A DNA stretch of 35,257 bases from Verrucomicrobiota bacterium. GTDB taxonomy: Bacteria; Verrucomicrobiota; Verrucomicrobiia; Opitutales; Opitutaceae. The position numbers and the translations under genes were made by a program. This document shows positions 1 to 35,257 of this stretch, piece by piece; the stretch's first letter is position 1, and every line of letters begins with the position of its first letter. A model generated the notes under the pieces. The model was not told the origin of the DNA. It was given only the letters and a program-made list of their open reading frames with translations, and made no database searches. The stretch is taken from assembly GCA_030601755.1 (NCBI GenBank), contig JAUWBF010000037.1, forward strand, positions 1-35,257, given 5' to 3'.

Positions 1-33
1 GTGAGGTGCGCCGAGCGTAAGGAGAACGCAGAA

Positions 34-60
34 GACGCGGCCCGGAGGTCCGCATCCACC
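34..60 (-). repeat. Isolated R3 hairpin arm of the 182-bp repeat family
   Basis: This 27-nt arm reads GACGCGG, CCCGGAGG, TCCGCATCCACC on the plus strand. It is the inverted arm (R3) of the unit that forms the arrays around the RAYT gene at 5803-6258. On the minus strand it is GGTGGA followed by a short imperfect hairpin with GCGG paired to CCGC. A near-identical stretch recurs at 290-344, including the upstream GGTGCGCCGAG and AAGGAGAACGCAGAA text, so part of this locus was duplicated. Bases 61-245 contain no gene that I can support. Confidence 0.7.
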
Positions 61-246
61 TGACCGCCACGGCGTGAAGTGCTTGGCCACAACGCAGCGC
101 GGTAGCGCGAAGAGGGTAAATCGCAGACGATTTGTCCCGAAGGGATGACTGACGCGGGTGCCCTTCGGGCAGCGGAGGGAACAAAGGCGCAAAGATTCAC
201 CAAAAACGTTTCCCGTAGGCCGCCTGCTCGCAGGCGCTCCGTCCCA

Positions 247-344
247 GGTGGACGCGGGCCTCCGGACCGCGTCGGTTTGGGCGTGAGAGGTGCGCCGAGT
301 GTAAGGAGAACGCAGAAGACGCGGCCCGGAGGTCCGCATCCACC
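247..344. repeat. R2...R3 inverted pair of the 182-bp repeat family
   Basis: An R2 arm (247-275, GGTGGACGCGGGCCTCCGG then ACCGCGTCGG) is followed after about 42 bases by an inverted R3 arm (318-344). The two arms are nearly reverse complements, so the 98-bp piece could fold into one long stem or two small hairpins. It resembles the second half of the 182-bp unit at 5254-5767 but has a different spacer sequence. Confidence 0.7.
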
Positions 345-348
345 TTGG

Positions 349-370
349 GCAGGCAGGATGCCCGCGCTAC
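349..370 (-). repeat. 22-nt REP with GTAG foot (copy 1)
   Basis: On the minus strand this reads GTAG, C, stem GCGGGCA, loop TCC, stem TGCCTGC. It is one of five 22-nt copies in the window (others at 2083-2104, 2278-2299, 19456-19477 and 19494-19515). The TAG of its GTAG foot is the stop codon of the broken reading frame at 367-530. Confidence 0.75.
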
Positions 371-530
371 TTGGGTCTCGGCTCGTCGTCGGGGCACGCG
401 AGGTCGATCTCGGCGAGCTTCAGGGCGGCCCAAGTGCCTTTGCGTGCAAGTGATATGTAGGGATCAATGACGGCGAGTTCCGCGAGGCCGCGCACCCGCA
501 CGACGTTTTCATCATGCAGGTCGTGGGCTA
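367..530 (-). pseudogene. 3' fragment of a gene interrupted by the IS630 element
   Basis: On the minus strand an open frame enters from the IS boundary at 530 and runs 54 codons to a TAG at 367-369. It encodes a protein-like sequence beginning AHDLHDENVVRVRGLAEL and including VIDPYISLARKG. Removing the IS and one TA would join it to codons beyond 1682 (frame reading HLWLAHD), but only about 40 bases remain there before an R3 repeat begins at 1724-1750, so the 5' part is lost or unrecognisable. The stop codon is supplied by the GTAG foot of a REP. I do not recognise the family. Whether the frame across the join is the original one cannot be decided here, because the neighbouring frame (reading KQVGDIYG) is also protein-like. 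Confidence 0.4.
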
Positions 531-1681
531 GTGTAGTGCTCGTAAAATAGCGTTACGTATTCTGGGCGGCCCGGGCGCGTTGGACCTTGGCGAGGATGTC
601 GGAGGCCTTGGCGGTCCAGATAAAGGGCTTTGGGGAGCGGTTGTGAGCGGCGAGGTAGGAGTCGATGGCGTGGTGGAGTTCGTCGAGGCTTTTGAAGATG
701 CCGCGGCGCAGGCGGTTGATAGTGAGGTCGCGGAAGAAGCGCTCGACCATGTTGAGCCATGAGGCGGAGGTGGGCGTGAAGTGCAGGTGGAAGCGGGGAT
801 GTTTCGCGAGCCAGCGACGGACCTTCTCGTGTTTGTGGGTAGAGTAGTTGTCCACGATCAAATGGAGCGGTTTTTCGGGCGGGGTGCTCGCATCGATCAA
901 TCGCAGCAAGCGCAGCCATTCCTGGTGACGGTGACGCTTTTGACAGGTTCCGATCACCTTTCCGTCGGCCAGGTTGAGAGCCGCAAAAAGGGTCGTGGTG
1001 CCGTGGCGTTTGTAGTCGTGCGTTTGAGTCGCCACCTTGCCTTGGCGCAAGGGCAACCCCGGCTGGCTGCGATCCAGCGCCTGGATCTGGCTTTTCTCGT
1101 CGCAGCTCAAGACCAGGGCGTGCTCCGGAGCGTTCAAATACAGCCCGACCACATCCTCCAGTTTTTCCATGAAGCGCTTGTCCTTGGACAACTTGAAGCC
1201 TCGCGCCAAGTGCGGCTTCAGCCCGTGCGCCTGCCAGATCAACGCCACGGTGCTCGCGGCCATCCCGATCTCCCGGCCCATGCGGCGGGTGCTCCACTGC
1301 GTCGCCATCTCGGGCGTCTCCTCCAAAGTCCGCCTCACCACTTCGGCCTTTTGCTCCGGCTTGATCTTCACCGGGCGTCCCCGCCCCGCCTTGTCCTTGA
1401 GCAGCCCGGCCAATCCCGCCTCAAGATACCGAGCGCGCCACCTCGCAGCCTTTTGCCGGGTCACCGCCTCTTGTCGGCCAATCGCCTCGTCCGTCATCCC
1501 TTCCGCCGCTCCCAACACGATCCGGCATCGCTGCGCCAAGCGCTGCGTCGTCTTCCCGCTTCTCACCAACCCGTCCAACTCCGCCCTCTGCTTCTCGTCC
1601 AAATGTATCTCGCGTGCTTTTCTCATCCCACCTCCGACAGCCCATCCTAATCTTTGTTACGTTAATTGTCGGGCACTACAC
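531..1681 (-). mobile_element. IS630-family insertion sequence, complete
   Basis: The element is 1151 bp, bounded by TA dinucleotides at 529-530 and 1682-1683, which is the TA target duplication of the IS630/Tc1-mariner superfamily. Its ends are imperfect inverted repeats: the left end reads GTGTAGTGCTCGTAAAATAG and the right end, reverse complemented, reads GTGTAGTGCCCGACAATTAA. About 20 of the first 27 positions match. It carries a single full-length transposase gene and appears intact, so it may still be mobile. Confidence 0.9.
553..1626 (-). CDS. IS630-family transposase
   Basis: This 357-aa DDE transposase cuts and pastes its own element into TA sites. The N-terminal third (about residues 10-130) is the helix-turn-helix region typical of the family (winged-helix-like, with WRARYLEAGLAGLLKDKAGRG). 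The catalytic triad is visible: D176 in LSCDEKSQIQALDRS, D259 in LIVDNYSTHKH, and E295 in WLNMVERFFRD. Length is normal for a single-frame IS630 transposase; there is no frameshift or internal stop. The ATG lies 55 bases inside the right end and the stop 22 bases inside the left end, so the element carries nothing else. Identification is by family motifs and is secure. Confidence 0.95.
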   Translation of the reverse strand: MRKAREIHLDEKQRAELDGLVRSGKTTQRLAQRCRIVLGAAEGMTDEAIGRQEAVTRQKAARWRARYLEAGLAGLLKDKAGRGRPVKIKPEQKAEVVRRTLEETPEMATQWSTRRMGREIGMAASTVALIWQAHGLKPHLARGFKLSKDKRFMEKLEDVVGLYLNAPEHALVLSCDEKSQIQALDRSQPGLPLRQGKVATQTHDYKRHGTTTLFAALNLADGKVIGTCQKRHRHQEWLRLLRLIDASTPPEKPLHLIVDNYSTHKHEKVRRWLAKHPRFHLHFTPTSASWLNMVERFFRDLTINRLRRGIFKSLDELHHAIDSYLAAHNRSPKPFIWTAKASDILAKVQRARAAQNT

Positions 1682-1723
1682 TAGCCATAAATGTCGCCGA
1701 CCTGTTTGGAGGCAGACAGACGA

Positions 1724-1750
1724 GACGCGGCCCGGAGGTCCGCGTCCACC
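1724..1750 (-). repeat. Isolated R3 hairpin arm
   Basis: This is a 27-nt arm identical in pattern to the R3 arm of the 182-bp unit (GACGCGGCCCGG, AGGTCCGCGTCCACC). It stands alone between the IS right end and the antitoxin-like gene, with no R1 or R2 partner nearby. Confidence 0.7.
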
Positions 1751-1824
1751 TTGGGGCGGCTCGCGTGCGGACCTGGGCGGCGTAAGACCAACGCTGTTTT
1801 TTCAGGGGAGTCGCGCCGCTTCGG

Positions 1825-2037
1825 TCAGGCCGACTTGGTAGCCCATGCCGCGATGTTTTGACGAACTTGGCCGAGGGGAATCACTTCCTTTTCCCGCAAG
1901 GAGCGCAGGCCCTCGTCGATGGCGGCGAGCATCTCGGGCGTCTCTTCCTCAGTGTCGTCGAGCCAGTGGCGCAGGGCCTCACGGTCTTGAGGCGGCAGCC
2001 GCAGGATGGCTTCCTGGATTTCTTGCACGGTGCTCAT
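1825..2037 (-). CDS. Small antitoxin-like protein, no toxin partner visible
   Basis: A 70-aa acidic, helix-rich protein that starts MSTVQEIQEAILRLPPQD and contains ALRHWLDD and SLREKEVIPLGQVR. The pattern (a short helix with xxEAILRLPPxDREALRxWL, then a second helical half) resembles small antitoxins and addiction-module components that sit before RelE/ParE-type toxins. That is a resemblance, not a proven assignment. No toxin-like frame follows: downstream on the same strand are only about 75 bases, an R3 repeat and the IS630 element. If a partner existed it was lost in the rearrangement. The ATG at 2037 has no strong Shine-Dalgarno sequence. Confidence 0.55.
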   Translation of the reverse strand: MSTVQEIQEAILRLPPQDREALRHWLDDTEEETPEMLAAIDEGLRSLREKEVIPLGQVRQNIAAWATKSA

Positions 2038-2082
2038 GGTGCGAAACGTAGCCGCGGATGCGTCCGTCGCAAGCGCCTCGGT

Positions 2083-2104
2083 GCAGGCAGAATGCCTGCG
2101 CTAC
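2083..2104 (-). repeat. 22-nt REP with GTAG foot (copy 2)
   Basis: On the minus strand: GTAG, C, stem GCAGGCA, loop TTC, stem TGCCTGC. The 7-bp stem is perfect. The flanking bases CTACTTGGG are shared with copy 1. Confidence 0.75.
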
Positions 2105-2121
2105 TTGGGGCGGTGTGCCTG

Positions 2122-2217
2122 GGTGGATGCGGACGTCCCCGGCCGCGTCGGTTTGGCGGTGGTTTGCGCGTGGGGTGGGATGACGGCACAGACGCGGCCC
2201 GGAGGTCCGCGTCCACC
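2122..2217. repeat. Shortened R1...R3 unit of the 182-bp repeat family
   Basis: An R1 arm (GGGTGGATGCGG then ACGTCCCCGGCCGCGTCGG, from 2122) is followed by an inverted R3 arm at 2191-2217, with the GGGATGACGG..CA spacer text that also precedes R3 in the arrays. The R2 arm is missing, so this looks like a deletion derivative of the full unit. Confidence 0.7.
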
Positions 2218-2277
2218 TGGGGCAGGGCGTAGGGGGAAAGTCGCAGGTCGAAGGTCTGAAGGTCGCAGGTCTCGGAG

Positions 2278-2299
2278 GCAGGTAGGATGCCTGCGCTAC
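2278..2299 (-). repeat. 22-nt REP with GTAG foot (copy 3)
   Basis: On the minus strand: GTAG, C, GCAGGCA, TCC, TACCTGC. One stem pair is mismatched relative to copy 2. It directly follows the AGGTC-type short repeat ladder. Confidence 0.7.
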
Positions 2300-2405
2300 T
2301 CGGGCGCGGACTTTTCGTTTGTCGTGAGCGCCCATGGGCGCGGCGAGACGCACGATCAAAACAGCCTCGGCGTTGATCCGAGTCTTTGCGCCTTTTTGCG
2401 GCGAT

Positions 2406-2429
2406 AAAAACGGCGGGCAAGAGCCGCCC
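2406..2429 (-). terminator. Probable intrinsic terminator of hisF
   Basis: Immediately after the hisF stop, the minus strand shows a GGCGG / CCGCC stem with a 7-nt loop, followed by GTTTTTAT. The stem is short, so efficiency is uncertain. Confidence 0.5.
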
Positions 2430-3191
<762 letters not shown>

Positions 3192-3196
3192 TGGGA

Positions 3197-3231
3197 AGGT
3201 CTCAGGTCGAAGGTCTGAAGGTCGAAGGTCG
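3197..3231. repeat. AGGTC-type short-repeat ladder upstream of hisF
   Basis: The stretch AAGGTCTCAGG-TCGAAGGTCTG-AAGGTCGAAGGTC is an irregular run of 7-8-nt repeats of the form AAGGTCK. A close relative lies at about 2241-2272. Together they bracket hisF at distances of about 5 bp (5' side) and 160 bp (3' side). It is a low-complexity repeat of unknown role. Confidence 0.6.
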
Positions 3232-3314
3232 AGTGTGGCGTGGCGGTGCCGCGCGGTGATGGACGTGTGACTTGGAGACTTTTGACTTTGGACGACGCGG
3301 CGCGAGCGCCGCGA

Positions 3315-5075
3315 TCAGCCATCAAGCTGCGCGAGGTCGGGCTCGAAGTTGACCGCGAAGCGGTAAACCTGGCCGGGGCGCATGATGAGGGGGTGGTCGC
3401 GGAGGAGGGTCTGCAGGTAGTGGACCTTGCCGTAGTTGGTGCGGTAGGCGGGGTCGTGGCTGACAACCTCGGTCTCCTGCCAGACGCCTTGGAAGTCGTC
3501 CTTCTGCACGGTGCAGCGGTGGCTCTCGGCGCCGAGCATGGGGGCGCCGGGCACGTGGTATTTCGAGTGCGGGGCGGCGATGGCCAGCATGTAGCGGAAC
3601 TTGTCGAGCTGGACCTGCTGCTTGACGGTGAAGGTGAACTCGCAACCGATCTGGTTGCCGCTGAAGTTCCACTGGACCTTGGCGCTGCCGAGGCCCTTGA
3701 CGAACTCCTCGTTGGTGTTGATCAGCTCGGGCTGGTCGTAGCGGAAGAAGAAGCTGTTGCGCAGGCCGAGGCCGGTGACGCAGTTCTTGCCGTAGAAGGA
3801 GGGGATGACGACCTGGTCGCCGAACGTGAGCTCGGGGAGCATGATCGGCACGTAAACGTTGTTGGGCCAGTCGAAGACGCCGGGGCTGTGCGGGAAGGCG
3901 AGCGAGTCCGAGGTGAGCACCGAGCCGGAGCTGATGAGCGGGATCTGGAAGTGCAGACCGCTGGCGGCGTCGCGGTAGAGGAAGAGGCCCTGCTCCTTGC
4001 GGGTGGACTTGTCGAAGATGACGAAGCGACCGGCGGTGCGGGCGGGCTCGGGCTTGGCGCCGCCGGCGGGCATCTGCACGGTCTTGGCGAGGCGGGACCA
4101 CTGGCAGAGGTAGCGCGCGGCGTCGAAGTTCGCCATGCGGGTGGTGTGGTGCGAGTAGGCGGTGCGCTCCTCGTCGCGGAGGTCGAGGAAGCCGTGCTCC
4201 TGGTCGAGGTAGGTCTGGTAGAAGAAGACGAAGAGGCGGCGGAGCAGGTCGAAATACTTCGGCTTCTGGTCGTCGGCGATCCAGCCGTCGCGCAGGCCTT
4301 GGAGGATGAGGCTGATGCAGTGCATCTGGCCGTAGGCGCCGGCCGCGCGGCCAAAGGCCCAGCCGAGACCGTCGGCGCGCACGAGGTCGGGCATCATCTT
4401 GATGTAGCGCTCGACGTAGGTGCGGAGGGTGGGGAGCTTGCGGTCGCGCACGCCGCTGTTGGCGTGGAGCTGGAGGGCGGAGCGGATGAAGACGAAGTTC
4501 ATCACGCCGTAGAGGTTGAAGTTGCCGCCGAGGCCCTCGGTGGAGTCGTCGAAGAAGCCGGTGGAGCTGGTCTTGCCGATGCGCTCGACCATGCGCTCGA
4601 TGAGGCGCGAAGTCTCGTCCTTCTTGGAGAGGCCGAAGGAGAAGCGGGCGACGGCCTTGGCGATGTTGAAGGCCTGCCAGTGGTTGTCGTAGTCGGAGCG
4701 GTGGAGGAGGGCCTTGTCGATGCGTTCGCGGGTCTCGTCGACGAGGCGTTCCCAGACGGGGTTGCGCTCCTTGGAGGGGCCAAAGCAGAGGAGGCCGAGC
4801 GAGGCGTAGGCGAGGCCGTTCTCGGCCGGGGGCTCGGTGAACATCTGCGCGGTGATGCAGCGGGCGGCGAGGTCGACGAGGTCGTAGCCCTTGAGGGTGG
4901 TCTCGCCGGTGGCGCGGTAATACTCGCCGAGGGCGAGGGCGACGTGGCCGGCCTCGTCGGAACGGGGCTCTTCGCCGGGAGCCGGGAGGATCGTGCCGTC
5001 CGGCTGGATGGAATCAAGGTTGTGGCCCAGGATGGAGCGGGCCATGTCGAGGCATTGCTCGGAAAAGCTGTGCAT
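3315..5075 (-). CDS. Protein of unknown function, predicted alpha/alpha-toroid plus beta domain
   Basis: A 586-aa protein without signal peptide or obvious membrane segment. Residues 1 to about 330 are helix-rich with regularly spaced aromatic and acidic residues (DEAGHVALALGEYYRATG, SDYDNHWQAFNIAKAVARF, TGFFDDSTEGLGGNFNLYG, GWAFGRAAGAYGQMHC). This resembles (alpha/alpha)-toroid families such as DUF2264 or heparinase-like polysaccharide-active proteins. Residues about 350-586 are beta-rich (FVIFDKSTRKEQGLFLYRD, NSFFFRYDQPELI, FRYMLAIAAPHSKYHV), compatible with the beta-sandwich that follows such toroids. I infer a carbohydrate-related role from fold resemblance only; no catalytic residues can be assigned. 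It is alone in its transcription unit. Upstream lies an unusual near-perfect 32-bp inverted repeat (5128-5159). Confidence 0.75.
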   Translation of the reverse strand: MHSFSEQCLDMARSILGHNLDSIQPDGTILPAPGEEPRSDEAGHVALALGEYYRATGETTLKGYDLVDLAARCITAQMFTEPPAENGLAYASLGLLCFGPSKERNPVWERLVDETRERIDKALLHRSDYDNHWQAFNIAKAVARFSFGLSKKDETSRLIERMVERIGKTSSTGFFDDSTEGLGGNFNLYGVMNFVFIRSALQLHANSGVRDRKLPTLRTYVERYIKMMPDLVRADGLGWAFGRAAGAYGQMHCISLILQGLRDGWIADDQKPKYFDLLRRLFVFFYQTYLDQEHGFLDLRDEERTAYSHHTTRMANFDAARYLCQWSRLAKTVQMPAGGAKPEPARTAGRFVIFDKSTRKEQGLFLYRDAASGLHFQIPLISSGSVLTSDSLAFPHSPGVFDWPNNVYVPIMLPELTFGDQVVIPSFYGKNCVTGLGLRNSFFFRYDQPELINTNEEFVKGLGSAKVQWNFSGNQIGCEFTFTVKQQVQLDKFRYMLAIAAPHSKYHVPGAPMLGAESHRCTVQKDDFQGVWQETEVVSHDPAYRTNYGKVHYLQTLLRDHPLIMRPGQVYRFAVNFEPDLAQLDG

Positions 5076-5127
5076 GCGGTAGAGGTTTCGTCGTCAGGAT
5101 GCGGACAACGGAGGGACCGTCAGCCGC

Positions 5128-5159
5128 GGGAAAAGGTGAAATTTGTTCACCCTTTTCCC
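5128..5159. promoter_or_regulatory. Long inverted repeat upstream of the toroid-protein gene
   Basis: GGGAAAAGGTGAA, then ATTTG, then TTCACCCTTTTCCC form a 13-bp stem with a single bulged base. It lies 53 bases before the start codon of the 586-aa gene and is AT-richer than its surroundings. No U-run follows on the gene's strand. It could be an operator or a leader RNA hairpin. Confidence 0.4.
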
Positions 5160-5253
5160 CCACGAGCAAGGGGATTTTGCGGCGGAGGGCGCCGCCGGGC
5201 GCGGTCGGGCGAAGAAAATCGCCGGCGAGGGAAGGTGGACAAAGGACGCGGCA

Positions 5254-5767
5254 AGGTGGATGCGGACGTCCCCGGCCGCGTTGGTCTGCGTGATTTGGGT
5301 GTTGGGTGGATGCGGGCCTCCGGACCGCGTCGCATTGGGAGCTTTGCGCGTTTGGCGGGATGACGGGACAGACGCGGCCCGGAGGTCCGCGTCCACCTTG
5401 GGCGGTTGGGGTGTTCTGGTTCCGGTGAGGTCTGCATGTGGATGCGGACGTCCCCGGCCGCGTTGGTCTGCGTGATTTGGTTGTTGGGTGGATGCGGGCC
5501 TACGGACCGCGTCGGATTGGGAGCTTTGCGCGTTGGGCGAGAAGACGGGACAGACGCGGCCCGGAGGTCACCGACCACCTAGGGCGGTGCGTATGTGCTC
5601 GTTCCGGAGAGGTATTCAGGTTTATGCGGACGTCCCCTGCCGCGTTGGTCTTCGTGATTTGGGTGTTGGGTGGATGCGGGCCTCCGGACCGCGTCGGTTT
5701 GCGAGCTTTGCGCGTTGGGCGGGGCGACGGGATAGACGCGGCCCGGAGGTCCGCGTCCACCTGGGCG
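5254..5767. repeat. Tandem array, three copies of a 182-bp unit
   Basis: Copies begin at 5254, 5436 and 5618, exactly 182 bp apart. Each unit holds arm R1 (GGTGGATGCGGACGTCCCC then GGCCGCG), about 20 bases, arm R2 (GGTGGATGCGGGCCTCCGG then ACCGCG), about 40 bases containing GGAGCTTTGCGCGTT, and an inverted arm R3 (GACGCGGCCCGGAGG then TCCGCGTCCACC), followed by a spacer of about 35 bases. All arms can form GCGG/CCGC mini-hairpins, and R2 pairs with R3. The second copy has a degenerate R3 (5553-5579) and the third a degenerate R1 foot. The array lies immediately 3' of the RAYT gene. Confidence 0.9.
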
Positions 5768-5802
5768 TCCACCTTGGGCGTCAACCTTGCGTATCCTGCT
5801 GC

Positions 5803-6258
5803 CTATCTCGGCCAATACCAAGGCCAGTCGTCGGCGGTGGGGCAGAGGTTTTTAACGACCGGGTTTTGGCGGATGTAGGTGGCCTTCGCGTCGTAGCTGT
5901 CGGCGTTGCGCAGGCGGTGATCGAAATAGCCTCGCTGCCAACTCACGCCGTGTTGCTTGGTGACGTAGGATTTCCACGCGCCGAGCACGGTCGACATGAT
6001 CTTGTCGGGAGGGAAGACGATCAGCGCATGCACATGGTCGGGCATCAGCAAAAACAAGCGGCAGTGCCAGCGTTCGGTCCGGTGATAAAACGCGACACTG
6101 TCCAGCACGGCCGCGGCGAGCGTTGGTTCGGTCAGCATGGTGCCGGTGGAGCGTATTCGGATGTGGAATACCTCGCCTGGCGGAACCCAACCGGGAACGT
6201 CGTGATGCAGTCGTGCGGGAAAACGCTCCGTGCTCGCTGGTTCATCCGGCGGGTTCAT
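5803..6258 (-). CDS. REP-associated tyrosine transposase (RAYT, Y1/HUH superfamily)
   Basis: A 151-aa single-strand DNA transposase of the Y1 (IS200-like) superfamily. The HUH motif is in LLMPDHVHALIVFP, and the helix SYDAKATYIRQNPVVKNL carries the probable catalytic tyrosine (in TYIRQNP), the arrangement typical of chromosomal RAYTs, which nick and join REP hairpins. The ATG at 6258 is preferred over an upstream TTG (6294) because related proteins start a short distance before HHDVPGWV. No Shine-Dalgarno sequence is seen. The gene has no IS ends of its own; instead it is bracketed by tandem copies of the same 182-bp hairpin unit (5254-5767 and 6315-6646), the classic sign of a RAYT with its cognate repeats. 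Length is normal and the frame is intact, so it may be active. Confidence 0.9.
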   Translation of the reverse strand: MNPPDEPASTERFPARLHHDVPGWVPPGEVFHIRIRSTGTMLTEPTLAAAVLDSVAFYHRTERWHCRLFLLMPDHVHALIVFPPDKIMSTVLGAWKSYVTKQHGVSWQRGYFDHRLRNADSYDAKATYIRQNPVVKNLCPTADDWPWYWPR

Positions 6259-6314
6259 GAGGGCAAGCGTCCGGTGCGCGTTGACCCAACGCAAGTTCGC
6301 AGGTGCACGCGTGC

Positions 6315-6646
6315 AGGTGGATGCGGACGTCCCTGGCCGCGTCGGTTTGCGTCATGTGGGTGTTGGGTGGATGCGGGCCTCCGGACCGCGTCGGTTTGAG
6401 AGCTTTGCGCGTTTGGCGAGATGACGGGACAGACGCGGCCCGGAGGTCCGCGTCCACCTTGGGCGGTGGGTTTGTGCTGGTTCCGGTGAGGTATGTAGGT
6501 GGATGCGGACGTCCCCGGCCGCGTTGGTTTGCGAGATTTGCGTGTTGGGTGGATGCGGGCCTCCGGACCGCGTCGGTTTGAGAGCTTTGCGCGTTTGGCG
6601 GGATGACGGGACAGACGCGGCCCGGAGGTCCGCGTCCACCTTGGGC
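6315..6646. repeat. Tandem array, two copies of the 182-bp unit
   Basis: Copies begin at 6315 and 6497, again 182 bp apart, and are in the same orientation as the three copies at 5254-5767. Arms R1, R2 and inverted R3 (6432-6458 and 6614-6640) are all present. The second R1 is preceded by GTAG (6495-6498), the tetranucleotide foot recognised by characterised RAYTs; the other copies have changed bases there. The array fills nearly the whole gap between the RAYT start and the guaB stop. Confidence 0.9.
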
Positions 6647-6655
6647 GTCCACTTC

Positions 6656-8236
6656 TCAGCCCTTGGCCTGGGTCTTGATCTCGACGACGTCGTGCGGGGC
6701 GGACTCCTTTTGGCCGGCGGGGGACACGCGGATGTAGCGGGCCTTTTCCCGCAGGGTGGGGAGGTCGGCGGCGCCGAGGTAACCCATGCCGCTTTGCAGG
6801 CCGCCGACGAGCGTGCCGAGCACGTCGTCGACCGAACCGGAGACTTCCTTGAGGGCCTCGATGCCCTCGGCGGTGAGCTTGCGGGTGGTGTCGGTCTTGT
6901 CGTGGCCGTAGCGGGCGGCACTGCCGGCTTTCATGGCGGCGAGCGAACCCATGCCGCGGTATTGTTTATAGAGTTTGCCGTTGATCTCCATGATCTCGCC
7001 GGGGGCCTCGCGACAGCCGGCGAGCAGGCTGCCGAGAATGCAGCAGTCGGCGATGGTCATGGCCTTGACGATGTCGCCGGACTTGGTGATGCCGCCGTCG
7101 GCGATGATCTTCACGCCGCGGGCCTTGGCGGCCTGGCTGGCGACGTAGAGGGCGGTGAGCTGGGGAATGCCGACGCCGGCGACGATGCGGGTGGTGCAGA
7201 TGGAGCCGGGGCCCTGGCCGACCTTGATGGCGTTGGCGCCGCACTCGGCGAGGTAGTCGACGCCGGTGGCGCTGGTGACGTTGCCGGCGATGATGGTAAG
7301 ATCCGGGAAGGCGCCGCGGACGAGTTTCACGATGTCGCCGACGCCGGCGGTGTGGCCGTGGGCGGTTGAGACGGCGACAGCGTCGATGTGCTCGTCGACG
7401 AGGTGGCCGACGTGGGAGATGATCTTTTCGCGGTCGAGCGTGCCGTCGGGCAGGCGCACGGGGGCGATGGCCGCGCCGACGACGAGGCGGAAGGCGGAGT
7501 CGCGGGCGGGTTTGCGGCGGGACTTGGACTCGAGCAGGATGCGGTCGATGTCGGAGAAGGTGGCGAGGCCGCGGAGTTCATCGCGGTCGTTGACGACGAG
7601 CATCTTGTGGATGCCGACGTTTTCGGTGAAGAAGTTGTCGGCGGCCTTGATCGGGTCGGGCTGGAGGTCGCGCTCGTGCAGGGTGCGGATCTCGCTGCGG
7701 GGGACCATGGCCTCGGCGACGGAGCGGGACTTGTAGCGCTCGCGCACGGTGCTGCCGGGGAGGAGGCCGATGAGGCGGCCCTCGGCGTCGAGCACGGGGA
7801 AGGTGCGGAAGTCGTAGCGCTTGGCCTCGATGAGGGCGAGGACGTCGCCGACGAGTTGGTCGGGGGTGACGGTGATGGGGTCCTGAATGAGGCCGTGGAT
7901 GTGGCGCTTCACGCGGGCGACGGCCTTCACCTGATCGCGGGCCGGCATGTTGTAATGGATGAGGCCGATGCCGCCGTTATGCGCCATGCTGATGGCCATG
8001 CGGGACTCGGTGACGGTGTCCATGTCCGACGAGATGATCGGGATGGAGAGCCGCAGGCTTTCGGAGAGCGAGGTCGCGGTGTCGGCGTCCTTCGGGAGGA
8101 TTTCCGAGTAGAGCGTGGCGAGCGAGACGTCGTCAAACGTGAGCCCGACGGGGCGGTTGGCGCGGAAGAACGCGTCGGCCGGCAGGTAGAAATCGGCGTC
8201 GAACGCGTCGGCGGATTGAGTGGCAACCTTGGTCAT
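6656..8236 (-). CDS. guaB: Inosine-5'-monophosphate dehydrogenase
   Basis: This 526-aa enzyme oxidises IMP to XMP with NAD, the committed step of GMP synthesis. It shows the N-terminal catalytic segment ([34 protein letters not shown]), a CBS-pair insertion (about residues 120-235, with [14 protein letters not shown] and [13 protein letters not shown]), then the catalytic loop [13 protein letters not shown] with the active-site Cys near residue 346, [15 protein letters not shown], and the flap region [14 protein letters not shown]. The ATG at 8236 is chosen because the N-terminus matches the family; the frame stays open further upstream into the thioesterase gene, but that part is a shadow. 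It is slightly longer than the usual 480-500 aa. It lies 89 bp downstream of the thioesterase gene on the same strand. Confidence 0.96.
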
Positions 8237-8325
8237 GAGTTGCCGTGAACGGAGTAAGCCCGGCCCGAAAAAGCGCAAACGGTTTTTTGCGCCGTGCGAT
8301 CCGGGACGTGTCGGAACGCGCGCGG

Positions 8326-8748
8326 TCAGGCGTTTGCGCCGGCGGCGTCGACCCAGGCGGCGACGGGGGCGGGCAGGGGACGGCGCTCGCGGGTGGTCGA
8401 GTCGATGCACACGTGCTCGGTGCGGACGACGGCGGCGCGTTTTTCGCCGGAGCCCTGTTGTTTCCACAGGACGTAGTCGAGCGCGTAGCTGTTGTCCGAT
8501 AGGCGGGTGGGCACGACCTCGACGCGGACCTTGTCGCCGCAGACCAGCGGGCGCTGGTAGGAGGCCTCGCTCTTGGAAATGGGCACGACCACGCCGTGAT
8601 CGGCGAAGAATCCACCCAGCGACACGCCCGCGGCGGCCAGCGCCTCCTCGTAGGCCTCGTGGCAGATGAAGAGGTAGCGGGCGAAGAACACCACGCCGGC
8701 GGCGTCGGTGTCGGGAAAGTGAATCGTGCGGTGGTAGGAGAACGCCAT
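8326..8748 (-). CDS. Acyl-CoA thioesterase, YbgC/FadM (4HBT hotdog) family
   Basis: This 140-aa hotdog-fold protein probably hydrolyses acyl-CoA or acyl-ACP thioesters. The signature is near the N-terminus: [33 protein letters not shown], where the Asp of DTDAAGVV is the catalytic residue of the YbgC type. The second half ([28 protein letters not shown]) is the usual beta-sheet. The ATG at 8748 is preferred over an upstream in-frame start at 8796 because the family starts a few residues before the conserved strand. In quinone-making bacteria related proteins act as DHNA-CoA thioesterases, and a menC gene lies elsewhere in this window, but nothing local links the two, so the substrate is open. 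It is upstream of guaB on the same strand. Confidence 0.88.
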
Positions 8749-8831
8749 GGGTGATGCGGAGCGTTTCGAGTAAGCGGATTGATTTTGAGACTGCAACCGC
8801 GCGGGTTCGGACTTGGGTTGACCGACCGACC

Positions 8832-10571
8832 ATGAACAAGACCGACATCGCCGACGCCCTGGAAGAGATCGCGCTGCTGCTGGAGCTGAAGGGGGAAAAC
8901 CCGTTCAAGATCCGCGCCTACCAGAGCGGCGCGCGCGTGCTCGGCTCCATCGAGGACGCCGAGTTGGCGACGCTCATCGCCGAGGAGCGGCTCGATTCGG
9001 TCAAGGGCATCGGCGAGGCGCTCGCGCAAAAAATCGCCGAGCTGCACACGACGGGCCGGCTGGAGTTTTTGGAAAAGCTGCGCGCGTCGATCGAGCCCGG
9101 CCTGGTCGAGATGCTCACCGTGCCCGGCCTCGGCCCCAAAAAAATCAAGGCCCTCCATGACAAACTGGGCGTGAAGGACCTCGCCGGCCTCACCGCCGCC
9201 TGCAACGAGGGCAAGGTGGCCGACCTCGCCGGCTTCGGCGAAAAGTCACAGCAAAAAATCCTCGAGGGCATCCGCAACCGCGAGGCCTACGGCCGCCGCC
9301 ATCTCTGGTGGGACGCCCGCGAGGTCGCCGCGCCCATCGTCGAGGGCCTGCGCAAGCTGCCGCAGGTATCGCGCGCCGAGGCCGCCGGCTCGCTGCGCCG
9401 CGGCTTGGAAACGGTCGGCGACCTCGACTTCATCGTCGCCGCCGAGGACGTCGCGCCGGTGGTCGAGTGGTTCACGACGCTGCCCGAGGTGAAGGAGGTC
9501 ACCGCCAAGGGCGAGACCAAGGCCAGCGTGCGTTTCGCGAGCGGGTTGCAGGCCGACCTGCGCCTCGTGCCGGCCGCGCAGTTCGCCTTCGCGCTGCATC
9601 ACTTCACCGGCTCCAAGGACCACAACGTCCAGATGCGCCAGCGTGCGCTCGCCCGCGGCCTGTCGTTGTCCGAGTGGGGGCTCACGCCGACGGAAGGCTC
9701 CAACGCCGAGGAAGTGAAAGCGAACGACGAGGCCGGTATCTTTGCCGCGCTCGGGCTTGCATTTGTGCCGCCCGAGCTGCGCGAGGGGCTGGGTGAGATC
9801 GAGGCCGCCGAGGACAATAAACTCCCCGATCTCATCAAGCCCGCCGACCTGCGCGGCGCCTTCCACAACCACACCTCCGCCTCCGACGGCCACGCCACGC
9901 TCGCCGAGATGGTCGCCGCCGCCGAGGCGCTCGGCTGGGAATACCTCGGCATCGCCGACCACTCGAAGTCGAGCTTTCAGGCCAACGGACTCGACGAGGA
10001 GCGGCTGGCGAAGCAGGTCGACGATATCCGGAAACTGAATACGTCGGGCCGCTTCAAGACCCACGTCTTCGCCGGCGTCGAGTGCGACATCCTCGCCGAC
10101 GGGCGGCTCGACTACGACGATGCCACGCTGGCGTCCCTCGACTACGTCGTCGCCTCGGTGCACAACGCTCTCGGCCAATCCGAGGAGGACATGACCGCCC
10201 GCGTCATTCGCGCCATCGAGCATCCGGCGACGACCATGCTCGGCCACGCCACCGGCCGGCTCCTGCTGCGCCGCGAGGGGAGCAAGGTCAACCTCGGCAA
10301 GGTCATCGACGCCGCCATCGCCAACGACGTCATTATCGAGCTCAACGCCCACCCGGTGCGCCTCGACCTGGACTGGCGTCTCTGGCGCAAGGCCGCCGCC
10401 AAGGGCCTGCTCTGCGCGATCAATCCCGACGCGCACGAAACCTCCGGACTGGCCCATGTCGAGGCCGGCGTGCTCGCCGCGCGCAAGGGTTGGCTCACCA
10501 AGGCTGACGTGCTCAACACCCGCCCGCTGGCCGAGGTGCGCGCGTGGCTGGAGAAGCGCCGGGGCGCGTGA
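8832..10571 (+). CDS. polX: DNA polymerase/3'-5' exonuclease PolX
   Basis: This 579-aa bacterial family X polymerase is a gap-filling repair enzyme with an added PHP nuclease domain. Domains in order: N-terminal helix-hairpin-helix region (about 1-150: [44 protein letters not shown]); nucleotidyltransferase palm with GSLRRG (about 186) and the metal-binding TVGDLDFIV (about 195-203); and C-terminal PHP domain starting [19 protein letters not shown] (about 338), with further metal ligands in [23 protein letters not shown] and NPDAH. The ATG at 8832 gives the family's usual length; the frame is open upstream but overlaps the thioesterase start region. It is transcribed divergently from the thioesterase and guaB genes, with an 83-bp gap. 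A long dyad-repeat gap follows. Confidence 0.96.
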
Positions 10572-10623
10572 GACCGGTTCGTTTCCCACCGCATCCACGG
10601 ACCACCACGGGCTGGTGATAAAA

Positions 10624-10695
10624 CCGCGGATGGCGCGGATGAACGCGGATTTTAAAAACATCCATAACATCCGCGCCTGTCCGCGTAATCCGCGG
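10624..10695. repeat. Long imperfect dyad element A
   Basis: It opens with CCGCGGATGGCGCGGATGAA and closes with CATCCGCGCC, TGTCCGCGTAATCCGCGG, so most of its 72 bases can pair in one long imperfect stem around a central AT-rich TTTTAAAAAC. Confidence 0.7.
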
Positions 10696-10733
10696 TCAAT
10701 AATCATATCAAATACCCCAAACTTTCAGATTTT

Positions 10734-10808
10734 AACCACGGATGACACAGATGGGCACGGATCAATCCAAAGCGTTTTTTATCCACGCCATCCGTGATAT
10801 CCGTGGTT
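10734..10808. repeat. Long imperfect dyad element B
   Basis: AACCACGGATGACACAGATG at the left end mirrors CCATCCGTGATATCCGTGGTT at the right end, with GATCAATCCAAAGCGTTT in the middle. It is the same type as element A and the one at 22397-22463: built from GGAT/ATCC words, AT-richer than the genes. Confidence 0.75.
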
Positions 10809-11040
10809 GAAAGAGCCTGGCTGACGGAACGTCCAAATAGAAAGAGCGTTTGGTATCAGGTTGCCGGCAGGTCTGTTTTTTCGAGGGAGCTTGATAGCCC
10901 GGCGGGGAGGGCGGACCGTCGGTGCGCAGTTTTCTTGCGCCCATTGCGCCTTCGCGTCCTTGCGTTAAATTTCGTCTGTATTCGTCAGGGGACGACAAGC
11001 CGACGGCCGGGCTTACGCTATCGAGGGCGAAGCGTTGATC

Positions 11041-11613
11041 TCAGCGCCGCGGGAAGCCCATGTGGCGTCCCAGCATCACGGTCACCAACGGCGGCAGCAT
11101 CACGGCGAGACCCACCAGCAGCGGAGTCAGCCAGTCGCCCTTCGCCAGCGCCGCGCCGAGAATGGCCGACAGCAGGCCCGCGGCCATGAAAAACGCCGTC
11201 CACACTCGCATCGCCACCGTGCTGCCGATGCCGAGGATGATCGCGGGGATGGCCGTCAGCGGTCCGAGGAAAAACGTCAGCACGCCCGCCGTGTAGGCGA
11301 ACGGTGAATACACGAAGTCCTCGTCCTTGCAGCTCACCGTCTGGATCACCACGCCGACCGCGGTCGCCACGCCGAGCAGCACCGCCCGCCCGTCCGCACC
11401 GTGCCCGATGAGCTCCACCAGCGGCTCGATCCCCTGGAGCAGGGCCCACGCGCCGATCGCCGCGCGCAGCGGGTCGAGCATCACGACCACCAGCGGCCAG
11501 CCGCCCGGCCAGGACCCCCGTTCGTAGCCGGCCAGCTTGGCCGTCTTGCACAGCAACAGGCCGACGGGGAACCACAACAGGGCAAGGCCAACGATGAACC
11601 ACAGATTGAACAT
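11041..11613 (-). CDS. Polytopic membrane protein of unknown function
   Basis: About 190 aa with roughly five or six hydrophobic segments. The first is LWFIVGLALLWFPVGLLLC near the N-terminus; then come stretches around VVVMLDPLRAAIGAWALLQ, AVLLGVATAVGVVIQTVS, AGVLTFFLGPLTAIPAIILG, FFMAAGLLSAILGAAL and LLVGLAVMLPPLVTVMLG. It ends with a basic tail (GRHMGFPRR). I do not recognise the family. The frame stays open to an ATG at 11733, which would add 40 basic residues; I prefer the ATG at 11613 because it places the first membrane segment at the N-terminus. No Shine-Dalgarno sequence supports either. It is divergent from the cytochrome c maturation cluster. Confidence 0.65.
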   Translation of the reverse strand: MFNLWFIVGLALLWFPVGLLLCKTAKLAGYERGSWPGGWPLVVVMLDPLRAAIGAWALLQGIEPLVELIGHGADGRAVLLGVATAVGVVIQTVSCKDEDFVYSPFAYTAGVLTFFLGPLTAIPAIILGIGSTVAMRVWTAFFMAAGLLSAILGAALAKGDWLTPLLVGLAVMLPPLVTVMLGRHMGFPRR

Positions 11614-11902
11614 GGGAGCGGTGCAATGTCGCCATGCGCGCCGCACTGTCGAACGCAAAGCGGTGATTGATGCAATTAATTGGCCGTCGGCGCGCGGCTT
11701 GCGCGCAGGTTGAGTGGGATTGCTCAACTCCATGTGGTTTCCGCATGGAACCCGGCGCGCGCCGCCTTGTCCCGCCGCCCGGAAGGCGTCTGACTGCCGG
11801 ATAACTTGCCAAAAGAGGTCCGGCTGCCGCGCCTTATATCAGCCGCCCTTCCGGACAGAATAAGTTGAATTCCTTTTTTTCCCGCCGAACCTTGCCCGAT
11901 TC

Positions 11903-13030
11903 ATGACACGACACGCGCTCTCCCTCCGTCTTCTGCCGGTGCTCGCCCTCGGGCTGCTGGCCGTGGCGGGCTGCCGCAAGGCCCCCATCGAGACCTACCG
12001 CATCCCCCACGAAGGCCCGCGGACCGCCGCCGCCAACGACATGATGTCCCGCCCCGTGCCCGGTGCCGAGGGCGCGCCCGATGTGCGCTGGCAACTCCCG
12101 ACCGGCTGGGAGGCGCTGCCCGACCAGACGGGCATGCGCAAGGGCAGCTTCGTCGTGCGCGACGCCGGCCACCATGAGGCGACCATCGCCGTCACGGTGT
12201 TCCCGGGCGACGTCGGCGGCGACCTCGCCAACATCAACCGCTGGCTCGGCCAAATCCAACAACCGCCCGTCACCGAGGCCGACCTGCCGCGTCTCGTCAC
12301 CGAACTCGATCTGCCCGCCGGCCGTTTCAAGCGCGTCGACCTGATCGGCGCGGGCCCCGAGCCGACCAACTCCGCGCACGACCACCGCATGCGCACGCTT
12401 GGTGCCTGGCATGCGCAGGACGGCCGCACCTGGTTCTTCAAGATGACCGGCGACTCCAGCCTCGTCGCCGCGCAGGCCCGCGCGTTCGACGCCTTCCTCG
12501 CCTCGGTGAGCTTCGTCGGCGATGCCGTTCCCGGCGCGCCGGCCGCGCTGAACGCCGCCGTGCAACCCGCTCCCGAGCCCGCGTCCACGCCGGCACCCGC
12601 CTACACGCCCGCCGCCCCCGTCGCCGCGTCCGGCGAGTTGACCTGGACCGCCCCCGCCGGCTGGCAGGCCAAGGACCTCGGTCCCATGCGCAAGGCCAGC
12701 TACACCGTCGGCGGCGAGGCGGATTTTTCCGTGATCGCGTTCCCCGGCGAGGCCGGAGGCGATCTCGCCAACATCAACCGCTGGCGCGGCCAGGTGCAGT
12801 TGCCGCCGCTCGACGCCGCGCAACTCGCCGCCGAGACCGAGTCGGTCGCCGGCCAAGGCGGGCTGACCTTCACCGTGGTCGACTTCGCCGGCGGCGGCAC
12901 GCGCATCACCGGCGCCATCCTGCCGCACGCCGGCCAAAGCTACTTCTTCAAGCTCACCGGACCCGACGCCATCGTGGCGGCCGCCAAGCCCGAGTTTCTC
13001 GCCTTCCTGAAATCCGTAACCGCCCGCTGA
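11903..13030 (+). CDS. Lipoprotein with two tandem copies of one domain
   Basis: A 375-aa predicted lipoprotein: signal MTRHALSLRLLPVLALGLLAVAGC with lipobox LAVAGC (Cys24). The mature part is an internal duplication. Copy 1 (about 60-210) and copy 2 (about 244-375) both contain a WxxPxGWxA start, MRKGSF/MRKASY, VFPGDVGGDLANINRWLGQ / AFPGEAGGDLANINRWRGQ, and WFFKMTGD / YFFKLTGP near the end, joined by a Pro/Ala-rich linker (PAPEPASTPAPAYTPAAP). The stop is 5 bases before the resB start, and resB and ccsA follow, so it is probably co-transcribed with the cytochrome c maturation genes. A periplasmic role linked to that pathway is inferred from position only; I do not know the family's biochemical function. 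Confidence 0.85.
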   Translation: MTRHALSLRLLPVLALGLLAVAGCRKAPIETYRIPHEGPRTAAANDMMSRPVPGAEGAPDVRWQLPTGWEALPDQTGMRKGSFVVRDAGHHEATIAVTVFPGDVGGDLANINRWLGQIQQPPVTEADLPRLVTELDLPAGRFKRVDLIGAGPEPTNSAHDHRMRTLGAWHAQDGRTWFFKMTGDSSLVAAQARAFDAFLASVSFVGDAVPGAPAALNAAVQPAPEPASTPAPAYTPAAPVAASGELTWTAPAGWQAKDLGPMRKASYTVGGEADFSVIAFPGEAGGDLANINRWRGQVQLPPLDAAQLAAETESVAGQGGLTFTVVDFAGGGTRITGAILPHAGQSYFFKLTGPDAIVAAAKPEFLAFLKSVTAR

Positions 13031-13035
13031 CGCCG

Positions 13036-14211
13036 ATGCCCTTCGCCAAACACCCGCTGGTGCAATTCTTCACCTCGCTCAAACTCACGGTCGTCCTACT
13101 GGCGTTGTCCATCATCCTGGTCTTCGCCGCCACGCTCAACCAGGTGCACCTCGGCGTCTGGGGCGTGCAGGAAAAGTGGTTCCGCAGCTTCTTCGTCTGG
13201 CACGATTTCAACGGCTTCCTCGTGCCTGTGTTTCCGGGCGGCTTCACCATCGGCGGCCTGTTGCTCGTCAACCTCGTCGTCTCGCACGTCTATCGTTTCA
13301 AGATGAGCTGGAAAAAGTCCGGCATCACCATCACCCACGCCGGACTCATTCTGCTGCTCGTCGGCGAGCTCGTCACCGCGCTCTATCAGGAGGATTTCCA
13401 AATGCGCATGGACGAGGGCGAGACCAAGCGCTACTCGGAGAGCCCGCGCATCGTCGAGCTGGCCATCACCGACATCACCGGCCCCGACTGGGACCAGGTC
13501 GTGGTCATCCCGCCCGCCCACATCAAGGCGCCCGGCTCGGTCGTGCAGCACCCCGAGCTGCCCTTCACCGTCAAGGCCCATTACTACTACCCGAACAGCG
13601 CCCTGCAGATGAAGACCCAGGCGCCCAACATGCCCGAGTCCGGCGCGGACAAGGACATCGGCGCGCGCCTCGCGGTCGCCCCCGTGCCGCTCACCTACAA
13701 GGACAACGAGCGCAACCTGCCCTCCGCCCTCATCGAACTCTCCGGCCCGTCCGGCTCGCTCGGCAAGTGGCTGCTCTCGCCGTGGCTGATCGACACCCAG
13801 CGCTTCGACTACGAGGGCCGCACCTACGAGATGGCCCTGCGCTTCAAGCGCGAATACAAGGATTTCTCCCTCACGCTGCTCGACTTCACGCACGACCGCT
13901 ACCCCGGCACCGACATCCCGAAAAACTTCTCCAGTCACCTGCGGCTCGTGAACCACGTCACCGGCGAGGACCGCGAGGTGCTCGTCTACATGAACAACCC
14001 GCTGCGCTACCAGGGCCTCACCTTCTTCCAGCAGGGCTTCGACAACAACGACACCACCACGATCCTTCAGGTCGTGCGCAACCCCGGCTGGATGCTGCCC
14101 TACATCGCCTGCCTCATGCTGACCCTCGGCCTCTTCGTGCAGTTCGGCATCGGCCTCTACGCCTTTACCCGGAAGCGCAAGGCCCGCGCCGCGACCACCG
14201 CCAACGCCTGA
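13036..14211 (+). CDS. resB: ResB-family cytochrome c biogenesis protein
   Basis: A 391-aa ResB/Ccs1-type subunit of the System II haem ligation machine, which with CcsA moves haem outward and attaches it to apocytochrome c. Membrane segments fall at about 16-34, 70-86, 98-116 and 351-375, with a large extracytoplasmic domain between the third and fourth (DEGETKRYSESPRIVELAI, LALRFKREYKDFSLTLLDFTHDRYPGTDIPKNF-type segments, then VYMNNPLRYQGLTFFQQGF). The MNxPLxYxGxxFFQ stretch is characteristic of ResB. It starts 5 bases after the lipoprotein stop and ends 10 bases before ccsA. Confidence 0.92.
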   Translation: MPFAKHPLVQFFTSLKLTVVLLALSIILVFAATLNQVHLGVWGVQEKWFRSFFVWHDFNGFLVPVFPGGFTIGGLLLVNLVVSHVYRFKMSWKKSGITITHAGLILLLVGELVTALYQEDFQMRMDEGETKRYSESPRIVELAITDITGPDWDQVVVIPPAHIKAPGSVVQHPELPFTVKAHYYYPNSALQMKTQAPNMPESGADKDIGARLAVAPVPLTYKDNERNLPSALIELSGPSGSLGKWLLSPWLIDTQRFDYEGRTYEMALRFKREYKDFSLTLLDFTHDRYPGTDIPKNFSSHLRLVNHVTGEDREVLVYMNNPLRYQGLTFFQQGFDNNDTTTILQVVRNPGWMLPYIACLMLTLGLFVQFGIGLYAFTRKRKARAATTANA

Positions 14212-14221
14212 CCCGACCGCC

Positions 14222-16123
14222 ATGAAACGCCTCTTCTCCCTGCTCGTTCCGCTGCTCGTCCTCGCGCTCGGCGTCGCCTACCTCGCCTCGTCGCTCCGCC
14301 CGCACAAACCCGGCGGCGACTACGACCTCGCCGCGTTCGGCGAACTGCCCACGTTGCTCAACGGCCGCGTCAAGCCGCTCGACACCGTGGCCCGCACCAG
14401 CCTCCTGCAAATGCAGGAGCGCCAGACCGTGCGCACGCCCGACGGCCAACAACTCGAGCCCATCGAGTGGTTCACCCGCCTGGTCTTCTCGCCCGGCGAC
14501 GCCGACGGCCTGCAGGTCTTCAAGATCATGCACCCCGAGGTGCTCGCGCTCATGCACCTCACGTCCGAGGACGGCGACGACGGCCGCCGCTATTCCTTTA
14601 ACCAACTCGAGGAACACATCGCCGACCTCGAGCGCCAGGTGCAGCTCGCCGGCTCGGTCGAGGCCAAGAAGCGCACGCCGTTCCAGAGCGCCGTCATGCA
14701 GCTCTACGGCAACCTCACGGTTTATCAGCAATTGAAATACAGCCTGCAGGACCCCGAGCGCGGCGACTTCCTGACCACGCTCCGCGGATTCGCCGACAAC
14801 TTCGACGCGGGCGTCGCCGCCGTGCGCGCCCAGGCCGCCGGCCAGGCCCACGATGAAAAGGCCGCCGCCGCGATCCTCGACCACGCGCGCCGCTTCCAGT
14901 TCATCGGCGAGTTCGGCAAGCTCCTCGTCGTGCCGCCGCCGGCCGGAGCGGCCGACCCGCTCGATTGGAAGAAGGTCGGCCAGTCGCTGATGACCTCCTT
15001 CGAGGACGGCCGCATCGACCCCGCCGTGCTCGCCTGGGCCGGCATGGGCCACGCCTGGCGCAACGGCCTGCCCGCCGAGTTCAACCAGATGGTCGCGCTC
15101 TACCGCGACCGGCTCACCGCGACCTACGGCGAGGCCATGGCCAAGACCGACGTTGAGACGCGCTTCAACGCCGCCGCTCCGTTCTACACCAGCATGGTGC
15201 TCTTCGTCGCCGCGTTCCTGCTGGCGGTTTTTTCCTGGCTGCGCTGGCCCAAGGCCCTCGGCCGCTCCGCCGTCGCGCTGCTCTCGCTCGCGGCCATCGT
15301 GACCACCGCCGGCATCGCCACCCGCATGTGGCTGGAGGGACGCCCGCCCGTCACCAACCTCTACTCGTCCGCCGTGTTCATCGGCTGGGGCTCGGTGCTG
15401 CTGTGCCTCGTGCTCGAGTTCTTTTATCGCAACGCCATCCCGACCGCCGCGGCCGGCCTGATCGGCTTTTGCACGCTGCTGGTCGCGCACCACCTGTCGC
15501 TCAGCGGCGACACGCTGGAGATGATGCGCGCGGTGCTCGATTCCAACTTCTGGTTGGCGACCCACGTCACCATCGTGACCATCGGCTACTCCGCCACGTT
15601 TGTGGCCGGCGCGTTGGGCATCCTCTACATCGTGCTCGGCGTTTTCACCAAGCTTTTGACCGAGCCCGTCGCCAAGAAACTCACCGGCATGGTCTACGGC
15701 ATCGTTTGCTTCGCCACGCTGTTCAGTCTCGTCGGCACCATCCTCGGCGGCATCTGGGCCGACCAGTCGTGGGGCCGTTTCTGGGGCTGGGACCCGAAGG
15801 AAAACGGCGCGCTGATGATCGTGCTCTGGAACGCCATCATCCTGCACTGCCGCTGGGGCGGATTGGTGAAGCAGCGCGGCATCATGAACCTCGCCATCGC
15901 TGGCAATATCATCACGAGCTGGAGCTGGTTTGGCACCAACCTGCTGGGCGTAGGCCTGCACAGCTACGGCTTCACCGAGAGCGGTGCCGTTGTGCTTGGC
16001 GGGTTCATGCTCAGCCAGCTCTTCTTCATCGGCCTTGGCAGTCTGCCGACCGGCCTGTGGCGCTCGTTCAAGTCTGCCGCCTCCCGTGGCCCCGAGCGTG
16101 AGCTCGGGGATCAGACCTCCTAA
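14222..16123 (+). CDS. ccsA: Cytochrome c biogenesis protein CcsA, long form
   Basis: This 633-aa haem-handling subunit of System II is about twice the length of a minimal CcsA. It has an N-terminal membrane anchor (residues 3-22) and a hydrophilic domain of about 290 residues that opens with FGELPTLLNGRVKPLDTVAR, followed from about residue 320 by the multi-span CcsA core. The tryptophan-rich haem site is WGRFWGWDPKENGALM (about 517-532); candidate haem-ligand histidines are in VAHHLSLSGD, NFWLATHVT and LLGVGLHSYG. The extreme C-terminus (SRGPERELGDQTS) is encoded across a CCCCGAGC-GTGA-GCTCGGGG hairpin repeat, so the tail was probably created by repeat insertion. It forms an operon with the lipoprotein and resB. 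Confidence 0.94.
   Translation: MKRLFSLLVPLLVLALGVAYLASSLRPHKPGGDYDLAAFGELPTLLNGRVKPLDTVARTSLLQMQERQTVRTPDGQQLEPIEWFTRLVFSPGDADGLQVFKIMHPEVLALMHLTSEDGDDGRRYSFNQLEEHIADLERQVQLAGSVEAKKRTPFQSAVMQLYGNLTVYQQLKYSLQDPERGDFLTTLRGFADNFDAGVAAVRAQAAGQAHDEKAAAAILDHARRFQFIGEFGKLLVVPPPAGAADPLDWKKVGQSLMTSFEDGRIDPAVLAWAGMGHAWRNGLPAEFNQMVALYRDRLTATYGEAMAKTDVETRFNAAAPFYTSMVLFVAAFLLAVFSWLRWPKALGRSAVALLSLAAIVTTAGIATRMWLEGRPPVTNLYSSAVFIGWGSVLLCLVLEFFYRNAIPTAAAGLIGFCTLLVAHHLSLSGDTLEMMRAVLDSNFWLATHVTIVTIGYSATFVAGALGILYIVLGVFTKLLTEPVAKKLTGMVYGIVCFATLFSLVGTILGGIWADQSWGRFWGWDPKENGALMIVLWNAIILHCRWGGLVKQRGIMNLAIAGNIITSWSWFGTNLLGVGLHSYGFTESGAVVLGGFMLSQLFFIGLGSLPTGLWRSFKSAASRGPERELGDQTS
16086..16109. repeat. REP-like hairpin inside the 3' end of ccsA
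   Basis: GTGG is followed by CCCCGAGC, loop GTGA, GCTCGGGG, a perfect 8-bp stem. It is the sister of the repeat at 16134-16157 and lies inside the last codons of ccsA. Confidence 0.75.
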
Positions 16124-16133
16124 GCTCGCCTCC

Positions 16134-16157
16134 GTAGCCCTGAGCGTGAGCTCAGGG
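16134..16157 (+). repeat. REP-like hairpin with GTAG foot between ccsA and menC
   Basis: GTAG is followed by CCCTGAGC, loop GTGA, GCTCAGGG, a perfect 8-bp stem. It differs from the copy at 16086-16109 by compensated changes (T-A in place of C-G), so the stem is conserved and not just the sequence. It ends 11 bases before the menC start, so it could affect menC translation. Confidence 0.8.
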
Positions 16158-16168
16158 ACCCGCGAACC

Positions 16169-17176
16169 ATGCGCCTCCGCCTCGAACACCGCCGCCACGC
16201 GCTGCCGTTTCGCCAGCCGGTGCGCACCGGCCACGGACTCTGGTCCGAGCGTGCGGGCGTGCTCATCCGGCTGACCGACGCCGACGGACGCGCCGGCCAC
16301 GGCGAGGCCGCCCCGATCCCGTGGTTTGGCACCGGCGACGCCGACGGCGTCGAGGCCGCGCTCAGCTCGCTCGGCGAATGGATCGACGGCGACGAGGTCC
16401 TCGCGCGTCTGCCCGCCGGCCAGCCCACGCTCGCCTTTGCGTTGCGCTCTGCGCTGAACGCGTTGTCCGGTCGCGAGCCGCCCGCCGCTCACGACCACCT
16501 GCAAGTCGCCGCGCTGCTGCCGGCCGGGCGCGCCGCGCTCACTGCGCTCGACCAACGGCTCGAGGCCGGCTTCCGCGTTTTTAAATGGAAGGTCGGCGCG
16601 GGGCAGGGGAGCGACGAGCGCGTGCTGCTCGACGACCTGCTCGCGCGCCTGCCGGAAAAAGCCCGACTGCGGCTCGACGCCAACGGCGCCTGGGATCGCC
16701 GCGAGGCCGCCCGCTGGCTCGATGCCGCGGCGGAGCGCCCGATCGAGTTTATCGAGCAACCCGTCGCCGCCGGCGACGACGACACGCTGCTCGGCCTGGC
16801 CAACGACTACCCGACGCCGCTCGCGCTCGACGAGTCCATCGCGGTCGACGCCGACGTGGAGCGCTGGCTTGGCCAAGGCTGGCCCGGCCTCTTCGTTATA
16901 AAACCCTGCCTGCTGGCCGATCCTGCGGCGGTGTTGGCCACGCTCGAAAAAGCCGGCGCCGATGTCGTGTTCTCGTCCGCGCTGGAGACTGCGGTCGGCG
17001 CGCGCGCGGCGTTGCGTTTCGCCTTCGCATGGAAAGGCGCGCCGCGCGCGCTGGGCTTCGGCGTGTGGCCCCTGTTCGCGAACGCCTGGGCGGACGGGCC
17101 GGTGGCCGCGCCGTTTTTGCGCGCGTCGGACCTCGCGCGGTTGAATCCCGCCGCTGTTTGGGCCGCGCTTGCGTAA
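16169..17176 (+). CDS. menC: o-Succinylbenzoate synthase (enolase superfamily)
   Basis: A 335-aa muconate-lactonising subgroup enolase-superfamily enzyme, most likely the dehydratase making o-succinylbenzoate from SHCHC in menaquinone synthesis. Visible active-site parts: general-base lysine in FRVFKWKVGAG (about 138), metal ligands in ARLRLDANGAWD (Asp), IEFIEQPV (Glu) and LALDES (Asp), and the second lysine in LFVIKPCLL. The N-terminal capping domain begins RHALPFRQPVRTGHGLW. The subgroup also contains dipeptide epimerases and N-succinylamino acid racemases; the KWKVG, EQP and short-length pattern favours MenC, but no other men gene is adjacent. It is on the same strand as ccsA (45-bp gap holding a REP), which fits a respiratory context. 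Confidence 0.82.
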   Translation: MRLRLEHRRHALPFRQPVRTGHGLWSERAGVLIRLTDADGRAGHGEAAPIPWFGTGDADGVEAALSSLGEWIDGDEVLARLPAGQPTLAFALRSALNALSGREPPAAHDHLQVAALLPAGRAALTALDQRLEAGFRVFKWKVGAGQGSDERVLLDDLLARLPEKARLRLDANGAWDRREAARWLDAAAERPIEFIEQPVAAGDDDTLLGLANDYPTPLALDESIAVDADVERWLGQGWPGLFVIKPCLLADPAAVLATLEKAGADVVFSSALETAVGARAALRFAFAWKGAPRALGFGVWPLFANAWADGPVAAPFLRASDLARLNPAAVWAALA

Positions 17177-17204
17177 AGCCGCGGCGTCGGCAACGTTGGC
17201 CGGC

Positions 17205-17990
17205 ATGAAGCGCTTTCTCCTCACGCTGCTGGCCCTCGTTCCCCTCGCCGGACTCTTCACCGGCTGCACCACCGTCCAGGAAACCGGACGCAGTCAGGTC
17301 ATGTTGATCTCTCCCTCGGCCGAGAGCCAGATGGGGTTGCAGGCGTTCTCCCAGATCAAGCAGGAGGAAAAGATCCTCAAGGACCCCGCCGTCAACGCCC
17401 GCATCCAGCGCATCGGCACGCGCATCGCCGCCGCCGTCGGCCGCGAGCTGCCCGATGCCAAATGGGAATTCGTGGTGTTCGACGCGCCCGACACGCTCAA
17501 CGCCTTCGCGTTGCCCGGCGGCAAGGTCGGCTTCTACACCGGCCTCATCAACCTCGCCGAAAGCGACGACGAGATCGCCGTCGTCATGGGCCACGAGATC
17601 GCCCACGTCACCAGCCGCCACGGCGGCGAGCGCTACTCGCAAAACCTGCTCGCGGCCATCGGCGGAGCGGCCGTCGCCATCGGCACCAAGGACGACAAAA
17701 ACAAGGAACTCTACCTGCTCGCCTATGGCGCGGGCTCCACGCTCACCACGCTGGCCTATTCGCGCAGCCATGAGACCGAGGCCGATGCGGTCGGGCTGCG
17801 CTTCGCCGCCAAGGCCGGCTACGACCCGCGCGCCGCGGTGACCTTCTGGCGCAAGATGGCCGCCAAGTCCGGCGGCGGCGAACCGCTCAAGTGGCTCTCC
17901 ACACATCCGCCCACCGGCGAGCGCATCGCGAACCTCCAGCGTCTGGCCGTGCCGCTCATGCCTGTCTACGAGGCGGCCAAGGCACGCTGA
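17205..17990 (+). CDS. M48-family zinc metalloprotease lipoprotein
   Basis: A 261-aa predicted lipoprotein: signal MKRFLLTLLALVPLAGLFTGC with lipobox LFTGC (Cys21). The catalytic zinc motif HEIAH is at about 129-133 (VVMGHEIAHVTSRHGGER), and the third ligand Glu is in SRSHETEADAVGLRFAAKAGYDP, the LoiP/YcaL/BepA-type arrangement. The C-terminal WLSTHPPTGERIANLQ is also family-typical. It probably degrades misfolded outer-membrane or periplasmic proteins. The ATG at 17205 is chosen because it begins the signal peptide; an upstream in-frame start at 17169 would overlap menC and spoil it. It lacks the TPR tail of BepA. Confidence 0.93.
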   Translation: MKRFLLTLLALVPLAGLFTGCTTVQETGRSQVMLISPSAESQMGLQAFSQIKQEEKILKDPAVNARIQRIGTRIAAAVGRELPDAKWEFVVFDAPDTLNAFALPGGKVGFYTGLINLAESDDEIAVVMGHEIAHVTSRHGGERYSQNLLAAIGGAAVAIGTKDDKNKELYLLAYGAGSTLTTLAYSRSHETEADAVGLRFAAKAGYDPRAAVTFWRKMAAKSGGGEPLKWLSTHPPTGERIANLQRLAVPLMPVYEAAKAR

Positions 17991-18054
17991 TCCGGCCATA
18001 TTTTCAGATTCGGACTAGCCGCCGCGCGGGCTTTGACGCACGGTGGGCGCCATC

Positions 18055-19431
18055 ATGTTTGATCCCGTCGAAAAGCTTAAGGAATTTGTCCGGCACGCCA
18101 GCGTCTCCACCGACCCGACCGCGAAGGCGGGCATGGCGGGCGCCCGCGACTTCATCGCCGGCCTGCTTGCCGAGATCGGCTTCAAGGTCGAGGTCGTGGC
18201 CACCGCGCTCCATCCCGTGATCCTCGCCGAGCGTGCCGCGCCCGCGGGTTGCCCGCACGTCATCATCTACGGCCACTACGACGTGCAGCCGGCCGATCCG
18301 CTCAACCTCTGGAGCTCACCTGCCTTCGAGCCCGAGGTGCGCGACGGACGCATTTACGGTCGCGGCACGGCCGACAACAAGGGCCCGCTGCTCACCCACG
18401 TCACCGCCGTCGCGCGCCTGCTCGCCGAGCGCCCCGACCTGCCGCTGCGCATCACCTTCATGATCGAGGGCGAGGAGGAAATGGGCAGCCCCAGCTTTCC
18501 GAAGTTTCTCAACGACTACCGCGACCGCTTGAAGCAGGCCGACCTCGTGTTGCTCTCCGACACCGGCAGCCCCGACGCCGACCAGATCGTCATCACCTGC
18601 GGCCTGCGCGGGCTCGTGCTCAGCGAGGTCCGCGTGACCGGCCCGCGCACCGACCTGCACTCCGGCCTGCACGGCGGCGTGCTGCGCAACCCCATCCAAG
18701 CCGTCGCCGAACTCTGCGCCTCGCTGCACTCGCCCGACGGGCGCGTCAACATCCCCGGCTTCTACGACGACGTGCTCGAGGTCGAGCAATGGGAGCGCGA
18801 CGAACTCAAGCGTCTCGGCGGCGACGAGGAGGCCTACCGCAAGTTTCTCGGCATCCCCGCGTTTCACCCGACCGCCGGCTACACGCCCTTCGAGTGCACG
18901 CGCTACCTGCCCACGCTGGAGTTCAACGGCATCGGCGGCGGCTACCAGGGCGAGGGTTCCAAGACGGTCATCCCGAGCAAGGCCTTCGTGAAGATCAGCT
19001 GCCGCCTCGTGGCCAACCAGGACCCGGTGAAAATCCGCGCGCTCCTGCACAAGACCATCGCGGAGCGTATGCCGAAGGACGTGACCTTCGAGATCATCGA
19101 GCAGCACAATGCCGTGCCCTACGTCGTGGTGCCGCCCGACCGCCCCAACACGCCCGCCGACCAGCGGCCAGCTCTGGCCGCGACCTTCCGCGCGGCCGAC
19201 CGCGCCATCGCGGAGGTCTTCGGCAAGGCCCCGATCTATCTGCGCGAGGGCGGCAGCGTGCCGATCATCGCCGACATCAAGCGCGAGCTCGGACTCGACT
19301 CCGTCATGATCGGACTCTTCCTGCCCGAGGACAACCTGCACGCTCCCGACGAGAGCTTTCATCTCGGTGTCATGGAAAAGGGGATACGCGCCTCGATGCG
19401 CATCCTCGCCGACCTGGCCGACGGAAAGTGA
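18055..19431 (+). CDS. M20-family metallopeptidase (dipeptidase)
   Basis: A 458-aa cytoplasmic dinuclear zinc peptidase of the M20 dipeptidase group (CNDP/carnosinase-like). Metal site: YGHYDVQPADP (His about 74), GRGTADNKGPLL (Asp about 105), EGEEEMGSPSF (Glu-Glu about 138-140), LLSDTGSPD, and a C-terminal His in ESFHLG. The dimerisation lid domain lies in the middle (VTGPRTDLHSGLHGG). LREGGSVPII near 395 is the usual substrate-end motif. The ATG at 18055 is chosen; a GTG four codons earlier is possible. It stands alone after the M48 gene, and a bidirectional terminator follows. The substrate is not predictable beyond short peptides. Confidence 0.92.
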   Translation: MFDPVEKLKEFVRHASVSTDPTAKAGMAGARDFIAGLLAEIGFKVEVVATALHPVILAERAAPAGCPHVIIYGHYDVQPADPLNLWSSPAFEPEVRDGRIYGRGTADNKGPLLTHVTAVARLLAERPDLPLRITFMIEGEEEMGSPSFPKFLNDYRDRLKQADLVLLSDTGSPDADQIVITCGLRGLVLSEVRVTGPRTDLHSGLHGGVLRNPIQAVAELCASLHSPDGRVNIPGFYDDVLEVEQWERDELKRLGGDEEAYRKFLGIPAFHPTAGYTPFECTRYLPTLEFNGIGGGYQGEGSKTVIPSKAFVKISCRLVANQDPVKIRALLHKTIAERMPKDVTFEIIEQHNAVPYVVVPPDRPNTPADQRPALAATFRAADRAIAEVFGKAPIYLREGGSVPIIADIKRELGLDSVMIGLFLPEDNLHAPDESFHLGVMEKGIRASMRILADLADGK

Positions 19432-19455
19432 GGCGGGGGGCTGTAAGCCCGATGG

Positions 19456-19477
19456 GTAGCGCAGGCTTCCAGCCTGC
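19456..19477 (+). repeat. 22-nt REP with GTAG foot (copy 4)
   Basis: GTAG, C, stem GCAGGCT, loop TCC, stem AGCCTGC; the stem is perfect. It pairs with copy 5 sixteen bases away in inverted orientation, making a BIME-like doublet. Confidence 0.85.
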
Positions 19478-19493
19478 CGTCGCCAAGATGATT

Positions 19494-19515
19494 GCAGGCT
19501 GGAAGCCTGCGCTAC
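19494..19515 (-). repeat. 22-nt REP with GTAG foot (copy 5, inverted)
   Basis: The exact reverse complement of copy 4, so the two can form either two small hairpins or one 22-bp stem. It lies between the dipeptidase stop and the shared terminator. Confidence 0.85.
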
Positions 19516-19527
19516 TTTCCGCAGACA

Positions 19528-19561
19528 CAAAAAAGCCCCGGCTTTCGGCCGGGGCTTTTTT
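19528..19561. terminator. Bidirectional intrinsic terminator
   Basis: An A-run, stem GCCCCGGC, loop TTTCG, stem GCCGGGGC and a T-run (hairpin 19535-19555). It serves the converging dipeptidase (+) and Pal-type (-) genes. Confidence 0.92.
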
Positions 19562-19596
19562 GTGTGTTTGAAAAACGAATACGCGGGGCGCGTCGC

Positions 19597-20163
19597 TCAG
19601 TTCTTGAGGATGACCAGCTCGACGCGGCGGTCGTTGCTCATGGTGGCCTCATCGGCGTTCTCGACGGCCTCGAGGTCGCCCTTGGAGAGGGTCTGGAGGC
19701 GGGCGGTGTCGACGCCAAGGGAGGTCAGGTATTGCAGGGCGGAGTTCGCGCGGCGGTCGCCGAGGCCAAGGTTGTATTCAGCGGTGCCGCGCCAGTCGCA
19801 GTGACCCTCGAGGAGCAGGTTGTGCTGGGGGTTTTCGTTGAGATAGGCCTGCGCGGCCTGCAGTTTGGTGCGCTCGGTGGCGGAGATGGCGGACTGGTTG
19901 AAGGCGAAATAGACGGGCTGGAGCAGGCCGCGGATGGTGTTCTCATCCTCGATCACGCCTTCGCGACCGGAGAGCAGGGAGTTGGGGTCCTCGAGCTGGG
20001 TGTTGCCGAAGGTGCCGAGGTCGGTCGCGTTCAGGCCGCCGGTGCCGCTCTGGCCCATCACGGTGGCGGAGGGATCGGGACGCTTCGGTTTTTTGGAGCA
20101 ACCGGTCGCGAAGACGGCGGCGCTGGCGAGGACGATCAAGGCGATGCGAGGAAACGTAATCAT
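19597..20163 (-). CDS. pal: Peptidoglycan-associated lipoprotein (Pal/OmpA-C family)
   Basis: A 188-aa lipoprotein: signal MITFPRIALIVLASAAVFATGC (lipobox FATGC), a Gly/Asn/Leu-rich linker, and a C-terminal OmpA-like peptidoglycan-binding domain (about 80-188). The domain reads VYFAFNQSAISATERTKLQAAQAYL, then LLLEGHCDWRGTAEYNLGLGDRRANSALQYL and SNDRRVELVI, which matches the Pal signature GHxDxRGTxEYNxxLGxRRA including the diaminopimelate-binding Asp and Arg. It tethers the outer membrane to the cell wall. The ATG at 20163 begins the signal peptide; the frame upstream to 20208 is not needed. No tol genes or ybgF are adjacent, unlike in proteobacteria. Confidence 0.93.
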   Translation of the reverse strand: MITFPRIALIVLASAAVFATGCSKKPKRPDPSATVMGQSGTGGLNATDLGTFGNTQLEDPNSLLSGREGVIEDENTIRGLLQPVYFAFNQSAISATERTKLQAAQAYLNENPQHNLLLEGHCDWRGTAEYNLGLGDRRANSALQYLTSLGVDTARLQTLSKGDLEAVENADEATMSNDRRVELVILKN

Positions 20164-20232
20164 GGGAAAGTTTTGGTAAGCGGGGAGCTGTTTGACCTTA
20201 TTGGCCAACCGCCTTGCCTCGACAAGATATTA

Positions 20233-21102
20233 ATGGAAAAGCCCGACACCACACCGTCACCCGCGCCGACTGTTTGTTTCCTTTTTGACAACGGTTCGTT
20301 GCGTCCGGCCTCGACTCTGGCGCTGAGGGCGCTGGCCGACACGCTCGCCGGACTGCTGCCGGTGCCGGTCGAGGCGGTGTCGCTGCTGCACTCCAGCGGG
20401 GTGCCCGCGGAAAAGCTGGGCGGCCGGCCCGCCCGCCTGCTTGAGCCGTCGCTGGCGGAGTTTTTTGAGCGGGAACCGCGGGGGAGGGCGGTGTTGCTGC
20501 CGTTGTTTTTCGGTCCGAGCGCGGCGCTCACCGACTACGTGCCGGCGCGGGTGGCGTCGCTGCGGGCGCGTTTCCCGGAGGCGGACATGGTGTCGGCCGA
20601 GTGGCTGGTGCATCCGGAGCGCGATGACGCGCCGGAGCTGACGGATATTCTGGCCGACCGCGTGCGGGCGACCGTGGCGGCCAACGGCCTGACGTGCCCG
20701 CGGGTGGTGCTGGTCGACCACGGCACGCCGCAGCCGGCGGTGACGGCGGTGCGGGATTTTTTGGCGGCTCGGTTGGCCGGGGCGTTGTCCGGCGAGGTCG
20801 CCGGAGTCGCGGCCGCGTCGATGGAGCGCCGGCCCGGACCGGAGTTCGCCTTCAACGATCCGTTGCTTGAGGCCTGCCTGCGCACGGTGCCACACGACAC
20901 AGGCGACGTGGTGGTGGCTCTGCAGTTTCTCTCGCCCGGTCGCCACGCCGGGCCGGACGGTGACGTGGCGGAGATCTGCCGCGCGGCCGAGGCGGAGCGA
21001 CCGGGACTGCGCACGTTCATGACCGGCACGCTGTCGGGCGATGCGCGCTTGGCCGAGGTCTTGGCACGGCGCTACTGCGAAGCCGTGGGCAGCACGGAGT
21101 AA
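20233..21102 (+). CDS. CbiX/sirohydrochlorin chelatase-like protein, two half-domains
   Basis: A 289-aa protein made of two CbiX-type chelatase halves. The second half keeps the usual strand VVLVDHGTPQPAVTAVRDFL and the metal-site segment QFLSPGRHAGPDGDVAEIC. In the first half the equivalent strand reads VCFLFDNGSLRP, with Asn20 in place of the metal-binding His, followed by AVLLPLFFGPSAALTDYVP, where the second His is also absent. CbiX/SirB enzymes insert Co or Fe into sirohydrochlorin; this protein could be a chelatase with one active half or a family member with another role. No cobalamin or sirohaem genes are nearby. The start ATG at 20233 is divergent from the Pal gene by 69 bp. Confidence 0.75.
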   Translation: MEKPDTTPSPAPTVCFLFDNGSLRPASTLALRALADTLAGLLPVPVEAVSLLHSSGVPAEKLGGRPARLLEPSLAEFFEREPRGRAVLLPLFFGPSAALTDYVPARVASLRARFPEADMVSAEWLVHPERDDAPELTDILADRVRATVAANGLTCPRVVLVDHGTPQPAVTAVRDFLAARLAGALSGEVAGVAAASMERRPGPEFAFNDPLLEACLRTVPHDTGDVVVALQFLSPGRHAGPDGDVAEICRAAEAERPGLRTFMTGTLSGDARLAEVLARRYCEAVGSTE

Positions 21103-21111
21103 GGGGCGCAA

Positions 21112-21135
21112 AAAAGGGCCTCCGGCGGAGGCCCG
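21112..21135 (-). terminator. Intrinsic terminator of the response regulator gene
   Basis: On the minus strand, GGGCCTCC, loop GCC, GGAGGCCC is followed by TTTTTT. It lies between the converging CbiX-like and response regulator genes. Confidence 0.88.
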
Positions 21136-21161
21136 TGCGGGAGCGGCGAGGCGGCGTGGCC

Positions 21162-21809
21162 TCAGAGCGGCTTGCGCGGCTCGATAAGACCGACCTCGAC
21201 GGCGTAGCGCGTGAGGCTGGCGACGTCGTGGAGGTTGAGCTTGCGCATCAGGTTGGTGCGGTGGTTGTCCACGGTCTTCACGCTAATGCCGAGCTTGGCG
21301 GCGATCTCCTTGGTGCTGTGGCTCTCGGCCACGAGCTGGAGGATCTCGCGTTCGCGGTCGGTGAGGAAGTCGGCGGCGCTGCTGGTGCCGGGGTTGGCGA
21401 CGACGTTGCGCAGAAGGGCGGCGACGGCCGGACCGAAGTAGGTGCCGCCGTTGGCGACGGTCTCGAGGCCCTTCTTGAACTCGAACAGGCCGGCGGTTTT
21501 TTCGACGAAACCGTGGGCGCCGGCCTCGAGCATCTCGCGGACGAGAACCGGGTTCTCGTGGCCGGAGAAAATGAGCACGCGAACGTTGGGCAACTGCTTG
21601 CTCAGGCGGCGCAGGACGTCGACGCCGTTGAGGCCGGGGAGCTTCGCGTCGAGCACGATCAAGTCGGGTTTCACCTCAAGGCAAAGGGAGTAGGCGCTTT
21701 GGCCGTCACCACTTTCGCCAACCAGCTTGTAATTGGGGTCCAACCGGAGGATTTCGACCAACATTTCGCGAATCGCGGTTTGGTCTTCAATGATGACGAG
21801 TCGTTTCAT
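21162..21809 (-). CDS. NarL/FixJ-type response regulator
   Basis: A 215-aa two-component DNA-binding regulator. The receiver domain (about 1-120) has acidic pocket E8/D9, phospho-acceptor D54 in [14 protein letters not shown]82 in LIFSGHEN and K104 in FVEKTAG. The LuxR-type helix-turn-helix output domain (about 148-212) reads [43 protein letters not shown]. All key residues are present. No histidine kinase is beside it, so it is an orphan regulator in this window. It is divergent from the signal-peptidase-like lipoprotein with a short AT-rich gap (21810-21906), which could hold both promoters. Confidence 0.93.
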
Positions 21810-21906
21810 GAAGTGCGTAGCCTAATGAGACTGGCGTTGATTATTTTCCAACTTAAAACATGTGTTAGTCGGCAATTTTTGCATGAGTATATTACCTCAT
21901 AACCGA

Positions 21907-22359
21907 ATGTTGCGACGGATCAGCTGGTTCTTTTTCCCGGTGGTGCTGGCGGGGGGGTGCGCGGGAGTCGATGCGACGGTGAAGCCGTCCGCCGATAACG
22001 AGCCGGTGCCCAGCGCCGGGGTCTCACGCATGCAGGCATGGCAGGATGCGGAGGCGCTGGCGGCGCTTGATCCCAACCGCCTTACGGTGATCGGCAGCGG
22101 CGAATCCATGAGGCCGGTTTATGGCGAGAACACGGTGCTGGTTTTGCAAAAAGTCGCCTACGCCGATTTGGCTGAAGGCATGACCGTCGCCTACCGCAAC
22201 GCCGCCGGACGCATCGTCGTGCACACGCTACTGGCCAAGGGGAGCGACGGTTGGCGCGTGGCCGGACTTAACAATCCGAACGAGGATCAGGGGCGGGTCA
22301 CGCACTACAACCTGATCGGCGCCGTCTATGCGTCCTTTGCGCATGACGGGGTGAAGTGA
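21907..22359 (+). CDS. Signal-peptidase-like (S24/S26) lipoprotein
   Basis: A 150-aa predicted lipoprotein: MLRRISWFFFPVVLAGGC with Cys18 as the lipidation site. The mature part has the S24/S26 peptidase core: VIGSGESMRPVYGENTVLVLQKV, where Ser of GESMRP would be the nucleophile, then GMTVAYRNAAGRIVVHTLLAKGSDGWRVAGLNNPNEDQG. At the place of the catalytic Lys of bacterial signal peptidase I it has His (IVVHTLL), as in SipW/ER-type signal peptidases, and the GLNNPNED segment matches their GDNNxxxD region. Whether it cleaves anything is unknown. Being lipid-anchored is unusual, since signal peptidases use a transmembrane helix. A -10-like TATATT (21888-21893) lies 17 nt after TTAGTC, giving a very short leader. 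Confidence 0.72.
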   Translation: MLRRISWFFFPVVLAGGCAGVDATVKPSADNEPVPSAGVSRMQAWQDAEALAALDPNRLTVIGSGESMRPVYGENTVLVLQKVAYADLAEGMTVAYRNAAGRIVVHTLLAKGSDGWRVAGLNNPNEDQGRVTHYNLIGAVYASFAHDGVK

Positions 22360-22396
22360 ACGCTGTCACCAGTAGTGCGACGCTTCGGATTTTTTG

Positions 22397-22463
22397 ACCA
22401 CGAATGGCACGGGTAAACGCGGATTGATCGACCATATCTGCGGCAATCCGCGAGATCCGTGGT
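22397..22463. repeat. Long imperfect dyad element C
   Basis: ACCACGAATGGCACGGGTAA at the left end mirrors CAATCCGCGAGATCCGTGGT at the right end. It is the same class as elements A and B at 10624-10808. Confidence 0.7.
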
Positions 22464-22501
22464 GAAAAGATTCGGCATCGTTTTGCGCCTCGCGCGGCAA
22501 T

Positions 22502-22521
22502 GTGGTGGGTCGACTGGGATT
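22502..22521 (-). pseudogene. Partial duplicate of the tRNA-Lys 3' end
   Basis: GTGGTGGGTCGACTGGGATT repeats exactly the CCA end, acceptor strand and half of the T arm of the tRNA-Lys gene 139 bp away, and the preceding bases (CGCGCGGCA) are shared as well. The copy then departs into unrelated sequence. About 65 bases later a T-loop-like TCGAACCCAAG reappears (from about 22587), so this may be a second tRNA split by an insertion, or an attachment-site-type duplication. Confidence 0.6.
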
Positions 22522-22641
22522 GGTGGCCTGCGGCCATCGCTGCGCGACCGCGCCATATGGCGTGTCCCATCTCCGCTTCGCTTCGTCGAACCCAAGTTCT
22601 CATCCCGGAGACTCTTGGTTGTCGCGCTTCGCGCGGCAGGG

Positions 22642-22716
22642 TGGTGGGTCGACTGGGATTCGAACCCAGAACCAACGACTTAAAAGGACGCTGCTCTACC
22701 GTTGAGCTATCGACCC
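22642..22716 (-). tRNA. tRNA-Lys (anticodon TTT)
   Basis: On the minus strand: acceptor GGGTCGA pairs with TCGACCC, D arm GCTC/GAGC, anticodon loop CTTTTAA (anticodon TTT), T arm CTGGG-TTCGAAT-CCCAG, and an encoded ACCA end. It is 75 nt long, with a short D loop and one T-T mismatch in the anticodon stem. The strong similarity to other bacterial tRNA-Lys acceptor and T arms supports the identity. Confidence 0.93.
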
Positions 22717-22937
22717 CCGTAAACGAAAGAGGGTCTGATTTGCGTTTCACCTCGGGCTTTGGCAAGGGTTTTTTGGCGCGTTTGCAGGTGATCCCGTTGA
22801 CACCGCCTGCGGATTCTCGCCTTGCTGCCTGAATCGTCATGAACCCGCCTTCCTCCAGCGCGACGCCCCCTGTTTCCACCGACGTGGAAAATTGGGGAAC
22901 CATTCGTCGCTACGCGAGTCAGACCGCAGAGGAAATC

Positions 22938-23540
22938 ATGTCCACAAAAGCTCAAGAAGTCGCCCTGGATCGTTTGCTGGTCGATCGTTTCCGGAGTGGA
23001 GACTCGGCCGCCTTCAATGAAATGGTCACCCGCTACTGGGACCGAATTTATGCCATGGTCCACCAGCTCCTGCGCAACCAGCAGGACGCCGAGGAAGTGA
23101 CGCAGGACGCGTTCATCCGCGCGCATCGCGGACTGGCCAACTTTCGCGGCGACGCCGCGTTCTCGACGTGGCTCTACCAGATCGCCACCAACCTCGCGCG
23201 CAACCGCTACTGGTATTGGTGGCGCCGCAAGCGCGACAAGACCGTCTCCTTCGACCAACCTGTCGGCGAGGAAAGCGACACGCCGCTCTCCGAGGTGTTC
23301 GCTTCCGAGGCCGAGACGCCGGGCGACATTACTGTCACCCAGGAATTCGTCGACCGCATCGCCGAGGGCATGCAGCGCATCAACGCCAAACACCGCGAGA
23401 TCCTGATACTGCGCAACGTGAAGAACCTCTCCTACGAGGAGATCTCCGCTATTTTGAACATATCCGTCGGCACCGTGAAGAGCCGCATCGCCCGCGCCCG
23501 TGACAGCCTGCGCGCCAAGCTCGGGGAGGACTTTCAATGA
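22938..23540 (+). CDS. ECF-type RNA polymerase sigma factor
   Basis: A 200-aa group 4 sigma factor. Region 2 (about 18-95) reads FRSGDSAAFNEMVTRYWDRIYAMVHQLL and NQQDAEEVTQDAFIRAHRGL, followed by FSTWLYQIATNLARNRYWYWWRR. Region 4 (about 135-195) has ILRNVKNLSYEEISAILNISVGTVKSRIARARDSLR. I place the start at the ATG at 22938 because AGAGGAAATC before it is a good Shine-Dalgarno sequence; an in-frame ATG at 22839 would add 33 residues. The stop overlaps the next gene's start (ATGA), so the two are translationally coupled. This coupling to a membrane protein is the usual arrangement of an ECF sigma factor with its anti-sigma factor. Confidence 0.93.
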   Translation: MSTKAQEVALDRLLVDRFRSGDSAAFNEMVTRYWDRIYAMVHQLLRNQQDAEEVTQDAFIRAHRGLANFRGDAAFSTWLYQIATNLARNRYWYWWRRKRDKTVSFDQPVGEESDTPLSEVFASEAETPGDITVTQEFVDRIAEGMQRINAKHREILILRNVKNLSYEEISAILNISVGTVKSRIARARDSLRAKLGEDFQ

Positions 23541-24271
23541 AGGACGCACGCTTTAACGAACTGCTCAACCTCTACCTCGACCACCGTTTGTCCGCGGCCG
23601 ACGCCGCCGAGCTCGAGGCCGAGGTGATGCGCAACCCCGACCGCCGCCGTATCTACAACGGCTACTGCCGCATGCAGCGCGCCTGTCATGTTCTCTTCGA
23701 GAACGAACGCGAAAGCGCGCCGCAATCCTGCGCGCTCAGCCGCGCCCTCGCCGAGGTGAATCGCAAGTTGTCCGGTGAAGTCGTCGAAACGCGCTCGTTT
23801 GCCTGGCTGGGTTGGTCAGGTGCCGTCGCCGCGGCCTGCGTCGTGGTGGTCTCGATCGGAGTCGCGACTCGCGAGACGCCCGGTGTCGAGCCGACGACTA
23901 TGGCCACCGTGGTCGCCGCCACCGATTCGCCGGCGGTCGCGTTGGATGATTCAGTCTCGCCGGCCGCCGTGGTCACGCGCCCGGTGGCGACGCTGGCCTC
24001 GGTTCAGACCGTCACTCCGGTCGCTCCGCCGCCTCCCGTGCTGGCGCTGGCTCCGCAGCCGACCGTCGAGCAGCAGCAATGGTCGCGCATCGCCGCCCAG
24101 CGCTGGATCGACGCCGAGGCCGCGAGCCTCATGGCCAGCCGACTCGTGGAGGATGATCGCTTCGTGATTCATCACGCCGCGGACAACGGCGAGGTGCCCA
24201 CCTTCCAAGTCAGGCAAATGCAGACCGCGTCGACGCGCGGCGAACTGACGTCGTATCAATTCCAGCGCTGA
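23537..24271 (+). CDS. Putative membrane anti-sigma factor
   Basis: A 244-aa protein with a cytoplasmic N-terminal domain (1 to about 88: FNELLNLYLDHRLSAADAAELEAEVMRNPDRRRIYNGY), one transmembrane helix (about 90-110, AVAAACVVVVSIGVA) and a Pro/Val/Ala-rich extracytoplasmic tail. The N-terminal LxLYLDxxLSxxxAAELExxLxxxPxxR pattern is typical of anti-sigma domains, but the zinc-finger HxxxCxxC motif is missing. The start overlaps the sigma factor stop, with GGAGGA as Shine-Dalgarno. The function is inferred from this coupling and layout. A terminator follows at 24300. Confidence 0.8.
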   Translation: MKDARFNELLNLYLDHRLSAADAAELEAEVMRNPDRRRIYNGYCRMQRACHVLFENERESAPQSCALSRALAEVNRKLSGEVVETRSFAWLGWSGAVAAACVVVVSIGVATRETPGVEPTTMATVVAATDSPAVALDDSVSPAAVVTRPVATLASVQTVTPVAPPPPVLALAPQPTVEQQQWSRIAAQRWIDAEAASLMASRLVEDDRFVIHHAADNGEVPTFQVRQMQTASTRGELTSYQFQR

Positions 24272-24299
24272 GCGCCGGAAACACCACAACCTTCACACG

Positions 24300-24330
24300 A
24301 GGCGCCCGGTCACGAACCGAGCGCCTTTTT
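24300..24330 (+). terminator. Intrinsic terminator overlapping the end of ruvA
   Basis: AGGCGC, CCGGT, loop, ACCG, AGCGCCT then TTTTT, with one mismatch in the stem. It ends the sigma/anti-sigma transcript, while its right half encodes the last codons of ruvA on the other strand (ruvA stop at 24310-24312). Confidence 0.85.
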
Positions 24331-24933
24331 GATGAGCTGCTCGGTGGTGGCCTTGGGCCCGAGGGCGAGCACGGCGTTGCGAATGGCCGCGTCGGCGTCC
24401 GCGGTCTTGTAGCCCAGCGCGGTGAGGGCGAGCACAGCGTCGCGGGTCTTGGTGTCGGCGGCGGGCGCGGAGGAGGCCGCGGCGTTGGCGTCACCGGACG
24501 CGGACTCGATGGGCGAGGTGCCGCCGCCCGCGCCAACCTTGCCGCGCAGTTCGACGACGAGGCGCTCGGCGGTCTTTTTGCCGATGCCGGGGCACTTGGC
24601 GAGGGACGAGATGTCGGCGTTGCGAATGGCAGCCTCGAGCATGGGCAGCGACATGCGGCTCATGATGGTGAGCGCGAGCTTGGGGCCGACGCCGCTAACG
24701 TGGTCGATCATCAGGCGGAAGAAGTCGCGCTCCTCCATGGTCGCGAAGGCGTAGAGCGTCTGCGCGTCCTCGCGGTAGGCGACGAAGGTGTGCAGTTTCA
24801 CCTTGGCGCCGACGGCGGGCAGTTTTTCGGCGGTCGTCACGGGGATGTTGGCCTCGTAACCGAGTCCGTTGACCTCGATGACCGCGCGCAGCGGCGACGC
24901 TTCGGCGAGGATGCCCTGGATGGAGGTGATCAT
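24310..24933 (-). CDS. ruvA: Holliday junction DNA helicase subunit RuvA
   Basis: This 207-aa protein binds four-way junctions as a tetramer and loads RuvB for branch migration. It has an OB-fold domain I (MITSIQGILAEASPLRAVIEVNGLGYEANIP), tandem helix-hairpin-helix motifs in domain II (VSGVGPKLALTIMS and CPGIGKKTAERLVVELRGKV), a flexible Ala/Ser-rich linker (about 135-160) and the RuvB-binding domain III (RDAVLALTALGYKTADADAAIRNA). The ATG at 24933 matches the family start. No ruvB or ruvC is adjacent; it lies downstream of dapA-dapB on the same strand after a 106-bp gap with CATTGGGCATTGGGCATT repeats. Full length. Confidence 0.96.
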   Translation of the reverse strand: MITSIQGILAEASPLRAVIEVNGLGYEANIPVTTAEKLPAVGAKVKLHTFVAYREDAQTLYAFATMEERDFFRLMIDHVSGVGPKLALTIMSRMSLPMLEAAIRNADISSLAKCPGIGKKTAERLVVELRGKVGAGGGTSPIESASGDANAAASSAPAADTKTRDAVLALTALGYKTADADAAIRNAVLALGPKATTEQLIKKALGS

Positions 24934-25039
24934 GGGGAAAATGACGAATGCCTGATGACAAGTGCGGTGCGATTGGACGGCGGTGAGCAAAAGCGCCTTC
25001 GTCATTCGACATTGGGCATTGGGCATTCCGGGCTGAAGG

Positions 25040-25771
25040 TCACTTCAGCCCGAGCACGTCCTGCATGTCGTAGACGCCGGCTGGCTTGCTGGCGGCCCAG
25101 GCGGCGGCGCGCACGGCGCCGCGGGCGAAGATGCCGCGGTCGGAGGCCTTGTGGGTCAGCTCCACGCGCTCGCCGAGCGCGGCGAACATGACGGTGTGGT
25201 CGCCGACGACATCGCCGCCGCGCAGGGCGTGGATGCCGACCTCGGTGGAAGTGCGCTCGCCGGTGATGCCCTCGCGGCCGTGGCGGAGGGCGTTGCGGGT
25301 GAGCTTGCGCTCTTCGAGGATGATCTCGAGCAGGCGCTCGGCCGTGCCGCTGGGGGCGTCCTTCTTGAAGCGGTGGTGCATCTCGACGACCTCGGCGTCG
25401 TAGTCGGAGCCGAGGATGGACGAGGCCTTGCGCGTGAGCGCGAAGAGGAGGTTGACGCCGACCGAGTAGTTGCCGGACCAGACGCAGACGGTCTTGGCGG
25501 CCTCGGCGAGGAGTTGCTGCTTCACCTCGGGGGAGTGGCCGGTGGTGCCGATGACGAGCGGCTTGTTGCCGGCGACGGCGAGGGCGATGACCTCGGCGGT
25601 GACCTTGTGGAAGCTGAAGTCGATGACGGCGTCGGCCTTGGCAATGCCGGCGGCGAGGTCGTCACCGGCGTCGAGCGGGGCGACGACGGTGTGGCCGGCT
25701 TCGGTGGCGGCGGCGATGAGGGCCTGGCCCATGCGGCCCTTGGCTCCGACGATGGCGAGTTTGAGAGACAT
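25040..25771 (-). CDS. dapB: 4-Hydroxy-tetrahydrodipicolinate reductase
   Basis: This 243-aa NAD(P)H-dependent enzyme reduces HTPA to tetrahydrodipicolinate in the diaminopimelate/lysine pathway. The Rossmann dinucleotide loop is IVGAKGRMGQ (about 7-16), with VIDFSFHKV and VIGTTGHS following. The signature substrate-binding region is EMHHRFKKDAPSGTA (130-144), with catalytic H132 and Lys137 nearby. The C-terminal VGDHTVMFAALGERVELTHKASDR is also typical. It begins 47 bp after the dapA stop on the same strand, so dapA-dapB are probably one transcript encoding consecutive steps. Confidence 0.96.
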   Translation of the reverse strand: MSLKLAIVGAKGRMGQALIAAATEAGHTVVAPLDAGDDLAAGIAKADAVIDFSFHKVTAEVIALAVAGNKPLVIGTTGHSPEVKQQLLAEAAKTVCVWSGNYSVGVNLLFALTRKASSILGSDYDAEVVEMHHRFKKDAPSGTAERLLEIILEERKLTRNALRHGREGITGERTSTEVGIHALRGGDVVGDHTVMFAALGERVELTHKASDRGIFARGAVRAAAWAASKPAGVYDMQDVLGLK

Positions 25772-25818
25772 GGAAACGGGTAGGGAATGGGTCCGCGGGC
25801 GGGCGGACGGAGGAGGGT

Positions 25819-26703
25819 TTACTTGCAGGCCTCGAGGGTGGCGAGGAGGGTGGCGTGGTTGGCCTTGCTCATGCCGCAGAGCGGCGGGCGCACCTCGTCG
25901 GAGGCGATGATGCCGGTGCGGGCCATGGCGACCTTCACGGGCACGGGGTTGGGCTCGATAAAGAGGTTCTTGAAGAGCGGCCAGAGCTTGCGGTGGAGCT
26001 TGAGGGCCTTGGCGAAGTCGCCCTCGAGGCCGAACTTCACGAGCTGCGCGACTTCCTTGGGCTTCAGGTTGGAGGCCACGCTGATCACGCCCTCGGCGCC
26101 GACCGACATGAACGGCACCGTGAGGGAGTCGTCGCCGCTGAGCACGGTCATGTCCTTGCCAAGGGCCTGCTTGATCTGGTCGACGCGGTCGACGGAGCCG
26201 CCGGCCTCCTTGATGTAGCGGACGTGCGGATACTTCGCGCGCAGGCGCTCGATCACGGGCACGCCGATCTCGATGCCGCAGCGGCCGGGGATGGAGTAGA
26301 GGATGATCGGGCGACTGGTGGCCTCGGCCACGGCGCTGAAGTGGAGGAACAGGCCTTCCTGGCTGGGCTTGTTGTAATAAGGGGCGACGACGAGCATGGC
26401 GTCGGCGCCGGCCTTGTGCGCGAGGACGGTCAGTTCGACGGCCTCCTGGGTGGAGTTGGAGCCGGTGCCGGCGATGACGGGCACGCGCTTGCGGGCGCCC
26501 TCGACGACGGCGCGGATGACGTCCATGTGCTCGTCATGCGAAAGGGTGGGGGACTCGCCGGTGGTGCCGACGGGCACGAGGCCGTTGATGCCCGACTTGA
26601 TCTGAAACTCCACGAGCTTCTGAAGATCGTCGAAGGCGACGTTCTGCTGCTTGAAGGGGGTGACGAGAGCGGTGATGGCACCGGTCAGAGGGCGGAGTTT
26701 CAT
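25819..26703 (-). CDS. dapA: 4-Hydroxy-tetrahydrodipicolinate synthase
   Basis: This 294-aa class I (Schiff-base) aldolase condenses pyruvate with aspartate semialdehyde, the entry step to diaminopimelate and lysine. It is a (beta/alpha)8 barrel with the Thr pair in PVGTTGESPTL (47-48), APYYNKPSQEG (109-117), catalytic Tyr136 in ILYSIPGRCG and Schiff-base Lys165 in RYIKEAGGS. SIPGR replaces the commoner NVPGR. The ATG at 26703 gives the normal N-terminus; the frame runs slightly further. dapB follows on the same strand. The start is divergent from the pilT-like gene with an 82-bp gap. Confidence 0.96.
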   Translation of the reverse strand: MKLRPLTGAITALVTPFKQQNVAFDDLQKLVEFQIKSGINGLVPVGTTGESPTLSHDEHMDVIRAVVEGARKRVPVIAGTGSNSTQEAVELTVLAHKAGADAMLVVAPYYNKPSQEGLFLHFSAVAEATSRPIILYSIPGRCGIEIGVPVIERLRAKYPHVRYIKEAGGSVDRVDQIKQALGKDMTVLSGDDSLTVPFMSVGAEGVISVASNLKPKEVAQLVKFGLEGDFAKALKLHRKLWPLFKNLFIEPNPVPVKVAMARTGIIASDEVRPPLCGMSKANHATLLATLEACK

Positions 26704-26785
26704 GGATGGTTGACGGGAAGATACCTTGCCACAGCAAACCACCTCTATTTACCAACTCTGCAACGTTTTTCCCCAGCTTCCCAAC

Positions 26786-27874
26786 ATGTCCGACCACACC
26801 GAAGTTTTTAACGACCTCCTCCGGCTGGCGGTCGAGAGCGGCGCCAGCGATGTCGTCATCAAGTCCGACAAACCCGGCTATGTGCGCCTTTCCGGCCGCC
26901 TGAAGCCGGTCGACATGGACCCCATCTCGGCCGAGGAGGTCGCGGCCTTCGTGCACGAGTTCGTGCCCGAGGTATTCCGCCCCAATTGGGAGACCGTGGG
27001 CCAGGTCGACTTCGCCTACGCGGCCGACGAGATCGGGCGTTTCCGCGTCAACGCCTTTCACCAGCGCGGCACGCCCAGCATTGTGTTCCGTCACATCAAG
27101 AGCCGCGCCCCCTCCTTCGAGGAACTTGGCCTGCAGGCCGACCCGTTGCTCAAGCTCGCCCAGGCCAAGGACGGCATCCTGCTCATCTGCGGCGCCACCG
27201 GCTCGGGCAAGAGCTCGACCATGGCGGCGATGCTCAACTGGATCAACCGCAACCTCGACCGCCACATCGTCACGCTCGAGGACCCGATCGAGTTCACCTT
27301 TCAGGACGACAAGTCGGTCTTCCAGCAACGCGAGATCGGCCTCGACGTGCCCAGCTTCGAGTTGGCGATCAAGGCCGTGTTGCGCCAGAACCCCGACATC
27401 ATCCTCATCGGCGAGATGCGCGACCGCGAGACCTTCGAGACCGCCATCTCCGCGGCGGAGACCGGTCACCTCGTGCTCTCCACCATGCACGCCGCCACGG
27501 TGGCGCAGTCGTTGACCCGCCTGTTTGAGTTTTTCCCGCCCGAGCAGATGGCGCAGGCCCGCCGCCAGATCGCCGGCACGCTCCGCGGCTTCATCTGCCA
27601 GAAGCTCATTCCCGCGCTCGAAGGCGGCGGCCGCGTGCCGGCCAACGAGATTCTCAACGCCGACGCCACCGTCAAAAACCTCATCCTCGAGGGCCACAAC
27701 GAGAAGGTCCAGGGCCTGCTGGAGAGCGGCATCGACTCCACGAGCTTTTCGTTCAACCGCGACCTGCTTCGGCTCGTGCAGGGAGGTCTGGTCAGCAAGG
27801 CCGACGCCCTGCGCTTCTCGCCCAATCCGCAGGCGCTGGAGATGAACCTCAAGGGCATCTTCTTCAAGACCTGA
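26786..27874 (+). CDS. PilT/PilU-type twitching motility ATPase
   Basis: A 362-aa hexameric secretion ATPase that powers retraction of type IV pili. The N-terminal PAS-like domain (1 to about 110: SDHTEVFNDLLRLAVESGASDVVIK, FRVNAFHQRG) is followed by Walker A GATGSGKSS (136-144), the Asp box IVTLEDPIEF, Walker B PDIILIGEMRDRETFETAI and the His box HLVLSTMHAATVAQSLTRLFEFFP. The C-terminal region (QKLIPALEGGGRVPANEIL) resembles PilT, but the classical AIRNLIRExK motif is altered (VKNLILEGH), so PilT versus PilU is left open. No other pil genes adjoin it; a PilX-like protein lies near the right end of the window. The ATG at 26786 is chosen on family length. Confidence 0.93.
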   Translation: MSDHTEVFNDLLRLAVESGASDVVIKSDKPGYVRLSGRLKPVDMDPISAEEVAAFVHEFVPEVFRPNWETVGQVDFAYAADEIGRFRVNAFHQRGTPSIVFRHIKSRAPSFEELGLQADPLLKLAQAKDGILLICGATGSGKSSTMAAMLNWINRNLDRHIVTLEDPIEFTFQDDKSVFQQREIGLDVPSFELAIKAVLRQNPDIILIGEMRDRETFETAISAAETGHLVLSTMHAATVAQSLTRLFEFFPPEQMAQARRQIAGTLRGFICQKLIPALEGGGRVPANEILNADATVKNLILEGHNEKVQGLLESGIDSTSFSFNRDLLRLVQGGLVSKADALRFSPNPQALEMNLKGIFFKT

Positions 27875-27957
27875 GCCGCGCTCCAGCCCGGCCCCGCGGC
27901 CGGATTTGGGGCTTGGTTTTGCCCGGCCCAGCCCTTACGCGTTGCCCCTTTATCTCT

Positions 27958-28866
27958 ATGGCAACCGCACTCCTCTTCGCCGGTCAGGGCGCCCAAAAAG
28001 TCGGCATGGGCAAGTCCCTCGTTGAAAACTCCGCGACCGCCCGCGCGCTCTACGACGAGGCCGACTCCGTGCTCGGCTGGAGCCTCTCCAAGGTCTGCTT
28101 CGAGGGCCCCGACGCCGAGCTCACCCTCACCAAGGTCTGCCAGCCCGCCCTCTTCGTGCACGGCATGGCTCTGCACGCCATCCTGAAGGAGCAGGGCAAG
28201 CTCGCCGGCGTCACCACCGCCCTCGGTCTCAGTCTCGGCGAGATCACCGCCCTTACCGCCGCCGGCGTATTCGACTTCGCCACCGGTCTGCGGGTCGTCG
28301 CCGAGCGCGGCCGCCTCATGCAGCTCGCCTGCGAGCAGTCCGTCGGCGGCATGGCCGCCATCCTCGGCGAGGAGCGCCAGACCGTCTACGACCTCTGCGC
28401 CGCCTTCGACATCGAGGCCGCCAACTTCAACGCCCCCGGCCAGATCATCGTCTCCGGCGACAAGGCCAAGGTCGACGCCGCCGTCGCCGCCGCGAAGGAC
28501 CGCGGCATCAAGAAGATCATCCCGCTCAACGTCGCCGGCGCCTACCACTCGCGCCTCATGGAGCCCGCCCGCGCCGAGTTCGCCAAGTTCCTCGACGGGA
28601 TCACCTTCAACGCCCCGCAGCTCACCGTGCTGACCAACACCACGGGCAACGTCATCAGCGAGCCCGCCGCCATCCGCGAGGCGCTCGTCAAGCAGGTCGT
28701 GTCCTCCGTCCTCTGGGAAGACTGCATGCGCTCCGCCCTCGCGGCCGGCGCCGCCGACTTCCTCGAACTCGGGCCGGGCGGCGTGCTCGCCGGTCTCGCC
28801 AAGCGCACCGATCGCGCCTGGGTCTGCAAGTCCGCCAGCGAGTTCGCCGACCTCGCCGCGCTCTGA
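27958..28866 (+). CDS. fabD: Malonyl-CoA:ACP transacylase
   Basis: This 302-aa enzyme moves malonyl groups from CoA to acyl carrier protein for fatty acid synthesis. It starts MATALLFAGQGAQKVGMGKSL, the family's GQGxQxxGMG motif. The nucleophile elbow is ALGLSLGEITAL with Ser92; the usual GHSLGE has Leu instead of His here, a variant also known in some lineages. The catalytic His is in NVAGAYHSRLM (about 200), and FLELGPGGVLAGLAKR (about 272-287) is the conserved C-terminal motif. No other fab genes are adjacent. The ATG at 27958 is chosen because it begins the conserved N-terminus. Confidence 0.94.
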   Translation: MATALLFAGQGAQKVGMGKSLVENSATARALYDEADSVLGWSLSKVCFEGPDAELTLTKVCQPALFVHGMALHAILKEQGKLAGVTTALGLSLGEITALTAAGVFDFATGLRVVAERGRLMQLACEQSVGGMAAILGEERQTVYDLCAAFDIEAANFNAPGQIIVSGDKAKVDAAVAAAKDRGIKKIIPLNVAGAYHSRLMEPARAEFAKFLDGITFNAPQLTVLTNTTGNVISEPAAIREALVKQVVSSVLWEDCMRSALAAGAADFLELGPGGVLAGLAKRTDRAWVCKSASEFADLAAL

Positions 28867-29002
28867 TCGCGCCTTCGGACCGGCGGCGATTTTCCGATTT
28901 CGCCGCTTGAAAGCCGCCCCGCGCGGCCCACGCTGGTTTGTTTTCAACCGCCCCTCTCCGGTTTTGCCGGGGCAGGGGCGGATCGCCTTTTATTCACATC
29001 GC

Positions 29003-30799
<1,797 letters not shown>

Positions 30800-30882
30800 C
30801 CGCCACCGTCGCGGTCGGATCGTCCTGCCGCCACTCGCGCCCCGCCGCACGCCACCCATCACCCGCCACTTCGCCCCGCGCC

Positions 30883-32190
30883 ATGTTCGGACTCTTCGAT
30901 TCGGTTGAAACCAAGATGCGGAAGACCGCCGCCAACTGGCTCGAGGTCGCCGGCAAGGTCTATCACTACCGCCGCGACGTGCTCTCCGAAAAGGAGCGCG
31001 CCGAACTCCTCGCCGAGAGCGACCAGCTCCGCACGCTGCTCCGCGAACGCGCCGACGCCAGCCGGCTCAAGCTCGCCGTCGAGTCCATCGAGGTCGTCCT
31101 GCGCAAGACCGGCGGCACCCATTACCCGAAGTCGTCGCTGGTCGAGAACGTCGAGTTCTTCCTCGTCGCCGCCATCGTCATCCTCGGCGTGCGCACCTAC
31201 TTCGTGCAGCCGTTTAAGATCCCGACCAACTCGATGTGGCCGAGCTACCACGGCATGACCGGCGAGATCTACGCCTCGAAGGCCGACGAGCCCAACCCCG
31301 TGATGAAGGCGGTCAACTTCGTCACCGTCGGCGCCAAGCCCGTGCGCGTCGACGCCCCCGCGTCCGGCGAAGTGCTGCTGCCGGTCGGCGGCTCCGAGCG
31401 CGGCGTCATCACCCACCACGAGGTCCCCGGTCGCAACTGGATCGTGTTGCCCGCAAAAAAGCGGCAGTATCAGGTCTTCGTCGGCGACCGCCTCGCCAGC
31501 TTCACCGTGCCGCTCGACTTCGATTTCGACTGGGTGGCGCGCGACACGTTTTTCCCCGGCGACAAACGTCCCTTCCGCGACATCGTTTTCGAGATGATCG
31601 AGCAGGGCCGCTACGTCGACCGCCTCGTCAACACCGCCGACGGCGGCACGCGCCGCGTGCGTTTCCTCAAGACCGGCAAGACCGTCTCTGCCGGCGAGCG
31701 TGTGCTGTCCTTCGACATCCTCACCGGCGACCAGCTCTTCGTCGACCGCGTCAGCTACCACTTCGTGCCGCCCAAGGTCGGCGACGGCTTTGTCTTCCGC
31801 ACCGGCCAGATCGAGGAACTCCACGGCGATCAATACTACATCAAGCGCCTCGTCGGCCTGCCCGGCGACCAATTGGAGATCCGCGAGCCGCGCCTCTTCC
31901 GCAACGGCGCGCCCATCACCGGCTCCAAGGCCTTTGATTTCAACAACACGCAAAAGGACGACTTCGCCGGCTACTTCGCCGCGCCCGCGCCCTCCGTGAA
32001 CTACCCCAACACCATCCTGCGCCCCGGCGAGGTCATCACCGTGCCGGACCACAGCTACCTCGCCCTCGGCGACAACTCCGGCAACAGCCTCGACGGCCGT
32101 TACTGGGGCTACGTGCCCGCCGCCGACGTGGTGGGTCGCCCGCTGTTCATCTACTACCCGTTCACCAAGCGCTGGGGTCCGGCGCCCTGA
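30883..32190 (+). CDS. lepB: Signal peptidase I with a large internal insertion
   Basis: This 435-aa inner-membrane serine protease removes Sec and Tat signal peptides. An N-terminal amphipathic stretch (1 to about 85) precedes one membrane helix (about 90-108, VEFFLVAAIVILGVRTYFV). Catalytic Ser117 is in FKIPTNSMWPSYHG and Lys321 in YYIKRLVGLPGDQLEI; box E is ALGDNSGNSLDGRYWGYVP (about 401-419). The Ser-Lys distance is 204 residues against about 55 in E. coli; the extra 150 or so residues (about 125-280) lie between box B and TGDQLFVDRVSYHF and show no motif I know. It is downstream of lepA, probably in one operon. Confidence 0.93.
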   Translation: MFGLFDSVETKMRKTAANWLEVAGKVYHYRRDVLSEKERAELLAESDQLRTLLRERADASRLKLAVESIEVVLRKTGGTHYPKSSLVENVEFFLVAAIVILGVRTYFVQPFKIPTNSMWPSYHGMTGEIYASKADEPNPVMKAVNFVTVGAKPVRVDAPASGEVLLPVGGSERGVITHHEVPGRNWIVLPAKKRQYQVFVGDRLASFTVPLDFDFDWVARDTFFPGDKRPFRDIVFEMIEQGRYVDRLVNTADGGTRRVRFLKTGKTVSAGERVLSFDILTGDQLFVDRVSYHFVPPKVGDGFVFRTGQIEELHGDQYYIKRLVGLPGDQLEIREPRLFRNGAPITGSKAFDFNNTQKDDFAGYFAAPAPSVNYPNTILRPGEVITVPDHSYLALGDNSGNSLDGRYWGYVPAADVVGRPLFIYYPFTKRWGPAP

Positions 32191-32302
32191 GTTTTTTTGA
32201 AAAAATCCAAGGGGCGGAACCAACTCGCCCGTTTAATGTCCTGAATGCGACGCGGCCTTTGTGCCGCGGTCGTATCCCGAAAAAACAAATCCACATCAAA
32301 CC

Positions 32303-32452
32303 ATGAAGTCCTTCCGAATCCTCGTCATCTCCTCGTTGTTCGCCGCCTTCGCCGCCGCTTCCTACGCGGGCGCCGGCTGCTCCGCCGGTTGCTCCGGCAA
32401 GTCCGAAGGCGAAAAGGCCCCGGCTCCGAAGACCGAGCAAAAGGAAAGCTGA
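32303..32452 (+). CDS. Small secreted peptide with two cysteines
   Basis: 49 aa: MKSFRILVISSLFAAFAAASYA looks like a Sec signal peptide with an ASYA cleavage site, leaving a short mature part GAGCSAGCSGKSEG followed by a charged EKAPAPKTEQKES tail. It could also be lipidated, but the context (AGAGC) is a poor lipobox. Support for a real gene comes from the signal peptide, the start spacing and the strong terminator 28 bases after the stop. I do not recognise the family. Confidence 0.65.
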   Translation: MKSFRILVISSLFAAFAAASYAGAGCSAGCSGKSEGEKAPAPKTEQKES

Positions 32453-32480
32453 GTCATCCGACTCGACCGTCTTTTCCCGA

Positions 32481-32511
32481 GACCGCGCCTTCGTCGGCGC
32501 GGTCTTTTTTT
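32481..32511 (+). terminator. Intrinsic terminator after the small secreted peptide
   Basis: GACCGCGCC, loop TTCGTC, GGCGCGGTC followed by seven T; a perfect 9-bp GC-rich stem. Confidence 0.93.
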
Positions 32512-32517
32512 GCGCGC

Positions 32518-32668
32518 TAGAGCAGCTTAAATAAAGTCGTAGCCATTTTAGGTGGAGCGGCTTGTCCCCAAGACGCTCGTTTGACGCGATGAACATCTCT
32601 CGAACGCGTTGGGGACAACGCGTTCCACCTTTAATCAAAGAGGACACAGTTTTATTTAAGACGCTCTA
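32518..32668. mobile_element. 151-bp MITE with TA ends and two internal REP-like hairpins
   Basis: Terminal inverted repeats: the left end reads TAGAGCAGCTTAAATAAAGT and the right end, reverse complemented, reads TAGAGCGTCTTAAATAAAAC (18 of the first 23 positions match). TA at both ends fits the TA duplication of IS630/Tc1-mariner elements. No coding capacity. Inside are two inverted hairpins: 32550-32578 (AGGTGGA, GCGGCTT, GTCCCC, AAGACGC) and 32602-32630 (on the minus strand AGGTGGA, ACGCGTT, GTCCCC, AACGCGT). Its ends do not match the IS630 at 531-1681, so another transposase would mobilise it. Confidence 0.8.
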
Positions 32669-32733
32669 ATCGCGTCGTTGCGTCAATCCCTCGGCTCACG
32701 CCTCGGGCCACGGGGGGAGACGTCTGATGTATC

Positions 32734-33423
32734 TCAGGGCACCACGTCGAGCGCGGTCAGCAGGCTGGCGAACGCGGACTGGGCGCGTTCCACGGCGGCG
32801 GGCGGGCCCTCGAGCACGAAGAGCACGACCCCCTCGGGCAGGGCGACGGCGGCGTGCAGCGACCGGCGCTTTTCGCCGCGCGCGACGGTCGACTCGACGC
32901 TGGCAAAGCGCGAGCGGCCGCCCAGCAGGGTCAGCATCTGCGGGTTGTCCTCGGTATCGTCGTTGGCGAACAGAGTGGGCGGCTTGGCGGCGGCGTCCGG
33001 CGCGAGGCCGGCGAGATAGGCCTGCCAGCGGGCGTCGGCGAGTTTGCCGAGCGGGCCTCCGCCGGGGAGCAGCATGAGTCGCAGGCGTGTGTCGGCGAAG
33101 CCCGGCGCCGAGCCGTGAATGTCGCCCGTGCCGGCTTCGTGCTTCAGGGACCACGCGTCGAAGACCTCCCACGGCAGGCGCACGCGCAGGGGGCCGGCCT
33201 GAAAGACACGGTAGGAAATCGGCAGCTCGTCCCAAGTGTAGGTTTGTTTGACGACCTGCACCAGCGGCAGCGAGCGGGGCGGCGGCATTTGCAGCGCGTT
33301 GCCCGGCGAGGCCTCGATGGCGGCCGGCGGCTCCAGCGGGGACGCGTGCAACGGCAGGTCGGCCGCGAAGGCGGGCGCGACGGAAACCAGGAGAGTGAGC
33401 AGGAGCGGGGAGCGAAACGACAT
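32734..33423 (-). CDS. Secreted protein of unknown function
   Basis: A 229-aa protein with a Sec signal peptide (MSFRSPLLLTLLVSVAPAFAAD, probable cleavage after AFA). The mature part has no recognised motif: a Pro-rich N-terminal stretch, then LPISYRVFQAGPLRVRLPWEVFDAWSLKHEAG, and a C-terminal half with ANDDTEDNPQMLTLLGG and FVLEGPPAAVERAQSAFASLLTAL. It starts 28 bases after the stop of the large PilX-like gene on the same strand, so the two are probably co-transcribed and may work at the same cell-surface structure. That link is inferred from position only. Confidence 0.8.
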   Translation of the reverse strand: MSFRSPLLLTLLVSVAPAFAADLPLHASPLEPPAAIEASPGNALQMPPPRSLPLVQVVKQTYTWDELPISYRVFQAGPLRVRLPWEVFDAWSLKHEAGTGDIHGSAPGFADTRLRLMLLPGGGPLGKLADARWQAYLAGLAPDAAAKPPTLFANDDTEDNPQMLTLLGGRSRFASVESTVARGEKRRSLHAAVALPEGVVLFVLEGPPAAVERAQSAFASLLTALDVVP

Positions 33424-33451
33424 CGAAAGGGTGTTCAGAGGGGGCGGTGAA

Positions 33452-35257
33452 TCAGGGAGTGGGGGCGGGCACCATCTCGGTAAAGCCCAGGTTCACGTCG
33501 GCGAGCAGGGCGTCGTATTCCGCCTTGGTGATGTCGCGGAAATCGAGTCGCCGGTAGGTGCGCACGATGGGAGTGCCCGGCGGATACTGGCCGTTGCCGA
33601 ACATGGAGTTGAAACCCCATTCGCGCTTGGGCGCGCCATACTTGGCGGCGGACCACTTGCCGCGGGCGATCTCGCTCTCGAAGAGGGCGACGATGGAGCC
33701 GCGGTAGCGCAGGCTCTTGTTGGTCCAGTCCTCGTGGAAGCGCGGGTAGTTCTCCACGCCGCCGGAGTAGTCGTTGTTGCTGGTGCTCGTGCTGGATACG
33801 ATGCCGGTCAGGAAGGCGGCGGAGACCTCGGTGTGGCCGGCGGCGGGGCGCGAGGTGGAGTTGCTCGTGGCGTCGCCCACGGGCTTGCCGGAGGCGTCGA
33901 CCCAGGCGCTGGAAAGGACGTTGATGGCGTCGGCCACGATGGCGGCGGGGGCTTCCGCCGAGCTCTCCGGGGCGGTCATGGAGCCGGTGTTGAGGTTGCC
34001 GTCGGCGTTGTAGTTGCCGGCCACATACACGGGGGCGTTGGTGGCGAAGGTGAGCCCCTCGGGGAGGGCGCTGTTGGCGGGGTTGACGGCGCTGCGGTCG
34101 GGAAGCTTGGAGCCGTTGAGCAGGCGCACGGCGGTGCGGGTGCCGCTGCCGGTGCCCATGCTGCCGATGTCGCTGGTGGCGGAGTAGCCGGTGCTGGGCG
34201 ACTCGACGTCGACGTAGACGATGCCGTTCCACTTGCCGGTGGAGCCGCCGCCGGTGTTGTCGAGGTCCCAGTTGGAACCGTTGACCTTGAGCCGGTCGAC
34301 CGTGCCGTCGGAGTTGGTGTCGGTCTCGTTGACGGCCTCGCGCAGGCGGCCGAGGTCGACGTCGATGGTATTGACCCACTTGCCTTCGCGGTGGTCGTAG
34401 AGGCGGCGCTTGTTGTTGGTGGTGTTGGACGGAAGCGTGACGATCTTGTTCGGGTTGGCGGTGCGCCAGGAGTTGCGGTTGCTGGCGCTCTTATAGGCGG
34501 TGGCGTCGGCGGCGCTGTAGAAGGAGGTGACGCGGCCGTTGGACTCGACGACAAGGTAGAGGCCGGCCTTGTTGGAGAATTTCTGCGCCTCGATGCTGGC
34601 GTCGGCGGAGGCGCTGGTGTCGGGCGCCTCGATGAGGTCGTGGGCCTGGCTGCCGGTGATGACGCCGGGCGGGGTCTGCTGGGTGACGCCGTGACTGGAG
34701 TCCTGCACGTAGCCGTTCCAGACCTGCGAGGCCATGTCGCGGAAATTGAGGTCGGAGTCGCGGGTGTTGATGAAGGAGTCGATGTAGGTGCCGACCGAGT
34801 TGCCGTCGATGGTGGGGTTGTTGGCGGTGACGAGGTCGTTGGCGCCGTCACCGTCCTCGTCGACGCCGGTGGTGAAGCTGATGCGACGGCCCGAGGGACG
34901 TCCGGAGGTGTAGGCGCCGACGGTGAGCTTGCCGGCGGTGGTGTAGGTGCCGAGGAAGCTGAGGGTGTTCTGCTCGGTGAGGAAGGAGTCCTTGTTGGAG
35001 TGCACGGGGCCCGCGATGGTCATCGAGGGGCTGGGGTGGAACTCCATGGTGAGGTTGTAGAAGATGGCGTAGTTGAAGAGCGCGGCGTCGCGGATCTCGA
35101 TGGACTGGGTGCCGTGGCTGACGGAGGAGCGTCCGGAGGCATCCTCGGCGCGCGCGGCGGAGAGAAACCGGACGGTGCGGCTGGTGACCCACTGGCCGCG
35201 GAGCGGGTCGTAGTCGTTGGCGGGGTTGAGCGGGTCGATGTAGCGCTTGGTCGCCGA
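33452..35257 (-). CDS. Large PilX-like/type IV pilus-associated protein, 5' end outside window
   Basis: The frame is open to the window edge, giving at least 601 residues; the true start lies beyond 35257. The text (LFNYAIFYNLTMEFHPSPSMTIAGPVHSNKDSFL, then a long Ser/Thr/Asn/Gly-rich body) resembles the C-terminal parts of PilX-like proteins of Verrucomicrobia and Planctomycetes, which carry an N-terminal pilin-type helix and a MxIxGPVHSN segment. Asp/Asn-rich runs such as GVDEDGDGANDLV and NETDTNSDGTVDRL look like calcium-binding repeats. The N-terminal prepilin motif, which would prove a pilus link, is not in view. It is probably co-transcribed with the secreted protein downstream. Confidence 0.7.
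   Translation of the reverse strand, partial: SATKRYIDPLNPANDYDPLRGQWVTSRTVRFLSAARAEDASGRSSVSHGTQSIEIRDAALFNYAIFYNLTMEFHPSPSMTIAGPVHSNKDSFLTEQNTLSFLGTYTTAGKLTVGAYTSGRPSGRRISFTTGVDEDGDGANDLVTANNPTIDGNSVGTYIDSFINTRDSDLNFRDMASQVWNGYVQDSSHGVTQQTPPGVITGSQAHDLIEAPDTSASADASIEAQKFSNKAGLYLVVESNGRVTSFYSAADATAYKSASNRNSWRTANPNKIVTLPSNTTNNKRRLYDHREGKWVNTIDVDLGRLREAVNETDTNSDGTVDRLKVNGSNWDLDNTGGGSTGKWNGIVYVDVESPSTGYSATSDIGSMGTGSGTRTAVRLLNGSKLPDRSAVNPANSALPEGLTFATNAPVYVAGNYNADGNLNTGSMTAPESSAEAPAAIVADAINVLSSAWVDASGKPVGDATSNSTSRPAAGHTEVSAAFLTGIVSSTSTSNNDYSGGVENYPRFHEDWTNKSLRYRGSIVALFESEIARGKWSAAKYGAPKREWGFNSMFGNGQYPPGTPIVRTYRRLDFRDITKAEYDALLADVNLGFTEMVPAPTP

Follow-up and report, generated by a model that had tools for sequence, protein, structure and literature searches.

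The 151-bp element at positions 32518–32668 of the analysed DNA, a stretch of 35,257 nucleotides referred to here as the window, is quite probably a non-autonomous IS630-family MITE that captured, in its middle, a complete REPIN whose class is associated with RAYTs and then spread with it. On comparison of the sequences, we could establish the composite structure of the element, its IS630-like ends, the REP nature of its hairpins, the existence of free REPINs, and the presence of several REP classes within one arm family. A single capture followed by spread of this composite (hereafter type A), which has eight recognisable copies, three of them with both arms clear, is supported as well, although more weakly.

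MITEs are short elements with terminal inverted repeats that occur in several copies and carry no transposase, and all of these features were found in the 151-bp element. The coordinates and letters given in the original prediction were correct: TA-bounded inverted arms enclose two inverted hairpins. The terminal inverted repeats (32518–32535 and 32651–32668) showed 89% complementarity over 18 nt. The left arm (32518..32549, plus strand) consists of the IS630-type end TAGAGCAGCTTAAATAAAGTCGTAGCC and a further 5 nt or so, and scored 29.6 bits with the arm model, a sequence-only model built from 12 arms; the right arm (32631..32668, minus strand), which reads TAGAGCGTCTTAAATAAAACTGTGTCC... inward, scored 24.5 bits. 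The arms measure 32 and 38 nt up to the REP feet, and the sequence common to the family spans about 28 nt. REP hairpin 1 (32550..32579, plus strand) reads AGGTGGA-GCGGCTT-GTCCCC-AAGACGC from 32550, with foot AGGTGGA, loop GTCCCC and a stem in which 6 of 7 positions pair and one is mismatched. It is followed by an inter-REP spacer (32580..32600) that is alike in most arm-bearing copies, and by the inverted REP hairpin 2 (32601..32630, minus strand), which has the same foot and loop and reads AGGTGGA-ACGCGTT-GTCCCC-AACGCGT from 32630.

Folded as single-stranded DNA, the element reached −33.2 kcal/mol (z = −6.12 vs shuffles). Read by eye, its site has a short plus-strand open reading frame and a terminator-like hairpin on one side and a converging minus-strand open reading frame on the other. 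This strong fold, together with the terminator-like hairpin and T-run at 32481–32511 (by eye) just ahead of the MITE, would suit an element that has been retained because it acts on the two convergent genes as a functional RNA or terminator. We consider this very unlikely, given that copies lie at many places, several of them decaying, and that no Rfam family matched the stretch; the lone Rfam hit covered other bases and scored far below the gathering threshold, and an Rfam identity was rejected. A local effect of the element as a strong hairpin between the two genes is possible.

REPs are recognised by a stem-loop preceded by a GT(A/G)G foot, by many dispersed copies, and by the occurrence of the class beside a RAYT gene. 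The hairpins carry the foot AGGTGG ahead of a stem-loop and have many dispersed copies in the genome from which the window was taken (the source genome). In the window, AGGTGGAN7GTCCCC with ≤2 mismatches was found at nine sites vs 0.95 expected, a number reached by 0 of 100 shuffles; six are R1-type sites (2121, 5254, 5436, 5618, 6315, and 6497), two are the MITE hairpins, and one is weak (28469). The source genome holds 34 exact sites and 206 sites with ≤2 mismatches, which is only modestly above the 150 of a reversed-pattern control, so that the weak sites are mostly due to chance. Fifty-five sites in the fetched source-genome loci fitted an expression for foot and loop with the stem left free, and in 51 of these the stem paired at 6 or 7 of 7 positions. 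They displayed 17 different 5′ stems, which do not amount to a census because many loci had been fetched by their likeness to the MITE or by the foot–loop pattern.

The stems were further analysed on 42 distinct hairpin sequences. Here, 88.4% of the cells were paired vs 62.6% in shuffles, and the covariation score was 0.608 vs 0.183 when shuffled and ≤0.204 when slid; two of the five covariation measures (both-side changes and further pair types) did not stand out clearly, as 67 and 68 of the 500 shuffles did as well or better. The foot, the complementary and covarying stems, and the position of the class beside a RAYT gene in the relative G015 support the view that the hairpins behave as REPs. 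Passages of PMC8266576 on in vitro work with other REP systems report that the foot matters, in one group along with loop positions, that stem mismatches harm cutting, and that in one system a stem swapped for its own complement had only a moderate effect. These effects fit the idea, put forward in the original prediction, that hairpins sharing foot and loop but differing in stem obey common recognition rules, an idea which gains support from the covariation and from the G015 RAYT, flanked by the same foot and near-identical loops.

The window contains a RAYT gene (5803..6294, minus strand; Y1_Tnp 23.9 bits, cut-off 23; NF047646 REP_Tyr_transpos 74 bits, under the cut-off of 80), which was the only match of its own type in a search of the source genome. 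On both sides of it lie 182-bp repeats with R1-type REP units, AGGTGGATGCGGACGTCCCC... (5254..6650, plus strand), which have the same foot and loop as the MITE hairpins and another stem. The tandem arrangement of these units is BIME-like. The RAYT of G015, with 49% identity to the window RAYT, is flanked on one side by AGGTGG-AGCGCATT-GTCCCA-AATGCGCT and on the other, inverted, by AGGTGG-AACGCGTT-GTCCCT-AACGTGTT. The class is thus found beside a RAYT gene in G015 and, with another stem, in the window, and the window RAYT is a candidate handler of the AGGTGGA/GTCCCC hairpins. In G002, the class that flanks a RAYT (L333) was also found next to an arm (L150).

A script scan located foot-plus-hairpin units near the RAYT in 22 of 30 loci (L120 and L326–L354); the script did not require nearness in loci of <2500 bases, and it missed both the window RAYT, where R1 units are known, and that of G002, whose units can be read directly from the sequence. 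Units on opposite sides of a RAYT in these loci frequently have foot and loop in common but not the stem. A PF01797 search of the source genome retrieved three other Y1 genes and is incomplete, as the window RAYT escaped it. Six foot and loop strings were absent from two of the three other Y1 loci and only scattered in the third. A RAYT match (E ≤ 1e-10) was present in 13 of the 16 genomes with type-A hairpins vs 15 of the 41 without, a co-occurrence that is suggestive only because RAYTs are diverse.

A REPIN is defined as two inverted REPs with a short spacer that occur as a free unit. The element gave 27 BLAST matches in the source genome, located at 22 places that comprise 17 hairpin pairs and five partial places, none of the latter with arm signal. 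Eight of the 17 pairs displayed arm signal: both arms were clear in L001–L003, whereas L004, L005, L006, L008, and L009 had one arm or decayed arms, with best arm scores of 3.4 (L008), 6.4, 9.8, 9.9 (L006), and 27.7 (L009). The arm score of L080, which is not one of the 17 pairs, was 19.6. Against a background of 1776 windows (99th percentile −1.1, maximum 4.7), the score of L008 lies above the 99th percentile and below the maximum. The arm scores, along with the position in the tree described below, identify L006 and L008 as probable decayed MITEs.

The remaining nine pairs (L007 and L010–L017) showed no arm signal and represent free REPINs. The original prediction had proposed to look for further genomic copies of the element and of the bare hairpins, naming hairpins confined to the inverted-repeat context as the finding that would count against it; since nine pairs show no arm signal, no such confinement was observed, and its claim that one mobile system carries the repeats of another is supported. 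That the hairpins were instead an original internal part of the MITE, never independent, might be read from the same two hairpins being common to arm-bearing type-A copies. This explanation is extremely improbable and was rejected, in view of the armless pairs and of the class being present in 16 of 57 genomes, the source genome included, with no full-length match to the element listed in the other 15 (≤15 candidates scored per genome); the class also flanks the RAYT of G015.

A tree of the REPINs was built on about 80 aligned bases, with L009 left out. The arm-bearing L001–L006 and L008 grouped together with a modest support of 0.81, or 0.74 once a spurious row (L107_G017, not a REPIN) was removed. 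This grouping of the arm-bearing REPINs suggests that the arms moved about along with the REPIN, and the simplest reading suggested by the tree is one capture followed by spread of the arm–REPIN–arm composite as a unit. The source-genome copies look inert and decaying today.

The arms themselves were traced to a partner element. Among 273 genomes of the order, 19 gave arm matches, the source genome being one of these (E ≤ 0.003, stricter filters), and in four of them (G247, G021, G167, and G089) facing arms lie 1003–1007 bp apart. Where it was read, the DNA between facing arms encodes an IS630-type transposase: NF033545 scored 136 bits in G247 and 130 bits in G021 (cut-off 100), and a DDE_3 domain was identified in G247 and G167 (1.4e-36). 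The transposase is split into two overlapping frames in G247 and G167, a candidate frameshift, and its first frame is interrupted in G021. The MITE therefore shares its ends with an autonomous-type IS630 of 1003–1007 bp in relatives, which agrees with the prediction of IS630/mariner-like outer repeats and supplies, at about 1003 bp, the full-length IS with the same ends that it had proposed to look for. The source genome (assembly 96% complete) yielded no partner-group transposase (best hit E = 0.005, 26%), so the copies there look like relics. An exact-pattern arm scan of the genome collection returned 102 stretches, and all 80 listed titles name what we take to be members of Verrucomicrobiota, including one group labelled Akkermansia muciniphila.

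The window also holds a second IS630-family transposase gene (553–1626, minus strand; NF033545 267 bits), with R1-type REP feet close by; by eye, the ends around it (surroundings about 530–1690) read CTAGTGTAGTGC. This gene was rejected as the partner, as it aligned with the partner transposase over only 70 residues, at 29%, and its ends differ by eye. A long element at C120:10205–14744 was likewise rejected, its arms being those of two separate elements of type B (see below) with genes between them.

According to PMC2170065, IS630 elements use TA as their insertion site, which is duplicated in the process. To describe the family beyond the source genome, we used 68 two-armed elements of ≤300 bp under 27 genome labels (label duplicates possible), which were chosen by arm score and are not a census; copies within one genome are not independent. 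TA was present at both ends in 47 of the 68, at one end in 17, and at neither in 4, counts obtained with an arm model which itself favours TA. In G089, two partial IS copies (L164 and L165) begin at the same TA(G) within the cargo of two MITE copies, and uninterrupted copies of this cargo repeat read on past that TA(G).

The same arms enclose further REP classes. In the source genome, a type-B REP pair (GTAGGGCCTCACC / GTAGGGCCGGACC) was found within them in six elements, two with both arms, and four type-B pairs, one borderline, lack a clear arm. The REP feet lie 32 and 38 nt from the ends in type A and 32 and 37 nt in type B. A type-C pair (GTAGGGCCCGCGC) occurs with one arm in L135, the only locus among those viewed to hold it, and a type-D pair (GTAGCGGAA) with its feet inward occurs in L136; each is a single arm-bearing case. 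Type-D-like hairpins stand alone in L050 and L059. On the right side of L135 (G000:C36:24839 on), the type-C REPIN borders directly on a type-A-like half REP (5′ half), with the junction in the loop of the latter and letters AGGTGGCGCGACTTGTCCTT followed by GTAGGGCCTGCGC, so that one REP class seemingly sits in the loop of another.

In relatives, the arms hold pairs of GTAGGGCGA (G274 and G002), GTGGTCGCCGAT (G036), GTAGCCGGGG (G296, JANXRL, and JANYFP), and GTAGGGCGCTTC (NEUU; L245, L253, L269, and L295), the stems of the last differing between copies. By eye, these four NEUU01 copies have the same foot and different, still complementary stems, as if the stems had been exchanged in place. Two MITEs of different REP classes lie about 2 kb apart on one contig in L240 (509–638 and 2605–2766); the second is 162 bp long, as is type B in the source genome, and has other stems.

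The presence of several REP classes near the middle of the same arms could also mean that the arms are not mobile and merely form a preferred landing palindrome for REP dimers. A precedent exists in the excerpted text of PMC3733652, in which REP dimers lie in palindromes of A. variabilis and H. neapolitanus and REP-free palindromes were not found. We regard this passive role as unlikely: relatives carry a coding IS630 whose ends the arms match, the grouping of the arm-bearing REPINs points to joint spread of arms and REPIN, and the two partial IS copies of G089 begin at a TA(G) in a repeat with known uninterrupted copies.

The cargo of the 68 elements was screened with two detectors. An outward foot-plus-hairpin pair was detected in 17 of them, under 11 genome labels, with the looser detector vs 0.2 in shuffled interiors, and in 8 with the stricter one (stem score ≥7) vs 0.0 expected. 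At least one foot-plus-hairpin was present in 26 of 68 vs 4.9 in shuffles; among the remaining 42, some cargo is REP-like by eye and some consists of other repeats (CACAGATTACACAGATT, AATGGCTAAATGG, CTTTTGCGCC, and others). Both detectors miss REP-like cargo that is visible by eye in G016, G274, and parts of G266 and G193. As 51 of the 68 have no outward pair by detector (including all 7 elements of G016 and all 6 of G089), many of them with other repeats, REP capture is not the sole way in which these MITEs fill.

These observations bear on how the REPs entered. MITEs may be born by repair, when copying of an IS630 remains incomplete and the gap is filled from hairpin-rich intergenic repeats; REPs would then be one filler among others and RAYT would be uninvolved. 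Such an origin would account for the non-REP repeats in same-ended MITEs of relatives, namely CACAGATTACACAGATT in G167 and G074, AATGGCTAAATGGTTAATTG in G089, and CTTTTGCGCCTTTTTGCGGC in CAMCHD, and it is favoured by the coincidence of the REP foot with the GTAG of the arm in G296, JANXRL, JANYFP and, by eye, G016, although this coincidence in several genomes is compatible with either route of capture. On the other hand, the type-A and type-B elements of the source genome hold a whole REPIN, both of its feet included, between arms of similar length, which is more like a clean insertion. Birth by repair is a possibility to be taken seriously, which we nevertheless hold to be less than an even chance.

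Under the capture of a REPIN by an existing MITE, which we favour, a RAYT of the window type would have placed the REPIN, in single-stranded form, at or near the palindrome tip of the MITE; alternatively, the MITE could have formed around the REPIN. Cut-and-paste movement of the composite into TA sites would then have depended on an IS630 transposase that recognised these ends and has apparently been lost since, and the same carrier family would have taken up other REPINs separately. A broader proposal, which we put forward tentatively and consider rather doubtful as yet, is that the IS630-type MITE of Verrucomicrobiota acts as a general carrier of REPINs, with the tip of the palindrome, or the GTAG common to its ends and to REP feet, as a repeated point of RAYT-driven entry, and IS630 transposition as a further way for REPINs to spread, both inside a genome and from one genome to another.

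Two kinds of genome parasite, IS630-type elements and the REP/RAYT system, appear to travel together here. The original prediction could not see that other REP classes occupy the same arms and that these are spread over the phylum. If true, a DDE-transposon vehicle that repeatedly takes up REP families would amount to a partnership, or parasitism, of two unrelated transposition systems. Many REP classes in one constant frame also provide a natural experiment that allows the site and orientation of entry to be read off. Dissemination of REPs and REPINs is poorly understood, as stated in a passage of PMC8266576, and the carrier idea may explain REP dimers within long palindromes in other phyla.

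We found no literature that ties REPs to an IS630 MITE in a search of titles and abstract openings that covered neither subscription papers nor preprints, and a word search of a 2024 review of prokaryotic MITEs, in the text available, returned neither RAYT nor IS630. REP dimers inside palindromes have already been described, briefly, for A. variabilis, H. neapolitanus, and T. roseum in the excerpted part of PMC3733652; how the REPs entered the present element is what we infer. As in the A. variabilis GTAG-15 and H. neapolitanus CGTC-1 systems of that source, a REP pair lies centrally within a palindromic repeat that is longer than the pair. REP-free palindromes were not found in those systems, as far as the excerpt describes them, nor were empty arms found in the source genome, where 16 arms were detected at E ≤ 1 (150 of 578 first-look candidates scored). 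Section 7 of that source presents the palindrome as a target and assigns it to no named mobile family, whereas the arms of the source genome are tied to IS630; in contrast to the palindromes as described there, one arm family holds several REP classes in a single genome and one composite seemingly spread as a unit. The verrucomicrobial class GTAG-20 of O. terrae, which according to the same text has a GTGG foot in most members, is comparable to the present hairpins at the foot. The interior of the element is like the REPINs portrayed in the consulted part of PMC3116915, being two inverted REPs that are dispersed and thought to use RAYT, but the copy of the window sits within another mobile element. 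Like the Correia and RUP elements, which the available text of PMC2817692 presents as IS630-derived MITEs, the element is short, IS630-related, and without transposase; unlike them as described there, with no REP cargo, its interior is a second mobile repeat.
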